From a virus, in IMG/VR virus record IMGVR_UViG_3300037140_000067, positions 1 to 52,429 of that record: a DNA stretch of 52,429 bases; one strand, given 5' to 3'. The notes beneath the pieces are model-generated. The model searched no databases. It saw nothing but the letters and a program-made list of their open reading frames with translations, and had not been told where the DNA came from. Shown here in pieces: positions 1-52,429 of this stretch. Positions within the stretch are counted from its first letter, which is position 1; each line of letters opens with the position of its first letter. Position numbers and translations under genes: made by a program.

Positions 1-835
1 CGGCTGCCACGGCGCGTTCCGCTGCATCCTTGGCATCCTGCTCGGCTTTGACTGCGCGAGCCTCGGCTGCCTCGGTGTCGCGTTTGGCCTTCGCCTCGCG
101 CTCTGCGGTATCCCGCTCGGCCTTCTCAGTCGCTTCGCGAGCGACCCGCTCGTCACGTTCGGCCTGCTCCTTCGCCTGACGCTCCTTGGCTTCCATGGAC
201 TCGCGGACGATGCGCTCGGCCTCCAGTTTGGCGAAAGCGGCCTGCTGTTCCTCTTGCGCCTTCGTCTGGGTGAGGATCAAGGTGAGGCGCCCAGACACGG
301 CTTCGTAGCCCAATTCCGCACGCTTGGCGAACTCCTCCCAATTGCGGAGCACAAACTCGTCCAGCTTCGCAATCCGGGCCTCGATCTCCGCGACAGTGGC
401 ACCAAAAGGCACGTTGCTGAGTTCGATAACATCCTTCAACGCCTGCTCGTGGGCATCCACGCGGGCCTTGACTGCCTCTTCGTAGTCCGTGAGAGGCTTG
501 CGGGCCTGATCGCGTAGAGCGGTGAGTGCTTCCTTCATCCGCTTACGCTCGGCGTCGATGTCCGTCGCCTTGCGTTTGATGTCCATGCTCAGGTTCTTGC
601 CGTAGTCTTCCAGCCGCGCCATAGAACTGGAGACCTTGCGGGCAAGGGATGCAATCGCCTTGCGCCCCTTTTCACACGAGATGTCCGGCTGAAACTGCTC
701 AACTTCTTTACGGATCAGGGCGATGATTTTGTCAAGGCCGTTCGGAACGAACAGTTCCGACGCCTTCTCTTCTGGGGGAATGATTTCCCCGATGGGTGTT
801 CCGACGATGATTTCGTCTTCGATTATGCCGTTCAT
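1..835 (-). CDS. ERF-linked coiled-coil protein, copy A (3' end cut by window edge)
   Basis: Covers residues 1-278 of a protein whose other copy (50655-51689) is 344 aa. The ATG follows an AGGAGG site and lies 2 bases after the ERF stop codon, so the pair is probably co-translated. The N-terminal part is mixed sequence; from about residue 195 it becomes a highly charged Ala/Glu/Lys/Arg heptad-like coiled coil. Proteins of this sort often sit beside phage single-strand annealing proteins, but their role is not established. Compared with copy B most of the protein is the same, but residues about 163-197 differ heavily at constant length. The frame is open throughout, so it is not a pseudogene. 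Confidence 0.8.
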   Translation of the reverse strand, partial: MNGIIEDEIIVGTPIGEIIPPEEKASELFVPNGLDKIIALIRKEVEQFQPDISCEKGRKAIASLARKVSSSMARLEDYGKNLSMDIKRKATDIDAERKRMKEALTALRDQARKPLTDYEEAVKARVDAHEQALKDVIELSNVPFGATVAEIEARIAKLDEFVLRNWEEFAKRAELGYEAVSGRLTLILTQTKAQEEQQAAFAKLEAERIVRESMEAKERQAKEQAERDERVAREATEKAERDTAEREAKAKRDTEAAEARAVKAEQDAKDAAERAVAA

Positions 836-1575
836 GGCTACGCCTCCTGAGCGTTTGCGGTGGTTATCATGCTGTCGAGTTGCGTCTTGATTGCGGTCCA
901 GTCGTGACCCTTGCTCTCGCAGAACTTCATCTGCTCATCCGGCGTCCAATCGAGCATGGCAAAAGCTGCCTTGACATCCTGGGGCATGAGCGGGGTTTTG
1001 AACCAGTCGAGGATGGCGCTGTACTTCCTGGCGGGGATGAGGCTGCCGGGCTTTTGTCCGACAAACTCATAGAGTTGCGCGGCCTTACGCTCGGTGCGCT
1101 TCAGTTCTTCCTTGATGTGCGTGGCCTCCTCGTTGGTGATGGGAGTAGCGTCTTCCAGGACTGCTGCGCGAGATGCGGCCTCGGTGCGTTGCTGGGCTCC
1201 AGTAAGGTCTTTGCCGCGTTGCGCCGCGTTCTTGGATACCTGCGCATCTTCGTTCTCTTCCGGGGCGACTCCAGCCAACCCGCACAGTCCTTGCCGCCGT
1301 GCATAGGAGTGTTCCGCGCCGAAGGTTTGCGGATCATTGTTCGGGCCGAGAGGGATGCCGTCATCGTTTGCCCACTGGCCGGACGAGTGGTGCAACTCGG
1401 TTACGAGATACATCCGGCCTTCAACACGACGGATTGGCTGGCGTACGCAGATCTCTTCGGCAGTGAGGCACGGAAGAATCGCCGTCAGAACGTCGGCAAG
1501 ATCGGCGTAGGCATAGTCGTAACTGTATTCCTTGCCGCTGCCCTTAGCTGTCCCTTTGACGGTGGCCTTCCTGGT
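1..1575. repeat. Diverged direct repeat, copy A (left end)
   Basis: This stretch aligns base for base, without gaps, to 50855-52429 (offset 50,854). The first 127 bases are identical and so are bases 1490-1575; between them are scattered substitutions, with a dense cluster at about 245-345. It covers the start of the coiled-coil gene and most of the ERF gene. The simplest reading is that the map is circular or circularly permuted and the two ends are two alleles of one locus. A true duplication of the module is possible but would need both copies to sit exactly at the window ends. Confidence 0.9.
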
Positions 1576-1659
1576 CTTCTTGATGGGCGGAAAGGTCTTC
1601 TGGGCGCGGGCTAGAGCGGCATCGAAAAGGCCACGTACAACAGGTTCTTCATGGAGCAC
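838..1659 (-). CDS. ERF-family single-strand annealing recombinase, copy A
   Basis: 273 aa. ERF proteins bind single-stranded DNA and anneal complementary strands during phage recombination and genome circularisation. Family signatures are visible: YAYADLADV at residues 49-57, TELHHSSGQW at 87-96, and the QTFGAEHSYARRQGLCGLAG block at 111-130. The chosen start is a GTG at 1659, seven bases after GGAGG; an upstream in-frame extension to 1836 is arginine-rich, overlaps the next gene and looks like out-of-frame coding. A lysine-rich stretch lies at residues 27-43. It is transcribed before the coiled-coil gene. Against copy B I see only three changes in the C-terminal 217 residues, while many third codon positions differ, which points to purifying selection. 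Confidence 0.85.
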   Translation of the reverse strand: MLHEEPVVRGLFDAALARAQKTFPPIKKTRKATVKGTAKGSGKEYSYDYAYADLADVLTAILPCLTAEEICVRQPIRRVEGRMYLVTELHHSSGQWANDDGIPLGPNNDPQTFGAEHSYARRQGLCGLAGVAPEENEDAQVSKNAAQRGKDLTGAQQRTEAASRAAVLEDATPITNEEATHIKEELKRTERKAAQLYEFVGQKPGSLIPARKYSAILDWFKTPLMPQDVKAAFAMLDWTPDEQMKFCESKGHDWTAIKTQLDSMITTANAQEA

Positions 1660-1712
1660 GGTTGCACCTCCGGGTGCGTATGGCGGATTACGCGCCGCCT
1701 CGCGGGTGGGGG

Positions 1713-2069
1713 TTAGGCTTCGGTGAGGGCGGCGTCTTCGTGATCGAGCAGGGTCAGTTCGCAGTCGTACTCGGCGGGCTGGGCTGGCTTGATGACCGTG
1801 CAAACGGCTGTGCGAATGATGGAGTCTCTGACGCACAGGCCGGGGGCGTTGTGGCTGACCGTCACCGAGGAATACGTGTTGTCGTCTGTGGGGTAGGTCT
1901 TCGTCAGTGGGTGGGGGAGCAAGCGAGCGACGGCCAGGAAGCTATCCTTCTGGCTCTTGTTGTAGTGGGAGAAGGTGAGATATGGCCTCTCCACTTCCTG
2001 GTCGGGCTCCCGGTCGAGTGCGTCGGCTAACTTGCGGAGTTCGGTGGCTACTTCGTTGGCTTTTGGCAT
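1713..2069 (-). CDS. Hypothetical early protein upstream of ERF
   Basis: 118 aa, unrecognised. The ATG at 2069 follows AGGAGG with good spacing. The N-terminus is amphipathic (EVATELRKLADALDRE) and could form a helix; the rest is mixed alpha/beta sequence with two cysteines and no obvious motif. It is the first gene of the leftward unit that continues with the ERF and coiled-coil genes, and it lies just downstream of the promoter at 2108-2137, so early expression is likely. Function unknown. Confidence 0.75.
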   Translation of the reverse strand: MPKANEVATELRKLADALDREPDQEVERPYLTFSHYNKSQKDSFLAVARLLPHPLTKTYPTDDNTYSSVTVSHNAPGLCVRDSIIRTAVCTVIKPAQPAEYDCELTLLDHEDAALTEA

Positions 2070-2107
2070 TTGATTGCGCCTCCTGAGCGCGTTTGGATCG
2101 TTGGGTG

Positions 2108-2137
2108 ATTCTACCTGAGTGGTTTTCCCGTAGTCAA
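2108..2137 (-). promoter_or_regulatory. Sigma70-like promoter for the leftward ERF operon
   Basis: Read on the minus strand: TTGACT (2137-2132), an 18-base spacer, then TAGAAT (2113-2108). This lies about 40 bases before the ATG at 2069 and, given closure of the map, could drive the whole leftward block down to 42010. The plus-strand HTH gene starts 46 bases away on the other side, a typical place for repressor control. Confidence 0.65.
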
Positions 2138-2148
2138 GATAAATGCGA
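2138..2148 (+). promoter_or_regulatory. Candidate operator, GATAAATGCGA
   Basis: Abuts the -35 box of the promoter at 2108-2137. The core GATAAATGC recurs at 3865-3876, upstream of the other leftward promoter, and on the opposite strand at 2383-2394. All three flank the small HTH gene and its neighbouring operons. A regulatory site is inferred from position only. Confidence 0.35.
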
Positions 2149-2182
2149 TCGCGTTGGGAAAATAGTGTTGTAAACTTCCTTC

Positions 2183-2353
2183 ATGGAAATCGGAAACGTA
2201 CTTCGGGACTGGAGACTACTGGAGCGGATGAGCCTTGCGGACGCTGCACAGCGCATCGGGATTCCGTTGAGCACCCTCGACCGGATCGAGAAAGGGTGCA
2301 GCGTGGAGGGGCGAAACATGGTGATTCTCATACAGTTCCTTTTCGGTTCATAA
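2183..2353 (+). CDS. Small Cro/cI-type helix-turn-helix regulator
   Basis: 56 aa, nearly all of it an XRE-type HTH: VLRDWRLLERMSLADAAQRI, then IGIPLSTLDRIEKG as the recognition helix. It is the only plus-strand gene in a minus-strand neighbourhood and starts back to back with the leftward ERF promoter, as a Cro/cI-like switch gene would. No Shine-Dalgarno sequence precedes the ATG (the preceding bases are AAACTTCCTTC), so it may be translated from a leaderless message, as lambda cI can be. It lacks a dimerisation or cleavage domain, so it is closer to Cro than to a full repressor. It may bind the GATAAATGC sites nearby; that is untested. Confidence 0.7.
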   Translation: MEIGNVLRDWRLLERMSLADAAQRIGIPLSTLDRIEKGCSVEGRNMVILIQFLFGS

Positions 2354-2382
2354 TCCTGTAAAGAATTGTGCGCCTGAAACTA

Positions 2383-2394
2383 TTTGCATTTATC
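2383..2394 (-). promoter_or_regulatory. Candidate operator, GATAAATGCAAA (minus strand)
   Basis: The 12-mer is the exact reverse complement of 3865-3876. It sits in the gap between the stop codons of the HTH gene and the leftward membrane-protein gene. No convincing promoter is attached here, so if it is a site for the HTH protein it would be an auxiliary one. Confidence 0.3.
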
Positions 2395-2409
2395 CAAATA
2401 CTGCGTGCC

Positions 2410-2568
2410 TCACTTTCCGAACAGTGAAAGGGTTATGTCGACAGCGGCCAGGATGAGGATGGACGCGACAACGGTGATGACGGCCCATGTGATCGTGGCG
2501 CGCAGCTCGCGGCGGGCCTTCTCTTTGCGGTACTCGGCTATTGAGCCATCGGGATCGTAGACGTGCAT
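2410..2568 (-). CDS. Small single-pass membrane protein
   Basis: 52 aa. An N-terminal polar and charged segment (residues 1-27, EYRKEKARRELRA) is followed by one hydrophobic helix (about residues 28-48) and a short tail. The positive charges before the helix predict a cytoplasmic N-terminus. The start at 2568 follows AGGAAA; a longer in-frame upstream reading overlaps the next gene and looks spurious. It is the last gene of the leftward unit from the promoter at 3824-3852. Function unknown. Confidence 0.65.
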   Translation of the reverse strand: MHVYDPDGSIAEYRKEKARRELRATITWAVITVVASILILAAVDITLSLFGK

Positions 2569-2629
2569 TGGGGGTTTCCTTTCGGGTTTGAGCGGAGATG
2601 GGCCAAGGATGCAGCCTGAGTCCGCGTGG

Positions 2630-2848
2630 TTAGACTGCGATGGTTTCGATGCGCGTGTACCAGCCGCGCGAGTCCCGCAAGTGGATCTGAAACTCATACG
2701 GCGCGAGCACGTTTGACTCAGACGTTGGGCCAAACTTGATATAGCCCGCGATGATTTCCTTTGCCTCTTGCACGCTTGCGACCGAGCCTACAATCTGAAA
2801 GCCGGACTCTTCGCCGATTGCGATGAGGATACCTGTTTCGTGCTTCAT
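2630..2848 (-). CDS. Hypothetical small early protein
   Basis: 72 aa, starting at an ATG preceded by a GCGGAGGACGCG stretch that supplies GGAGG. The sequence alternates beta-like and alpha-like segments (GFQIVGSVASVQEAKEIIAG) ending in a beta-rich part, so a small alpha/beta fold is plausible. I do not recognise the family. It belongs to the leftward group of five small genes at 2410-3773. Confidence 0.7.
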   Translation of the reverse strand: MKHETGILIAIGEESGFQIVGSVASVQEAKEIIAGYIKFGPTSESNVLAPYEFQIHLRDSRGWYTRIETIAV

Positions 2849-2912
2849 CGCGTCCTCCGCAGTGGATCAGGCAACGGCACCGCCGGCCTGACTGAGTTAC
2901 TGAGTTGGTGTG

Positions 2913-3128
2913 TCATTGGGGCTTCTCCTTTTCAAAAACGATCTCGCGACCATCCTCAGACAAGTGCCACTTGGGATACGAGTCTGGATTCCGCTTGCGC
3001 CATTCAATCGAATCCGTCACAGCCTGAAGCGCGACCCGCTTGGCGGTCAACTTCTGCTCCAAGCGGGCGACTGACCGCTCGCATCCTGACCGCATCATCT
3101 CTAACTGTTGCATCGTTGCGTCTGTCAT
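2913..3128 (-). CDS. Small coiled-coil hypothetical protein
   Basis: 71 aa. Residues 5-40 look helical and coiled-coil-like (QQLEMMRSGCERSVARLEQK), followed by an aromatic C-terminal part with YPKWHLSEDGREIVFE. The ATG overlaps the stop codon of the upstream gene (ATGA) and has GAGGTGG before it, which supports this start over a longer upstream reading. Function unknown. Confidence 0.7.
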   Translation of the reverse strand: MTDATMQQLEMMRSGCERSVARLEQKLTAKRVALQAVTDSIEWRKRNPDSYPKWHLSEDGREIVFEKEKPQ

Positions 3129-3505
3129 TTCGCCACCTCTGCCAGAGCTTCCGAGGCAAGTTTCGCCTCGACTAGGCGCCGATACTCGCGCGTGGATGAG
3201 CATATAGAACCGAGCGAGCCGAGCCCCTTGCCGTTCTCATCGCGGACGATGCAGCAAAGCGATTCATGGATCTCGCCCGTTGCGCATGGACACTCTGGAT
3301 TGTCGCAGTCGCAACCGATGCAGTCGTCTTCGTTCCAATCGAAGTAGTAACCGAGCGCCGCGGCATCCCGTTCTGCTTTGGCAAGCTGCCTGGCGCATCG
3401 CGACCGGCCGGCCCTTGGAGTTTCCGTCTTGGGATCGTAGGAATAGCCAGCATGTTTGAGGAAGAACAGGTATGCGGCTTGCTTGGGAGTGGTTGGCTTA
3501 GACAT
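3125..3505 (-). CDS. Cysteine-cluster hypothetical protein
   Basis: 126 aa. The N-terminus (TPKQAAYLFFLKHAGYSYDP) resembles short phage modules that begin with T-x-K-Q-x-x-Y/F, followed by a basic helix and a dense cluster at about residues 62-86: CIGCDCDNPECPC, then CC. The cysteines suggest a zinc or metal site. The C-terminus is helical. It overlaps the upstream gene by 8 bases and the downstream one by 4. Role unknown; a nucleic-acid or protein-binding zinc module is plausible. Confidence 0.7.
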   Translation of the reverse strand: MSKPTTPKQAAYLFFLKHAGYSYDPKTETPRAGRSRCARQLAKAERDAAALGYYFDWNEDDCIGCDCDNPECPCATGEIHESLCCIVRDENGKGLGSLGSICSSTREYRRLVEAKLASEALAEVAK

Positions 3506-3773
3506 TGGCCACCGCCGCTCTCTGCTTTAGTTCCCAGTCGGGTACAAATGCAGCGGAATAAGCTCCCAACCGTCGCGAGGTCGGGCCATCAGCTAGACGG
3601 AAGTTGCTCCAGTAGCACGGCACTGCGGAGGTGGTAAAGGCTTCATCGGCGGTAATCGGAAGCTCTGCAATCAGTTTGCGGTTCTGGTCGTAGAACCGAG
3701 CCAGCTTGGTCGATTCCAAAGTCACACCCGAAAGCTTCATCAGGTGGATGCGCATTTCAGTTCCTGTCGTCAT
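3498..3773 (-). CDS. Hypothetical protein, first gene of the second leftward unit
   Basis: 91 aa, no recognised family. The ATG at 3773 is preceded by GAGG; an alternative ATG six codons later also has a plausible AGGA site, so the exact start is uncertain. The sequence is mixed, with a mid-protein FYDQNRKLIAELPI strand-like segment. It lies about 50 bases downstream of the promoter at 3824-3852 and is the promoter-proximal gene of its operon. Confidence 0.65.
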   Translation of the reverse strand: MTTGTEMRIHLMKLSGVTLESTKLARFYDQNRKLIAELPITADEAFTTSAVPCYWSNFRLADGPTSRRLGAYSAAFVPDWELKQRAAVANV

Positions 3774-3823
3774 TGCTGGATACCTCTCTCAGCTATCAGT
3801 GACCTCTGTTCTGGTCTTGAGTG

Positions 3824-3852
3824 ATTAGATGCTTCCCCAAAGCCAATGTCAA
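3824..3852 (-). promoter_or_regulatory. Strong sigma70-like promoter, leftward
   Basis: On the minus strand: a perfect TTGACA (3852-3847), 17-base spacer, TCTAAT (3829-3824). It points at the gene starting at 3773, with a leader of about 40-45 bases. The best match to the sigma70 consensus that I found in the window. Confidence 0.75.
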
Positions 3853-3864
3853 GACAATTCTTTA

Positions 3865-3876
3865 GATAAATGCAAA
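3865..3876 (+). promoter_or_regulatory. Candidate operator, GATAAATGCAAA
   Basis: Lies 12 bases upstream of the -35 box of the leftward promoter at 3824-3852. Identical to the reverse complement of 2383-2394 and sharing its first nine bases with 2138-2146. Confidence 0.35.
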
Positions 3877-4093
3877 GTATTTTCGCGGTATCTATATATA
3901 GAGGAGTGGAACAGAGCGGGAGGAAGCCCCATCCCCCTCCCTGCTTGCCCCCCCCCGTTCTTTCCGAATCTGCGCGGTGCCCCCCTGGCGAGCTCCTGGG
4001 GCTGTCCTAGGGCCTCAGTGGGGCGTTGCCGCTTGTCTTGTCAGTAACTTAGGCGGAGGCCCAGGATGGCCGGCGGTTAGTTGTCTCCAATGG

Positions 4094-4142
4094 GGGAGGG
4101 TGAAGGCTCGGACTACCTCGAGCCCCGGATTTCAACTCTCCC
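4094..4142 (+). other. Long two-part hairpin (structured RNA or DNA element)
   Basis: An inner perfect stem GGCTCG (4105-4110)/CGAGCC (4119-4124) with an 8-base loop is extended by an outer stem, GGGAGGGTGAA (4094-4104) against TTCAACTCTCCC (4131-4142), with one G-U pair and one bulged A. Unpaired CCGGAT (4125-4130) makes an asymmetric internal loop. There is no T-run on either side, so it is not a standard terminator. It ends 48 bases before the first gene of the rightward small-gene cluster and could be a leader structure or a protein-binding site. Confidence 0.55.
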
Positions 4143-4189
4143 AAAAATAACCCTTGACAGGTGATGATGACATAGGTGATGATGATGAC

Positions 4190-4432
4190 ATGAACAAATT
4201 ACGAGCATTGATCCAGTGGTTATGGGAGCTTGAAGTTGAGGAGCACAAGCATTGGTGCCCTATGGGGTGCGACTGTTACCACAGCTCCGTCTGCTGGTAC
4301 TGTACGGGCCTGTTTTGCTCCGCGATCGTGTGGAAAAAGTGCCCTAACTGCGAGGATAACCGTTTCAGAGTTTGCCATGGATCCATGGGGACGGGTGCTC
4401 GCGTGTGTGATTGCGGGTATGGGAGAGGCTGA
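4190..4432 (+). CDS. Cysteine-rich zinc-ribbon-like protein
   Basis: 80 aa. After a helical N-terminus (NKLRALIQWLWELEVEEHKH) there are repeated cysteine pairs: CPMGCDC, CWYC, CPNC, and CDC near the end, consistent with one or two zinc sites. The ATG at 4190 is used; an upstream TTG-initiated reading would only add a run of aspartates. First gene of a plus-strand cluster of tiny genes; its stop overlaps the next start (TGATG). Function unknown. Confidence 0.6.
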   Translation: MNKLRALIQWLWELEVEEHKHWCPMGCDCYHSSVCWYCTGLFCSAIVWKKCPNCEDNRFRVCHGSMGTGARVCDCGYGRG

Positions 4433-4785
4433 TGTTGGATTGCAGGAAGTGCGGGCATCAGTGGAATCCGATAGTACCGACGCCGCTGAAGTGTCCTGCG
4501 TGCAATCAGCCGAGGTACTGGCTACCGAAAGTGAGGAATGTGAATGGAGCTTCTAGAGCAGATGAGCATGACGCGCGAGCAAAGGTTGGGAGAGTTGGGA
4601 AGCGAACCGCCGTGTCCTCAGTGCGGCAAGCCAAGGGTAAGCCGAAGCTCTTACATCCGGTGCAACCCGTGCGGGATGAACTGGGGGGAGGGGCAGGACA
4701 TATTCAAACATCCTCACATGAAGGCCATTCCGTCTACCGGGCCGGCGATCGACACTACTGCTCCGACTGCAAAGTGAATTTCTAA
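4432..4785 (+). CDS. Zinc-ribbon protein; C-terminal half overlaps another frame
   Basis: 117 aa if read to its stop. The N-terminal part is clearly a zinc ribbon: LDCRKCGHQWNPIVPTPLKC then PACN, i.e. CxxC-(n)-CxxC. The last residues HYCSDCKVNF also look like half of a zinc site. The middle, however, overlaps in a different frame the 77-aa gene at 4544-4777, which itself has a full CxxC-CxxC ribbon. Either the genes truly overlap by over 200 bases, or a frameshift in the data has split one two-ribbon protein. The start overlaps the upstream stop codon. Confidence 0.5.
   Translation: MLDCRKCGHQWNPIVPTPLKCPACNQPRYWLPKVRNVNGASRADEHDARAKVGRVGKRTAVSSVRQAKGKPKLLHPVQPVRDELGGGAGHIQTSSHEGHSVYRAGDRHYCSDCKVNF
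4544..4777 (+). CDS. Zinc-ribbon protein in an overlapping frame
   Basis: 77 aa. A complete zinc ribbon lies at about residues 23-46: CPQCGKPRVSRSSYIRCNPC followed by GMNW. It is the most convincing coding sequence of the overlap region up to about 4700; after that the frame at 4432 ends with its own CSDC. The start has no strong ribosome site (GAATGTGA). Many phage zinc ribbons of this size are host-interaction or nucleic-acid-binding proteins; nothing more specific can be said. Confidence 0.5.
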   Translation: MELLEQMSMTREQRLGELGSEPPCPQCGKPRVSRSSYIRCNPCGMNWGEGQDIFKHPHMKAIPSTGPAIDTTAPTAK

Positions 4786-4821
4786 TGTGTAGGAGTCCCT
4801 ACTGGGACAGGGAGCGGGTCA

Positions 4822-5019
4822 ATGATACTCAAAAAGATACTGTTTCAGGGGGTGGCGGTGGGGCTTCAGATCACCGCCGAGAACGAAGACGAAAAGGAAT
4901 TGCTGCGGTGTCTATCGGGGCTGAAAACGGCTCAGTCGAAGAAGTTCAATCGCGATCCACTGCCAGCCCTGATTCTATGCCCACTACTGCCGGGAGATGC
5001 CCTGTACACGAAGGAGTAG
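4822..5019 (+). CDS. Hypothetical small protein
   Basis: 65 aa, starting at an ATG preceded by GGGAGCGG. The N-terminus MILKKILFQGVAVGLQI could be a beta hairpin or weak membrane-associated segment; the middle is acidic and helical (TAENEDEKELLRCL). Another open frame crosses the same bases (4785-5078) but is glycine/arginine-rich without structure, so this frame is preferred. No family recognised. Confidence 0.5.
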   Translation: MILKKILFQGVAVGLQITAENEDEKELLRCLSGLKTAQSKKFNRDPLPALILCPLLPGDALYTKE

Positions 5020-5074
5020 ACTGCGGGTTCGCCAAGGCTGGCGGGTGGTGGTGCTCAACCGATGGGAGGATGCG

Positions 5075-5212
5075 ATGACGGATTTCTTAGCGGCGTTCGG
5101 ATATGGGCTGTTTTGCTGCTGGCTCGGATGGCTCGCGCGATCGATTCAGAAGGCTGAGATGAAGTCGTTTCCTGCCCCAAAGCGGGACGCGAAAGGAAGG
5201 TTCAAGCGATGA
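5075..5212 (+). CDS. Tiny membrane protein
   Basis: 45 aa. One hydrophobic segment at about residues 3-22 (DFLAAFGYGLFCCWLGWLAR) followed by a very basic tail (KRDAKGRFKR), predicting a C-terminus in the cytoplasm. Good GGAGG ahead of the ATG. The stop codon overlaps the next start as ATGA, so translation of the two is probably coupled. Confidence 0.6.
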   Translation: MTDFLAAFGYGLFCCWLGWLARSIQKAEMKSFPAPKRDAKGRFKR

Positions 5213-5385
5213 GCCTCTGGATCAAACTCGAAATTCGTAATGACGGAAAGGTCTATGTGTTCCAGAGCGAGAATGGTTACAAGTACGAGCCTTCAAGTTT
5301 ATTCGGGCACTCGCCCCGGGAGGCATTACTGAAGTTGGCCGACACGATGCAGCGCAGACCATCACACCCAGAGAATGCCCGATGA
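5209..5385 (+). CDS. Hypothetical small protein
   Basis: 58 aa. A beta-rich start (MSLWIKLEIRNDGKVYVFQ) is followed by SPREALLKLADTMQRR as a C-terminal helix, a compact alpha/beta layout. It overlaps the stop of the upstream gene by four bases and the start of the next gene by four. Function unknown. Confidence 0.6.
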   Translation: MSLWIKLEIRNDGKVYVFQSENGYKYEPSSLFGHSPREALLKLADTMQRRPSHPENAR

Positions 5386-5483
5386 TGCACTTCCTCTTCA
5401 ACTCCTGGTGGGGCGCCTGGATCATCGGGGTCGGATGTGGGTTCGCGTTCGTCAAGCCCGCATGGAAGGATGTGAAACGATGA
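5382..5483 (+). CDS. Tiny membrane protein (33 aa)
   Basis: Almost entirely one hydrophobic segment (NSWWGAWIIGVGCGFAFV) with a basic end KPAWKDVKR. Either of two adjacent ATG codons could be used. It sits between two coding sequences with ATGA overlaps on both sides, which is the main reason to believe it is real. Confidence 0.5.
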   Translation: MMHFLFNSWWGAWIIGVGCGFAFVKPAWKDVKR

Positions 5484-5614
5484 GCCTGTCCCCCACCGTC
5501 CTCGCGCAAGTCGCTACCATCCAAGCCAAGCTGCGGGAGCACACCATCGGCTCGCCACAGCCCACAGATAGCGTTGACAACCCAGTATGGGAAGACCCGA
5601 AAGGAACAAAATGA
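5480..5614 (+). CDS. Hypothetical small protein
   Basis: 44 aa; a helical N-terminal half (SPTVLAQVATIQAKLREHT) and a disordered, proline-rich end. ATGA overlaps on both sides place it in the same translationally coupled chain. No function can be inferred. Confidence 0.5.
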   Translation: MSLSPTVLAQVATIQAKLREHTIGSPQPTDSVDNPVWEDPKGTK

Positions 5615-5976
5615 CCCACCGCCGCATCAATCTCATCTACGCCGCCATCGCCACGCTTATATTCACAGTCGCGTGGTACGCCGCCCACCCACAGCAACCC
5701 AGACCCCCAGTTCTGCACCGCCCCATCTCTACCGCTTGGGATGTGCCTGCTGTCATGTTCACGACCCCAGCTTCACATCCATGCAATCACCAATGGCCTG
5801 CCGGGGCAGTGGTTGTCCCTGCGGTATGCATCACGGAAGACGAGACACACTGGAAATGTTCCGATAGAGCCAGGGCTCTCCTTCAAAGCGAGGACGGGGT
5901 ACACCACTGCATCCTCTTCCCTCAACAGCAAAAAGAAATAGTCACAGTTACTCACAAGGAGACGAAGAAACCATGA
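5611..5976 (+). CDS. Membrane-anchored protein with extracytoplasmic domain
   Basis: 121 aa. After MTHRRIN comes a hydrophobic helix (about residues 8-24, LIYAAIATLIFTVAWYA), then a proline-rich linker and a domain with four cysteines (HPCNHQW, VCITEDE, WKCSD, HHCILF). Basic residues before the helix place the C-terminal domain outside the cytoplasm, where the cysteines could form disulphides. It could be a spanin-like or superinfection-type envelope protein, but no family motif supports either. Confidence 0.55.
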   Translation: MTHRRINLIYAAIATLIFTVAWYAAHPQQPRPPVLHRPISTAWDVPAVMFTTPASHPCNHQWPAGAVVVPAVCITEDETHWKCSDRARALLQSEDGVHHCILFPQQQKEIVTVTHKETKKP

Positions 5977-6161
5977 TCACAGAAGTCGTAGGAACCAAGC
6001 CCGCCGTCAAGCCCGAAACGCCCGTGAAGCTCAACCGCCACGTCGCGATCGCGCTCACCCACATGAAGCAGGAACGAGACACGCTCGACAAGAAGATCGC
6101 CACCCTCACCGCGGAGCGCGTGAAGGTCCACAAGGCAATTCTGGAGATCGAACCGGAGTAG
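5973..6161 (+). CDS. Small helical protein closing the small-gene cluster
   Basis: 62 aa. The second half (IALTHMKQERDTLDKKIATL) is a clear amphipathic coiled-coil helix; the first 25 residues are low-complexity and proline/lysine-rich. ATGA overlap with the upstream gene. It ends 43 bases before the hairpin terminator at 6205-6228. Confidence 0.6.
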   Translation: MITEVVGTKPAVKPETPVKLNRHVAIALTHMKQERDTLDKKIATLTAERVKVHKAILEIEPE

Positions 6162-6204
6162 AATTTTCCCGAAAGGAATAGGAAAAGAGCAGAGCACAGA
6201 AAAA

Positions 6205-6228
6205 GGCCGGGGAGGCAAAGCCCCGGCC
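6205..6228 (-). terminator. Bidirectional hairpin terminator, strongest leftward
   Basis: Perfect 8-bp GC stem GGCCGGGG (6205-6212)/CCCCGGCC (6221-6228) with an 8-base loop. On the minus strand it is followed at once by TTTTT, making a canonical intrinsic terminator for the gene at 6249-6722. In the plus direction it is followed only by ATATCTGTCTTT, so it may stop the rightward small-gene cluster less efficiently. Confidence 0.85.
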
Positions 6229-6248
6229 ATATCTGTCTTTGCGACCCT

Positions 6249-6722
6249 CTAGGTCGTTTGGTTGAACGTGATGCCGGTGGGCAGGTTGTTTACAGGAGCG
6301 GACGGCGGGATGGTCGAGCTGACGCTCATGTTGGGGTTGCTGGCGCTGGCTGCGGCGTAGGAGAACGCCAGCGGGGTCGTGGTGCTCTCCACCCACCCTG
6401 CCGGATAGCTTACGCTCACAACCAGGCCAGTCGAGTCCACAGAAGGCGAGACGGCGGGATCGTTCGATACGACGGTGAAGGTTGAGTCGGCGGGGTAGAC
6501 TGCGCCGGCCGGGACGAGAGTTCCGGTAAAGACCTGGGACTGTCCTGCTGCTGTTGAGTTCATGGTGATCTCCGTGAATGTGATTGCGGTTGGGGTGGGG
6601 TGATGCTGTTCGTGGAGCTCGTGCAGAATTTCGCGCTCGGTGCGAAGGATCTCATCTTCGCGGCGAAGGATGGCACCGAGTTCGGGATTGTCGGGATCTG
6701 GGCGGCGCCGTCGGTGGGACAT
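6249..6722 (-). CDS. Helix plus Ig-like beta domain protein
   Basis: 157 aa. Residues 1-45 are charged and helical (REDEILRTEREILHELHEQH). From about residue 46 the sequence turns into Ser/Thr/Val-rich beta strands (FTGTLVPAGAVYPADSTFTV) ending in FNQTT, typical of Ig-like domains on phage surface proteins. It could decorate the virion or bind carbohydrate; this is inference. It ends just before a strong leftward terminator, and the gene before it is the small membrane protein at 6747-6908. Confidence 0.65.
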   Translation of the reverse strand: MSHRRRRPDPDNPELGAILRREDEILRTEREILHELHEQHHPTPTAITFTEITMNSTAAGQSQVFTGTLVPAGAVYPADSTFTVVSNDPAVSPSVDSTGLVVSVSYPAGWVESTTTPLAFSYAAASASNPNMSVSSTIPPSAPVNNLPTGITFNQTT

Positions 6723-6746
6723 TTCAGAGTCTCCGAATGAATAGTA

Positions 6747-6908
6747 CTACAGGCCAGGAATGAGTTTCAGCACCAGAAGGATGAGCAGGATGAATAGAAT
6801 TAGGCCAACGGCCCCGCCGCCATACTGAATGTGTGGGTTTGGAGTCGCTATGGCGAACGGCCCAGCCCAGCAGAGAAGGATGAGCACGACAAGCAATATC
6901 AGGATCAT
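6747..6908 (-). CDS. Two-helix small membrane protein, DUF3309-like
   Basis: 53 aa. Hydrophobic helix (MILILLVVLILLCWAGPFA), short polar turn with NPHIQYGGG, then a second helix (AVGLILFILLILLVLKL). This hairpin layout with a central Tyr-Gly-Gly-Gly matches the small DUF3309 type of bacterial membrane protein, function unknown. The ATG at 6908 has GAGG before it; a much longer upstream reading through the tandem repeat is spurious. A holin role is possible because of the size and topology, but the lysis genes lie elsewhere (26944-28561). Confidence 0.6.
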   Translation of the reverse strand: MILILLVVLILLCWAGPFAIATPNPHIQYGGGAVGLILFILLILLVLKLIPGL

Positions 6909-6972
6909 TGGACGTACCTCGCAGACATCATACGCCCATAAGATGCGATTCGACGCCCTCGCGGAGAGGATG

Positions 6973-7008
6973 TTTGCGGAGTTGTTTGCGGAGTTGTTTG
7001 CGGGCGTG
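6973..7008. repeat. 12-base tandem repeat, about three units
   Basis: TTTGCGGAGTTG occurs at 6973-6984 and 6985-6996, followed by a diverged third unit TTTGCGGGCGTG at 6997-7008. Too short for CRISPR; could be iterons or slippage. Confidence 0.7.
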
Positions 7009-7086
7009 GTGCGTGCGCGGGGGAGCCTGCTGTGTGGACACGCTCTTGAGGACTTGCCCCGCGCTGAGAAGCATAGCACACAACAG

Positions 7087-7108
7087 AAAACCCCTCCGAA
7101 GAGGGGGC
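7087..7108 (-). terminator. Intrinsic terminator with UUCG tetraloop, leftward
   Basis: On the minus strand: CCCCTC, loop TTCG, GAGGGG, then TTTT. The UUCG tetraloop is exceptionally stable and typical of strong terminators. It implies a leftward transcript coming from above 7108, where only a tiny frame (7122-7235) is visible, and it insulates the downstream genes at 6747-6908. Confidence 0.75.
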
Positions 7109-7121
7109 TTCTGGATCACGC

Positions 7122-7235
7122 TTAGGAGGCGGTGTTCGGATGTATCTGCCAGGACTCACTCGAACATTTACATCTTGACACATTTAGACGTTTTATGCAA
7201 GCATGAAGTTGCCAGCGATTCACATATGCGGACAT
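7122..7235 (-). CDS. Possible 37-aa leftward gene ending at a terminator
   Basis: Starts MSAYVNRWQLHACIKRLNVS and ends 13 bases before the UUCG terminator. A weak GGGAG lies close to the start. The only argument for it is its position directly ahead of a strong leftward terminator; the same transcript could equally be a small RNA. No homology recognised. Confidence 0.25.
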   Translation of the reverse strand: MSAYVNRWQLHACIKRLNVSRCKCSSESWQIHPNTAS

Positions 7236-7504
7236 TCTCCCGACAATTCGGCTTGAACTCCCCAAAGACTACGTGCGTCTTGGCCGCTGCATTGCGCTCA
7301 ATCGGCTTATACCCGAGAGAGTAACCGGCCCCTTGCGCGCGCTACGCGTGCCCCTGGTCGATAGAGGAGCGTCCTTCTTCGGGAGGCGTGCGTAAGCAAA
7401 TGGGGCTTGTAGCCTGTCAGGGGTCCATACGAGCTAACGGCATACCGTTACTTCCCTGCTGAGAGTAAGTACCCTTGCTTTCAGTCTGTCCACCGAACAC
7501 TGGC

Positions 7505-7514
7505 ATTATCAATT
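7505..7514. repeat. 10-base flanking repeat, left (ATTATCAATT)
   Basis: Identical to 7884-7893. The two copies bracket the HNH endonuclease gene. In AT-rich sequence this may be chance, but it could mark the edges of an inserted homing-type gene. Confidence 0.4.
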
Positions 7515-7554
7515 GGTTTTAGTCTTAGTTCTTGCTTCTAAAGGGGTTTATAGG

Positions 7555-7884
7555 ATGGATTACAAGGTGTCTTATGAATGGCCTACATCGAGCATAGCCT
7601 ACGGGAAGGAACACTTCCGCGAGAGCCGCTTGAAGACAAAGTATGGAATGACGGGCGAACAATTCGATCTCCTACTCCAAGATCAGGGCGGAGTTTGTAA
7701 AATATGTGGAAAAACTAATGCCCCAACCAGAATGAATTTGCTCGGAGTCGATCACTGCCACGCCACCGGGAAAATTAGGGGGCTGCTTTGCATAAAGTGC
7801 AATTCAGGACTCGGATTTTTTGAGGATGACATAAACCGCATGAAAGCAGCTATTGAATACCTCCTTTGTTCGCGCACACAATAA
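7555..7884 (+). CDS. HNH nuclease of the recombination endonuclease VII type
   Basis: 109 aa. Zinc-binding CKICGK (C48, C51), catalytic DHCHATGKIRGLLCIKCN (residues 66-83) and the following LGFFEDDINRMKAAIEYL helix are the hallmarks of the phage endonuclease VII family, which resolves branched DNA in T4; many stand-alone relatives are mobile HNH genes. The start is ATG 7555, since the preceding residues in frame are low-complexity. The gene is more AT-rich than its neighbours, lacks a strong ribosome site and is bracketed by a 10-base repeat, all consistent with a recent insertion. Either junction resolution before packaging or homing is possible. Confidence 0.85.
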   Translation: MDYKVSYEWPTSSIAYGKEHFRESRLKTKYGMTGEQFDLLLQDQGGVCKICGKTNAPTRMNLLGVDHCHATGKIRGLLCIKCNSGLGFFEDDINRMKAAIEYLLCSRTQ

Positions 7885-7893
7885 TTATCAATT
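7884..7893. repeat. 10-base flanking repeat, right (ATTATCAATT)
   Basis: Matches 7505-7514. Starts on the last base of the HNH stop codon. Confidence 0.4.
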
Positions 7894-7921
7894 CTCCTAA
7901 TTTCGTGTTATTGTAAATCTC

Positions 7922-8149
7922 GTGAAGTCAAAGAAGCCCAGACCGAAGACGTGCCCTCTCTGCCGGAATCGGTACTGCTTGGCAATGGCTCAAGTCCACC
8001 CGGAAGTCGAGATAGCCTACGTGCCCCGGAATGAATGGCCTAAGAGTGTGGTAGAGAAGATGGACGCCGCGCTTGGGCGAACACCCCCCGACCGCATCAC
8101 CCAGGCCCGCAAGCAAGCGGAGGAATTACTTCAGAAGGTGACAACGTGA
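7922..8149 (+). CDS. Small zinc-finger-like protein
   Basis: 75 aa from a GTG. The N-terminus is basic with TCPLCRNRYC (C11, C14, C20), possibly half a zinc site, and the C-terminus is a helix (RITQARKQAEELLQKV). The stop overlaps the GTG of the HTH gene that follows. Probably regulatory or DNA-binding given its neighbour, but this is inference. The AT-rich gap before it (7894-7921) could contain a promoter; I could not fix its boxes. Confidence 0.6.
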   Translation: MKSKKPRPKTCPLCRNRYCLAMAQVHPEVEIAYVPRNEWPKSVVEKMDAALGRTPPDRITQARKQAEELLQKVTT

Positions 8150-8391
8150 TCGACGAGGCCACCAGGATTCGGGTTATAAGAGCTATCCTCGGTCTGGAGT
8201 CTCAGGCGTTCGCGGCCAAGATTGGCGTCACTCCCTGCACGATGAGCAACTGGGAGAAGGGCCGATCCACCCCGCAGCGGGCTTTCCGAAAAAAACTATC
8301 AGAGCTTTGCGAAGAACATAAAATTTGCTTTCTGCCAAGCGGATGTCCCGTGCTGCAGGAAGACCTCATGCCCGTTCAGGAGACGACGTAA
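8146..8391 (+). CDS. XRE-family helix-turn-helix regulator
   Basis: 81 aa. Residues 6-45 form the HTH: IRVIRAILGLESQAFAAKIG, then VTPCTMSNWEKGRSTPQR, the classic turn and recognition helix with a W-E-x-G-R ending. The C-terminal part carries HKICFLPSGCPV with two cysteines. Starts at a GTG overlapping the upstream gene and overlaps the next gene as TAATG, so it is embedded at the head of the late operon. It may control late transcription or host genes. Confidence 0.75.
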   Translation: MIDEATRIRVIRAILGLESQAFAAKIGVTPCTMSNWEKGRSTPQRAFRKKLSELCEEHKICFLPSGCPVLQEDLMPVQETT

Positions 8392-8795
8392 TGGCTGAAA
8401 CTGCAATCAGTGTGCCGTTCGACAGTGGCGAAATCAAGGAAATCGCCGTAGCCGAGTTCAAGAAGAGACTCGACCAGCTTTCACCCCTGAGTGGGGCTAA
8501 GGAGTATGGAGCCTTCGAGATCGACTTCGCTCACACCATCCGGCTGCATCGCACGTCGGGCATTGACACGGTGGACAAGCAGACTCTCGCGTGGGGCCAT
8601 GTCGAGGGCGGAAAGATCGACGACGCTCCGGCTGACGAAGTGGAGAAGATCGTTGCCCTTCACGAGACGTACAAGAGCGACCCGGACGTGAACGGGGAAC
8701 GGCTCAAGCACCAAATGCCGCTCACTGTGGAGTCCCGCGACGGGAAAGGGAACATGGTTCGCAAGCGGGTAAAAGTGGCGGATGATGGGAAGTGA
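8391..8795 (+). CDS. Hypothetical protein upstream of terminase genes
   Basis: 134 aa. Alpha/beta sequence with a charged middle (GGKIDDAPADEVEKIVALHE) and a basic C-terminus (MVRKRVKVADDGK). No family recognised. Its start overlaps the HTH stop codon and its end overlaps the next gene by 14 bases. The position just ahead of packaging genes is its only functional clue. Confidence 0.7.
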   Translation: MAETAISVPFDSGEIKEIAVAEFKKRLDQLSPLSGAKEYGAFEIDFAHTIRLHRTSGIDTVDKQTLAWGHVEGGKIDDAPADEVEKIVALHETYKSDPDVNGERLKHQMPLTVESRDGKGNMVRKRVKVADDGK

Positions 8796-9000
8796 CAATG
8801 AACTCCTCATCCGCATCGCGGAAGCCGTCGAGCGACTGGCCGGAGAACTCTGCAAGCCCATCCCCAGGCCGAAGCGGAAGGCGCGGATCGGCGTCGCGCT
8901 CTACACGGAAGAAGAGCGCAACCGCGAAGCCCTCCGGAAAGCGGCGAAGTCGAAACAGGAGAGACGAAGTGCTGCGAAGGCTGGACGTATCGACGGATGA
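8782..9000 (+). CDS. Small basic helical protein
   Basis: 72 aa. MMGSDNELLIRIAEAVERLA is an amphipathic helix, followed by a Pro/Lys/Arg-rich linker (KPIPRPKRKARIG) and a second basic helix (EEERNREALRKAAKSKQERR). Strongly positive overall, so nucleic-acid binding is plausible. It overlaps the start of the terminase small subunit candidate by 32 bases; the other frame over this stretch is serine/arginine-rich noise. Confidence 0.6.
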   Translation: MMGSDNELLIRIAEAVERLAGELCKPIPRPKRKARIGVALYTEEERNREALRKAAKSKQERRSAAKAGRIDG

Positions 9001-9589
9001 GCTTGCCGACCAGCCGCAAATCATGCCTATCTTGCGGCAGAACGGCATCCACCCCGACCGACTGGTAGAAGTCCTCCGCTGTGACGACGAACCGGACTCT
9101 CTGACGTTCATCAAACTGTGGGACACGCTTACCCCGGCCTCGCGCTCGCTGGCGGGCCTTGAGGCGATTGCGCTTTCCGCCGACCTCACCCCTCGGCGGC
9201 TGTGGGAACTCTTTCAGGGGGCTGCGCTGATGCAGTCACGGGCGTCCATCTCGGCCATGATCGCGCTGGAGCTTCCCGGCATCATCCGCGAGACAATCAA
9301 GCAGGCGAAGAAGCCGAAGGGCCAGTACGATCGCGAGCATGTGTTCAAGTTCTCGCGGATGTTCCCCACTCCGAAGGGCTCCGTGAACAACTTCAATTTC
9401 GGCGATAAGGAGAAGGCGCTGGAAGAGGGCGACGATGACGACAGTGGCGACCTGATGCCTGCGGACGATGTGCTTATGCGGGCGTCGAAGGCGATGAACC
9501 CGACGAAGGCTCTGCCGAAGCCGAAGGCGGTTGAGATTCTTGAGGGCGACGTGGAAGAGGAGGAAGACGACGATGGAGCTGAACCCTAA
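8969..9589 (+). CDS. Putative terminase small subunit
   Basis: 206 aa. The GTG at 8969 follows AGGAGA; earlier in-frame codons overlap the previous gene and look spurious. The sequence is helical (LRRLDVSTDELADQPQIMPI; SADLTPRRLWELFQGAALMQ), with a helix-turn-helix-like central part, then an acidic tail (EEGDDDDSGD, EEEEDDDGAEP). Small terminase subunits bind the packaging site and load the large subunit. The assignment rests on position, two genes before the large terminase, helical content and size, not on a signature motif. Confidence 0.5.
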   Translation: MLRRLDVSTDELADQPQIMPILRQNGIHPDRLVEVLRCDDEPDSLTFIKLWDTLTPASRSLAGLEAIALSADLTPRRLWELFQGAALMQSRASISAMIALELPGIIRETIKQAKKPKGQYDREHVFKFSRMFPTPKGSVNNFNFGDKEKALEEGDDDDSGDLMPADDVLMRASKAMNPTKALPKPKAVEILEGDVEEEEDDDGAEP

Positions 9590-9824
9590 CCACCCAGCAA
9601 CGCAAGGGGTGCATGACCACTGGCATAAAATCTGTGCTCTCATTATGCTCAAGATGGGTCTTACCACGCTAACCATATCGCCAAACGAGATAGAGAAGTT
9701 GGGCGATTGCGTCGTCAATATCGCCATCCGTTTCGACGACACAAAAGGGATCGAATTGTTCATCATTGACGACTTGGAAACGGCGAAGATTATGGCGCGA
9801 CGCGAGGGAGGACTACCAGTATGA
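9573..9824 (+). CDS. Hypothetical protein between terminase genes
   Basis: 83 aa. An alpha/beta pattern: a helical N-terminal half (HDHWHKICALIMLKMGLTTL) and strands at VVNIAIRF and GIELFIIDDLE. Overlaps the upstream gene by 17 bases and the next by 4. No family recognised. Confidence 0.65.
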   Translation: MELNPNHPATQGVHDHWHKICALIMLKMGLTTLTISPNEIEKLGDCVVNIAIRFDDTKGIELFIIDDLETAKIMARREGGLPV

Positions 9825-10384
9825 GCACAGTGGAGGAAAACACTCTTGAAATTGGCGTAGTGAATGGTGAAGTAGTCATCAACCATCCTCATCTGAAACC
9901 CGATGCGGATGGCGTGGGTCACATCGTATTCTCGCCAGAACAGGCACGCAACCTAGCGCAGATACTCGTCAAGAACGCTATTCAGGCAGAGCATGAGGAG
10001 CGGCACGCAAAAGAAGTGGAACGCTTGAAGAATGTTCCTCCCGTTGATCGGAGTGCTCGCATACTAGCCAGTGGAGAGTCTGTTCCCGAAGATCAGAGTC
10101 ACACTGCGTTGAAGTCCAACGGCCAGCAGCAGGACTATGTTGTGCTCGCGCCGGGAGAACGCTCTAAGGGATTCGTACGTCCTTACCGCGACTCCTACAA
10201 ACATCTGAAGTGCGGAAAAATCACAACCATGAGTCGCGCCATTTCCGAGACATATGCGCGTGATCCGCATTTTTATTCAGGGACTTTCTGCACGACATGC
10301 TGCGGACACTTCCCAATTGGCGAGGATGGCGATTTCGTCTGGTACGAGATGGACGGCACGACTGGCCCCAAGGTCGGGACATAG
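9821..10384 (+). CDS. Hypothetical protein with C-terminal zinc-binding module
   Basis: 187 aa. The N-terminal half contains a helix (SPEQARNLAQILVKNAIQAE) and a charged linker. The C-terminal 45 residues hold HFYSGTFCTTCCGHFPIGED then FVWYEMDGTTGPKVGT, a compact Cys/His module also found at the end of other phage proteins near packaging genes. Function unknown. Its stop is four bases before the large terminase start. Confidence 0.65.
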   Translation: MSTVEENTLEIGVVNGEVVINHPHLKPDADGVGHIVFSPEQARNLAQILVKNAIQAEHEERHAKEVERLKNVPPVDRSARILASGESVPEDQSHTALKSNGQQQDYVVLAPGERSKGFVRPYRDSYKHLKCGKITTMSRAISETYARDPHFYSGTFCTTCCGHFPIGEDGDFVWYEMDGTTGPKVGT

Positions 10385-10387
10385 CAC

Positions 10388-12523
10388 ATGTTCGCTGATT
10401 CGGTGATCGAATCCAAACTCGACCTACTCGAAGCCGAGTTTGGGTGGCGTCCAAAGCCCCATTCCATCGAAGAAGTAGACGCTTGGAAAAAGCAGCTTGC
10501 CACGGCCTTTGAGGAAGACTCCAAAGGCAACATCTACATGAAGCGCAAGCTCACCAAGTCAGAGCAGCGATTCATCGAGAATGAGCGCCTGATGGTCAGT
10601 GCGTCGTGCGGCTATTTCCTCACCCGCTACTACTACATCAAAGCCAAGAACCGCATCCTCCGCTTCGTGTTTCGCAGTGGGCAGTGGATTGTGTGGCGCA
10701 TCCTGCAAGAGTTGGACGCGATGGGTGTGTCGAAAGAGCTTCAGGTGCTGAAGGCCCGCAAGCTCGGCATCTCGACCCTCGCGGAAGGCATTATGACGTG
10801 GGGCGCACTCTTCATCCCCGGAGCGGCCTCGCAGATTGGATCTGCCGACGCGCAGAAAACTCAAGTCATGCTCGGTATGATGACGCTGGCCATCGACCAG
10901 CTACCATCATGGCTTCCTCCAACGCAGACGCGCTCGAAAACGAAGTCCGACCGAGCCATGCTGGAGTTCGAGCACATCGGCTCGCTCATCATCGTGCAGC
11001 CGGGTTCGATGATGGGCGGCATGGGACAGGGCACGACGCCGACCATGATCCATTTATCTGAGGTCAGTCAATTTACCAACCCGGTCCAGCAGCTTGACGA
11101 AGGACTGCTCAAGGCGGTCGAGTCCAGCCCCGAGGTTGTCTTCATTCTGGAGTCGACCGGAGACGCCGGCCATCGTTCCGCATGGTGGTGGACGGAGCAG
11201 TGGATTGCAAATCGAGACAATTACTGGCAGGGCGGATCGCGGTTCCTGCCAGTGTTCCTGCCGTGGCACACGACGCCCGAACTTTACCCCGGCGAGCATT
11301 GGCTCAAGAAGTTCCCCATGCCGGAGGGCTTCACTCCGAATCAAGACACCATCGACCACGTAACCCGCGCCGAAGCCTACGTGCGCAACACGGAGATGCT
11401 GAGTCGTGTGATCGGCAAGGATTGGACAATGCCGCTCACCCAGCAGTGGTATTGGCAGTACAACTACCTCGATCACAAGCGGCGGAGGGTCGAAAAGTCA
11501 TGGTTCCGCCAGATGCCGTGCGACGACTACGAGGCTCTTTTGGGCGAGCGTGACAAGGTGTACTCGCAGGATGCGATTGACGCCGTTGCGGACACCGTAG
11601 GCAAGGCCAGCGTCTACATGCTGGCTGGCGACGGCATGGAAGAGAAGCGCGAGCCCGAGGAGGCGCAAATCTGGTATGGCGCTGAGGCTCCCGCGCGCCA
11701 GCGGTTCCACTGGACCACGCCGAAGAAAGACAAAATGGAGTGGATGCTGGTGCCGCTCGCGCCTGTACCTGAGTTGACGTTCGACCCGCTCGAAAAGTTG
11801 CTGATCTGGAAGGAGCCGGAAGAGGGATACGACTACTCGGTTGGCGACGATACCGGGACGGGCGTTGGCGGCGACCGCTTCATCCTGAACGTCACCCGCC
11901 ACGGAACGAACGAGTTCCCCGACGAGCAGGTTGCGGAGTTCGCATCGGACTCGATCCCTACGGCGGAGCAGTACGCATGGATCGCGGCGGTGACGGCCTA
12001 CTATGCGAAGTACATGAATCCGGGGCCGAAGGGACATCCCAAGATTTGCCCTGAGATGCGGCGGAAGTTTGGCGACCTCCCCTACCACCAGACGCAATTG
12101 CTGGGCTTCCGGCGGTGGCATGAGTGGGGGCAGGGGTTCGACCGCAAGACGTTCGAGGATAAGGTTGGCAAGCACGGGCGCATCGGCTGGTTCACGAACG
12201 AGTGGAGCCGTCCGATGCTGCTTTCAGCCTTCCAGTATGCGGTCGAAAACGGCTGGTATGTGGTGCGGTCGAAGTGGCTTCAGGACGAGATGAAAGAGTT
12301 GGAGCAGAAGTTCATGGCGTCGGGCAAGACCCGCGTAGATCACGCATCGGGAAAGCATGACGACCGGGTATTCGCGGCGGCGATGGCGTATTGGACACTG
12401 CATCAGCGCAGTGAAATGATGCAAAGGATGAAATTACGCTATGAGCAGCCCCAAAAGAGTGGGATTATTATTGAGCGAGGGCCAGCGGTGATGACGGTGG
12501 AAATTACGGGGAAAACGCGATGA
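10388..12523 (+). CDS. terL: Terminase large subunit
   Basis: 711 aa. The packaging motor ATPase and nuclease that fills the prohead. ATPase: a Walker A of the deviant terminase type LKARKLGIST (121-130), Walker B MIHLSE (220-225) and coupling motif FILESTG (252-258). Nuclease: YSVGDDTG (483-490) supplies the first catalytic aspartate, and KHDDRVFAAAMAYW (656-669) the last acidic motif, so both domains look intact. The protein is longer than many terminases because of an N-terminal extension and an insert between the domains. It is followed at once (ATGA) by a small gene and then the portal, the usual order. Confidence 0.93.
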   Translation: MFADSVIESKLDLLEAEFGWRPKPHSIEEVDAWKKQLATAFEEDSKGNIYMKRKLTKSEQRFIENERLMVSASCGYFLTRYYYIKAKNRILRFVFRSGQWIVWRILQELDAMGVSKELQVLKARKLGISTLAEGIMTWGALFIPGAASQIGSADAQKTQVMLGMMTLAIDQLPSWLPPTQTRSKTKSDRAMLEFEHIGSLIIVQPGSMMGGMGQGTTPTMIHLSEVSQFTNPVQQLDEGLLKAVESSPEVVFILESTGDAGHRSAWWWTEQWIANRDNYWQGGSRFLPVFLPWHTTPELYPGEHWLKKFPMPEGFTPNQDTIDHVTRAEAYVRNTEMLSRVIGKDWTMPLTQQWYWQYNYLDHKRRRVEKSWFRQMPCDDYEALLGERDKVYSQDAIDAVADTVGKASVYMLAGDGMEEKREPEEAQIWYGAEAPARQRFHWTTPKKDKMEWMLVPLAPVPELTFDPLEKLLIWKEPEEGYDYSVGDDTGTGVGGDRFILNVTRHGTNEFPDEQVAEFASDSIPTAEQYAWIAAVTAYYAKYMNPGPKGHPKICPEMRRKFGDLPYHQTQLLGFRRWHEWGQGFDRKTFEDKVGKHGRIGWFTNEWSRPMLLSAFQYAVENGWYVVRSKWLQDEMKELEQKFMASGKTRVDHASGKHDDRVFAAAMAYWTLHQRSEMMQRMKLRYEQPQKSGIIIERGPAVMTVEITGKTR

Positions 12524-13014
12524 TAATCGAGAGCAACGCGAAGCCCACCCAATCCGACCGCGTAGTAGCCTATTTCGTCTCGATCAAGGGCGAGAAGATG
12601 CTGGCCCCGGACACCCGCGTATCGGTGATTGACTGCGGCTTGCACCCTCTCCAGTGGCGCCGGGAAGAGGCCGTAGGGGCGAAGGAGATTGAACGACTCT
12701 CGGTTGACCTCAGCCGCCAGTTGTGGGACAAGAAGCGGGGCATGACCGCCGCGCAGCACCTTCGGGAGAAGAAGTTCATCGACGAAGTAAAGATTCGCTG
12801 TCGGCTTCGCATCGCGCAGGCGTACTCTGAGAACGATGCCGCGATGAACCGCCGCATACTGGCGAGTGTCGAGAAGCGCGAGGAAGACTTGGTAAGCATG
12901 ATCGTATCGACGTTTGACGTATCGAAGCGCACCTCGGCGCTGGCGATTGAGATTTCTCCAGAGTCGGTGAACCCGCACTCGATGGGGAAGAAGAAGGCGG
13001 GCATCTGTGGCTAG
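12520..13014 (+). CDS. Hypothetical protein between terminase and portal
   Basis: 164 aa. A beta-like first third (VVAYFVSIKGEKMLAPDTRV) is followed by helices rich in Arg, Lys and Glu (RREEAVGAKEIERLSVDLSR; REKKFIDEVKIRCRLRIAQA). Overlaps both neighbours slightly. Function unknown; conserved position suggests a head or packaging accessory role. Confidence 0.7.
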   Translation: MIIESNAKPTQSDRVVAYFVSIKGEKMLAPDTRVSVIDCGLHPLQWRREEAVGAKEIERLSVDLSRQLWDKKRGMTAAQHLREKKFIDEVKIRCRLRIAQAYSENDAAMNRRILASVEKREEDLVSMIVSTFDVSKRTSALAIEISPESVNPHSMGKKKAGICG

Positions 13015-15025
13015 GACGGACGATCAACGCTGGCAACCGCCTGACCGCTTGCAGCCGGGGATGAAGCGTGCTGGATGGGTCAGTGACATCATCTCAGATG
13101 GTGAGCGTTGGCTCCAGTCGCAGCCGTTCTGGAGTGACCTTGCCAAAGCGGAGAACCTGATAAACGGCAAAGAAGCCCTCAAAAGCGATGAAAATAGAAG
13201 CTCGCTGACCAGCAACAGGCTCAAGCGCATCTTCCGCGAGATGGTGGCGGGTCTGTCGGACGTGCGCTACCCGGATGCGTGGTCGAGCGATAACAAGTCC
13301 TACGCCGCCACCACGGCGATGTTTACCAAAGTGGCGAAGGGCGTCTGGTACGAGTCTAAGGCGCCGCTCAGTTTCCGCCGGATGTGTCAGTGGATGGTGT
13401 TGGGCGGCATGGGATCGCTGTGGCCGGTGTACCGCCGCCGCAAGCTGGTAGATCCGCAATCGGCTGCGCTGTGCTTTGACGACTATGGCCCCCGCGACCT
13501 CGTTCCGTTCATGGTGGACGACCGCAACTGGCAGGAAACCTACTCCGTGACGGTCGTCAAGATGATGTCGCTCTACAAGGCGCACGCGCTGTTCCCAACG
13601 TTCGCAGACAAACTCCGCCCCGTCTCGCGCCGCCGCATGGAATCGAACGCCGTGACCTCGCGGATGCAACTCATCGACTCACTGCGGGGGAACGATAAGG
13701 CGCGGCCCTGGTCGGAGCAGATGTGCGAGATCCGCTACACGCTCATCCGCGACCTATCAATCAATGAAACGGGGATGCCGATACCGATGGGTGATCCCGG
13801 AGCGTCGTGGAGTTCTGTAGTGCAATCGCTCGGTGCCGACATGCCGACCGATGACGTGCTCAATGGTGAGCGCAAGATGCGGACAGTAGGGATTGACGAC
13901 TGCCGACTGTACCCAAACATGCGACTGATGACTACGGGCTCTGGAGTGATGGTTCCACTCTATGACGGCCCCGCGTGGGACTGGCATGGCATGTTCCCGC
14001 CGCGGTTCTTTGCCGACGATTGGGTGACGGAGCAGTGCGGCCTGCCGTTGATCCGCGATGTTCTCGACACCGAGCGCACGCGCCAGTTCACCGAACGTGC
14101 GATCGACATGAAGATCAAGGCGCAGATGGACCCTGGCATGAAGTACGACATGAACCAGATCAATCCGGGGGACGCCGAAGAACTCGACCCGTGGGAAATG
14201 CGCAAGCGGCTCGGCTGCGATGGCGACACCGATAAAGCCATCAGCACGATCCTGCCGGCGGAGTGGTACAAGGTCGGAGACGACCCGTTCAAGTGGCTGG
14301 AGTATCTGGGAACGAGCGAAGATGAGCAGCTTGGCACGAACCAGATGGCGCAGCTGGCGAAGATGAAGGCCAACACGGGCGACCCGGCAGACGACCTCCT
14401 GAAACTCGAAGGGCCAATCGTGCGCGACATCTCCGCTTCGATGGAATCGCCGATGGCTGACGTAATGGAGATGGTGAAGTACGACATCCTGCAATACATG
14501 GACACGGCGCGGGTGATGACCTACGTTGGCCCTGACGGGGTGACGCCTGAGACGTTCGACTTCGATCCAAAGTCCATCATCCCTTCGCATCTCCCCGGCG
14601 AGGATACCGGAAGCACATCGAAGTTCAGCCGCATGGAACGGTTGAAGAACTTCGCTCGCAGCATCAAGACGCAGATCGTTCCGGGCGGAATTCACGGAAT
14701 AGCACAATCCCAGGCCAAACTACTTCTGCTCCAGGCGTCTCGCGGCGGCTTGCCCATCTCGCCCATTTACGTGATGAAGAACGCGCTGGGAATTCAGGAC
14801 GCCGAAGCGGTGGCCGATGAGTTCTTCGAGTACAAGGAAAAGGAACTGGAGATGGCGGCTCGACTGAAGAACGAGGGCGCATCGTTGACTCCACAGCAGG
14901 GCGGGGCCACTCCTGCGGGTTCGCAGAAGAACACCGGAGGGCGTCCAAGTTCCGGGCGCAAGCCGCCTACCGCAAAGACCAAGGGCAGCGCAGAAGGACC
15001 GAGAGCGACCATCACCACAAGTTAG
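13007..15025 (+). CDS. Portal protein
   Basis: 672 aa, GTG start. Portal dodecamers form the DNA channel at one capsid vertex. Supporting features are the size, the position directly between terminase and scaffold/capsid genes, long alternating helical stretches, the SSLTSNRLKRIFREMVAGLS segment near the N-terminus and the QSQAKLLLLQASRGGLPISP segment late in the protein. The C-terminus is disordered and basic (SGRKPPTAKTKGSAEGPRAT). I assign it by context and overall character, with no single diagnostic motif. Confidence 0.8.
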   Translation: MARTDDQRWQPPDRLQPGMKRAGWVSDIISDGERWLQSQPFWSDLAKAENLINGKEALKSDENRSSLTSNRLKRIFREMVAGLSDVRYPDAWSSDNKSYAATTAMFTKVAKGVWYESKAPLSFRRMCQWMVLGGMGSLWPVYRRRKLVDPQSAALCFDDYGPRDLVPFMVDDRNWQETYSVTVVKMMSLYKAHALFPTFADKLRPVSRRRMESNAVTSRMQLIDSLRGNDKARPWSEQMCEIRYTLIRDLSINETGMPIPMGDPGASWSSVVQSLGADMPTDDVLNGERKMRTVGIDDCRLYPNMRLMTTGSGVMVPLYDGPAWDWHGMFPPRFFADDWVTEQCGLPLIRDVLDTERTRQFTERAIDMKIKAQMDPGMKYDMNQINPGDAEELDPWEMRKRLGCDGDTDKAISTILPAEWYKVGDDPFKWLEYLGTSEDEQLGTNQMAQLAKMKANTGDPADDLLKLEGPIVRDISASMESPMADVMEMVKYDILQYMDTARVMTYVGPDGVTPETFDFDPKSIIPSHLPGEDTGSTSKFSRMERLKNFARSIKTQIVPGGIHGIAQSQAKLLLLQASRGGLPISPIYVMKNALGIQDAEAVADEFFEYKEKELEMAARLKNEGASLTPQQGGATPAGSQKNTGGRPSSGRKPPTAKTKGSAEGPRATITTS

Positions 15026-15033
15026 GAGTACCC

Positions 15034-15249
15034 ATGCACCCATCATTCGATAAGAAAGTAACTTTGCAGGTACACAACCGATTCAATCCGAAGGCTGACA
15101 TCGCGGAAGTCGTCACCTTTGTCCGTGAGCAAAAGGTTCCCGGCAAGGTGGAGATTGTGCTCCCCGGCAACGGCGGAATCACGTCGGTTGAGTTCATCGA
15201 AAGCCCGAAGATTCACAAGGCGGATGTGCCGATAATCGAAGTGCCCTGA
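15034..15249 (+). CDS. Hypothetical small protein
   Basis: 71 aa, with AGGAG seven bases before the ATG. Beta-rich (KKVTLQVHNRFNPKADIAEV; GKVEIVLPGNGGITSVEFIE), probably a compact beta fold. It sits between portal and scaffold genes, where small head-associated proteins are common. Confidence 0.7.
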   Translation: MHPSFDKKVTLQVHNRFNPKADIAEVVTFVREQKVPGKVEIVLPGNGGITSVEFIESPKIHKADVPIIEVP

Positions 15250-15258
15250 TTTTTCCGT

Positions 15259-15287
15259 TTGACATTCGACGGGTTCGGTGTTTTTAT
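15259..15287 (+). promoter_or_regulatory. Possible internal promoter for capsid genes
   Basis: TTGACA (15259-15264), 17-base spacer, TTTTAT (15282-15287), in a 117-base gap. The -35 box is perfect and the -10 box is moderate. It would boost expression of the scaffold and major capsid genes relative to the packaging genes. Confidence 0.45.
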
Positions 15288-15366
15288 TCAACACAGCGAA
15301 GATTCTGTAGGGTTGGCATAGCCAAACACCACATGGCTTCTACTTCAGCACCAAGGAGAAGAAGTT

Positions 15367-15495
15367 ATGGCCGGAAAAAAGAAGGTTGGCAAGCGTCACC
15401 GCAGCAAGAAGCACAGCACGAAGGTTGTGCCCGAACACCTGATGGGCAAGAGCCTCCACAAGAAAGTCAGTCGCAAGCGGTCTCGCCGCAAGTAA
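15367..15495 (+). CDS. Very basic 42-aa protein
   Basis: AAGGAG ahead of ATG. Nearly half of the residues are Lys, Arg or His (MAGKKKVGKRHRSKKHSTKV; KKVSRKRSRRK), like a small nucleic-acid-binding peptide. It is the first gene after the possible promoter, and its stop overlaps the next start (TAATG). A role in DNA condensation inside the head is conceivable but unproven. Confidence 0.6.
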   Translation: MAGKKKVGKRHRSKKHSTKVVPEHLMGKSLHKKVSRKRSRRK

Positions 15496-15758
15496 TGGGA
15501 ACCCCCGCAATCACGCCTCAGCCCCCGCAAGGTTCGCCCAATGGTGCGCCTTCGGGGGCTGCACCCTCTCCGGGGGGTGGTGGCGGGACGGCGGGGATGG
15601 CCTCATTCGCTCGTCTGTCGCAGATGGCGCAGCAGGCGGCGAGTGAGTTTCCCGAAGCGGCGCCCATGATGCGGGAGATTCAGAATCAGGTGCGGATGGC
15701 GACCATGAAGGTGATTCAGTCGAAACAAGCCCCCCCACAGCAGACTCCTTCCATCTGA
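15495..15758 (+). CDS. Gly/Pro/Ala-rich hypothetical protein
   Basis: 87 aa. A disordered N-terminal third (PPQGSPNGAPSGAAPSPGGG) followed by a helix (ASFARLSQMAQQAASEFPEA) and MMREIQNQVRMATMKVIQSK. It looks like a small head-assembly or scaffold-associated protein by position. Overlaps the basic protein gene by one base. Confidence 0.65.
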   Translation: MGTPAITPQPPQGSPNGAPSGAAPSPGGGGGTAGMASFARLSQMAQQAASEFPEAAPMMREIQNQVRMATMKVIQSKQAPPQQTPSI

Positions 15759-15774
15759 CAACTGAGGTAACAAC

Positions 15775-16584
15775 GTGACTATTCAAGAATTTCTCGCGCA
15801 AGACGGTCTCACGGAAGAGCAGATCGCGGCCATTGTTGGCGATCCCATCCAGTCGAAGCTGATGACGCGGGCGCTGGCTAAGTTTGAAGAGGGCAATACC
15901 TCCCTGACCGCCGCGAATGCCGCCAATGCTGCCGCACAGCGCGAGAAGCAGGATGCAACCGACTTCTGGGAGAAGAAAGTCAATCCTGCGCTGGCCGAAG
16001 TGGACGGCAAGGTGGCGCTGGCCAACTCCGAAGCAGCCCGCTACCGCGAATACCTCAAGAGCCTGAAGACGCAGGGATACGACGTGCCCGATTCGCTGCT
16101 CAACAGTTCGACCCCTGAGCCCGCCAAGCCCGAGTACATGACCAAGGCCGACTTGGACGCGATGGGCAAGAACACAGCCCCGACTCTCATCCAACTCACG
16201 CAGCTGTCAAACGAGTACACCGACCTCTACGGCCAGCCGTACCTCGCAATGGAGACGGACTTCGCCGCCGCGCAGCAGGCCCGCAAGCCGTTCCGCGAGT
16301 TTGTCCGTGAGAAGTACGCCTTCTCGACCAAGCGCGAGGAGCGCAGCGCAGCCAAGGCCAAGGCAGACGAAGAGGCAATCCGCAAGGATGAGCGCACCAA
16401 GGCGCAGGCGGAGTTTGCCAAGACCAACGGCTCGAACGATGGCCTCCGTGCCCCTGTCCCATCGAAGTTCGACAAGCTCACGAAGCAGGAAGGTTTCAAG
16501 TCCGATTCGTGGAAGAGCCGCGAAGGGCGTCAGGCAAACCGCACTGAACGCCTCAAGCGTTTTGAAAACGTAACACTCCAATGA
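15775..16584 (+). CDS. Putative scaffolding protein
   Basis: 269 aa, GTG start. The protein is almost entirely helical and highly charged, with an Ala/Asn-rich segment (LTAANAANAAAQREKQDATD), a Pro-rich linker in the middle and a basic C-terminus (KSREGRQANRTERLKRFENV). Scaffolds guide capsid subunits into a shell and typically have exactly this composition and lie just before the major capsid gene, as here. No protease domain is visible. Assignment by context. Confidence 0.65.
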   Translation: MTIQEFLAQDGLTEEQIAAIVGDPIQSKLMTRALAKFEEGNTSLTAANAANAAAQREKQDATDFWEKKVNPALAEVDGKVALANSEAARYREYLKSLKTQGYDVPDSLLNSSTPEPAKPEYMTKADLDAMGKNTAPTLIQLTQLSNEYTDLYGQPYLAMETDFAAAQQARKPFREFVREKYAFSTKREERSAAKAKADEEAIRKDERTKAQAEFAKTNGSNDGLRAPVPSKFDKLTKQEGFKSDSWKSREGRQANRTERLKRFENVTLQ

Positions 16585-16697
16585 GAAAAGGGAAAACTCC
16601 ACGACCCGAATTCGACGCAAAAATCTCCGTAGTCAGTGAGATTGACTGGGCACGACTAAGGCGAGAGAAGAGCATTTTTTCAATCTTCGAGAATTGA
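16581..16697 (+). CDS. Tiny hypothetical protein between scaffold and capsid
   Basis: 38 aa; starts MRKGKTPRPEF and contains EIDWARLRREKSIFSIF. The ATG overlaps the upstream stop (ATGA), the main evidence for it. A GC-rich inverted repeat (GCGGC...GCCGC) follows within 30 bases but has no T-run. Confidence 0.4.
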   Translation: MRKGKTPRPEFDAKISVVSEIDWARLRREKSIFSIFEN

Positions 16698-16765
16698 ACC
16701 GGCGCGGCACTGACGCCGCTACGGAAAGATTTATTCAGTAACTTTGCAGTAAGGAGTAAGCGCAA

Positions 16766-17953
16766 ATGCCCGATCCGACTTATGGCAGTGATCTACAAGC
16801 GAGCACGCTGGACGACCTCGTTCTTGGCGTTGCCTACGACAACTTTTTTGTGGACGACCCCAAGCTCGAATGGATGCGGACGATAGGCGTCGTCAACCCG
16901 TTCGACGGTGGCGTTCTCAGGCGCTACCCGACCATCATGAACCGTCCGATGGGCGGCGCGGCGGCTCCTGGCACCACGCAGAACATCGTGCATCGCCAGC
17001 AGCTTGCCAACATCGCATTCAATATCCGCAACTACTCGACGTGGGACATGCTCGAAACGTTCTCGCTGATGGTGCAGAACCGGGGCGAGGCGAAGCGTGC
17101 GGACCTGATGGACATTTACGCTCAGTCGCACATCAAGGCCATCAACACGGATGTGGGCACGGACTCCTTCCACCACGGCCAGTCTCCGGTTGCCGGGTAC
17201 ATCACCGACGACGGCTCCGAGCGCGTCAACGGCGACGATGAGGCGATGAATAACGGCCTCGATCCGGGCTGGTACGGCAACGTCTACACGACCTACGGCA
17301 ACCAGGCCCGCAACGGTGCGGTGATGAACACGCTGAACTCGACGCCCATCTGGTATGGCAACCCGGACGGGACTTGCGCTTCATTCTCGGTCGAGCGGTT
17401 CATCCTGCACATCCGGTCATGCAAGCGGTACGGGTCGGACGACTTCATCGGCATCTCCTCGGTTGAGGGCATCTCGTACATCGCCTCCGCTCTCCAGCGC
17501 CAGCAACGGCTGGTGGACTGGAAGATTGAGGAAACCTGCCCCGACTTCACCGGCATCGGCTTCATGGGCTGCATGTTCTACGAGAGCGCACTGGCTCCGG
17601 GACGTGCATGGGCCGCAACGCTTCCGCCTGACATCTCGGCCACGTCGAACGCGACCGATACTGCCGGAACGAGCACCGCCGGCCAGCCGTACAGCTTCAC
17701 ATCGCCGGCGACTTGCACGGCACTGAGCGGCATTCCGGCCAGCACGCAGATTTCGGTAGGCGAGCCGCTGTTCGTCTACGCAGGGTCGAGCATTGAATAC
17801 TGGCCGACGACCGAGCCGGAGTTCTTCTTCGGGGTGCGCCGCAATCAGGTGTACAACTCGAACTCGCTGGATGCGTACATCGTCAACCTCGGCCTGAACA
17901 TGTCTTATACGATGCCGAGAAAGAACAGACTTGGCTATGGTTTTGCATCATAA
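16766..17953 (+). CDS. Major capsid protein
   Basis: 395 aa, with AAGGAG before the ATG. Expected features are present: position after the scaffold, size near 400 aa, mixed alpha/beta sequence, and a beta-rich C-terminus ending NLGLNMSYTMPRKNRLGYGF. An N-terminal segment (QASTLDDLVLGVAYDNFFVD) and a central FSVERFILHIRSCKRYGSDD helix precede a Ser/Thr-rich insert around residues 290-320 (SATSNATDTAGTSTAGQ). An HK97-type fold is assumed for tailed phages, not shown by a motif. Confidence 0.8.
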   Translation: MPDPTYGSDLQASTLDDLVLGVAYDNFFVDDPKLEWMRTIGVVNPFDGGVLRRYPTIMNRPMGGAAAPGTTQNIVHRQQLANIAFNIRNYSTWDMLETFSLMVQNRGEAKRADLMDIYAQSHIKAINTDVGTDSFHHGQSPVAGYITDDGSERVNGDDEAMNNGLDPGWYGNVYTTYGNQARNGAVMNTLNSTPIWYGNPDGTCASFSVERFILHIRSCKRYGSDDFIGISSVEGISYIASALQRQQRLVDWKIEETCPDFTGIGFMGCMFYESALAPGRAWAATLPPDISATSNATDTAGTSTAGQPYSFTSPATCTALSGIPASTQISVGEPLFVYAGSSIEYWPTTEPEFFFGVRRNQVYNSNSLDAYIVNLGLNMSYTMPRKNRLGYGFAS

Positions 17954-17984
17954 GGACTTACGCCTCATTGGTTAGGAGCTAGAC

Positions 17985-18884
17985 ATGGTAAAGGGAATCA
18001 CATTCACGAGCTACATTCCGACTTCACTGGTGGGTGTCAATTCGCCTTCGCCTACCCTCGCGGCGGAAACCGTTACTGGGTTGCCGATTCCCACCGGAGC
18101 ATTCCCCGGCAACGTCTTTTACTTGAGTGAGTCTCAAGCGAATCAAGTTTCGCTGGTTTCCGTCAACAGTGCTCCCAAAAAGACCTGTCATGCCGGCTGG
18201 TACGCGGTGGTGCAGGTTGACGCTGGCGCGACGGCTGCGAACATCGTGCAGGGTGCCATCGGCGCGATGCTGGCGATTCCCACCACGTCGGCGGTAGAGA
18301 ATGCCGCAGTGTCTCCGCAGGCGATTGTGACGGATGGAGCAACGGCTGCAACTGCCAGTTTGCTTGGCATCAATCCGGTCGTTTTCCTGAACGCGGTGAC
18401 GCCGGGTAACTACACCATCGTCCAGGTGGACGGCGATGCTCACGTGCTGTTGGCCGCAAGCCAGACGACCGTGATCGGCTCGGCGCTACTGTCGGCTACT
18501 CCCGGCGTTGCGAATGCTGGAGGCTCGACGGCTCTCACTGCCGCGAACATTTACAGCGTGATCGGGTTGGCGGAGCAGGTTCGGATTACTCCCGCCGCTG
18601 CCCTGGTGCTTACGTCGGTAGCGGCTTCGAGTGGCGGCTCTGCCGTGTACACCGGCACCATCACGGGAGGCACCTCGCCCAACTTCGTTGGCCTCAACTT
18701 CGTGATCGCCGGCTTCGCCAAGGGCTCGAACAACTCTCCGCCGGAGGGGTTCGTTTGCACGGCTTGCAGTACTACGACTCTGACGTTGAGCAACCCCAAC
18801 GCTCTTGCCGAGACGCACGCAGGCACGGCAACCTCGTCGAATCTCGTGCGAGCGCAACTCAGCCCACTGTTCGGTGTGGTGTAA
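17985..18884 (+). CDS. Putative head decoration or structural protein
   Basis: 299 aa. Small hydrophobic and Ala/Thr/Ser-rich beta sequence throughout (GWYAVVQVDAGATAANIVQG; TPGNYTIVQVDGDAHVLLAA), the two quoted parts resembling tandem repeats of one strand pattern. It follows the capsid gene with a good ribosome site, the usual place for decoration proteins. No charged helices or enzymatic motifs. Confidence 0.55.
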   Translation: MVKGITFTSYIPTSLVGVNSPSPTLAAETVTGLPIPTGAFPGNVFYLSESQANQVSLVSVNSAPKKTCHAGWYAVVQVDAGATAANIVQGAIGAMLAIPTTSAVENAAVSPQAIVTDGATAATASLLGINPVVFLNAVTPGNYTIVQVDGDAHVLLAASQTTVIGSALLSATPGVANAGGSTALTAANIYSVIGLAEQVRITPAAALVLTSVAASSGGSAVYTGTITGGTSPNFVGLNFVIAGFAKGSNNSPPEGFVCTACSTTTLTLSNPNALAETHAGTATSSNLVRAQLSPLFGVV

Positions 18885-18893
18885 GGAGAAAGC

Positions 18894-19418
18894 ATGTCGG
18901 ACAAGACGGTTATTGGCGTCGATCCAGTCAACGGGCGAAGCAAACTCACTTACGTCGACCACGCTGGCCCCGCGTCCTACGCCACAGGCGGGGAAGTGTG
19001 GCCGCAGCAAAGCTCGCTGGGTGGCCCGAACTCGGTTGGCCTGAGCGATATTGCGTGGTGCAACGGCGGGTACACGGAAGACGGGCTGTACTTCGTCGTG
19101 CCGGTCTTCGGTGGCGTCGGCTCACTCAAGGGGTCGATCAAACTCAAGTGGTTTGTAGCCGGATCGGGCGGAACGTTTACAGGAACTCCCGCCACTCTGA
19201 CTCTTCCCATTGGTGCGGGTGCGGCGACCGATGCCGTTGGCACGTCGGGTGCGTCTGGTACCGTGACGCTAGGGAATGGGACGGGAGCCTGCACAGTCAA
19301 CCTCAACGCTTTCACCCCGGCCGGAACGATTGCAGGAGCGGTGGGTGGCTTGACGGAAGTTACTGCTGCGGTCAATCTGAGCGCATCGTACCTACGTCTC
19401 GCTGTTCTCGGCGGATAG
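18894..19418 (+). CDS. Putative virion structural protein
   Basis: 174 aa. Beta-rich (GTFTGTPATLTLPIGAGAAT; TVTLGNGTGACTVNLNAFTP) with aromatic residues in the first half. It shares composition with the preceding gene and is probably another head surface protein. A hairpin terminator follows at 19442-19460, closing the head gene group. Confidence 0.55.
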   Translation: MSDKTVIGVDPVNGRSKLTYVDHAGPASYATGGEVWPQQSSLGGPNSVGLSDIAWCNGGYTEDGLYFVVPVFGGVGSLKGSIKLKWFVAGSGGTFTGTPATLTLPIGAGAATDAVGTSGASGTVTLGNGTGACTVNLNAFTPAGTIAGAVGGLTEVTAAVNLSASYLRLAVLGG

Positions 19419-19441
19419 CGGCACACAACGGCAGTACCGAG

Positions 19442-19460
19442 GCCGCCTCTTGTGGGCGGC
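19442..19460 (+). terminator. Hairpin terminator after head genes
   Basis: GCCGCC (19442-19447), 7-base loop, GGCGGC (19455-19460), followed by TTCGTTGTTT. The U-tract is imperfect, so it may only lower read-through into tail genes. Confidence 0.6.
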
Positions 19461-19478
19461 TTCGTTGTTTGAGGGCTC

Positions 19479-20507
19479 ATGGCACTGCAAGACATGATCG
19501 GCGAGCTCCAGGGGTCGGTTCCGAATCAGGATGCCGCCCTCGCTCGCACGCTTCTGAATGAGGCATACGAGGACGTGCGCCGTCTCGGCGGCTGGTCGTG
19601 GCAACTTGCTCAGACCGGATTCACCGTGCCGGGGCTGCTGGGCACGGGGACGGTCACGCTCCAGTTTGGCATCGCTACGGTCATTGGGGACGCCAACGCG
19701 AGCGCGGCATGGCTCACGGCCTCGCAGTATGGCTCGCTCATCACGCAACGGCAGTTCCGCTCGGGGGGAACGTCTGGGGCCGGCACCATGTACGACATCA
19801 TCGCCATCGACCTCACGGTGCCCACGGCTGCGGTCATTACGCTGGACAGGCCATTCTCCGATCCCCTGACCTCGCTGGTGCTTCCGGTGACTGGGCAGAA
19901 ATATTCGATCTACCAGCCGTACATCGTCGCTCCGTGCAAGGATTTCTCGCGCTGGCTGACGGTGTACGACATTGCGAACTCTGGGTGGCTGTTCACTCGC
20001 GGCGACCGGAGAGCGATTCCGGGGCCGGGTAGCGATCCCCAGCGGCAAATCTTCTCCAACCCCGACCGCCTGCTGGGGCTGGGTCAGGATAGCCGTGTGG
20101 GATCCTCTACGGCGGGCTGGGAGCGGTACGAGCTTTGGCCGGGGCCGCAGAATCAGTATCTCTATCAGGCATGGTTCCTCCGGTCAGGCCCTGACCTCGT
20201 AAACATGACCGACACGCTCCCAGTGGGCATCCCCGAGAGCATGGTGAAGGCCAAGGCGCGGGTCAGGTGCTACGAGCAGCAGGAGATGAACAAAGACCCT
20301 CAGACGCCTCGCGGCATGGGCTCCGACTTCCGCTGGGGCGTCGGCGCGGCCCTCGCGCAGTATGAGCGGGAACTGAAGTTCGCACGGTTGCGCGACCGGG
20401 ATAAGGTAAACGTGTTCTTCACGACAATGAAGCGGTATCGCGGTGGCCCCGCTCCAACCACATTCGATTCGGCAACAGGAGCCATCCTGAGTCAGGTAGG
20501 AATTTGA
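19479..20507 (+). CDS. Putative head-tail adaptor protein
   Basis: 342 aa. The N-terminus LARTLLNEAYEDVRRLGGWS followed by W resembles the helical start of many phage adaptor proteins (N-x-A-Y-x-D-I...W). Beta-rich middle and a basic C-terminal helix (QYERELKFARLRDRDKVNVF). Adaptors attach to the portal and receive the tail. The position between head and tail genes fits. Larger than single-domain adaptors, so it may combine adaptor and nozzle-like parts. It overlaps the next gene as TGATG. Confidence 0.5.
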   Translation: MALQDMIGELQGSVPNQDAALARTLLNEAYEDVRRLGGWSWQLAQTGFTVPGLLGTGTVTLQFGIATVIGDANASAAWLTASQYGSLITQRQFRSGGTSGAGTMYDIIAIDLTVPTAAVITLDRPFSDPLTSLVLPVTGQKYSIYQPYIVAPCKDFSRWLTVYDIANSGWLFTRGDRRAIPGPGSDPQRQIFSNPDRLLGLGQDSRVGSSTAGWERYELWPGPQNQYLYQAWFLRSGPDLVNMTDTLPVGIPESMVKAKARVRCYEQQEMNKDPQTPRGMGSDFRWGVGAALAQYERELKFARLRDRDKVNVFFTTMKRYRGGPAPTTFDSATGAILSQVGI

Positions 20508-23500
20508 TGAAGCGAATCGCACTATGGCTGTCCCTCTTGATGCTCCCGCTTGCCGCTCACGCGCAGACAGACACCATTCAGGGCGCATGCACGCAGGAAG
20601 GCGTCACGGCTTCTTTGTCGGGCATCCCGTCGACCAACCGGCTTGACGGCATCATCCCCGGCTGTATTGTGACGGTGTACCTCACGGGCACGACGACGAA
20701 GGCGACGATCTACGCAGACGGGTCGCTCACCCCGCTGCTAAACCCATTCACGGCGGACGTGGCTCCGGCGTCGAACTTTCCCGGCAAGTGGATATTCTGG
20801 GCAGCGACGGGCACGGGGTACGATGTGGTGATGAGTGGTGGGGGAGGCAACCCCTCCTGCACGACGGCTCTGCTTTGCTATGCCCATCCGCGGACATTGA
20901 CAGACGTGAAGGTAGGCGGAGGCGGCGGGGGCGGCGGCGTCACTCAGATCGTCGCAGGGGCTAATATAATAATCGCTCCCTCCAACGGTCTTGGAACGGT
21001 GACGATCAGTTCGACAGGTAGCGGCAATCTTCCGGCTGGCACCGGGCTTGTGGGCGTAGCGGGCGGAACGGGTGTGCTGAATAGCGCCGCAAACCCGGCA
21101 CCCACTTTGAATCTATCTGGAGCCGCACCAGCCACAAACGGCGGGCAAATCAGTCAGTCCACCAGTTACTATGGCTGCAACGGCCTCGGGTTCTCTCTCG
21201 GGTACGGTGGGACATCGGCCCAGGGTTGGACAATTTGCAAAACACATGATGACACCTTCAACATATCGCAGCCGGGAATCCATCAAAATCACAGTGTCTT
21301 TATGGATCAGGCGGCAAACGGAGACACCGACATAACCGCCGAATATTTGACAGCTTTCGGCGGAAATACTGCGAATAGCGATGAAGCAGTCATTGGGCAC
21401 CTGATGCACGTTTATCAGCGTGGGTTCGTTTCGGGTCTCGTGACTGGAGGCGCATCCACCGGGTCTTCTATGATCACGGCGGGGACCTTAGCTTGCACCG
21501 GGAAATGCGATGAGTCGTTTAGTGGTGGCCTGTTCTCCCCCGGAGGAATGCTGCTCGATACTCACGCGGCTGGAATAACAGCAACTATTGTAGGCTGCGC
21601 TACCCCTATCTCGAACATTGGATGTGCAGCCAGTGCAACCGGACTGAATGGGATGTACTACGACATTAGCGGAGCGACTGTCACGCCCTCGACCGCATGG
21701 GGCAACATCGTTCCCAGCAGTTGCACAGTTCGCAGCGCCAGCTTATACCAAGTTCTTCAGTCGATGACTTGCACCATCACGCTCGGATCAGGATCAGGAC
21801 ACTTCGCCGCGACGAGCGCCCACATTCAACTGAGCGGGCCTTTTCAGGAAGAGTCAATCGTTACGGCAGTCACCCCTGGAAGCGGCACCGATTCGGTAAC
21901 TTTCACATCGCGGTATGCGTGGGACAACTCCAACGGAAACACGAATGGTGCTTTGGTTATGCAGGGCGGACCCGGAGGACAGGCACTCATTCTAGCCGGT
22001 ACGCAGACTTCGGCCCCGATAGCTTATCAGGTAGTAGGCGCTACTTCATCGACCAGGGTTTACTTCTCGAATTGCGTGGAAGGGCAGTGCAACGGAATTC
22101 AGAGCAGCAATTTTATTACCCCAGAGAACGGAACATTATTCAACAGCGGAACTCTCACGCGGACTACTCATGTAGTTACGCTGAGCGTCACGGGCGGAGG
22201 AGCACAGTCCATATATCTTCTCCCTGCCGGGACAAGTATCGTCGTCAGCGGTGCGGGTGACGCCACATTCGACGGCACGTTTACAGTTGTTAGCAACACA
22301 ATGGATCGTTTCAACCCGGTTATTACTTGGGCGCAGACAGCGACGGACTCGACGACTACGACTTTCAACGCTACCGGAGTCAAGCCACAGATTACCTTTT
22401 ATCCGATGGCGTTCATTACCGGCACGAATAATGGGCTGGTCGGAGTTGCCCAGCTAGGGACCAACTCAGTGCCATTCGCCAACGGAGATTCGGTTGTCAG
22501 CGCCCCAACGTCTCAGTTCCAGTCAAAAGGCTTCGAGGTAAATTCGGGGCAGATGACGCCCAACAGTCCAGGCTACAACTCAAACCAAGTTCAAGTCTTC
22601 GACGCGGGTCCTAGCCCTCCGTTCTCTCAGTACTACGCCTCCAATCCAAGGGCAAACGCACCGGGATATGTAGGGCAGAATATGTTTTACTCCAATGGGG
22701 CGTATGCGAACTTTTTCAATTTCAACTTCCGTCCTGCCAACAATGGGGCTTTGATCAACGTAATCGGCAACGATCCAGTGTCGGGAGCTTCGAACATCCC
22801 GTACTACCTTTTCCAAGATCAACTTGCGTCCGCGATGGGAATTATCGTAAGTCCTGCCAGTTTGACTTTTGGGATCAACGGAAATCTTAGTGTTAGCGGA
22901 ACTTGCACGGGATGCTCCTCGGTGAGCGGTTCCGATGGCGAACTTCTGTGGCGCAGTGGGGCGGCAGCTACCGGGATCACAGGCTCGAACACGAATGGCA
23001 CAGACACGATTACTATCCCGTATTTCCATGTGACGGGCGGAGATGGATTACTCGTGCAAAGCGCCTCCTCAAATTGGACGAACATGATATTTAACAACAC
23101 GACGGCGGGCGGTAAGAATTGGCAAATAGGCTCTGGCGGGTCGGGCGGGACGCCAACGACTACGGGAACATTTGCGATTGAAGACAATACGGATGGCACG
23201 TTGATACAAGTATGGGGAAGCAATTATTCAATATTCAACTTTCCGGTAACTGCCCCACAGATAAGCATCATAGGAAACGTGACAACCAGCACTCCAGCGC
23301 AGCTTTCTATGACTGCTCTTTCTGGGCATCCACCTGTGCCTGCGGCTGGCAGTGCTGTCTATGGAGTCGATACATCAGGGAACGCGGAAGTTTCGGAGAA
23401 CGGAGCGGCGGTCTCGCTCTTATGCACGGTGGCGAACGGGCGGTGCCCGGGCAGTCCATCCGTTGGAACCGCTGGTCAGATGCAGAAGGTAGGAGCGACT

Positions 23501-24097
23501 TCGGGTTCCTTTGCTGCGTCAAGCTGCACAGATAATGGGACGAACGTAACCTGCACCGAGCCTCAGGTTATCAATGCCCCCGGCGCAAGTCAGACGGTGT
23601 ACACCTACAACTCAACGCCGATTGTACCTGCCAGCGGAAGCGCGGTTGTGGGAGCGGACGCATCAGGCAACTACCTCTCCGCCGACAACGGCGCGGCGGC
23701 GGCGAGAGTTTGCAACGCAACGAATGGGCAATGCACTAACGTCCACACGGACTATGCAAGCATCGCAGGAACTCTCTTTGCCACCAGCACGATGCTCGGC
23801 CCAGTCTTTGCGGAGCCGGTGACTGCTACCTACAAAACCATCATCGTCAGGATGAGCGGTTCGATCACTTGCGCGACTGCCCCGGTGGTGACGATGGAAG
23901 ACTTAGGAACGTCGCCGTCTACAGCATTTGGCAGCGTCGTGGGCAGCGTCGATTCAGTGACAACCGGAACGTCAGACGGCGTGTATCAGCACAGCGCGTC
24001 CGTCAACCTAACCCCAGGACACTACTACGGCTTCGCTTTCAGTGGCGGAGCCTGCGCAACTCCTCCAAACTTTGATATCACGGCACAGGTGCAATAA
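20507..24097 (+). CDS. Large tail/surface protein with signal peptide
   Basis: 1196 aa from ATG 20507. The first 20 residues (MKRIALWLSLLMLPLAAHAQ) are a textbook Sec signal peptide with an A-x-A cleavage site. The rest is low-charge, Gly/Ser/Thr-rich beta sequence, including a poly-Gly stretch near residue 138, repeated cysteines and a block that recurs twice (VPAAGSAVYGVDTSGNAEVS and VPASGSAVVGADASGNYLSA). Such composition fits a tail fibre or spike or a large adhesin. A signal peptide is unexpected for a virion protein that assembles in the cytoplasm. It heads a run of tail-region genes. Confidence 0.6.
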   Translation: MKRIALWLSLLMLPLAAHAQTDTIQGACTQEGVTASLSGIPSTNRLDGIIPGCIVTVYLTGTTTKATIYADGSLTPLLNPFTADVAPASNFPGKWIFWAATGTGYDVVMSGGGGNPSCTTALLCYAHPRTLTDVKVGGGGGGGGVTQIVAGANIIIAPSNGLGTVTISSTGSGNLPAGTGLVGVAGGTGVLNSAANPAPTLNLSGAAPATNGGQISQSTSYYGCNGLGFSLGYGGTSAQGWTICKTHDDTFNISQPGIHQNHSVFMDQAANGDTDITAEYLTAFGGNTANSDEAVIGHLMHVYQRGFVSGLVTGGASTGSSMITAGTLACTGKCDESFSGGLFSPGGMLLDTHAAGITATIVGCATPISNIGCAASATGLNGMYYDISGATVTPSTAWGNIVPSSCTVRSASLYQVLQSMTCTITLGSGSGHFAATSAHIQLSGPFQEESIVTAVTPGSGTDSVTFTSRYAWDNSNGNTNGALVMQGGPGGQALILAGTQTSAPIAYQVVGATSSTRVYFSNCVEGQCNGIQSSNFITPENGTLFNSGTLTRTTHVVTLSVTGGGAQSIYLLPAGTSIVVSGAGDATFDGTFTVVSNTMDRFNPVITWAQTATDSTTTTFNATGVKPQITFYPMAFITGTNNGLVGVAQLGTNSVPFANGDSVVSAPTSQFQSKGFEVNSGQMTPNSPGYNSNQVQVFDAGPSPPFSQYYASNPRANAPGYVGQNMFYSNGAYANFFNFNFRPANNGALINVIGNDPVSGASNIPYYLFQDQLASAMGIIVSPASLTFGINGNLSVSGTCTGCSSVSGSDGELLWRSGAAATGITGSNTNGTDTITIPYFHVTGGDGLLVQSASSNWTNMIFNNTTAGGKNWQIGSGGSGGTPTTTGTFAIEDNTDGTLIQVWGSNYSIFNFPVTAPQISIIGNVTTSTPAQLSMTALSGHPPVPAAGSAVYGVDTSGNAEVSENGAAVSLLCTVANGRCPGSPSVGTAGQMQKVGATSGSFAASSCTDNGTNVTCTEPQVINAPGASQTVYTYNSTPIVPASGSAVVGADASGNYLSADNGAAAARVCNATNGQCTNVHTDYASIAGTLFATSTMLGPVFAEPVTATYKTIIVRMSGSITCATAPVVTMEDLGTSPSTAFGSVVGSVDSVTTGTSDGVYQHSASVNLTPGHYYGFAFSGGACATPPNFDITAQVQ

Positions 24098-24615
24098 TGA
24101 AAATTTATACGTGGCTTGTTTCAAAACCGTTCGGAGGGTGGCTCGTAGTCGCGGCAGTTGCCATATTGCTCCTTCTCTGGAGCGCGGCTGGTTTCGCGCA
24201 GACTCCCGCCAACGCTGTGCTTGTCGGTGCGGAGGGCATCACCATCACCGCTTGCTCGACGACGGCATGCACTTATCAGTTTGGCGCCGGCGCGAAGTTC
24301 AACACGGTTGCTGGGGCCAAGTACCCGTTGGTGGTCAGTTGCACATCTGCCGCGTCCTGTGCGCTGCTAGGCGGAGATCCGCTGCCCAACGTTGCCAAGA
24401 GCATCTATGCGGTCCAGCAGACGACGGCCTACACGGTGACGGTTGCGGGGAAGCCGGTGCCGATTGTGGTGCCTGCCCTGCCGCTTCCTCCACCCCCGCC
24501 TGTGACGCCAGTAAAGCAGTGGAGTTGTACGGGCGTGGTGTTGTACTCGCTGATGAGCGATGGGACGTTTCAAGTGACAAACTCTGGGGCGCTGACATGC
24601 AGGGAGACGATATGA
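24097..24615 (+). CDS. Exported or membrane-anchored protein
   Basis: 172 aa. Hydrophobic segment at about residues 15-36 (VVAAVAILLLLWSAAGFAQT) that looks like a signal peptide with possible A-x-A cleavage (GFAQ). After it come paired cysteines (ACSTTAC; SCTSAASCA), a proline run (LPLPPPPPV) and a short C-terminal cysteine pair. It starts on the stop codon of the large tail protein (TAATG) and appears to be a small extracytoplasmic partner. Function unknown. Confidence 0.6.
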   Translation: MKIYTWLVSKPFGGWLVVAAVAILLLLWSAAGFAQTPANAVLVGAEGITITACSTTACTYQFGAGAKFNTVAGAKYPLVVSCTSAASCALLGGDPLPNVAKSIYAVQQTTAYTVTVAGKPVPIVVPALPLPPPPPVTPVKQWSCTGVVLYSLMSDGTFQVTNSGALTCRETI

Positions 24616-24788
24616 AGAACCAGTTCAACCCAATCATTCGCCTGTTTCCGACCGTTGAGTCTGCCGCCGTATTCTACGCGAACCAAGCCAAACAATTGGA
24701 GGATGACTCCGCGATGGCTGTGGTCTTCCAAGCCTCCTGCGAAACGGCGGAAATGTTGCTGCGATTGCACGGGCTGGAGACTAAGTGA
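24612..24788 (+). CDS. Small helical hypothetical protein
   Basis: 58 aa. Fully helical (PTVESAAVFYANQAKQLEDD; VVFQASCETAEMLLRLHG). It overlaps the genes on both sides by four bases. No signal peptide, in contrast to both neighbours. Function unknown. Confidence 0.55.
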   Translation: MKNQFNPIIRLFPTVESAAVFYANQAKQLEDDSAMAVVFQASCETAEMLLRLHGLETK

Positions 24789-26905
24789 AGCGCCTCATCC
24801 AACTCGCGGTGCTGTTCGCGCTCGGCCTGTGCGCGGGCGCGGCCTCGGCCACGACGTGGTATGTGAACCCCACCACGGGCGGAACGCGCTACTCGGCCAG
24901 CAACCCTACGGGTCAGTGCAATGGGCAATCCGCGAGCGCTTATGTATCAGGCACGAATCAGCCATGCCCTTACAATGATCCCCGGCTGCTGTGGAACGAT
25001 CCTACCGTATACGCCAATGCTGCATGGGTATTCAGTGGCGGAGATACTGTCATCTTCTCTGGTTACGAACAGGGTACGGGGTTGACTGGACAAATTGCCG
25101 GTTCGCACTTCGCCACCGATGGCTTTTGTCTCGGACTGGGCGACTACTGTGAACCGCCTTCCATTCCGTCAGGATCCAGCGGGGCGCACACTAAGTTTAT
25201 CGGCGTAAATTGCACCACGTCCTGCTATACCACTTCCAGCAACGGATTCATCGCTCCGTTGGGTTGGCTGATACCTGACCAGACGAAGATTGAGTATCTG
25301 TTCGGTGGCGGAGGGTCCGGAGGGGTACCCATATTCCTGCTCGATTTGAGAGGTAGCCAATATGTCGACATTCAGGGGCTCGACTTCAGCGACCATTCCA
25401 GTTGCATCGCATTCGGTTCGCCGCCGCCGGCGACCTGCACAAATCCTGGGCAGGGAGTAGGAGAGGGGTTATTCACAAACAACACTTCCGGCAATATCCT
25501 ACTTCAAGATGTGCGTCTGCACGGCTTCACAGCTAGAGGACTGAAAGGTCCAATCGGCGGGCCTTGGACGGTGACGCGCACCCAGATCAACTTCAACGGG
25601 TTCGCTGGGTGGGACTTTGATGATGGCTCCGCTACTCCTGATGGGGCAGGGTCGTCCATCACGGCCAACTATTTCGTGATGACCGGAAATGGCTGCAACG
25701 AAGAATATCCGGTCACTGATTCTTATCCAGCGGCTTCCTGCTACGACTCTGCGACCGGAGGTTTCGGGGATTCGTGGAGTGGACAGGATACCAACCTGGA
25801 CGCTCTTACCTGCAATCATTGTGCCCAACTCTACAACACTAAGGATGGATTCATTGGGCCGCACACGCTCATCAAAACTCTGCTGGTTGAAAACTCCGTT
25901 TCCATCGGCAATGAAGGGCAGCAGTGGAAGTGGGGTGCGCAGGTAAACTCCTCAACCATATTTGTCAACAATCTAACAGTGGGCAACTGCAACCGCCTGA
26001 CCCAGCCGATTCCCGGCCAACCAAGCAACTACTATGCGAACCTCAATGCTGTGTGCCGCGCCGCTGGAGACGTGTTCTCTTTCTATAGTTCGGCTAACTC
26101 CACGGTGCTGTTTGCCAACAATACCGTGGTCACGTACCAGCCAACCGTCATCGATCTGAGTTGCGCAACTCCGGGGACATGCGGAACGACCCCCTATGTT
26201 TTTACGAACAATCTCTTTCTCGGATACACGCAACCCTACGGGGCGTTTCCTGGAGCCAGCGGGAACTTGCCGGGATTGTGGTACAACTCCGATTCGACTT
26301 CCATTCAAGTGCCCACATATGACCTCGAATATGGAGTTAGAAACGGTGACTGCCCGGCCGGGGGGACTGGGATTGTATGCTCTGATCCATTGTTGGCGAG
26401 TGAACCAGCGCAAGGGACGGTTCCTCCAGAAACGACGCTAGACAGCTTCAACTTCTATCCGGCATCGGGAAGTCCGGCATTAGCGGCAGGCACGACGTAC
26501 TCAGGACTCCCCGCCACTGACTACTACGGCATCACGACAACCTCTCCCCCAGTGATCGGCGCAGTGAACTACACTGGCGGCTCTCCTACCGCATCAACTC
26601 CGACCTTTAGCCCCGTAGCGGGACCCTATGGCACGGCGCAGACGGTCACGCTTTCGACAGCAACCAGTGGATGCTCGACATATCTGGTATGGAATACGAC
26701 CAACGCGCAGAGTGGCGGCAACCTTACCGGGACGAGCAGCACAAACCCACTCAGCGTGTCTACCTCAGAGACGGTTTACGCCCAAGTGCAGAGTTGCCCT
26801 AGCTACCTCAATAGTGGGGTCGCGTCGGCGGCGTATGTCATCACCGGAACTGGCGGCGGTGTAGTGAGAAAAGGCAATATAGCAGTGAGTGGTAAGGTTC
26901 AGTAG
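24785..26905 (+). CDS. Secreted-type beta-helix tailspike with chitobiase-like C-terminal domain
   Basis: 706 aa, GTG start overlapping the upstream stop. A Sec signal peptide (MKRLIQLAVLFALGLCAGAA SA) ends at about residue 23. The central part has the repeating short turns and Asn/Gly-rich rungs of a right-handed beta helix (FVDIQ-type rungs such as QYVDIQGLDFSDHSSC and NILLQDVRLHGFTARGLKG), a fold used by polysaccharide-degrading tailspikes. The C-terminus (PTFSPVAGPYGTAQTVTLST...ASAAYVITG) matches the chitobiase/hexosaminidase C-terminal repeat, a carbohydrate-linked beta module. Likely role: attack on or binding to host surface sugars. Confidence 0.65.
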   Translation: MKRLIQLAVLFALGLCAGAASATTWYVNPTTGGTRYSASNPTGQCNGQSASAYVSGTNQPCPYNDPRLLWNDPTVYANAAWVFSGGDTVIFSGYEQGTGLTGQIAGSHFATDGFCLGLGDYCEPPSIPSGSSGAHTKFIGVNCTTSCYTTSSNGFIAPLGWLIPDQTKIEYLFGGGGSGGVPIFLLDLRGSQYVDIQGLDFSDHSSCIAFGSPPPATCTNPGQGVGEGLFTNNTSGNILLQDVRLHGFTARGLKGPIGGPWTVTRTQINFNGFAGWDFDDGSATPDGAGSSITANYFVMTGNGCNEEYPVTDSYPAASCYDSATGGFGDSWSGQDTNLDALTCNHCAQLYNTKDGFIGPHTLIKTLLVENSVSIGNEGQQWKWGAQVNSSTIFVNNLTVGNCNRLTQPIPGQPSNYYANLNAVCRAAGDVFSFYSSANSTVLFANNTVVTYQPTVIDLSCATPGTCGTTPYVFTNNLFLGYTQPYGAFPGASGNLPGLWYNSDSTSIQVPTYDLEYGVRNGDCPAGGTGIVCSDPLLASEPAQGTVPPETTLDSFNFYPASGSPALAAGTTYSGLPATDYYGITTTSPPVIGAVNYTGGSPTASTPTFSPVAGPYGTAQTVTLSTATSGCSTYLVWNTTNAQSGGNLTGTSSTNPLSVSTSETVYAQVQSCPSYLNSGVASAAYVITGTGGGVVRKGNIAVSGKVQ

Positions 26906-26943
26906 AGCGAGTGGGGCCTGGGGGTATTTTGGCGGTGACTGAC

Positions 26944-27240
26944 ATGGACGAACGCATAATTCGGCTGGAAGAACAAAGCGCAGCCAACCATAAGCAGAAT
27001 CGGTCAGACATCCATCGCCTCTTCGATGGACAGCAAACTATGCTTGACGCCCTAACCGTGGGTTTGGATAATATCGCAGAAAAGATGAGCGGCCGATGTG
27101 GAGAGATTGAGAAGGATGTCATCGAACTGCGCCTATGGAAAGCGAAAGCAGTTGGCTACATCGCCGGGATGTCTGTTCTGGGTGGCATGGTGTTTGAAGT
27201 GGGGAAGGGACTTATAGGGAAGATGACGGGATGGCATTGA
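26944..27240 (+). CDS. XhlA-like coiled-coil membrane protein (lysis)
   Basis: 98 aa. A long coiled coil (MDERIIRLEEQSAANHKQNR; MLDALTVGLDNIAEKMSGRC) is followed by a C-terminal transmembrane segment (KAVGYIAGMSVLGGMVFEVG). Hemolysin XhlA-type proteins have this layout and are found with endolysins, where they take part in lysis. It lies directly upstream of the endolysin. Start chosen at ATG 26944; the upstream in-frame codons have no start with a ribosome site. Confidence 0.65.
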   Translation: MDERIIRLEEQSAANHKQNRSDIHRLFDGQQTMLDALTVGLDNIAEKMSGRCGEIEKDVIELRLWKAKAVGYIAGMSVLGGMVFEVGKGLIGKMTGWH

Positions 27241-27695
27241 TGACCACATCCAAGAATGGGCGCTTGCTGATCGAATCGCTTGAAGGACTCGAATTGGTAG
27301 CATATCCAGACCAGCGCGGGATCTGGACAATCGGTTTCGGTCACGTTGACCCAGCGGTGGTGAAGAAAGGTCTGACTTGTACCGAGGCCGAGGCTGATGC
27401 GTGGCTGGCGTTGGACTTGCATACGGCCGAGAGCGCGGTAAATCGACTCGTCAAGGCTCCACTGACCCAGAATCAGTTCGACGCCCTAGTGAGTCTGACT
27501 TTCAACATTGGGCAAGGGAACTTCCTCGAATCGACCGTGCTGAAGAAGTTGAATCTGACCATCCCTACCGACTATGCGGGGGCGGCGGATGCTATTTTGA
27601 TGTGGAATCGCACGGCCGGTGAGGTAAATCCGGGTCTGATGCGTCGGCGGGAAGCAGAAAAGGCGCTCTTTATGACCGCTGAAGGCGTAATATGA
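27240..27695 (+). CDS. Endolysin, GH24 lysozyme
   Basis: 151 aa. Hydrolyses the glycan strands of peptidoglycan. The catalytic triad of the T4/P22 lysozyme family is visible as E15, D24 and T30 in EGLELVAYPDQRGIWTIGFG, with the expected spacing E-8-D-5-T. The C-terminal RRREAEKALFM helix is also typical. No signal sequence, so it needs a holin. The start overlaps the upstream stop as TGATG; an ATG three codons earlier is an alternative. Confidence 0.93.
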   Translation: MTTSKNGRLLIESLEGLELVAYPDQRGIWTIGFGHVDPAVVKKGLTCTEAEADAWLALDLHTAESAVNRLVKAPLTQNQFDALVSLTFNIGQGNFLESTVLKKLNLTIPTDYAGAADAILMWNRTAGEVNPGLMRRREAEKALFMTAEGVI

Positions 27696-28006
27696 TTCGC
27701 ATGGGCACGATCAAGGCATGGTTGGCCGCACACTCGATCAGTTCGCAATCAGTTGCCGCCGTATGGGTGATGGCGACCGTCCTCTACAACACTAATCCCG
27801 ACTTCGCAGCCTATTGTGGTCTGATTTACCGTGGTATCCCTCGGGGGCTGCATTCGTTTATTGTCGGGATCGTCATACCAATCGCGATATTCTGGCGCAC
27901 GACGCACAGCACGAAGGTATCGGCTGAAATCGAGGATGGGGCGCCGGGAGTGGTCAAAGCCTCGGCCTCTGCAACGACAACAGATCTACCCGCACCGCCG
28001 AAGTAA
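27692..28006 (+). CDS. Holin-like membrane protein
   Basis: 104 aa. Two hydrophobic stretches, about residues 18-33 (SQSVAAVWVMATVLY) and 52-68 (LHSFIVGIVIPIAIFW), then a polar acidic and Pro/Ala-rich C-terminal tail. Coupled to the endolysin by an ATGA overlap. Position and topology suggest a holin or holin regulator that lets the endolysin through the inner membrane. Confidence 0.55.
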   Translation: MIRMGTIKAWLAAHSISSQSVAAVWVMATVLYNTNPDFAAYCGLIYRGIPRGLHSFIVGIVIPIAIFWRTTHSTKVSAEIEDGAPGVVKASASATTTDLPAPPK

Positions 28007-28015
28007 AGGAGCCCC

Positions 28016-28561
28016 ATGAATCGACGCCATTTTGCAGTCTCGCTGCTCACCCTTCCTCTCGCCGCTACCTTCCCACTGATTGGCTGCAACACCGATACCG
28101 TCGCCACATTTGTGAGTACGATCGCCAAGTATGCTGCGCAGTTGGCAAGCTACTTCGGCCAGTCGAGCTACGCCGGCCAGATCACGGCTTTGGCAACACA
28201 GATTGCGGCTGACATCCAAGGCTGGCAGGCAGGCTCGCCTGTAACGGATGCAATCACCGCGCTGAACGATCTTGCTGATCTCGTGAACCTGATCCCGGCG
28301 GCTGGTCCCTACGTCGTCCTGATAGACTTGATCCTCGCGGCGATCACTGGCCTGTTGGCACTCCTGCCGAGTTCTGCGGTTCTGACTGTCCAGATGAGCG
28401 TTGCCGAGCACACGGCCAAACTCAAGGCGAAGGGCGTAACCCGCCGCGTGGCTGCCACAGCCTACTTCAAGGACTTCAGCAAGAAGTCCATGACGACCGC
28501 CAACAATGATTTTGTGGCGAACTGGACACGGCTGACGGTTGGCCTGCCGACAACCAAATAG
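28016..28561 (+). CDS. Phage lipoprotein in the lysis cassette
   Basis: 181 aa. The N-terminus MNRRHFAVSLLTLPLAATFP followed by LIGC is a signal peptide with a lipobox; twin arginines at residues 3-4 might even direct it to the Tat pathway. After the cysteine come Ala-rich helices and a hydrophobic stretch (AAGPYVVLIDLILAAITGLL) that may insert in a membrane. Outer-membrane lipoproteins near endolysins are often spanin subunits, but this one is longer than usual o-spanins and no partner is obvious. Confidence 0.6.
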   Translation: MNRRHFAVSLLTLPLAATFPLIGCNTDTVATFVSTIAKYAAQLASYFGQSSYAGQITALATQIAADIQGWQAGSPVTDAITALNDLADLVNLIPAAGPYVVLIDLILAAITGLLALLPSSAVLTVQMSVAEHTAKLKAKGVTRRVAATAYFKDFSKKSMTTANNDFVANWTRLTVGLPTTK

Positions 28562-28570
28562 AGGTGATGC

Positions 28571-29323
28571 ATGAAACTCGGGAAACTTGCACCGCGCCGC
28601 CTGATGTCCACCCCAGCTTTCGGCGACTTTCTGGCTAAGGCAACGTCTTGGCCGGCAGTCGCAGCACGCGGCTGGGAGTACGCCGTCCCGCACGCACAGC
28701 TTGAAATGTTGGGCAACGATCAGTACGGCGACTGTGCCGAAGCTGGAGCCATGCACTTCATTCAGGTGGAGACGGCCAACTCAGGCAACCCGCTGCATGG
28801 CACCTTGCAGCAGACCTTGGACCTCTACACGGCCTTGACGGGGTTCAACCCTAACGATCCCAGCACCGATCAGGGAACGGACCTCCTGAGTGTCTTGCAG
28901 TACTGGAAGAATACGGGCATTACCGTCACCGACGCGGCCGGCAAGGAAGTCGTTCATAAGATTCTGGGCTGGGCATCTCTTGACATTTCCAGCGTTCCAC
29001 AAGTGCGCTACGCCAACGATTTGTTTGGGGGAACCTATCTCGGCATTCAGTGTCCGAAGTCGGCGGAGGATGACACTTCCAATTGGCTGTATCAGGCTGG
29101 CTCATCTATCCTTGGCGGTCACTGTGTGAACGGCACTGGGCAAGGATCGGCGGGAGGGCATATCCAAAGTTGGGGCTTGAATATCCCGTTCAACTGGGAG
29201 TTCATGCTGAACTATTTGGACGAAGGATACGCTGTGGTCTCTCCCGCTTGGGTCAACGCACAGGGCAAGTCACCCTCGGGATTGGACTTGAACGGCCTGC
29301 TCGCCGCGATGAAAGCACTCTAA
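28571..29323 (+). CDS. Papain-like cysteine peptidase
   Basis: 250 aa. QYGDCAEAGAMHF (C55) has the look of the active-site helix of papain-like and C39-like peptidases, with the oxyanion Gln at 51 just before. GGHCVNG (H184) provides the catalytic histidine and HIQSWG (W201, preceded by S200) resembles the third motif. The C-terminal part NYLDEGYAVVSPAWVNAQGK is typical of the fold. No signal peptide. The gene lies between the lysis cassette and tail genes. It could process virion proteins, cut peptide cross-links of the wall or act on a host protein; sequence alone does not decide. Confidence 0.65.
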   Translation: MKLGKLAPRRLMSTPAFGDFLAKATSWPAVAARGWEYAVPHAQLEMLGNDQYGDCAEAGAMHFIQVETANSGNPLHGTLQQTLDLYTALTGFNPNDPSTDQGTDLLSVLQYWKNTGITVTDAAGKEVVHKILGWASLDISSVPQVRYANDLFGGTYLGIQCPKSAEDDTSNWLYQAGSSILGGHCVNGTGQGSAGGHIQSWGLNIPFNWEFMLNYLDEGYAVVSPAWVNAQGKSPSGLDLNGLLAAMKAL

Positions 29324-30642
29324 TGTTCTATAGTTGGCTGACGTGGACCCAGGCGAAGGCCGAACTTGCCGCGCGACTGGCTCCCATTGGCCAGTTTTGG
29401 AGTGATGCCGAACTTGGCCTCTACATCGCCATATCCATGCGGATATGGAACTGCCTGACCGGGTTCTGGGTGGTCGAGTACCCCGTCAACATCACCACCC
29501 CGCTCGCGTCGAACTGGCTCCCCGCCAATGGCACAGGTTCCCCGCGCCAACCAACTCTCTCCGACATCGATGTCTACACGTGGATGGAGTACATGCTGCT
29601 GGAGCCCCCCACTGGCGGTACATGGACGGGAACAAACCAATTCAGCATCGCGGCACTTGCCCAGGCAGTGCAGGGCCGTAGGGATGAGACGCTGCAAATC
29701 GGTGCGAGCAACGTAGTTGAGATCACACTGCCGATTACACCGGGGGCCAGCCGCGTCACACTGCCCGACAACGCACTCGACGTGCTCCGGGCGAGGTACG
29801 TGCCCGCGACTGAGCAGGGAAGCCCTACGACCCTCCAGAGGGGCGATGCGGAGTCGTTCAGGACGTTCACCCCTGGATATCTCCAGACGACTGCCACGCC
29901 GATGCGCTGGGACGTGATTTCCGGGCCTCCACTAGCGCTGACCATCGACACCCTCTCGCCCGTGCCCGCCACGCTCGAAATCCTCATCATGCAGGCCGAG
30001 GCCGTACCTTCCCCGCCTGCGGCGACGCCGTTGGGGATGCCTGACGACTGGGCATGGGTGCCGCTGTTTGGGGCGCTGGCGGACGTGCTGGCGGCTCAGG
30101 AAGAGGCCAAGGACACCCAGCGGTCAGAGTACGCACGGAAGCGGTATCTGGAGGGCATGGCGTGGCTCAAGCAAGCCCCATGGCTCATGGAGGCTCGAGT
30201 GGCAGGGGTGCCCGTCGCTACGCCGTCCGTGATCGCGGCAGACAGGTTCGCTTACGAGTGGCAGTCGAACCCGAACGCCTTCCCGCAGATCGTCGTTGCC
30301 GGGGTGGACTTGTACGCTATCAGCCCCACGCCTGCGGCTGACACATCCGTCATGCTGGTAGTGATTGGCAACGCGCCCATCCCAACGGCAGGCAATCAGG
30401 AGATTCAGGTTCCCCGCGACGTGATGGATGCGATTCTTGACGAGGCGGAGCACCTTGCGGTTTTCAAGTGTGGAACCTACGAGTTGACTGCTAGTATGGG
30501 GTTGCACGAGGCGTTTCTCGGCACTGCGAAGCGATGGAACGCTCGTATCAGAGAATCGGGCATTTTCCCAACGACTCTCCGCAGCCCAGAGCCGCGTTCG
30601 GAAACTCAGCAACCTCGCTTCGCGGAACCCGGAAAGGAATAA
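29323..30642 (+). CDS. Putative virion structural protein
   Basis: 439 aa. Start ATG 29323 overlaps the peptidase stop. The N-terminal SDAELGLYIAISMRIWNCLT and WMEYMLLEPPTGG segments recall adaptor-like helical starts; the middle is beta-rich (VVEITLPITPGASRVTLPDN) and the C-terminus helical (VMDAILDEAEHLAVFKCGTY). It may be a tail-completion or baseplate component. No family recognised. Confidence 0.5.
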   Translation: MFYSWLTWTQAKAELAARLAPIGQFWSDAELGLYIAISMRIWNCLTGFWVVEYPVNITTPLASNWLPANGTGSPRQPTLSDIDVYTWMEYMLLEPPTGGTWTGTNQFSIAALAQAVQGRRDETLQIGASNVVEITLPITPGASRVTLPDNALDVLRARYVPATEQGSPTTLQRGDAESFRTFTPGYLQTTATPMRWDVISGPPLALTIDTLSPVPATLEILIMQAEAVPSPPAATPLGMPDDWAWVPLFGALADVLAAQEEAKDTQRSEYARKRYLEGMAWLKQAPWLMEARVAGVPVATPSVIAADRFAYEWQSNPNAFPQIVVAGVDLYAISPTPAADTSVMLVVIGNAPIPTAGNQEIQVPRDVMDAILDEAEHLAVFKCGTYELTASMGLHEAFLGTAKRWNARIRESGIFPTTLRSPEPRSETQQPRFAEPGKE

Positions 30643-30645
30643 CGC

Positions 30646-31035
30646 ATGGCACAGTACATTTCAGCATTCGTTCCAATCGGCCAACTCGCCATCACTGCGG
30701 CAGGCACGACAACCCTTCTCTCAGCCAACTGCGGAACCTACGGTGGGCAGACAGCGGCTCCCGGCACTACCGCGTGGACTCCCGGCGCGGCGTGGCGCGG
30801 AATGGAGATTCAGGCTGACCCTGCGAACTCGGGCAACCTCTACCTCTTGCCGCGCGGCAAGACGGCCTCAGCCAACCCCGGCTCGATCATCGCCAAGATT
30901 GGGCCTGGGGGATCGCTGCCGTTTCCGGCGGTGGCCATGTCGGGAATTGGGTTCACGCCGGAGAACTTCTGTCTCGACATGGACGGAACGGGAACGCAGT
31001 ACGCATATGGCTACGGCATTTTAGGTCTGGGGTGA
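30646..31035 (+). CDS. Small beta-rich virion protein candidate
   Basis: 129 aa with AAGGAA before the ATG. Composition is Gly/Ala/Thr-rich with few charges (FVPIGQLAITAAGTTTLLSA; NLYLLPRGKTASANPGSIIA), as in small phage decoration or fibre-associated proteins. It precedes the second signal-peptide tailspike. Confidence 0.55.
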   Translation: MAQYISAFVPIGQLAITAAGTTTLLSANCGTYGGQTAAPGTTAWTPGAAWRGMEIQADPANSGNLYLLPRGKTASANPGSIIAKIGPGGSLPFPAVAMSGIGFTPENFCLDMDGTGTQYAYGYGILGLG

Positions 31036-31038
31036 GTG

Positions 31039-32868
31039 ATGCGGAAAATCCTTCTAGCTCTCGTGTTTCTGGCTTCTGCTGCGTTCGCGCAAAACCCCGG
31101 CGTGGTCATTGTTGGCACGGCTCCCTCGGGAACCTGCGTTCCCGGCTCTGCGGGGCGACTGGTCAACTCCACGGGCGTTTTATGGCTCCCAGTGGTCACA
31201 GGCGGCGTTTGCACTTGGACTGCTTCTCCGACGAGCGGCGGCGGCACCACAACCAACGCTCTGACTGGAGCGGCTTCGGGTGGTGCGGCTCCGGGCACCA
31301 CCTTCAACGGGTCGGCGGCGCGGACGTTCGATTATTCCACGTTTGGCGCGGCGAACTTTCCTACCGGCAATGGCATCCCAACAGTCAACACCGCAGGCAC
31401 CGCATGGGGGCCAACACTGCCGCAAGTCCCGGTAGAGAACTATGGGGCTGTGGGCTACACAACCCAAGCTGCTGCTGTGGCAGGAACGGATTCCACGTCT
31501 GCTGTAAACGCCTGCATAACTGCGCTCACTGCGGGACAATGCACGTTTCAGGCACTCTACTATAAAGTCGCAGGGGCTATCAGCATCACGAAGTCAAATG
31601 TGGGACTCTCGGGCGTCTCGCCGTCTTTTGCTGGAGTGTCAAGTGCTATTGCGGGCGGTGGTACTACTCTCGTCGCTACTGCACAAGTAACTACTATCAG
31701 CGTGGCCGGTTCCGATGCCTCCCATACCGTAGATGCAACCCGATTGGATCACTTTACGATCAAGCGTTCCACGGCTGCCACTGGAACGGCGACGGATATC
31801 AGCCTGAATTTCGCTCTTGAAACTCAAGTTGATTCTGTTCTGGCAGAAGATGCCGTGTATCCGTTTCATATTCATGGAAGCGGCTCCGGGGCTTCGGGAT
31901 ACATTCAACACTCGGGAGCATTGTGGGGGTACGGAAATCCATGTCCCTCTACTGCTAACATGTACGGTTTTTTCTTAGACTCCGAAGATGGAACGGCTAA
32001 TCCCTCAATGCTGATGTTGAATAATTTAGCGGTCAGTGCCTGCGGTGGGACTCCCGTAGCCTATGGAGTCTATTCGCACGGAACTTCAATAAATGACTTA
32101 GTAAATTACACACAGCAAGAGAGCGGACTTGATTTCGGTATTTGGGTGGAATGCGCTGGTTGTAGCCCAACAATGGGGCTACCACCAGCAAGCGACATAC
32201 AGTTTGTTCAACCGTCAATAGATGGCACGATCTCTACTGGTACCGCTATGACGCTCAAGAATGTCGCCGGTGTAACCGTTACCGGCGGATTGTTGAATGG
32301 GGGAGTTTGCAGTCTAGATATTGAAGGAAGTTCCGGAGTGGTAGTTCACGGAGTTCATCTCTTCACCAATTCTGGAACCGTAAAAAGCGCCTGCATCAAC
32401 GGCAGCAAACTAGTCTCTCTGACGGGCAATATGGCAGTTCGTAAGGGCGTTGCTGCCATCTTCAATCTGAGTGGAAGCAGCGCAGTTACTGTACAAGATA
32501 ATAACTTTGAAATAGCCGCTGCTGGCGATCCATGCTGCTTCGCTGTGCAGGTAGTTGGCGGATCAAATAACGTCATCGGGCCGAACGTTTATGACGGCCC
32601 TGGCACGAATCTATACTCGATTGATTCTACAACAAGTCATAACACGGTGCAGGCAAATATGGCCGTGGCTGATGCTTCTACGACTGACACGGTTCTATTG
32701 CAAATTCCCCCAATGGCTATAGGGTCTCTTCCCACCGCTTCTACCTATCCAGCAGGAACTCAGATCGTGGTCACGGACGCGCTCACCTTCACTCCCGGAA
32801 CCTGCACCAACGGCGGCAGCGATACGATGATTGCAATTACAAACCATTCGACGTGGAGTTGTCACTAA
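31039..32868 (+). CDS. Second secreted-type beta-helix tailspike
   Basis: 609 aa. Signal peptide MRKILLALVFLASAAFAQ with A-x-A cleavage. The first 140 residues are Gly/Thr-rich; VENYGAVGYTTQAAAVAGTD is the typical beginning of a pectate-lyase-like beta helix (N-Y-G-A-V-G...D), and rung-like repeats follow (TLKNVAGVTVTGGLLNGGVC; LDIEGSSGVVVHGVHLFTNS). The C-terminal part carries GTQIVVTDALTFTPGTC. Like the 24785-26905 protein it may recognise or degrade host surface polysaccharide. Confidence 0.65.
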   Translation: MRKILLALVFLASAAFAQNPGVVIVGTAPSGTCVPGSAGRLVNSTGVLWLPVVTGGVCTWTASPTSGGGTTTNALTGAASGGAAPGTTFNGSAARTFDYSTFGAANFPTGNGIPTVNTAGTAWGPTLPQVPVENYGAVGYTTQAAAVAGTDSTSAVNACITALTAGQCTFQALYYKVAGAISITKSNVGLSGVSPSFAGVSSAIAGGGTTLVATAQVTTISVAGSDASHTVDATRLDHFTIKRSTAATGTATDISLNFALETQVDSVLAEDAVYPFHIHGSGSGASGYIQHSGALWGYGNPCPSTANMYGFFLDSEDGTANPSMLMLNNLAVSACGGTPVAYGVYSHGTSINDLVNYTQQESGLDFGIWVECAGCSPTMGLPPASDIQFVQPSIDGTISTGTAMTLKNVAGVTVTGGLLNGGVCSLDIEGSSGVVVHGVHLFTNSGTVKSACINGSKLVSLTGNMAVRKGVAAIFNLSGSSAVTVQDNNFEIAAAGDPCCFAVQVVGGSNNVIGPNVYDGPGTNLYSIDSTTSHNTVQANMAVADASTTDTVLLQIPPMAIGSLPTASTYPAGTQIVVTDALTFTPGTCTNGGSDTMIAITNHSTWSCH

Positions 32869-32889
32869 AGTGAGCGGAGGAACGAGCAA

Positions 32890-32934
32890 ATGACGGATAC
32901 AGCCTCACGCTTCACGCTCGACGGGAAGAACTGA
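32890..32934 (+). CDS. Possible 14-aa leader peptide
   Basis: GGAGG lies nine bases before the ATG, and the stop codon is followed immediately by the start of the zinc-ribbon gene (TGAATG). MTDTASRFTLDGKN may serve for translational coupling. Confidence 0.3.
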   Translation: MTDTASRFTLDGKN

Positions 32935-33063
32935 ATGGCAAAGATCACCGTGACCGCCCGTAGGTGCCTGCGCTGCGGCGCGGTGGCGGCATCTGTGCAA
33001 ACCCTCTGCCCTGACTGCTCGCTGAGCTGGAAGGTGGTTGGCGGGAAAGTGGTAGCAAAGTGA
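32935..33063 (+). CDS. 42-aa zinc-ribbon protein
   Basis: Contains RCLRCGAVAA and LCPDCSLSW: two CxxC knuckles 11 residues apart form a complete minimal zinc ribbon. Its stop overlaps the GTG of the large tail gene that follows. An isolated zinc ribbon inside a structural operon is unusual; it could be a chaperone or regulator. Confidence 0.6.
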   Translation: MAKITVTARRCLRCGAVAASVQTLCPDCSLSWKVVGGKVVAK

Positions 33064-36000
33064 TTTTTCGAGCCTTGGACGTAACCAGTCCCGTGAACCG
33101 CCTCAAGGCCGGATTTGCGGCAATCGCGTGCAACGTGAGAGCATACGCGCTGGGTTCCTTCCAACTCCGTAACCTGCTCACCAACCCCATCCTGACCGTC
33201 TCTGGCATCATCTCGACGCTGGCGCGGCTGAACGACTCAACCCCGGCAGGCCCGGTGAGCGGCTACACTATCGTCACCGCGGCGGGCACTAAGCTATACA
33301 ACAACACGACACCCATCGCCACGGTGATGAGTGGGAATCCGCTGTCTATGGTTTCCTTCCGCCCAAACGCGAGCGTGGAGCCGTGGCTCTACATTGGGGA
33401 TGTGGCTCCGAGTCCCGCAGCGCTGGAGGCGGCAAACAACGTCGTGCAGTTGGCGACGAAGTATCTCATCAGTGGGACTCCTGTAACCTTCGCATCCACT
33501 CGGATGAATAAGGTGCGATCAGATGGGCTGATCTACAAGATGGGAGTGAAAGAGCCGCAACTTGCGCCCTCGGTGACGACTGAGAACACGAACGTCGGAT
33601 TCTCCGGCACGCTACTTGCGACGGCAATTCCGTGGACGAACTATCTCAGCGCGAACTCCAGTTTCAACTACGGCGAGTCGAACGGATATCCCAAGCCCAC
33701 CCCTGACGGGACAATCTGGTTTGCAGTGAACGTGGATAACGCTTCTACCGTCACCATCGCGTCGCTGACAGGATCAGCCACAATCAACGGGGGAACGAAG
33801 GTTCCGACCTCGCTGGGGCCGTCTACCGGCGCCTCAACTAATCCCGGCCACTACATTCAGATTGCAGGCTCTGGGGGCACGCCGGCGACCGCCACGGTAG
33901 TCACAGGCGCGTTCATCGACGCGACCGGGCAGGTCATGCCGATTGGGGTGGCTCCGCTCTACATCCCATCCGTGGTGGATGTGGGTGCGTCGATCGGCTC
34001 GCCTATCACGGTTCCCGTGGGGGCGGTGTCGTTCCAGATCGGCATCAACTCAACCGGCAACACGTTCTCTGCGAACTCAGGCAGTTTCGCCATCGCGGGC
34101 ACGGTGACGACGGACGCACTCTCTCCGGTCATGGGGATTGTTGGAAGCCTGACATTGGTTTATTGGACCGACTCGCCTACGGCTGGTCCGACAGCCGCAT
34201 ACGTCTGGTGCAACCCAGGCGACCCAGGCGGAGGAACGCCGCGAACGGTATCGAGCGGTGGGGTCACCGGGACGCTGTTTGGCACCTATTCCGGCAACTC
34301 GTTTATCTTCGATGCCACATTCACATCCGGCGTGCCGGGGCTTCCTGGTATCGGCTCGCCGTCCACTGCGATGGTATGGTCGCAGCTCAACCCAAACGAA
34401 TCGGTCAGCGGAACGATATCCGTCTCGCCCAACGGGACATCGAATTTCAACTTCTGCCTGTACGGGAGCATCTACATCCCAGCGGCCGGAAACTACACCT
34501 TCGTTCTCACCAATCACGACGACTGCATCTGGGGCATCGAAGGCGCAACCCTCATCTCCGCTACCCCCTCGGGCAGCGGCGAAGGCGGCGGCGTGTCGCT
34601 GTCGGACTTTGGGCAGACGCTCACTGTGGCGAAGGGCTACCCCCTGCTCCCACGGCAGACCTACACGAGCGGTTCGGGTGGCAACTACGCTCAGACGACG
34701 GCGGTGGCGAGCTTCGCGGCGGCTGGCGTCTACGGCATCGAACTCGACTACGACTACTGGTTCCATTCAGGCCGCATCCTGCTTCTGATGGGATCTCCTA
34801 CTGCCGGCGGAAGTCCGGCAATCATCCCACCCGGCAAGGCGAACCAGCGCCAGCAAGTCCAGTACCGCTACACCTACCGCTCATCGGCTACCGGGGCCAC
34901 GTCGAACCCCTCGCCCAAGTCCTCCGCCATCACCCTCCCTGTAGCGGCAAACACGGTGACATCGCTCTGGTCGAACGACCCCCAGATTGACCTCGTAGAC
35001 TACTACCGCGTGGACTCAGCACTGACGGCGTTTACCTACGTCGCCACTGGGCCGAACGACAACGGCTTGGGCGGCGGGGTCAACACGCCCATCGTGGACG
35101 CGCTGACCGACACTGAGCTGGGCACGCAACTGCTCAACTACGATAACTTTGAGCCGTTCCCGTCTATCGATCTTCCACAGAAGGGAACATGCACAGTATC
35201 GGGCGGCGTCATTACGTGGGTTTCTGGCGGCGCTATTGGGGGCACAGCGACGGGATTCAACACCCGGTGGCTGTTTGGCACCATCATCGTCATCGGCTCG
35301 CCGACGGGCCTTGCCTACACATTCATCGCCCGGCCCACGTCCACCACATCAGTCACCATCCCCGGCGTGCCTGATGCGGGTACGCCCGTCCAGTACACGA
35401 TTGCCGAGCCCATATTGGCGGCACAGGCGTTGCCGTACCTCTGGGGGCCGTCTGACAACATCCCATTCACTTGCGGATGCGGTGACCCGCTCCGGCCCGG
35501 CACGATGTACTGGTGTCAGGGAAACAACCTCGATGCCGCGCCGGACACGAACCAGCAAGACCTTACCGACCCGTCTGAGACTCTGGTCAATGGCCTCTAT
35601 TCGGGTGGCAGGGGCATCGTGTTCACCATCAAGCGGGCCATCGCCGTGCTGCCCAACTTCTTCAATGCCCAAGCGACGGCTACGGGCACGCTTGGTTCGA
35701 CGTGGAGCGTGCGCGAGACGGGTATCACTCGGGGGCTGTTCATTCCGCGATGCCTCGCCATCTCGGGCGGTGGAAACATCTTCTTCCGGGTGGATGACGG
35801 CTGGCACATCTCCCCGAATGGGCAGGCGTCGAAGTCGATCACCGATGAGAGCCTGTATCCGCTCTTTCCGCATGAGAACTCGACTCCGCAGCCCATCGTC
35901 CGCAACGGCATCACCATCTATCCGCCCGACGACACGCAGCCCCAGAAGCAGAAGGCCAGCTTCATTCTTGGCTACCTGTACTGGGACTACTACGGGACAG

Positions 36001-36536
36001 ACGGCAACCCGCACACGCTGGTTTTCGATGAAGCGGCGATGGGCTGGATTTGGGATCTCAACACCCCGTCAATAACGGCGCGCGCGTCAAACGAAGATGT
36101 GAGCGTGCAGGGCGTGCTATGCGGTTGTGTGGACGGCACGATACGGCAATTGTCGAGCACGTCAAGCGGAACCGAGACAGCCACGGCAACGGTGCTTTCC
36201 GGGGCCATTGGAAGCAAGGGATACCAGCACGCCGGGGCGATGGTGGTGGAGTACCAATCTAAGGCAGCGGTGACGCTCACCGGCATCCCTGCGGACTCTG
36301 GCAATGGCTCCTACGGGTTTACGGCGATCCCTCTCCCATCGACCAGCGGGGCACTCACCAAACTCTTTCTACGGCCATCCCCGAACAAGACGAAGCTGAT
36401 TCAACTGCAATTCTCATCCAGCGATCCGGCGATGATCGTGAACCTCGACGGCTGCGTGATCTACCTTCGGGCGTGGGGCTCCACGGCTGCGTATGAACCC
36501 GTCAAGATGTTCGGGTCGCAAGGCGGTGAAGGATGA
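33060..36536 (+). CDS. Large tail protein with PA14-like insert
   Basis: 1158 aa, GTG start. The N-terminal ALDVTSPVNRLKAGFAAIAC and LGSFQLRNLL segments introduce a mostly beta-rich protein. Around residues 465-590 lies a PA14/GLEYA-like carbohydrate-binding pattern: GSIYIPAAGNYTFVLTNHDD then WGIEG, and YGIELDYDYWFHSGRILLLM. Two fibronectin-like stretches follow (QVQYRYTYRSSATGATSNPS). The last third looks like a beta-propeller or tail-hub region (DPSETLVNGLYSGGRGIVFT; RVDDGWHISPNGQ). A podovirus-type tail hub or nozzle with a sugar-binding insert would fit. Confidence 0.6.
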   Translation: MIFRALDVTSPVNRLKAGFAAIACNVRAYALGSFQLRNLLTNPILTVSGIISTLARLNDSTPAGPVSGYTIVTAAGTKLYNNTTPIATVMSGNPLSMVSFRPNASVEPWLYIGDVAPSPAALEAANNVVQLATKYLISGTPVTFASTRMNKVRSDGLIYKMGVKEPQLAPSVTTENTNVGFSGTLLATAIPWTNYLSANSSFNYGESNGYPKPTPDGTIWFAVNVDNASTVTIASLTGSATINGGTKVPTSLGPSTGASTNPGHYIQIAGSGGTPATATVVTGAFIDATGQVMPIGVAPLYIPSVVDVGASIGSPITVPVGAVSFQIGINSTGNTFSANSGSFAIAGTVTTDALSPVMGIVGSLTLVYWTDSPTAGPTAAYVWCNPGDPGGGTPRTVSSGGVTGTLFGTYSGNSFIFDATFTSGVPGLPGIGSPSTAMVWSQLNPNESVSGTISVSPNGTSNFNFCLYGSIYIPAAGNYTFVLTNHDDCIWGIEGATLISATPSGSGEGGGVSLSDFGQTLTVAKGYPLLPRQTYTSGSGGNYAQTTAVASFAAAGVYGIELDYDYWFHSGRILLLMGSPTAGGSPAIIPPGKANQRQQVQYRYTYRSSATGATSNPSPKSSAITLPVAANTVTSLWSNDPQIDLVDYYRVDSALTAFTYVATGPNDNGLGGGVNTPIVDALTDTELGTQLLNYDNFEPFPSIDLPQKGTCTVSGGVITWVSGGAIGGTATGFNTRWLFGTIIVIGSPTGLAYTFIARPTSTTSVTIPGVPDAGTPVQYTIAEPILAAQALPYLWGPSDNIPFTCGCGDPLRPGTMYWCQGNNLDAAPDTNQQDLTDPSETLVNGLYSGGRGIVFTIKRAIAVLPNFFNAQATATGTLGSTWSVRETGITRGLFIPRCLAISGGGNIFFRVDDGWHISPNGQASKSITDESLYPLFPHENSTPQPIVRNGITIYPPDDTQPQKQKASFILGYLYWDYYGTDGNPHTLVFDEAAMGWIWDLNTPSITARASNEDVSVQGVLCGCVDGTIRQLSSTSSGTETATATVLSGAIGSKGYQHAGAMVVEYQSKAAVTLTGIPADSGNGSYGFTAIPLPSTSGALTKLFLRPSPNKTKLIQLQFSSSDPAMIVNLDGCVIYLRAWGSTAAYEPVKMFGSQGGEG

Positions 36537-37351
36537 GTCTCAGCCCTTCATTCCGGCTACCTCCTTTTATCGCACCCGGCAACGCTCACCCCGAAGTGAT
36601 CGAGGCGGTGAACTATGCGGCGGACGGCATCACGGACTTGAACCAAGCGATCACGTCGCTCAAGACGCAAATCGACGCCAAGGCCAGCGCGACCACGACC
36701 GCAACAACCGCGACCAACACAACATCATCGACCGAGAACGTCACGAACGCCACCATCGGCGGAGGGCCAGTAAACAATCAGACGGGAGTGGCGGCGTACA
36801 CCACGGCGCAGACGGACGATGGGGCGCTCCTGATCTTCGCGGACGCCTCCCCGGTTGCGGTGACGCTCAACAACTCCGTGACGCTTCCCTGGTACTGCTT
36901 TGCACTGAACGCCGGAGCGGGACTCGTAACCCTCACCCCTCAGCAGAACACGATCAACGGCAACGCTTCGGAGACGGTGATTCAGGGCTACTTTGCCGTC
37001 ATATTCTTCGATGGCACGAACTGGTGGTCATCGAACATCCCCATCGTGCCGGTGAACACCCCCGGCGTGGCGCATGAATGGGTAGCGAGCTATAACGCAG
37101 CGACGGGAGCGTTTAGCTTGAGTCAGCCCGCCTACTCTGATTTGACGGGTACGCCGCAACTGCCGAACACGGCTACGCCTGTCGCTGGCGAATACCTGAC
37201 CGGATACAACGCCGGGACGGGGAACTTTTCTCAATCGACTCCGGCGGGACTCAGCGTTACAATCACGACAGCCGCGCTCACGTCGCTCGGCACGCAGGGG
37301 AGCATGACATTCACGGCGGGGCTGCTTACCGCCCAGACGCCAGCAACATAG
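36533..37351 (+). CDS. Tail-associated protein, helical start and beta-rich body
   Basis: 272 aa. A helical segment (NAHPEVIEAVNYAADGITDL; DLNQAITSLKTQIDAKASAT) precedes a Thr/Asn-rich stretch and a low-charge beta body (VTLNNSVTLPWYCFALNAGA; VIQGYFAVIFFDGTNWW). The AYSDLTGTPQLPNT motif resembles the repeat F-S-D-L-S-G-T-P found in phage tail fibres. Probably a short fibre or fibre-attachment protein. ATGA overlap with the hub gene. Confidence 0.6.
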   Translation: MSLSPSFRLPPFIAPGNAHPEVIEAVNYAADGITDLNQAITSLKTQIDAKASATTTATTATNTTSSTENVTNATIGGGPVNNQTGVAAYTTAQTDDGALLIFADASPVAVTLNNSVTLPWYCFALNAGAGLVTLTPQQNTINGNASETVIQGYFAVIFFDGTNWWSSNIPIVPVNTPGVAHEWVASYNAATGAFSLSQPAYSDLTGTPQLPNTATPVAGEYLTGYNAGTGNFSQSTPAGLSVTITTAALTSLGTQGSMTFTAGLLTAQTPAT

Positions 37352-37357
37352 GAGCAC

Positions 37358-37882
37358 ATGATGGGCGCATGGCTATCAGGCATATTCACAGGAAATGACC
37401 CGACCCTAAGCCAAAACATCGGCAAGTTCGGGAGCGAGGGTGACTTCGCCACGGGTACAGGGCAGGGCGACGTCACCGCTGCATCGAATTTCTACACCGG
37501 CATACTTAGCGGCGACCAGACCAAAGAGGCTGAGGCACTTGCCCCGGAGATTGGGGCGATCAAAGGCCAAGCCCAGCAACAGAAGAAGACCATCGCCAAC
37601 AACTCCACCCGCAGCGGCGGCACAGCGGCGGAAGCAGGCGCGATTGACGATAAGGTGACAGGCGACATTACTGGGCTGCTTGGCAGCGAGAAGTCGTCGG
37701 CCGCGAGCGGGGCGGCATCGCTTGGCACGTCGGAACAGAGCCTCGGGTTGCAGTCGCAGGCAGAGCAAGACAAAGCCGCGCAGCAGCAGCTTGAGAACTG
37801 GAAGAAATCGCTCTTCGGGGATGCCATCACCACGGGCGCGGGAGCGGCTGAAGGCGCGGGACTTGCCGCGATAGGGATATAA
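37358..37882 (+). CDS. Putative internal virion / DNA ejection protein (small)
   Basis: 174 aa. Gly/Ala/Ser/Gln-rich, helical, no cysteines (AAEAGAIDDKVTGDITGLLG; QSQAEQDKAAQQQLENWKKS). The opening FTGNDPTLSQNIGKFGSEGD and glycine-rich character recall small ejection proteins of podoviruses that leave the head with the DNA. First of three such proteins in a row. Assignment is by composition and order. Confidence 0.45.
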   Translation: MMGAWLSGIFTGNDPTLSQNIGKFGSEGDFATGTGQGDVTAASNFYTGILSGDQTKEAEALAPEIGAIKGQAQQQKKTIANNSTRSGGTAAEAGAIDDKVTGDITGLLGSEKSSAASGAASLGTSEQSLGLQSQAEQDKAAQQQLENWKKSLFGDAITTGAGAAEGAGLAAIGI

Positions 37883-37883
37883 C

Positions 37884-39347
37884 ATGGGCGGATTCAGTCA
37901 AGGCTTTGCGCAAGGTTCGGGAGAGGTTGACGCCCGCAAGTCGCGCAGCAACCAACTCGAAGACGAGCAGCGCCGCACCAAGCAGGACGCCCTCGGCCAG
38001 CAGCTTGCCACCGGAGCCATCACCGCCCCGCAGTACGGCTCTGGCGTGAGCGATCTCTACGCCCATGAACCAGCCGAATCGAGGCTGGGGCGGATTCACC
38101 GTGGATTGGAGCGCGCGGTCGGGATGAAGAAGCAGGCTGACCAGCAGAAGGCCCAGGCCGACGCCAAGCTCGCATCGCAGCCATCCCCCAAGGCCGACTA
38201 TGCCAACATCCAAGCGGGGGCCAAGAGTCCGCAAGACTTGGCGGCGGAGAAGCAGACCCAGGCCATTTCGACGTTCACGCAGGAAGGCGACATCGGAAAT
38301 AAGCAGGCGGCGGAAGCGGCTGACACGACGCGGCAAGCGACCGTCGCGCTCATCGACAAGTACGTTACCGATCCGGAGGCGAACAAGGCGGCAAAGCAGG
38401 AGTACGCACAGAAGCAGGCTGGCATCTTCGGCTCGCCCAAGCCCCTGACCGGAGCGGCAGGCGAGCCGGTGGAATACCCTCCCGGAAGTGGCCAATATGC
38501 TCAGGCCGTCAGCAACCCGGACGGAACCCGCACAATGATGCCGATGCCGCTGGGTTGGAAGCCGCCCGCGCCCAAGCCGTCCACGTCGCCCGCTGGGATC
38601 TACACGAACCTGTTGGCGAAGAAGATTATGGCCGACAATAAAACAGGCCCGCCACTCACGCCGCAGGAAAGCGCGTCGCTGCAATCGAGCAAGAGCGCGA
38701 TGACCATCCCCGGAATAGCGCGGGCGGAAGCATGGGCGAGGGCTTCGGCTGCCAACAATCTGGTAGTGTCAACTGACCCCAGTACCGGAATGGATGTCCT
38801 CGTTTCGAGAGCGCAAGGGGTAGCGGCGACGAATGCGGGACAGCCGATGACGGCGGGCGTCGTCGGAGCGCCAACCGGCAACGACAAAAAGAATCAGATG
38901 CTCGCGCAGTCGGCCATCGCGCAGGTTGACAGGATGCAAAGTATACTGCGCCAAGACCCCAACCTCACCGGGCCGGGTGCGGGGCAACTGACAACCTTGC
39001 AGACATGGTTGGGGACGCAAGACCCAGACGCTCAGGCATTTATTGTTTCGTCTCTGCTGGGGTCTGAGCATGGAGTCGCGGTGTTCGGCGGTCGCAACAT
39101 CCACACAATTTCTGATCTGCAATCTGCCATCGGGAGCATGAAAACAAACCCCAAGGCTCTCGCGGCGGCGCTCCAAGTGATAAAGGAAACGATGCAGCCG
39201 TGGACAACGGCGAACGGCAGACTTCCAGCACCGAGAAATGCAACGGGCGGAGGAACGCACTCATACGCCATCGATGGCGCGGGGAAGCGGCATAAGGTAC
39301 TCGACTCCAAGGCGCAACTCCCGCAAGGCTGGAAGTGGGGTGACTGA
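37884..39347 (+). CDS. Putative internal virion protein
   Basis: 487 aa. Highly helical and polar in the first half (QLEDEQRRTKQDALGQQLAT; MKKQADQQKAQADAKLASQP), then Pro-rich linkers and a helical domain (KNQMLAQSAIAQVDRMQSIL; DPDAQAFIVSSLLGSEHGVA) ending HKVLDSKAQLPQGWKWGD. No membrane segment or enzyme motif. The starts and stops of the three neighbouring genes touch, indicating one functional group, probably ejection proteins. Confidence 0.5.
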   Translation: MGGFSQGFAQGSGEVDARKSRSNQLEDEQRRTKQDALGQQLATGAITAPQYGSGVSDLYAHEPAESRLGRIHRGLERAVGMKKQADQQKAQADAKLASQPSPKADYANIQAGAKSPQDLAAEKQTQAISTFTQEGDIGNKQAAEAADTTRQATVALIDKYVTDPEANKAAKQEYAQKQAGIFGSPKPLTGAAGEPVEYPPGSGQYAQAVSNPDGTRTMMPMPLGWKPPAPKPSTSPAGIYTNLLAKKIMADNKTGPPLTPQESASLQSSKSAMTIPGIARAEAWARASAANNLVVSTDPSTGMDVLVSRAQGVAATNAGQPMTAGVVGAPTGNDKKNQMLAQSAIAQVDRMQSILRQDPNLTGPGAGQLTTLQTWLGTQDPDAQAFIVSSLLGSEHGVAVFGGRNIHTISDLQSAIGSMKTNPKALAAALQVIKETMQPWTTANGRLPAPRNATGGGTHSYAIDGAGKRHKVLDSKAQLPQGWKWGD

Positions 39348-41302
39348 TGGCACCCAAGACACAATCCGCTCCGGGTTTTGGCCCCGCCGAAGACGACACC
39401 CCAGCCGGGTTTGGCCCCGCCGAAGACGCAGCGCCCGCGCCGAAGGATGACGCCGCGCCTGCCGACACACGTAACGCCTTTCAGCGCGGCGTAGATACGC
39501 TATCTACTGTGACTCCCGAACAGAGGGCAGGGCACGGGCATATCTTCAATGCCGCGCAAACCTTCGGAGCCAATGTGATTGGCGCGGCAGCGGCTCCCAT
39601 CGCGCATCCCATTCAGACGGCCAAGAGCATCTTTCTGGCGACTCCGCTCGGGGCGGGTATCGATCCGCGTGGCGCATTCGAAGCCAACCCAGTCGTCCAG
39701 GGGGTGAAACAGATCAAAGAACAGGGGGCAGAGCAGGCTATCCCTGCCATCGCCGGCCAGGTAGCGGGTGGCGCTATCGCCGGAGAGTCGGCGGGCGGGG
39801 CGATGGGACTCGCTCCCCGCGTTCTCCGTGGCACCGCCGATGCCATCTCAGGCACCGGGCCGCGTGTGACGAAGGCGCTGGTGAAGGAAACGACCGCAGC
39901 CAATACAGCGGATGCGGCACAGACAGTAAAGGATAACAACATCGAATCGCTCAAGGCCGAAGCGAAGCGCCGCACCGAACTAAGCAAGCACGCGGCGGAC
40001 ACAGCTACGCACGAAGCGGGCAAAGTCGAGTCCAACGCAAAGCTCCAGAAAGACCTCGCTGCGCAGCGCGAGATTGCCCCCACCGAAAAGAAGCTCGCCG
40101 ACGCGAAGAGTGCGCGGCAAGCTGCGGTCGAGACGGCGCGGGAGAATGCTCGCAGGGTAGGCAACGAAAAGTACGGAGTGGTTCACACCCTCATGGACGA
40201 TCTTCCTGCCAGAGATGGCTTCTACGGGGATGTCACCAAGCAAGCCGAACATGGAATCTCTGGGTCTAAGGGTGCTCCAACAATCCTAAAAGCGATGGCT
40301 AAACGGATGGAGAGCGGGAAGCCTGTTGTGTACCAAGACCTGCAAAGCGACTACTCCACGCTCGGCAACGAACTCTCGAAAGGAACGCTCCCCGGAGACG
40401 TTTTCACCACCTATAGCGATATGCACGATGCTATTGGCGAAGAAATGCAGCGCATGGCTGACTCCGAGGGTACTCCGGTAGACCTGACCAAAGTTCCACG
40501 CAGGATGGTGGAAGGAATCCCAACGGATGAGCCCGCATATAAAACAGACATAGGGAAGCATGTTTACGATACCCGAAACTACTGGCGATTGATGAAGCAG
40601 ACGTTTGGCAAGACGAAAATAATCAATGACGCCGCGACTAAGGCTATCGGCGGAGCAAAAGACGAAGCGCAAGATAACCAGATGCGGCTACTCGGATCAT
40701 TCGACCCGCAGATTCCGCAGATCCACTCTCTCGTCAACACATTGGAGGCAAGGGCGAAGGCTCTGCCCAAGCCTGTACCGGAGCGCGTACTAACGCGAAA
40801 CGTCGCTGAGGCCCGCACTGCACCCCCCAAACTCGACCTCACGCCCCGGCCAGAGCCGAAGCTACCCGCTCCCCGAAAGATCAATGCAGAGGACGTGCAG
40901 CCCGCCAAGAAAGAGGCAAGGTTGAATCGGGCAGATACATTCAGAACTCGGGGCGGCGGACTGGCGAGTACCTTCCTCGTACTGGATGCCATCCGAAATG
41001 CCTTTCACGGCAACATCGGCGCAATCGGAGAGGACATTGGGGCGAGAGCCGCGTTCGGGGTTGGCAAGCAGTCGCTAGCTCGTCTGTTGGAGAATCCTAA
41101 GGTGGCGGCATGGCTCGACCAAGCGAGCGAGCGCGATGTAGCGGCTATTCCCCCAGAACTGCGCGGGAACTTCCCCGCCCTCGTCAAAGCGGCACAGGCG
41201 AAGGGCGTCAAGGTCAGTCCCGCGCTGCTCGGCATCGCCGCGGTGAGCGGCCTTCCAGCCCCCCGCGCCCAGAACCCCACAGACGCCTATGCTTCTCAGT
41301 AG
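39347..41302 (+). CDS. Putative large internal virion / ejection protein
   Basis: 651 aa. The N-terminus holds a repeated GFGPAED (identical 18-base units at 39377-39394 and 39410-39427), a motif often seen before long phage internal proteins. Two small-residue, membrane-active-looking segments follow (FGANVIGAAAAPIAHPIQTA; IPAIAGQVAGGAIAGESAGG), then a long charged coiled coil (residues about 200-270) and a Pro-rich linker near 490-520. The C-terminus again has a hydrophobic stretch. Could form part of a channel through the envelope during DNA entry; inferred from composition. Confidence 0.5.
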   Translation: MAPKTQSAPGFGPAEDDTPAGFGPAEDAAPAPKDDAAPADTRNAFQRGVDTLSTVTPEQRAGHGHIFNAAQTFGANVIGAAAAPIAHPIQTAKSIFLATPLGAGIDPRGAFEANPVVQGVKQIKEQGAEQAIPAIAGQVAGGAIAGESAGGAMGLAPRVLRGTADAISGTGPRVTKALVKETTAANTADAAQTVKDNNIESLKAEAKRRTELSKHAADTATHEAGKVESNAKLQKDLAAQREIAPTEKKLADAKSARQAAVETARENARRVGNEKYGVVHTLMDDLPARDGFYGDVTKQAEHGISGSKGAPTILKAMAKRMESGKPVVYQDLQSDYSTLGNELSKGTLPGDVFTTYSDMHDAIGEEMQRMADSEGTPVDLTKVPRRMVEGIPTDEPAYKTDIGKHVYDTRNYWRLMKQTFGKTKIINDAATKAIGGAKDEAQDNQMRLLGSFDPQIPQIHSLVNTLEARAKALPKPVPERVLTRNVAEARTAPPKLDLTPRPEPKLPAPRKINAEDVQPAKKEARLNRADTFRTRGGGLASTFLVLDAIRNAFHGNIGAIGEDIGARAAFGVGKQSLARLLENPKVAAWLDQASERDVAAIPPELRGNFPALVKAAQAKGVKVSPALLGIAAVSGLPAPRAQNPTDAYASQ

Positions 41303-42284
41303 TGAACTAATCGCCACCGACGAACTTTGTCCAAGGCGCGTGGTGTGGTCGAATCGCTACCAACTCCCCCGCGTCTCGCTCATGGGCGCACTCTACCGCG
41401 CCGTGGATGCCGGTCTGCGGGCCGAGAAAGACCCTGAACGGGCGGCGGAGTCTGAATTCATTGGACTTGCCTCCCGCCCCGGCTTGGATGTGACCGGCCC
41501 GAACGTCTACGCCATCGGATTTCACCACGCCAAGCTCGCTGGAATCCTCAGCGTGGCTCTCAGAAGCGCGTTTCCTGAGCCCTGGAAGCCCGTCCCTGAT
41601 GCCAAACTCGTTCTGAATGGTTATCCCACCCACCCGTGGCGCTCGGCCTGCTACGACGCAGGGGACGGCGCCGTGAGGCGGGTTGTGCTGGTCGATCGAT
41701 GGTCAGACGACCGCAAGGCCCAGGAAGCGCGTTCCTGGCGCACCATCGGGGAAGCATGCGCCCTGCGCAAGCCCATTCTGCTTACCGCCGTGACCATCGG
41801 GGGATCGAAGGACGGCCGGCGGAGTTCCCCGTGGACCCGCTGCTACCAGCATCCCAAGAGCCGTCAGTACCGATTCAAGCGGAAGACGTCGACTGAGGAC
41901 TTTGGGGCGACGTGGAAACCCATCTGGCGCGAGGATGCCGGGTTCCCGACTGCGGACTGGCTGACCCGGATGAAGAAGGATGGATGCATGGCGGACGTGG
42001 TGGACACGCTTACGGTGCCAATGCCGACGCGCCGGGACGCCTACGTGCAAGAAATGATGCGACACGCTGGTGATATGGAACGCTGGCATGAGCGGTTGGG
42101 GGAGACGCCACCGATGCGGCTGGCGGGGTGCTACGGGTGGAGTCCATGTGTATTTCTGAATGTTTGCCACGGCTCGGCTGCACCATCACCTGAGGCGTAC
42201 AATTTTGTTCGCTTACCCCTAAAATCAGCCGCCGCGCCGAGTCTGAACGGCAGTGCGATAGTTGCGCCATCAGAGCATCGGTAA
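41289..42284 (+). CDS. Cas4/RecB-like Fe-S nuclease candidate
   Basis: 331 aa. The N-terminus IATDELCPRRVVWSNRYQLP resembles the first cysteine segment of Cas4/AddB-type PD-(D/E)XK proteins (C14), and the C-terminus has AGCYGWSPCVFLNVC, giving C281, C287 and C293: together a possible 4Fe-4S clamp. Between them RRVVLVDRWSDDRKAQEARS has an acidic strand, and KPILLTAVTIGG a second strand, that could carry the active site. The catalytic D-ExK residues are not certain. It is the last late gene and its 3' end overlaps the minus-strand gene 42010-42372 by 275 bases. Confidence 0.5.
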   Translation: MLLSSELIATDELCPRRVVWSNRYQLPRVSLMGALYRAVDAGLRAEKDPERAAESEFIGLASRPGLDVTGPNVYAIGFHHAKLAGILSVALRSAFPEPWKPVPDAKLVLNGYPTHPWRSACYDAGDGAVRRVVLVDRWSDDRKAQEARSWRTIGEACALRKPILLTAVTIGGSKDGRRSSPWTRCYQHPKSRQYRFKRKTSTEDFGATWKPIWREDAGFPTADWLTRMKKDGCMADVVDTLTVPMPTRRDAYVQEMMRHAGDMERWHERLGETPPMRLAGCYGWSPCVFLNVCHGSAAPSPEAYNFVRLPLKSAAAPSLNGSAIVAPSEHR

Positions 42285-42372
42285 ACTCGTGGCTGCGATT
42301 CTCTGGCATCTTGAACCGCATCATCCACGCCTCGCGCACGGGGTCGGGTGGACGGCCTACCGGGTTGCTCAT
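42010..42372 (-). CDS. Small putative DNA-binding protein, last gene of leftward block
   Basis: 120 aa. The first half (MSNPVGRPPDPVREAWMMRF; SHEFTDALMAQLSHCRSDSA) has a G-R-P-P start and helices resembling ribbon-helix-helix or related small regulators, the rest is Ser/Pro-rich and disordered. Its ATGA overlap with the HNH gene supports it. The C-terminal 275 bases lie antisense to the end of the late block, so the disordered tail may simply be forced by the opposite gene. Confidence 0.55.
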   Translation of the reverse strand: MSNPVGRPPDPVREAWMMRFKMPENRSHEFTDALMAQLSHCRSDSARRLILGVSEQNCTPQVMVQPSRGKHSEIHMDSTRSTPPAASVASPPTAHASVPYHQRVASFLARRRPGASALAP

Positions 42373-42608
42373 GCCTTGCTCCTTACCGACTTCGGGTTGT
42401 GTTCCTCGACAAGATGGTGCGTTGCACACTTCGTTTTTACGTTCTCCAACGTGTCAGGACCGCCACGCCCACGGCTGACAATGTGCGCCATGTGGCCAGA
42501 AGTCCAGCTCACCCGCTCATTGCAAACAGTACAGCGCCAGCCGTCGCGCTCGAAGCATCGGCGGCGCAGCATTGCCATGTCCGGGCCTTTCAATCGGACG
42601 GGCCTCAT
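42369..42608 (-). CDS. HNH endonuclease
   Basis: 79 aa. RRRCFERDGWRCTVCNERVS provides the first zinc pair (CxxC), HMAHIVSRGRGGPDTLENVK the catalytic H-I/V-x-R-G-G-x-D segment and CATHH the last part. These are the standard HNH elements in minimal form. The start at 42608 follows GAGG and overlaps the stop of the upstream nuclease gene. Small HNH proteins in phages may nick DNA for packaging or recombination; here it lies far from the terminase genes. Confidence 0.8.
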   Translation of the reverse strand: MRPVRLKGPDMAMLRRRCFERDGWRCTVCNERVSWTSGHMAHIVSRGRGGPDTLENVKTKCATHHLVEEHNPKSVRSKA

Positions 42609-42934
42609 GCTAGTACCTCCCTCATGTCGTCGATCGCCGTAGCTGCCGTCACCATCGCAGTCGAGTAGCGATAGACCTTCCAGCCAAGCCGAGTGGCCAT
42701 ATTGTATTTTCGGCAATCCCCTTCAAATCCTTCGCCGCGGCTGTGTCGCGACTTTCCGAACCTCGTTCCCCCTTCAATCTCGACTGCGATTTTATGCTCC
42801 GGCCAGGCGAAGTCGAAAGCCCACTGGCGACCGGGGCAGAATTTGTACTCACGCTCCGGGGTGAGGTTGTGCGCCTTACAGTGGAGCGCAAACGTGCATT
42901 CGCCCACACTCAGCGCCTTCGGTAGCTTGCTCAC
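42605..42934 (-). CDS. PD-(D/E)XK nuclease, DUF559/Vsr-like
   Basis: 109 aa, GTG start. REYKFCPGRQWAFDFAWPEH and KIAVEIEGG give the D-x(n)-E-x-E pattern of PD-(D/E)XK enzymes of the DUF559/Vsr-like group, followed by SRHSRGEGFEGDCRKYNMAT and LGWKVYRYS, the conserved C-terminal helix and strand. Similar small phage proteins stand where junction resolvases are expected, so branch resolution during recombination is a sensible guess. Linked by overlaps to HNH on one side and to the next gene on the other. Confidence 0.7.
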   Translation of the reverse strand: MSKLPKALSVGECTFALHCKAHNLTPEREYKFCPGRQWAFDFAWPEHKIAVEIEGGTRFGKSRHSRGEGFEGDCRKYNMATRLGWKVYRYSTAMVTAATAIDDMREVLA

Positions 42935-43470
42935 TTAGTGGCCTTCTCTGCTGCCTCGTATGCAGCGAGATTGGCTTCGGCTGCTTCGGCGCGTTGCTTC
43001 CAATGATAAGTAGAGCGATCACAACCATCTATCTGATCGTCAAGCTGTAGCACCTTCTCCTGCAATACATCCAGTTCTGCGATGAATCTGAGGCAATCTG
43101 TTGCCAATTCTCGGCATGTCGAATCATATTGAGACGTGCATTTTGCGATGAAGTGGTAATATTCCGGTTCGTGATCGTAAGGTGGCATCTCCGGCATCGG
43201 AGCTTCGGGTGGCAACGGCTGGACAGGATAGTCCGCCGCGCATCCGCAGAGATGACCTCGAACTAAACCGCACGGGCATAGTCCATTGATACGGCTGGCG
43301 GCGTCGTCCCACGCCTTAGCTTCTGAAGTTCCTGAGCCCAAGAATGTGCACGAAGGGGAGTTGCGCGAGTAAATGTTCCAGTCGCCAGCCACCTCGGTAC
43401 ATTCTAGACACTCCGCATCCGGCCACACCTCTAGCACCCGCTTTTCCTCTTTGCTCGTCAGTTTGTTCAT
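42931..43470 (-). CDS. Hypothetical early protein with coiled coil
   Basis: 179 aa, ATG preceded by AGGAGA. The start MNKLTSKEEKRVLEVWPDAE and the TSEAKAWDDAASRI segment resemble a small domain found at the head of various phage accessory proteins. The middle has a cysteine group (LCPCGLVRGHLCGC) and the C-terminus a coiled coil (ATDCLRFIAELDVLQEKVLQ). Function unknown. Confidence 0.65.
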   Translation of the reverse strand: MNKLTSKEEKRVLEVWPDAECLECTEVAGDWNIYSRNSPSCTFLGSGTSEAKAWDDAASRINGLCPCGLVRGHLCGCAADYPVQPLPPEAPMPEMPPYDHEPEYYHFIAKCTSQYDSTCRELATDCLRFIAELDVLQEKVLQLDDQIDGCDRSTYHWKQRAEAAEANLAAYEAAEKATK

Positions 43471-43655
43471 ACCCACTCTCCTGTAACTTGATGGAACTCC
43501 TCACGGTAGATGCCCGACGGCTTCCATGTTGTACATGCCGGCGGCGGAACACCTTTATAGTGCGCACACAGAAATTCGAATCCACACAGCCGTACCATAA
43601 TCGGTGCCCACGGTATCTGCGGCGGTTCACTGCTCCAACTTCTCCACTCTTCCAC
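43467..43655 (-). CDS. Hypothetical small protein
   Basis: 62 aa. Trp- and Pro-rich (MEEWRSWSSEPPQIPWAPIM; HYKGVPPPACTTWKPSGIY). Overlaps the upstream gene by 29 bases and the next gene by four (ATGA), which is the main evidence that it is real. No recognisable motif. Confidence 0.5.
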   Translation of the reverse strand: MEEWRSWSSEPPQIPWAPIMVRLCGFEFLCAHYKGVPPPACTTWKPSGIYREEFHQVTGEWV

Positions 43656-43872
43656 GTTCCCTCCATTCCTCCATCGCTCGGATGACTACCGGGTTGTGCC
43701 CGATGTGCCACATCTTTCCGCAACGATAGACTCCAAGCGCGTAGTTCTTGCCGAACATCCTGCCCTTCCAGTGCCCCCGCATGACCCGGCCTAACGCGGC
43801 TCGCGCCGCCTCCTCGGTGCGATAGAGGACTTTATTGCACGACGCGCAAATCTTCCGAGGTATCCTGCTCAC
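43627..43872 (-). CDS. Small zinc-ribbon-like protein
   Basis: 81 aa, GTG start with AGGAGG nearby. KICASCNKVLYRTEEAARAA gives one CxxC pair and YRCGKMWHIGH a Cys/His group, the layout of a compact zinc-binding domain with the helix in between. Common among early genes of soil phages. Overlaps its upstream neighbour by 41 bases. Confidence 0.6.
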   Translation of the reverse strand: MSRIPRKICASCNKVLYRTEEAARAALGRVMRGHWKGRMFGKNYALGVYRCGKMWHIGHNPVVIRAMEEWRERGRVEKLEQ

Positions 43873-44452
43873 GAGACTCCTCCTGCCACGCATGTAGTGC
43901 CATCGCAGCCAGTAATTCCAGCGCATCGTTCCGGTTGGCTGCGCCGTGCTCCATCGCCAAGTCTAGAGCCTCCTCGATCTTTTCCGCCGCCGATTCGTCA
44001 GGGTTGAACCGCAGTGCCCGCTTGTGCTCAATATGCTGGTTGGGGAAGTCCCGCCGGATCGTTCCAACAAACTCCTCCGCGCGTTGCGTCTTGGCCGCTT
44101 CGAGCACGGCTGGCGTCCGGCGTACCCGGCTGCTCAACTGCTTCAACGTGTGGAAGTTCGATGCAGGGATCTGTGCCAGGTCAGCCGCGGGAACGTCCGC
44201 AAGCTCCTCACAGTCGCGCAGGGCCGCGTAGACGACCGAGTATCCACGGGGGGCCGCGTAGCGCACCCACGAGGCGAAGGACGTGCATCCGGGTACGTGC
44301 TTCCAGAGCATTCGTCTCTCGACGGTCAGAGCCATCAATCCGAGACTGGCGTAGCGTAGGGGTTCCGTCTCGTCCCACTCGCGGATGAGGCTGGAGATGA
44401 GGGTCGCGGCTTCGGGGTCGGGAAGGGCGAGGTAGTCCTGCGTGGGGGTCAT
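43832..44452 (-). CDS. Hypothetical helical protein
   Basis: 206 aa. N-terminal half is helical with LRYASLGLMALTVERRMLWK and CTSFASWVRYAAPRGYSVVY, like the ParB-related or plasmid-type helical domain of several phage proteins, then ASNFHTLKQLSSRVRRTPAV and an acidic C-terminus. It might bind DNA but no motif proves it. The start (44452) overlaps the stop of the cysteine-rich gene. Confidence 0.6.
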   Translation of the reverse strand: MTPTQDYLALPDPEAATLISSLIREWDETEPLRYASLGLMALTVERRMLWKHVPGCTSFASWVRYAAPRGYSVVYAALRDCEELADVPAADLAQIPASNFHTLKQLSSRVRRTPAVLEAAKTQRAEEFVGTIRRDFPNQHIEHKRALRFNPDESAAEKIEEALDLAMEHGAANRNDALELLAAMALHAWQEESREQDTSEDLRVVQ

Positions 44453-44640
44453 GCTTCGCCATCCTCGATCATCTGCGCCATCATTTCGGCGGTGTGGCAT
44501 TCAGACCGTAGATGCTCACCCGGCATACAGCACCGTCCGGGGAAGCAGCATCCGGTGTCGTTTTCCTCATCGTCGCGGTCGCATACACACGGGTAGCAAT
44601 AACATTCGTCGCAGTAGTGAACAGGTGGACCCATTACCAT
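44449..44640 (-). CDS. Very cysteine-rich small protein
   Basis: 63 aa with ten cysteines: HYCDECYCYPCVCDRDDEEN, then CCFPGRCC and SEC. Such density implies binding of one or more metal ions. AAGGAG precedes the ATG at 44640. It sits between the primase-type zinc protein and a helical protein in the early block. Function unknown. Confidence 0.6.
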   Translation of the reverse strand: MVMGPPVHYCDECYCYPCVCDRDDEENDTGCCFPGRCCMPGEHLRSECHTAEMMAQMIEDGEA

Positions 44641-45137
44641 CGTCTCTCCTTCGCTACCGCTGGCAGCATCCTGCGAGATAAGCAGTGATCCGCAGCGGCG
44701 ATACGTTCGGTTGTGGCTCTCAAGATACCTTCCCAAATGCGGTTAGGTTTGTTCGATAAAACGATAGCGCAAGCGGCGATCACTGTCACATCCTTGTCAC
44801 GGTCCTCGCGGGTGTAGCCGTTCTCGATGAAGCGGAGTATCCACGTCCCAATGCGGAGTTCGCTGGCCCTCTTCTCTGCGACCTCCCGCTGGCGTTGGGC
44901 CTCCCGCCACTCCTTCGGGTCACGCTTGGCGAACAGCGTATCCTTCCACGTTAGCCCTACCGCAGCCAGCACGTCGTCAGACTCGCACCCTGCGAAACAG
45001 TGGACGGTGGAGCGCTCGTCATCGGCGTAGATGGCCAGCGTGAGGCTCTTGCCCTTATGGACTGGGCATCGGGCCCTCCACGCCTTGCCCTCGCGCCGGG
45101 GGCGGTCGAACATGCGGGCTAGGGCTTCCGTGGTCAT
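44634..45137 (-). CDS. CHC2-type primase zinc-binding protein without catalytic domain
   Basis: 167 aa. RARCPVHKGKSLTLAIYADD and STVHCFAGCESDDVLAAVGL reproduce the DnaG-type zinc-binding domain (C24, H27, C47, C51) that recognises the template. The rest (REAQRQREVAEKRASELRIG and a short helical end) lacks any Toprim or polymerase motif, and no Toprim gene was seen elsewhere. It may recruit the host primase or another phage protein. It overlaps the helicase-methyltransferase gene by 4 bases. Confidence 0.8.
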   Translation of the reverse strand: MTTEALARMFDRPRREGKAWRARCPVHKGKSLTLAIYADDERSTVHCFAGCESDDVLAAVGLTWKDTLFAKRDPKEWREAQRQREVAEKRASELRIGTWILRFIENGYTREDRDKDVTVIAACAIVLSNKPNRIWEGILRATTERIAAADHCLSRRMLPAVAKERRW

Positions 45138-47461
45138 ATCTCCACCGAATCCACGTCCTCTATCTCAACAGGTTCGTCGTCCGCACCCGCAAACAAACCA
45201 GTGGATGCGCTAAGGGCCGATGCGAGGTTCTTGTGCGCCTGACGGAAGTAAGATGGCTTGAGTTCGGACCCGATGAACTTGCGGCCCATCTCCAAAGCCA
45301 CGAAACCCTCCGAACCGATGCCCGCGAACGGACTCCAAACCGTATCGCCGGGGTTCGTCCACAGCTTCACCGCCCTGCGAATGACTTCCAATTGCAGCGG
45401 GCAGATGTGGCGTTCGTCCTCATGCTCGCGGGCGGAACGATATTGCAGCGTGTCCGATGGGTTGATGTCCATCCACACCGGCGAGGCGTAGTTCTGCCAC
45501 AACTCGACTGGGAACTCTTCCTTCGTGTGCGCGATAGCCTCCGGGTTCTCTCCCGGCTTGCGCATGGTCACAAGGTAGTCAGGCACGCCCTGGCGACTCA
45601 TGGCGGAGTCTTTGCGGATGGTCTTGTGCAACAGGCCCAGAGCCTTCGTGCGCTGCATGGCCGTCACCGGGTCTTTCCAGATGCAGACCTCGGAATGGTA
45701 GATGAAGCCAACATCCTCATACGCGCGGATGATCTCGCCCCGGAAGTCGCGGATGCCGATCACTCCGTCCCGCACCTTCGATGTGGGCAGGTTCATGCAG
45801 TGGATGGAGACGAGGCGACCCGGCATCATCACCCGGTACGACTCTTTGATGAGGAACTTGTAATGCTCCCAAAACTCGTCATGCGTCCGGCTGTTGCCCA
45901 TGTCGCGTTCGCTGGAGGAGTAGGTGTAGAGCGATGCGAACGGCGGCGAGAATACCGAATAGTGGACGGAGTTACTCGGCAACTCTTCGGCCAAGTCGAC
46001 GCAATCGGCAAGGTGAATCGTCCAGTTCTCCGAAGTCTCCACATTGCGCTCATAGACGGACTGTTCGCGCACCGTCCCCCGCAAGTGCATCCGGGTCAAG
46101 TCCTGCATGTTCGCTACCATCTCGTCGGCCATGTGTGTTGCCTCCTTTTCCTTGCGCTTCAAGTTCTCAAGTACGTTGCCTTCGGTCGATGCTGCGATGA
46201 TGTGGACGTGGACGGGGTTCTTTTGCCCGAAGCGCCACGACCGGCGCACCGCCTGATAGAACATCTCCCATGAATCATTGACGCCCACAAAGACCTGATG
46301 CGAGCAGTTCTGGAGATTCATCCCGTAACCAAACATCCGGGCCTTAGTCGAGAGCGCATGTATCTCGTCATTGCAGAACGCAATCGCCGCCTCGATCTTG
46401 AACTCGTCGGTGTCAGTTCCGGTAACTTCGATGCACTTCGGAACGCCCGCGGCGATGGCTTTCGACTCATCATTCAGGTTGCTCCACAACAGCCACGTCT
46501 CGGCAGGTTCCTCCGCAACGATGTCAATCGCCGCTTGCACTCGCTCATTCACCGATGAGCGACGGGCCGCAAGCCGTTCGCCCAACGACTCCGCAGGCAT
46601 GGCGAAGAGGAACCCTTCGCTTGGGGTGGAGACTTCCAAGACGTGCTCATGGTAGACCAGCGGCGGAAGGATGAACATGCTATCGTCATGGCCTATGTCG
46701 CTCGGCTTGTTCATCGACACAGCCCACGTGCATACCCACTTCCAGAAGTCTTTCCGCGCATGGCCTTTGAGCCGCCACTTCTGCGTCTCGCCACCATCAT
46801 GCACGAAGAACGTGGATAGCATCTCCGTGGCCGTCATCACGCCCAGGAACTCCGCATGGTTGCCAAGCTCCATGTAATCGTTCGGGGCCGGTGTGGCCGT
46901 CGCAGCGAGCCGGTACGGGGTATCGCGGAACGCCTCAATCAGAGCGGAGCGGGTAGTCCCATCGAACGATTTCAGGATGCTCGACTCGTCCAGAACGATG
47001 CCATCGAACGCGGTAGGGTCGAACTTGGCTAACCGCTCATAGTTGGTGACGTTCACCCCGCGAGTCGATTCCTTCATCTCGCGGCAGTAGTGGATCTCGA
47101 CCCCGAACTTATCCGCCTCACGGACGGTCTGACGGGCGACCGCGAGCGGAGCCAGAACGAGCACAGCGCCCCCAGTATGCTCCGCCACGACCCGAGCCCA
47201 CTCCAATTCGATGAGCGTCTTGCCGAGCCCGGTACCGAGGAATGCAGCGGCCTTGCCAAGTCGCAGCGCCCATCCGGTCACGTCGCGTTGGTGGGGGAAC
47301 ATCGCCGGGTGGAGCGGGGGGATCGTGGTAAGTCCCGCCGCATGGCATCGGATTGACTTCGCCGCGATGAACTCCGCGTACTTGTCCCGATGCTCCAAGA
47401 ACTCTGGACCCATCACCACGCCGGGATCAAAATGAACCGGCTCGCCATCTATGATTTTCAT
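45134..47461 (-). CDS. Superfamily 2 helicase fused to DNA methyltransferase
   Basis: 775 aa. N-terminal SNF2-like ATPase: Walker A LGTGLGKT (75-82), LDES (157-160) as the DExx box, ATATPAPND (187-195), and QAVRRSWRFGQ (403-413) as motif VI. C-terminal beta-class N6-adenine or N4-cytosine methyltransferase: SPPF (505-508) before the SAM site PFAGIGSEGFVALEMGRKFI (711-730). Both halves look complete. The fusion recalls DarB of P1, which protects injected DNA, and restriction-modification translocases. It would methylate phage DNA while moving along it. Followed by a separate helicase gene, with ATGA-type overlap. Confidence 0.85.
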   Translation of the reverse strand: MKIIDGEPVHFDPGVVMGPEFLEHRDKYAEFIAAKSIRCHAAGLTTIPPLHPAMFPHQRDVTGWALRLGKAAAFLGTGLGKTLIELEWARVVAEHTGGAVLVLAPLAVARQTVREADKFGVEIHYCREMKESTRGVNVTNYERLAKFDPTAFDGIVLDESSILKSFDGTTRSALIEAFRDTPYRLAATATPAPNDYMELGNHAEFLGVMTATEMLSTFFVHDGGETQKWRLKGHARKDFWKWVCTWAVSMNKPSDIGHDDSMFILPPLVYHEHVLEVSTPSEGFLFAMPAESLGERLAARRSSVNERVQAAIDIVAEEPAETWLLWSNLNDESKAIAAGVPKCIEVTGTDTDEFKIEAAIAFCNDEIHALSTKARMFGYGMNLQNCSHQVFVGVNDSWEMFYQAVRRSWRFGQKNPVHVHIIAASTEGNVLENLKRKEKEATHMADEMVANMQDLTRMHLRGTVREQSVYERNVETSENWTIHLADCVDLAEELPSNSVHYSVFSPPFASLYTYSSSERDMGNSRTHDEFWEHYKFLIKESYRVMMPGRLVSIHCMNLPTSKVRDGVIGIRDFRGEIIRAYEDVGFIYHSEVCIWKDPVTAMQRTKALGLLHKTIRKDSAMSRQGVPDYLVTMRKPGENPEAIAHTKEEFPVELWQNYASPVWMDINPSDTLQYRSAREHEDERHICPLQLEVIRRAVKLWTNPGDTVWSPFAGIGSEGFVALEMGRKFIGSELKPSYFRQAHKNLASALSASTGLFAGADDEPVEIEDVDSVEI

Positions 47462-49086
47462 GCTTGCCTCCGTTGAAAATGGACATCTAAAGCCGCCGAA
47501 ACCTGCCCACGGGTAGCCCCGTTCGGGATGGGGATGCGGAGTTTATGGCAGAGGGCTATCTGCTTCTCGCTCGGCCCCGTCTGCCGCCAGTGCGAGTCCC
47601 GCATGAGTACCGCCTTGGGAAGCACGCCGGAATCGACCACCAACTTATCCCCGATGTTGAACGCTCCGGCCAGGTTCTGCGCCTGAATCTCTACGAGCCT
47701 CCCTGCCACGAATCCGCGTACCCACCACTCGCCCAGCAGGTCGGCGGACAGCGTGACCCGCTCGCGGCCTACGGGCAGCGTGTAGGCGTCGCCCTGCTTC
47801 GTCCATGCCAGTTCAGTGAGCCGTGAGACTTCGGGCGGGTAGCTCACCTTGAACAGCGAGATATTCTCAGCCATCGTCTTCAGTTCGTCGAGATTGCGGA
47901 GGTCGGCAACGTTGGCGGTGGGGAACTCTGCCGCGATGCGCTCCAACTGCTCCCGCGCCTTGGTAAACCGCTCGCCTTTGAGGTCCAAATCCTTCGGCAA
48001 TCCAAGCAGGCTGGAGACGTTGCATAGGTCGTGGCGCTTGCTCGAATCGCACACGTCCAGCACGAGCAAATCATCTTTACCGTCCGCAATCCGGGTTCCC
48101 CGGCCTACCTCCTGGGCGTAGCGTACGAAGCTCTTGCGTGGTGCTGCCAGCACGATGCATGACACCTTCGGATCGTCGTAGCCTATGCCAAGCAACTGAG
48201 CGCAGCAGATGACGGGGTACGTCCCTGCCTTGTGCGCGTCGATCTTCGCTTGGCGGTCGGGATCTTCGCCCCAGACTGCTTTCGCGCCGATACTGTGAGC
48301 CTCGAACGTGGCCGCAAGGTCGAGCGCGTGCTGCACGTTGGCGGTGAAGCAGATGGTGCGGCGCTGCCATGCATGCTTCGCCCATTCCTTGACGACGATG
48401 GCGTTACGCTCGGGCGTGTTGACGGCGGTAGCAAGCTCGCCCTCGGCAAACTCTCCCATGCGAACGTGTACGCCATCGAGGTTGGCTTTGCCTGATACGC
48501 GCATTGCCCGAATATCGCAGAGCCATCCTGTCTCAATACCCTTGCGGATGTCCATGTCGAACACGATCTCGTCGAAGAGGTGCTTCAGCCCCTGGCCGTC
48601 GTTCCGGTTGGGCGTGGCGGTGATGCCAAGGAATAGCGTCTTGGTGCGCGTGCGGTCGAGCAGCCCAAAGTAGTCGTAGACGCGCTTGAACGAGTCGGCC
48701 ATACCGATGTGCGCCTCATCTTGGATGATGGCGTCGAACTCGTCGGGCTGGAACTTCTTGATGCGGTCAGAACCCTTGCGCCCAAGCGTCGGGATGGAGG
48801 CGATTACGAACTGATCGAGCGGCCCGGAGGTCTGCCCCGCCATCTCCGTTCCCACCCACGCGCCGGGGTTCCACGCATGGAACGCCTTAGCCGCTTGCTG
48901 CGCGAGTTGATCCATGTGGACGGCAAACATCACCTTGCCGGTAAAGCCGTGGTTGCGGCGCAGGTTGGCGGCGATGGCAGTTTTTCCGGTGCCGGTTGCC
49001 ATCACTGCCAACTGGTTCAGCACGCCTCGGCTGAGCGCGGCCTTGGACCGGGTTAGGCAGTCGGACTGGTAATCTCTAAGCTGCAC
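47458..49086 (-). CDS. DEAH-box superfamily 2 DNA helicase
   Basis: 542 aa, GTG start. Walker A MATGTGKT (29-36), DEAH (123-126), GITATPNRNDGQG as motif III and YAQEVGRGTR as motif VI make a full SF2 core. The C-terminal 150 residues include a short SAP-like or small winged segment (SEKQIALCHKLRIPIPNGAT). Such helicases act in phage branch migration, recombination-dependent replication or repair, in step with the ERF protein. It directly precedes the methyltransferase fusion in the operon. Confidence 0.85.
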   Translation of the reverse strand: MQLRDYQSDCLTRSKAALSRGVLNQLAVMATGTGKTAIAANLRRNHGFTGKVMFAVHMDQLAQQAAKAFHAWNPGAWVGTEMAGQTSGPLDQFVIASIPTLGRKGSDRIKKFQPDEFDAIIQDEAHIGMADSFKRVYDYFGLLDRTRTKTLFLGITATPNRNDGQGLKHLFDEIVFDMDIRKGIETGWLCDIRAMRVSGKANLDGVHVRMGEFAEGELATAVNTPERNAIVVKEWAKHAWQRRTICFTANVQHALDLAATFEAHSIGAKAVWGEDPDRQAKIDAHKAGTYPVICCAQLLGIGYDDPKVSCIVLAAPRKSFVRYAQEVGRGTRIADGKDDLLVLDVCDSSKRHDLCNVSSLLGLPKDLDLKGERFTKAREQLERIAAEFPTANVADLRNLDELKTMAENISLFKVSYPPEVSRLTELAWTKQGDAYTLPVGRERVTLSADLLGEWWVRGFVAGRLVEIQAQNLAGAFNIGDKLVVDSGVLPKAVLMRDSHWRQTGPSEKQIALCHKLRIPIPNGATRGQVSAALDVHFQRRQA

Positions 49087-49330
49087 GATTCACCTTCATG
49101 CACTGCCAGCCGTACTTGTCGCGCCACTGGGTAAAGAGTTTGTCTGGATATGGCACGGTGAGCAGCCGTTCCGCAGTGTCAACGTCCACATTCGGCCCGT
49201 AGATGTAGAGGGTGGTTCGTCCCTTGAACTGAACGACCATGTACCCTCCCACCTGCGCTACCTGGCCCAAGTTGCGAGCCTTCGGGACGGGTTTCATTGC
49301 GGCCTTGGCGAGTACCTCAGAGACTTTCAT
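49076..49330 (-). CDS. Hypothetical small beta-rich protein
   Basis: 84 aa. VAQVGGYMVVQFKGRTTLYI and NVDVDTAERLLTVPYPDKLF suggest a small beta sheet with a final helix. Overlaps the helicase start by 11 bases and the DUF551-like gene by 14. Function unknown. Confidence 0.6.
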   Translation of the reverse strand: MKVSEVLAKAAMKPVPKARNLGQVAQVGGYMVVQFKGRTTLYIYGPNVDVDTAERLLTVPYPDKLFTQWRDKYGWQCMKVNRAA

Positions 49331-49538
49331 CGTCTTCCTCCTCGTCGTAGTTCGGTGGGACCGGGAGGGGCATCCAGTGGGTGACTTCGTAATTCTTTGC
49401 GCTTCCCATCGCCCATATTCCGTCGCTGTCTAGCCAACTGATATCGCCAGATGCGTCGTCGGTGGCGTGGAATTGAACCCACACCCAAACTTCGTCTAAT
49501 ACTTCAGGTAACCGATCCTTCACGCTAATCCACTTCAT
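49317..49538 (-). CDS. DUF551-like protein
   Basis: 73 aa. MKWISVKDRLPEVLDEVWVW at the N-terminus and VTHWMPLPVPP near the C-terminus are the signature of DUF551, a family of small phage proteins of unknown function. The acidic end is EEEDDESL. Length fits the family. Confidence 0.85.
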   Translation of the reverse strand: MKWISVKDRLPEVLDEVWVWVQFHATDDASGDISWLDSDGIWAMGSAKNYEVTHWMPLPVPPNYDEEEDDESL

Positions 49539-49794
49539 CGGCTTCAGCCTCCTGCTCTATCTTCGCTTTTGTGGCCCGGTACTGCTCTTTGTTCCAGATG
49601 AGAAGGCACAGATGGAGTTCATTGTTCATCACTGCGCCGATCACATTCCCCGCGATGCCAATGGTAATATCGGTATCTTGGCCCCTATGGACTGCGGTCA
49701 TGTTCTTGAGGTTTTCGGAGGTCGCAAGACGGATGTCGAGGTTATCCACGCTCATCCGCTTCAACACATCGAAAGAACTGATCTTAGCTTTCAT
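49525..49794 (-). CDS. Hypothetical small protein
   Basis: 89 aa. MKAKISSFDVLKRMSVDNLD and AVHRGQDTDITIGIAGNVIG show a regular alternation of strands and a C-terminal acidic helix (KAKIEQEAEADEVD). The start ATG 49794 follows GAGG; an ATG nine bases earlier is possible. No family recognised. Confidence 0.55.
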   Translation of the reverse strand: MKAKISSFDVLKRMSVDNLDIRLATSENLKNMTAVHRGQDTDITIGIAGNVIGAVMNNELHLCLLIWNKEQYRATKAKIEQEAEADEVD

Positions 49795-49975
49795 CGGAGT
49801 CATCCTCGTCGTAGTCGCCATTCATGGCGTTCATGCAGAACTCGCTACAACACCATTCCCCGTTCTTGGACACGAAGTTCTCCCCGATGCCTTCACGGTA
49901 GCCGGGATCTTCGTGCGTGTTGGGATACTCCTTGCCGCAAGGCTCATCACAGCATGGGCAGTGGATGACTTTCAT
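49784..49975 (-). CDS. Small zinc-binding protein
   Basis: 63 aa. MKVIHCPCCDEPCGKEYPNT at the N-terminus and EWCCSEFCMNAMNGDYDEDD in the middle make a four-to-six cysteine zinc site with an acidic tail. GGAGG before ATG 49975. Belongs to the group of cysteine-rich early proteins of this phage. Confidence 0.6.
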   Translation of the reverse strand: MKVIHCPCCDEPCGKEYPNTHEDPGYREGIGENFVSKNGEWCCSEFCMNAMNGDYDEDDSDES

Positions 49976-50256
49976 CGGTTCAACCTCCGTGACTCCTGGC
50001 ACTCGCGGTCCCAGTCGGACGGACCACGCCGGCGGTCGGAGTCGATGTGCGGGTAGGGCTGCGTGCTGGGGCGGTTGATGTCTGGGTTATAGGTATCGAG
50101 CGCACGCAGTGCGGCACGTAGCTGCTCGGTGGCTTCCTCTCGCCACCGGCACGCGGCACCCGACTGCGAGTTGCGGAGTTCCTGGTCTGCGGCCTTGACG
50201 AACGTGGTAGCGAAGGCGCAGGCGGTGAGTAGGGCGGTACGATGGGATTCGGTCAT
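49972..50256 (-). CDS. Hypothetical helical protein
   Basis: 94 aa. Helical first two thirds (TACAFATTFVKAADQELRNS; WREEATEQLRAALRALDTYN), then a polar, disordered tail. ATGA overlaps with the genes on both sides. Function unknown. Confidence 0.6.
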   Translation of the reverse strand: MTESHRTALLTACAFATTFVKAADQELRNSQSGAACRWREEATEQLRAALRALDTYNPDINRPSTQPYPHIDSDRRRGPSDWDRECQESRRLNR

Positions 50257-50492
50257 ACTGCTACCTTCGTGTATGGATATAGGACGGGGTTGCTCTTGAT
50301 GTTTTGGCCGAAGTAGCGTCCCACGCTGTCGGCCGTCACAAGGCTTCCGTGAACATCTGGCGGAACATTCGCGTAGTGGTATTCGGATGCAGCGCTGAAC
50401 TTTCCCGGCAAGAAGCGGATACCCAGAGTCGATGTGTCGGCATCGTAACCAACCTCTGAAATCTGAGACGATTCAACGGTTTGCCAGTTCAT
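50253..50492 (-). CDS. KTSC-domain protein
   Basis: 79 aa. MNWQTVESSQISEVGYDADT, then STLGIRFLPG, YHYANVPPDV and SVGRYFGQNIKSN match the KTSC domain, a small fold often found beside lysyl-tRNA synthetase-like or phage accessory proteins. AAGGAG before ATG 50492; the upstream extension is spurious. Role in this phage unknown. Confidence 0.8.
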   Translation of the reverse strand: MNWQTVESSQISEVGYDADTSTLGIRFLPGKFSAASEYHYANVPPDVHGSLVTADSVGRYFGQNIKSNPVLYPYTKVAV

Positions 50493-50655
50493 ATAATCCT
50501 TTCTCCTTGTTGGCCGTATAGCGACGGCGTTTGGCTTCCTCTGCCGCGATGCGCTTGAACTCGGGAGTCTCAACCCGCATCAGCGGCACAATGAAGCGAT
50601 TGAACGATTCGAGACTGCAACACTCGACGATAAGCTGCCTCCAGACGTGTTCCAT
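50473..50655 (-). CDS. Hypothetical small protein
   Basis: 60 aa. Helical, with an aromatic first half (MEHVWRQLIVECCSLESFNR) and basic second half (EFKRIAAEEAKRRRYTANKE). It starts on the last base of the coiled-coil gene's stop codon. Function unknown. Confidence 0.6.
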   Translation of the reverse strand: MEHVWRQLIVECCSLESFNRFIVPLMRVETPEFKRIAAEEAKRRRYTANKEKGLYELANR

Positions 50656-51689
50656 CAGTAGATGATCTTCGTGTGTGGGATCTTGCCCTGGGCGATGGCC
50701 ACGACGAGCTTCTTTGCATTAGCATCGGAGATGCCCAATGCAACGACGGCTGCTATCGCCACCCGGTAAATCTCAGTCTTGTGTGCGGTGCTGTCCTCTC
50801 TGGCTTTGGTAGCGGCATCCTCCGCCGCCTTCGCGTCCGCTGTCCGCTTCTGCTCGGCTGCCACGGCGCGTTCCGCTGCATCCTTGGCATCCTGCTCGGC
50901 TTTGACTGCGCGAGCCTCGGCTGCCTCGGTGTCGCGTTTGGCCTTCGCCTCGCGCTCTGCGGTATCCCGCTCGGCCTTCTCGGTCGCTTCGCGTGCTACC
51001 CGCTCGTCGCGTTCGGCCTGCTCCTTTGCCTGGCGATCCTTAGCCTCTTTGGACTCGCGGACGATGCGTTCGGCCTCCAGTTTTTTGAAGGCAACCTGCT
51101 GCTCCTCGTGATTCTTTGTCTCTGCAAGAATTTTGCTGAGACGCATGGAGGACGCATCGTTCGACGTGCCAAATCGTTCGGCAAACTCTTCCCAATTGCG
51201 TAGCGCAAACTCGTCGAGCTTGGCAATGCGGCTCTCGATCTCCGCGACAGTGGCCCCGAAAGGTACGTTGCTGAGTTCGATAACATCTTTCAACGCCTGT
51301 TCGTGAGCCTCAACGCGGGCCTTGACTGCTTCCTCGTAGTCCGTGAGGGGCTTGCGGGCTTGATCGCGTAGAGCGGTAAGCGCTTCCTTCATCCGCTTGC
51401 GCTCGGCGTCGATGTCCGTCGCCTTGCGCTTGATGTCCATGCTGAGATTCTTCCCGTAGTCCTCCAGCCGTGCCATCGAACTGGAAACCTTGCGGGCAAG
51501 AGAAGCAATCGCCTTGCGTCCCTTTTCGCAAGAGATGTCGGGCTGAAACTGCTCCACCTCTTTGCGGATCAGGCTGATGATTTTGTCAAGGCCGTTCGGA
51601 ACGAACAGTTCCGACGCCTTCTCTTCTGGGGGAATGATTTCCCCGATGGGTGTTCCAACGATGATTTCGTCTTCGATTATGCCGTTCAT
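50655..51689 (-). CDS. ERF-linked coiled-coil protein, copy B (complete)
   Basis: 344 aa. MNGIIEDEIIVGTPIGEIIP at the N-terminus, helical region from about residue 25 (LDKIISLIRKEVEQFQPDIS), a central segment that differs strongly from copy A (residues about 163-197: here EFAERFGTSNDASSMRLSKI), then a 120-residue coiled coil (EQAERDERVAREATEKAERD) and a small folded end (VALGISDANAKKLVVAIAQG). Two bases after the ERF stop, AGGAGG before ATG. A partner of ERF is suggested by linkage only. Confidence 0.8.
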   Translation of the reverse strand: MNGIIEDEIIVGTPIGEIIPPEEKASELFVPNGLDKIISLIRKEVEQFQPDISCEKGRKAIASLARKVSSSMARLEDYGKNLSMDIKRKATDIDAERKRMKEALTALRDQARKPLTDYEEAVKARVEAHEQALKDVIELSNVPFGATVAEIESRIAKLDEFALRNWEEFAERFGTSNDASSMRLSKILAETKNHEEQQVAFKKLEAERIVRESKEAKDRQAKEQAERDERVAREATEKAERDTAEREAKAKRDTEAAEARAVKAEQDAKDAAERAVAAEQKRTADAKAAEDAATKAREDSTAHKTEIYRVAIAAVVALGISDANAKKLVVAIAQGKIPHTKIIY

Positions 51690-52429
51690 GGCTACGCCTC
51701 CTGAGCGTTTGCGGTGGTTATCATGCTGTCGAGTTGCGTCTTGATTGCGGTCCAGTCGTGGCCCTTGCTCTCGCAGAACTTCATCTGCTCGTCGGGTGTC
51801 CAGTCGAGCATGGCAAAAGCTGCCTTGACATCTTGGGGCATGAGCGGGGCTTTGAACCAATCGAGGATGGCGCTGTACTTCCGGGCGGGGATGAGGCTGC
51901 CGGCCTTTTGTCCGACAAACTCATAGAGTTGCGCGGCCTTACGCTCGGTGCGCTTCAGTTCTTCCTTGATGTGCGCGGCCTCCTCGTTAGTGATGGGGGT
52001 AGCGTCTTCCAGGACTGCGGCGCGAGATGCGGCCTCAGTGCGTTGCTGGGCTCCAGTAAGGTCTTTGCCGCGTTGTGCTGCGTTCTTGGATACCTGGGCA
52101 TCCTCGTTCTCTTCTGGCGCAACACCAGCCAACCCGCACAGTCCTTGCCGACGCGCATACGAGTGTTCCGCGCCGAATGTCTGGGGATCATTGTTCGGAC
52201 CGAGTGGGATGCCGTCATCGTTTGCCCACTGGCCGGACGAGTGGTGCAGTTCGGTTACGAGATACATCCGGCCTTCAACACGACGGATTGGTTGGCGTAC
52301 GCAGATCTCTTCGGCAGTGAGGCACGGAAGAATGGCGGTTAGCACGTCGGCAAGATCGGCGTAGGCATAGTCGTAACTGTATTCCTTGCCGCTGCCCTTA
52401 GCTGTCCCTTTGACGGTGGCCTTCCTGGT
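50855..52429. repeat. Diverged direct repeat, copy B (right end)
   Basis: Collinear with 1-1575 at an offset of 50,854, no indels. Together the pair defines the closure of the map. See copy A for the pattern of identity. Confidence 0.9.
51692..52429 (-). CDS. ERF-family annealing protein, copy B (5' end cut by window edge)
   Basis: Residues 29-273 of the same ERF protein as 838-1659; the window ends before its start. All family motifs are present. In the C-terminal 217 residues I see three substitutions relative to copy A: Ala for Thr in NEEA(A/T)HIKE, Ala for Pro in GQK(A/P)GSL and Ala for Thr in WFK(A/T)PLM. Many DNA differences between the copies are silent. Confidence 0.8.
   Translation of the reverse strand, partial: TRKATVKGTAKGSGKEYSYDYAYADLADVLTAILPCLTAEEICVRQPIRRVEGRMYLVTELHHSSGQWANDDGIPLGPNNDPQTFGAEHSYARRQGLCGLAGVAPEENEDAQVSKNAAQRGKDLTGAQQRTEAASRAAVLEDATPITNEEAAHIKEELKRTERKAAQLYEFVGQKAGSLIPARKYSAILDWFKAPLMPQDVKAAFAMLDWTPDEQMKFCESKGHDWTAIKTQLDSMITTANAQEA

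Follow-up and report, generated by a model that had tools for sequence, protein, structure and literature searches.

The window is the whole stretch of viral DNA analysed here, 52,429 nucleotides of the IMG/VR record IMGVR_UViG_3300037140_000067. A single 775-aa reading frame on its minus strand carries a predicted DNA motor and a predicted DNA methyltransferase. The features of the locus are as follows (positions in the window; residues of the fusion protein).

42369-42716: small HNH gene, 2.2-2.8 kb downstream of the fusion gene
42605-42934, minus strand: small DUF559/VSR-like nuclease candidate (phrog_503; below the Pfam cut-off), also 2.2-2.8 kb downstream
44634-45137, minus strand: DnaG-type zinc-ribbon (CHC2) primase-like protein (under the Pfam cut-off), downstream of the fusion gene with a 4-bp overlap
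45134-47461, minus strand: fusion gene, predicted Swi2/Snf2-type ATPase and beta-class amino-methyltransferase, 775 aa, ATG start
45191-46030, minus strand: methyltransferase domain, residues 478-757 (Pfam PF01555 and domain model)
45311-45331, minus strand: SAM-binding motif I PFAGIGS, residues 711-717 (alignments of relatives)
45422-45679, minus strand: motif VIII and presumed target-recognition side, residues 595-680 (approximate boundaries, from column conservation)
45938-45949, minus strand: catalytic motif IV SPPF, residues 505-508
46106-47332, minus strand: motor domain, residues 44-452 (AF2 model and VIA-align to INO80 8oo7_G)
46223-46255, minus strand: motif VI QAVRRSWRFGQ, residues 403-413 (alignments of relatives)
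46979-46993, minus strand: Walker B LDESS, residues 157-161 (DESS in 179 of 184 relatives)
47216-47236, minus strand: Walker A GTGLGKT, residues 76-82 (G78, G80 and K81 invariant in a 39-protein alignment)
47458-49086, minus strand: separate DEAH SF2 helicase gene, upstream of the fusion gene with a 4-bp overlap
51692-52345, minus strand: ERF-type single-strand annealing protein, a copy cut by the record end (fuller copy at 838-1836)

The record ends carry a 1.6-kb repeat that is 91% identical.

A preliminary description had proposed a helicase-methyltransferase fusion of the beta class with intact motifs on both sides, a two-domain fold, and a separate DEAH helicase directly upstream. All of these points agree with the open reading frames, the Pfam matches, the predicted folds and the 184 relatives described below. 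The motor half contains GTGLGKT, LDESS, TATP and QAVRRSWRFGQ. Pfam N6_N4_Mtase (PF01555) matches residues 500-743 with an E value of 1.4e-18, above the curated cut-off, and SNF2 and ResIII both match at about residues 76-212 below their cut-offs. Apart from the motor and the methylase, Pfam detects no domain in the chain, and in particular no nuclease domain. SPPF, which we take to be motif IV, is located ahead of PFAGIGS, which we take to be motif I, and this corresponds to the beta-class order; the motif names and numbering are our assignment.

The motor model is fitted to INO80 (8oo7_G) with a Z score of 32.1 (371 residues aligned, r.m.s. difference 2.9; VIA-align, AF2 model), and its best structural matches are Snf2 remodellers. 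According to the two predicted RecA lobes, the Snf2 fold and the motifs, the motor half is assigned to the Swi2/Snf2 ATPases. The whole-protein AF2 model has low confidence at residues 597-625 and 659-688, and a methylase model of residues 478-759 alone (121 sequences) is better in these regions, with a mean pLDDT of 90.1 and a pTM of 0.89. The closest solved structure to it is TTHA0409, a putative DNA modification methylase of Thermus (PDB 2zie/2zif/2zig) with an SPPY motif. The Z score is 26.9 for 2zie_B (222 residues aligned, r.m.s. difference 2.3, 24% identity) and 26.5 for 2zif_B, which contains an S-adenosyl ligand. The solved TTHA0409 chain has no motor, and the entry title says 'putative' and gives no target. 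The methylase half also matches the fold of two N4-cytosine methyltransferases, M.PvuII (1boo, Z 21.2) and bdelloid N4CMT (8s9m, Z 23.9), at 16-17% identity; both are without a motor. The PvuII methylase is part of a restriction pair. N4CMT carries a chromodomain, as described in passages of PMC8885841. PF01555, the motif order and the predicted SAM-enzyme fold place the methylase half among the beta-class amino-methyltransferases, and both halves are well predicted.

The fusion goes beyond chance, because, of the 340 matches among 50,697 phage records, 303 extend over 80% or more of the protein length and the motifs hold in 184 non-redundant relatives. In the motif survey, 314 of 334 loci were kept by score and length (the divergent L086, L087, L089 and L179 are among the 20 dropped). 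The ATPase and methyltransferase motifs are kept together, and motif IV reads SPPF in 178 of the 184 relatives, SPPY in 3, SLPF in 2 and SCPY in 1. The relative L015 has an intein-like insert at the Walker B site; one alignment, in which it was omitted for this insert and identical sequences were collapsed, contains 69 proteins. The PHROG matches of the family are of the phrog_16/62/67 type. Thus the fusion is not a one-off. The family is widespread in phages and is already annotated, several phage records being labelled 'DNA helicase/methylase', and the window protein, a Snf2-type motor followed by PF01555, belongs to it. Carriers among named records include Synechococcus phage S-CBS3 and Mycobacterium phages DosHalletts and Emma, the two halves being fused in DosHalletts and split in Emma. 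The mycobacteriophage and Arthrobacter phage proteins (DosHalletts gp68, Faja gp78 and, in PMC11855218, Pacc40 gp60) have the same order, motor then methylase, over at least 90% of the protein, and are about 29-33% identical to the window fusion. According to PMC11855218, an HNH-like ORF is hidden in an insert of Pacc40 gp60. A methylase-helicase 'dyad' has also been published (PMC5512222); our literature search, with subscription journals mostly outside it, returned no activity test of this motor-methylase architecture.

The methylase half is more conserved than the motor, with a mean identity of 0.595 versus 0.519, and its identity is the higher one in 87% of 16,836 pairs. These values bear on the idea that the protein works chiefly as a DNA motor in recombination or in the processing of forks, and that its methylase half merely regulates or recruits the motor. 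The motor motifs are also conserved, and genes for a second helicase and an annealing protein lie on the same strand. However, the better conservation of the methylase and the retention of its catalytic motifs argue against this idea, and we regard it as improbable.

The two halves are linked in the relatives. Among the best-scoring 80 of at least 600 viral loci in a methyltransferase-anchored scan, 60 are fused, 18 are split with a motor gene nearby, and 2 contain the methyltransferase alone, both beginning at contig ends. In the motor-anchored scan (the best-scoring 80 of 327 loci, partly on the same contigs), 57 are fused, 23 are split and none is alone. At least 23 changes between the joined and split states are needed on a quick FastTree tree of the 184 non-redundant pairs; therefore proximity is required and joining is not. 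In one phage (L090) the domain order is reversed. Among the closest relatives in viruses, each half behaves as though obligately paired with the other, either fused or as a nearby gene. This behaviour, the repeated joined/split changes and the conserved recognition side described below are new here.

The preliminary description had compared the fusion with an anti-restriction or DNA-marking system such as DarB of phage P1. According to passages of PMC5512222, DarB is the archetype of the SWI2/SNF2 ATPase-DNA methylase dyad of polyvalent proteins; it is a virion component in which a gamma-class adenine methylase is joined to, and located ahead of, a Snf2-type motor, and it protects P1 DNA. The dyad shares with the window fusion a Snf2-type motor and an amino-methyltransferase, in one chain or in adjoining phage genes. 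P1 DarB, however, has 2255 aa, and the dyad is described with a gamma-class methylase first and NPP(Y/F), whereas the window fusion has 775 aa, with the motor first and SPPF in a methylase of beta order and fold. A one-sequence search of the half profiles against P1 DarB gave marginal scores (methylase, 3.7 bits, E 0.0015; motor, 0.6 bits, E 0.01). The pattern [NDS]PP[YFW] has no match in the DarB sequence, though the passages of PMC5512222 give NPP(Y/F) for the group. With such marginal scores homology with DarB is doubtful, the class and the domain order differ, and DarB would be no more than a distant analogue. If the protein acted as DarB does, it would be packed in the virion, injected, and shield the incoming DNA in cis. 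The coupling of methylase and motor in a protective protein favours such a role, but the marginal similarity, the class, the domain order and the location of the fusion gene with replication-type genes make it very improbable. DNA marking is the most likely role of the fusion; this part of the comparison stands, and the kinship with DarB is weak.

A remnant of a restriction-modification enzyme of type III or type ISP-like organization that lost its nuclease was also considered. Type III Mod subunits, which also work with an SF2 motor, match the fold of the methylase half (EcoP15I 4zcf_B, Z 20.5; Mbo45V Mod 7dsu_B, Z 19.3), and the combination of SF2 motor and methylase recalls Res-Mod. The Mod chains are longer than the window methylase half, and the fusion has a Snf2-type motor and, by Pfam, does not contain the nuclease domain of type III or type ISP chains. 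The DEAH helicase has its best NCBIfam matches with EcoAI-type HsdR and RadD/YejH, both far under the cut-off, and it was rejected as the cognate restriction nuclease, the PADLOC matches mREase_IV and REase_I covering the motor region only. The absence of a matching adjacent nuclease had been noted previously. This agrees with the fusion chain, and the small HNH and DUF559/VSR-like genes downstream qualify it, although nothing in this analysis ties either gene to the methylase.

The neighbours of relatives were scanned in 16 viral loci (149 of 151 ORFs) and 16 prokaryotic loci (146 ORFs, L110 and L101 omitted, from 18 of 80 genome loci hand-picked with 161 ORFs), excluding ORFs that overlap by at least 50 bases. 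The tallies, with PADLOC as with Pfam, are confined to the 25 commonest families; none of these PADLOC families is prominent as a cognate restriction enzyme, and a rarer nuclease could escape. The labels mREase_IV, REase_I, REase_MTase_IIG and ZorD, with 2-3 members each, are probably matches to SF2 motors or methylases. As the family occurs in hundreds of phage records with the motifs of both halves intact in the relatives examined, which is not decay, and as the motor resembles Snf2 remodellers, a restriction-modification remnant is the least probable of the explanations considered.

The presumed recognition side, residues 595-680, shows a mean column identity of 0.673 versus 0.591 outside it in 121 methylase domains, and when regions were compared in 39 close fused relatives, residues 601-680 had the highest conservation. 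Within this side, conservation is low (0.378) at 641-653, and the sequences of Emma, GMA1 and snusmum9-1 deviate from the signature of the recognition side. Over relatives found in phages, in prophages and in contigs from many phyla, the conservation of the recognition side is close to that of the catalytic motifs. In a control family of phage methylases (48 proteins), which is m5C and not beta class, the 20-residue blocks at 281-440, presumably the recognition part by our own motif and region assignment, score 0.32-0.52 versus 0.57-0.81 for the first 180 residues. Beta-class control families were sought with the second methyltransferase of L045 (3 loci) and that of Lactobacillus phage LBR48 (1 locus), too few for use. 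As for the base, SPPY is common to most bacterial N4C-methyltransferases, according to passages of PMC8885841, which also state that the same domain family switched repeatedly between 6mA and 4mC and that the domain alone is no evidence of the base. SPPF or SPPY at motif IV in 181 of the 184 pairs suggests an N4-methylcytosine product.

The conserved recognition side could also be explained by a replication or life-cycle mark. A fixed motif would be methylated in order to time replication, packaging or transcription, the motor would couple marking to moving replication or recombination machinery, and protection would be secondary. CcrM and Dam are methylases that give cells such timing marks. 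In the window, genes for an annealing protein, a primase-like protein and a RadD-like helicase lie nearby, and near the gene in cyanophage S-LBS1 there are genes for a primase-polymerase, a second helicase, VRR-NUC, an annealing protein and SSB. In passages of PMC6157547 this set is termed a replication module, and a DNA methylase is reported as present in S-LBS1 and S-CBS3 and absent from S-CBS1. Because of this distribution, the gene looks accessory, which argues against a life-cycle mark. The neighbourhood also varies: the 149 ORFs of the 16 viral loci include at most 3 matches to any one Pfam family, and the terminase large subunit, the commonest PHROG, accounts for 6. We consider a life-cycle mark unlikely, though less so than the other alternatives above. 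The coupling to replication proposed previously is based on the neighbouring genes, and the gene looks accessory. Pairing with a second helicase, also described previously, is not a defining feature. Of 16 viral loci that are non-redundant and have full flanks, 4 contain a relative of the DEAH helicase (P0002) (35 of 80 at E 1e-3 in a redundant sample), so that it is an optional neighbour and not a fixed partner.

We conclude, with a probability of about 0.55, that the fusion is a motor-coupled orphan DNA methyltransferase, which marks phage DNA, probably for protection, at a single target largely common to the family. The ATPase would walk along double-stranded DNA, carrying or positioning the methyltransferase. 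The latter would methylate an exocyclic amino group at a short site common to most of the family, and SPPF makes N4 of cytosine the most likely group. The mark may be put on newly made phage DNA, as judged from the replication and recombination genes around the fusion gene, and the gain may be protection from host nucleases. A shield against host nucleases of various kinds would not be expected to have a fixed target, and therefore the protection step is weakened. The motor could also act on something other than methylase delivery.

The usual explanation of orphan phage methyltransferases is that they act as shields and follow the restriction enzymes of the host. A more far-reaching reading, which we offer tentatively and hold to be doubtful, is that the family forms a large class of phage enzymes. 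In this class an N4-cytosine methyltransferase would have an ATP-burning Snf2 translocase as its obligate partner, and it would keep a single target in phages whose hosts span many phyla. The pair would then act as a processive DNA-marking machine that puts a phage-wide mark of identity on DNA as it replicates, and not as a host-specific restriction shield. Wherever the contigs of the examined relatives allow a view, a Snf2-type motor accompanies the methylase, and there is little variation in the recognition side among phages with unrelated hosts. If a single mark is written throughout the family, it becomes possible to test why an ATP-driven motor should be needed for DNA modification.

The fusion gene comprises 775 codons on the minus strand, from 47461 down to 45134, and is flanked as follows.

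47458-49086, minus strand, gene of a 542-aa DEAH helicase, whose end overlaps the fusion start by 4 bp
44634-45137, minus strand, gene of a 167-aa zinc-ribbon, primase-like protein, overlapping the fusion end by 4 bp
Upstream of the fusion, same strand, ERF-type annealing protein gene and other small genes
2.2-2.8 kb downstream of the fusion, DUF559/VSR-like gene and HNH gene

Because of the two 4-bp overlaps, the helicase, fusion and zinc-ribbon genes are probably translated together. Within 42369-42934, the HNH gene overlaps the DUF559/VSR-like gene (phrog_503, unknown function). The window is an entire virus record of 52,429 bases. Its ends, 1-1575 and 50855-52429, are direct repeats (91.4% identity over 1,577 columns), and thus the ERF gene and a phrog_1376 gene are each present twice. 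One possible cause of the repeated ends is assembly from slightly different strains of a virus whose genome is circular or permuted.

According to the Pfam search, an N6_N4_Mtase domain is present at residues 500-743 (E 1.4e-18), and SNF2/ResIII matches at about 76-212 are sub-threshold only. The AlphaFold2 model of the whole protein, built from 39 fused sequences, has a mean pLDDT of 77.1 and a pTM of 0.69. Residues 44-452 of the model are best matched by Swi2/Snf2 remodellers (INO80 8oo7_G, Z 32.1, 371 residues, rmsd 2.9). The methyltransferase domain modelled alone from 121 sequences reaches a mean pLDDT of 90.1 and a pTM of 0.89. This predicted domain aligns nearly end to end with TTHA0409 (2zie_B, Z 26.9, 222 residues, rmsd 2.3), followed by MboIIA and CcrM (Z 24.8), bdelloid N4CMT (Z 23.9), M.PvuII (Z 21.2) and type III Mod subunits (Z 20.5 and 19.3). 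The helicase-methyltransferase fusion of 775 aa noted in the preliminary description is confirmed by the Pfam methylase domain and the two modelled folds. The S-adenosylmethionine-binding fold, which that description proposed to check, is also found at the level of prediction, since TTHA0409 in complex with an S-adenosyl ligand is matched as well (2zif_B, Z 26.5).

Viral loci were scanned with each half separately as bait, taking the 80 best-scoring relatives per half; some contigs occur in both samples. With the methylase, 60 loci are fused, in 18 the motor gene lies at most 331 bp away, and 2 have the methylase alone, both starting at a contig end (L191 and L257). With the motor, 57 are fused, 23 are split by at most about 1 kb and none is alone. 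An earlier, redundant set of 180 loci, the window's own included, contained 141 fused loci, 38 split in the order motor-methylase and 1 reversed. The reversed pair, in Alteromonas phage XX1924 (L090:3971-7346), consists of methylase, unknown gene and motor. Since the halves stay together, fused or nearby, in nearly all scanned loci, we read motor and methylase as an obligate pair, presumably one function in two parts. On a FastTree phylogeny of 184 non-redundant pairs, of which 126 are fused and 58 are split, at least 23 changes between the two states are required. Sequencing errors could account for some splits in metagenome contigs; split pairs are also found in the named phages Emma, S-LBS1 and GMA1. 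The genes that lie between split halves include one annotated endonuclease, unknown genes and, on a Rhodoplanes plasmid, an m5C methylase annotated as a DNA cytosine methyltransferase (L174:6383-7279). The copy of the pair on Escherichia fergusonii plasmid pEF06 (L177) is broken into several pieces.

Conservation is stronger in the methylase (mean identity 0.595) than in the motor (0.519), with the methylase ahead in 87% of 16,836 pairs. Among 39 close fused proteins, residues 601-680, containing motif VIII and the presumed recognition side, are the most conserved region compared (0.795; motor, 0.592). In 121 wider methylase domains, residues 595-680 score 0.673 vs 0.591 elsewhere, unevenly distributed (595-640, 0.752; 641-653, 0.378; 654-680, 0.679) and about equal to motif IV (0.73), motif X (0.722) and motifs I-III (0.661). 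A signature, RTK..LL and ASPVWMDI, is found again in slightly altered form in relatives with as little as 44% identity, whereas the sequences of Emma, GMA1 and snusmum9-1 deviate from it. In a control family of phage m5C methylases, 48 proteins that average 62% identity to the query, conservation is lowest in the presumed recognition part, 281-440 (20-residue blocks at 0.32-0.52), although the different methylase class limits this comparison. Because the presumed recognition side is conserved, unlike that of the control, most of the fusion family probably shares one methylation target.

Motif IV of the 184 pairs is SPPF in 178, SPPY in 3, SLPF in 2 and SCPY in 1. The loci L261, L262, L266, L014, L196 and L276, with SLPF or SCPY, may encode inactive or altered enzymes. 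SPPY is described as common to most bacterial N4C methylases and DPPY as found in bacterial N6A ones; the same account cautions that the domain alone does not count as evidence, as 6mA and 4mC specificities evolved repeatedly (PMC8885841). N4-methylcytosine is for this reason only a predicted product.

The fusion matched 340 of 50,697 phage records by tblastn, all below 60% identity and 303 with coverage of at least 80%, and 93 of 72,556 plasmid records (8 with coverage of at least 80%). No megablast match to the phage collection was obtained for 30000-52429. Relatives were confirmed in 426 viral and 240 prokaryotic contig stretches; the best 80 of the latter are on contigs titled Proteobacteria, Bacteroidota, Bacillota, Acidobacteria, Verrucomicrobia and others, including one Methanosaeta bin. 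Some phage records already carry the label 'DNA helicase/methylase'. For a longer relative in Mycobacterium phage Minnie (L091:2944-6585), the annotation reads 'anaerobic ribonucleoside reductase large subunit', probably a wrong name that stems from an insert. A fused relative (L015:5929-9252) has an in-frame 315-aa insert that splits Walker B precisely between DE and SS; the ends of this insert are intein-like (C first, HN last).

The pairing with a second helicase holds in the window, where the DEAH gene lies directly upstream with its 4-bp overlap, but a relative of that helicase is near only 4 of 16 non-redundant viral loci. Among the 149 neighbouring ORFs of these loci, no Pfam family has more than 3 matches, and the commonest PHROG is the terminase large subunit (6). 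The 146 ORFs surrounding 16 prokaryotic loci chosen by hand are of a prophage-like kind (S24 peptidase 5, DnaB 3, BRO 3, Enc34 ssDNA-binding 2). S-LBS1 has a similar gene set, namely primase-polymerase, split motor and methylase, second helicase, VRR-NUC, annealing protein and SSB, which has been named its replication module (PMC6157547). The fusion gene looks accessory, because S-LBS1 and S-CBS3 are reported to have a DNA methylase and S-CBS1 to lack one (PMC6157547).

That methylase and helicase form a dyad, widely coupled in phages, has been described, with DarB of P1 as the archetype and a proposed type III-like mechanism of translocation followed by methylation (PMC5512222). The methylase of DarB is described there as gamma class and placed before the motor, whereas the fusion is beta class with the motor first. 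Profiles of the two halves scored 3.7 bits (E 0.0015) and 0.6 bits (E 0.01) against DarB in a one-sequence search. Thus, the preliminary interpretation is partly supported: a DNA-marking methylase with a motor is likely, but kinship with DarB is at most remote. A study of homing inserts had already pointed out the same architecture in Pacc40 gp60, giving no function for it (PMC11855218), and we noticed no functional test of it in the literature searched. The architecture is therefore already known, and the window protein adds another example. The fusion is likely an ATP-driven DNA methyltransferase, which would mark phage DNA, perhaps for protection or for regulation, at one target largely common to the family.

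Follow-up and report, generated by a model that had tools for sequence, protein, structure and literature searches.

A diverged 1,575-bp end repeat in a virus contig is best read as a second allele added where a circular 50,854-bp map closes

The DNA analysed here (the window) is the whole of IMG/VR virus record IMGVR_UViG_3300037140_000067, 52,429 nucleotides in length, so that base 1 and base 52429 are the ends of the assembled contig. We propose that this contig is very probably a circular (or circularly permuted) map of 50,854 bp, followed by 1,575 bp of a second allele of a locus encoding a PHROG_1376-family protein and an ERF-family single-strand annealing protein. Judged from the sequence, the duplicate is almost certainly a second allele added when the circular map was closed, and not a real feature of the genome.

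Pairwise alignment of positions 1-1575 (allele A, at the left contig end) with positions 50855-52429 (allele B, at the right end) gave 91.2% identity, with 138 mismatches in 1575 bases and zero indels; at 1575 bases, 91% identity and a score of 2223 bits, a chance origin of the match is excluded. The first 127 bases are exact in both copies (1-127 and 50855-50981), with the first mismatch at position 128, and this 127-base prefix is found only once more in the window, at 50855. The original prediction, that the end copies are collinear and free of indels and that substitutions set in after an exact stretch of 127 bases, is thus confirmed. The last 86 bases of the overlap (1490-1575) are also identical between the copies, the longest other tract common to both alleles is 103 bases (804-906), and across 722-906 there is a single mismatch in 185 bases, whereas at 229-328 the alleles differ at about half of the positions. 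There is no exact suffix/prefix match between the window ends, and no other direct or inverted repeats of at least 60 bases were found in 1576-50854.

Many phages have terminal repeats of about 1,575 bp, and by its length the repeat could represent the redundant termini of a phage genome packaged as linear DNA. Redundant ends of that kind should be identical, because they are copied from one concatemer, whereas the two ends of the window carry 138 differences in 1575 positions and each interrupts a gene. We agree with the earlier argument that true terminal redundancy would have left identical ends, and at 91.2% identity we regard this explanation as scarcely credible.

Two minus-strand genes occupy the locus. 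The first (PHROGs match 2.9e-62) belongs to the PHROG_1376 family, whose function is unknown; its allele B is complete at 50655-51689 and encodes 344 amino acids, and its allele A, at 2-835, is cut at base 1. The second is the ERF gene, complete in allele A at 838-1656 (about 272 amino acids; Pfam PF04404, 1.3e-12; PHROG_2324, 6.4e-24) and cut in allele B (51692-52429) by the contig end at 52429, so that its first 27 codons are missing. Codon changes between the ERF alleles comprise 35 silent and 3 replacement changes, bearing out the claim that changes in this gene are mostly silent, and those between the PHROG_1376 gene alleles comprise 56 silent and 23 replacement changes. Synonymous divergence varies strongly by segment: dS is 0 in the first 127 bases, rises to 0.58 at 128-228 and approaches saturation at 229-328 (where dN is about 0.5); it is then 0.61 at 329-721, 0.04 at 722-835, 0.28 in the ERF gene as far as 1489, and again 0 in the final 86 bases. 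As dS is well above dN between the copies, the pair looks like two functioning alleles with a mosaic history. Separately, the segment at 229-328 of the PHROG_1376 gene carries many amino-acid changes, whereas its flanks change mostly silently, and it is possible that it represents an imported segment or a variable linker.

With synonymous divergence so patchy, the source of allele B may be something other than a whole-genome sister strain. It could instead derive from a different phage, or from a recombinant, that shares only the recombination module, in which case the assembly mechanism would be the same with no whole-genome sister strain behind it. A patchwork of dS values running from 0 to saturation is what would be expected of mosaic phages; however, strains within a single phage species normally diverge in patches as well, at least 127 bases are common to both paths upstream of the point where they part, and the alleles contain no indels. 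On balance we consider this origin of allele B unlikely.

Closing the map at 50,854 bp supports a single locus. When position 50854 is joined to position 1, the cut PHROG_1376 gene of allele A reads in frame into 50854-50655 and yields a protein of 344 residues, and the ERF gene of allele B reads in frame into 1576-1656 and yields a complete protein of 272 residues. The main genes on either side of the closure are all on the minus strand, and their block on the right (from about 43.8 kb) runs on into the block on the left (to about 3.8 kb). If 52429 is instead joined directly to 1, one PHROG_1376 gene shifts frame and soon runs into a stop beyond the joint, and the first 27 codons are missing from one of the ERF genes.

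A relative found in a terminase scan is consistent with the same arrangement. This contig, G001 (IMGVR_UViG_3300036790_000037, 50,161 bp), has a terminase 76% identical to that of the window and is collinear with much of it. It contains a single PHROG_1376 homologue (45302-46315, 45% identical), with a distant ERF-family protein next after it (46315-47202; PF04404, 8.6e-11). The flanks of its locus correspond to the two ends of the window, 44191-44323 to about 50.5 kb and 47352-47771 to 1.7-2.1 kb, and since these homologues enclose the locus, the neighbours found at the right and left ends of the window are joined there by one locus copy. The reading of G001 as lacking an ERF gene was considered and rejected, as the distant ERF-family protein occupies the same slot. 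Both ends of the G001 contig (L022, 1-270, and the end of L024) lie in one array of 27-base tandem repeats, with units like GCCGGAGGACGCCGCCTTGCTGGAGTC, and for this reason its own closure and true length are uncertain. We also observed that G001 carries a YqaJ-type exonuclease gene (44318-44965, that is L024 10819-11466; PF09588, 3.4e-26) beside its PHROG_1376 and ERF-family genes; at the matching place in the window no YqaJ-type exonuclease was recognised and the sequence runs straight on. A further relative, the contig G004 (48,501 bp), has a helicase in common with the window and no match to the PHROG_1376/ERF locus.

With the closure supported in this way, both by repair of the two cut genes and by a relative in which one locus copy spans the closure, it becomes very improbable that the locus is truly duplicated, in tandem or dispersed, within one phage genome and that its copies have since diverged. 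Both copies do sit on one assembled contig, and nothing in the sequence alone forbids two of them, but with a direct joint each gene is left with one broken copy and G001 has one locus copy, and the tandem duplication raised earlier as the alternative was not borne out on these grounds. The duplicate would moreover have to begin at precisely base 1 of the contig, and its exact tract would have to be 127 bases long, no more and no fewer; the same anatomy is seen in contigs of single-copy circular gokushoviruses (below). Were the duplication real, gene conversion between the copies would explain the patches of identity; that the phage truly carries two diverged copies of ERF and PHROG_1376, perhaps exchanging segments in this manner, seems to us equally improbable.

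The preferred explanation, a second allele appended at closure, places the origin of the repeat in the assembly graph. The recipe reported for JGI metagenomes is metaSPAdes at -k 33,55,77,99,127, for which the largest k is 127 (PMC11584781), and metaSPAdes leaves end sequences of maxK length at breakpoints (PMC10914622); strain variants are also well described as branches in phage assembly graphs (PMC10563150). A literature search on 127-bp terminal repeats found no paper stating them outright. On this basis the sample would have contained allele-B DNA, whose likeliest source is a sister strain of the same phage present alongside it, and the graph would fork where the final 127 shared bases end. 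The assembler would then have written out the loop from the start vertex, round the genome and to the start vertex again, and the contig would have run on into branch B until that branch ended.

We modelled this with a toy forward-strand de Bruijn graph, built at several values of k from the circular sequence 1-50854 and a branch entering from 3 kb upstream and passing through allele B. At k=127 the graph resolves into two unitigs of 50,981 and 1,575 bases, whose join is the window letter for letter; the branching k-mer is the 127-base stretch at the contig start. The graphs at k=77, 99 and 141 do not reproduce the window: the 103-base stretch common to both alleles at 804-906 merges them at k=77 and k=99, and at k=141 the contig start would be at 50841. 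A fork at k=127 also requires that the alleles share no internal stretch of at least 127 bases, and the longest is 103. Because the graph was given the end of allele B in advance, the model tests the start and structure of the contig and not its right-hand end. That end extends only 86 identical bases beyond the final mismatch, and B would need 41 more to reach the 127 at which it could rejoin A. Branch B must therefore stop for some other reason, such as trimming, an additional variant or low depth, and the simplest bubble does not account for the right-hand contig end. A closed bubble is what would be expected of the simplest case and is not required for a fork, and B is an open branch.

Exact ends of this length occur in other contigs. 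The last 127 bases of G001 recur exactly inside the tandem repeat at its contig start, 127 being the longest match, and an unrelated 164-kb record (G019) has an exact 127-base end repeat. In G008 (L040/L041, 61,419 bp) the first 126 bases recur 845 bases before the end, with full divergence after about 179 bases, making it another contig with a fork-like end.

The genomes of gokushovirus-like phages are circles of about 4.4 kb, and for this reason overlaps between the ends of their contigs are assembly products. We used 79 full-length gokushovirus-like contigs from IMG/VR metagenomes as a control set, accepting overlaps of at least 25 bases at above 88% identity. An end overlap was found in 46 of the 79, with a median closed length of 4388, and in 20 of the 79 the overlap was imperfect, as in L103 (627 bp, 91.5%), L085 (677 bp, 96.3%), L072 (347 bp, 93.4%) and L066 (314 bp, 93.9%). 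The exact end match was 127 bases long in four of the 79 contigs, and lengths of 98-99, 121-123 and others also occur, so that several assembly settings, 127 among them, are represented in the IMG/VR collection; since most of the exact matches are not 127 long, the k of the sample from which the window came is a value that we infer. Taken with the graph, the closure, G001 and the 127-base ends in other contigs, this control supports the original prediction that two alleles meet at a k=127 vertex.

The proposed structure can be compared with three known systems. It resembles the maxK end overlaps left by metaSPAdes and MEGAHIT and described with COBRA (PMC10914622), in which an exact stretch of one k-mer stands at a contig end where paths fork, although in the window the stretch recurs 1,575 bases inside the contig and not at its other end, because the contig continued into the second allele. 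As in the strain bubbles of phage graphs described with Phables (PMC10563150), variant genomes would share most of the graph and branch at diverged modules; unlike those, the branch in the window is appended to the main contig, where it would otherwise be dropped or reported apart, and it ends before rejoining. Finally, as with the direct terminal repeats of circular IMG/VR contigs, the map closes through a repeated stretch, but the overlap of the window diverges after 127 bases, and the window would not be recognised as circular by looking for exact repeats at its ends.

The phage itself belongs to a poorly described group, since the large structural-looking genes scanned in 13007-42284 gave no PHROGs or Pfam match and the terminase (10388-12523) matches, among named phages, only the Tunturiibacter phages Tunturi_1 and Tunturi_2, at 30% identity. 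A megablast search of window positions 1-24000 against named phages gave no match, a scan of viral contigs based on ERF found no relative, and an exact 41-base search of viral contigs for the shared start of the locus gave no match, with the window itself not returned either, as happens where its own record and close kin are masked. The terminase found no relative among prokaryote genomes, which leaves the phage without a hint of its host. Elsewhere in the window, at 45134-49086, a gene for a fusion of a helicase and a DNA methyltransferase (775 amino acids) lies adjacent to one for a second helicase (542 amino acids), the two overlapping by 4 bases; G001 seems to lack the helicase-methyltransferase gene and has an HNH-like gene in that place.

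In practical use, the contig is best handled as a complete 50,854-bp circular map that carries an allelic overhang of 1,575 bp, and not as a genome with two recombinase loci. Moreover, the 20 of 79 gokushovirus-like contigs with imperfect end overlaps suggest that a fair proportion of the contigs in IMG/VR close through imperfect overlaps, which exact end-repeat searches would miss.
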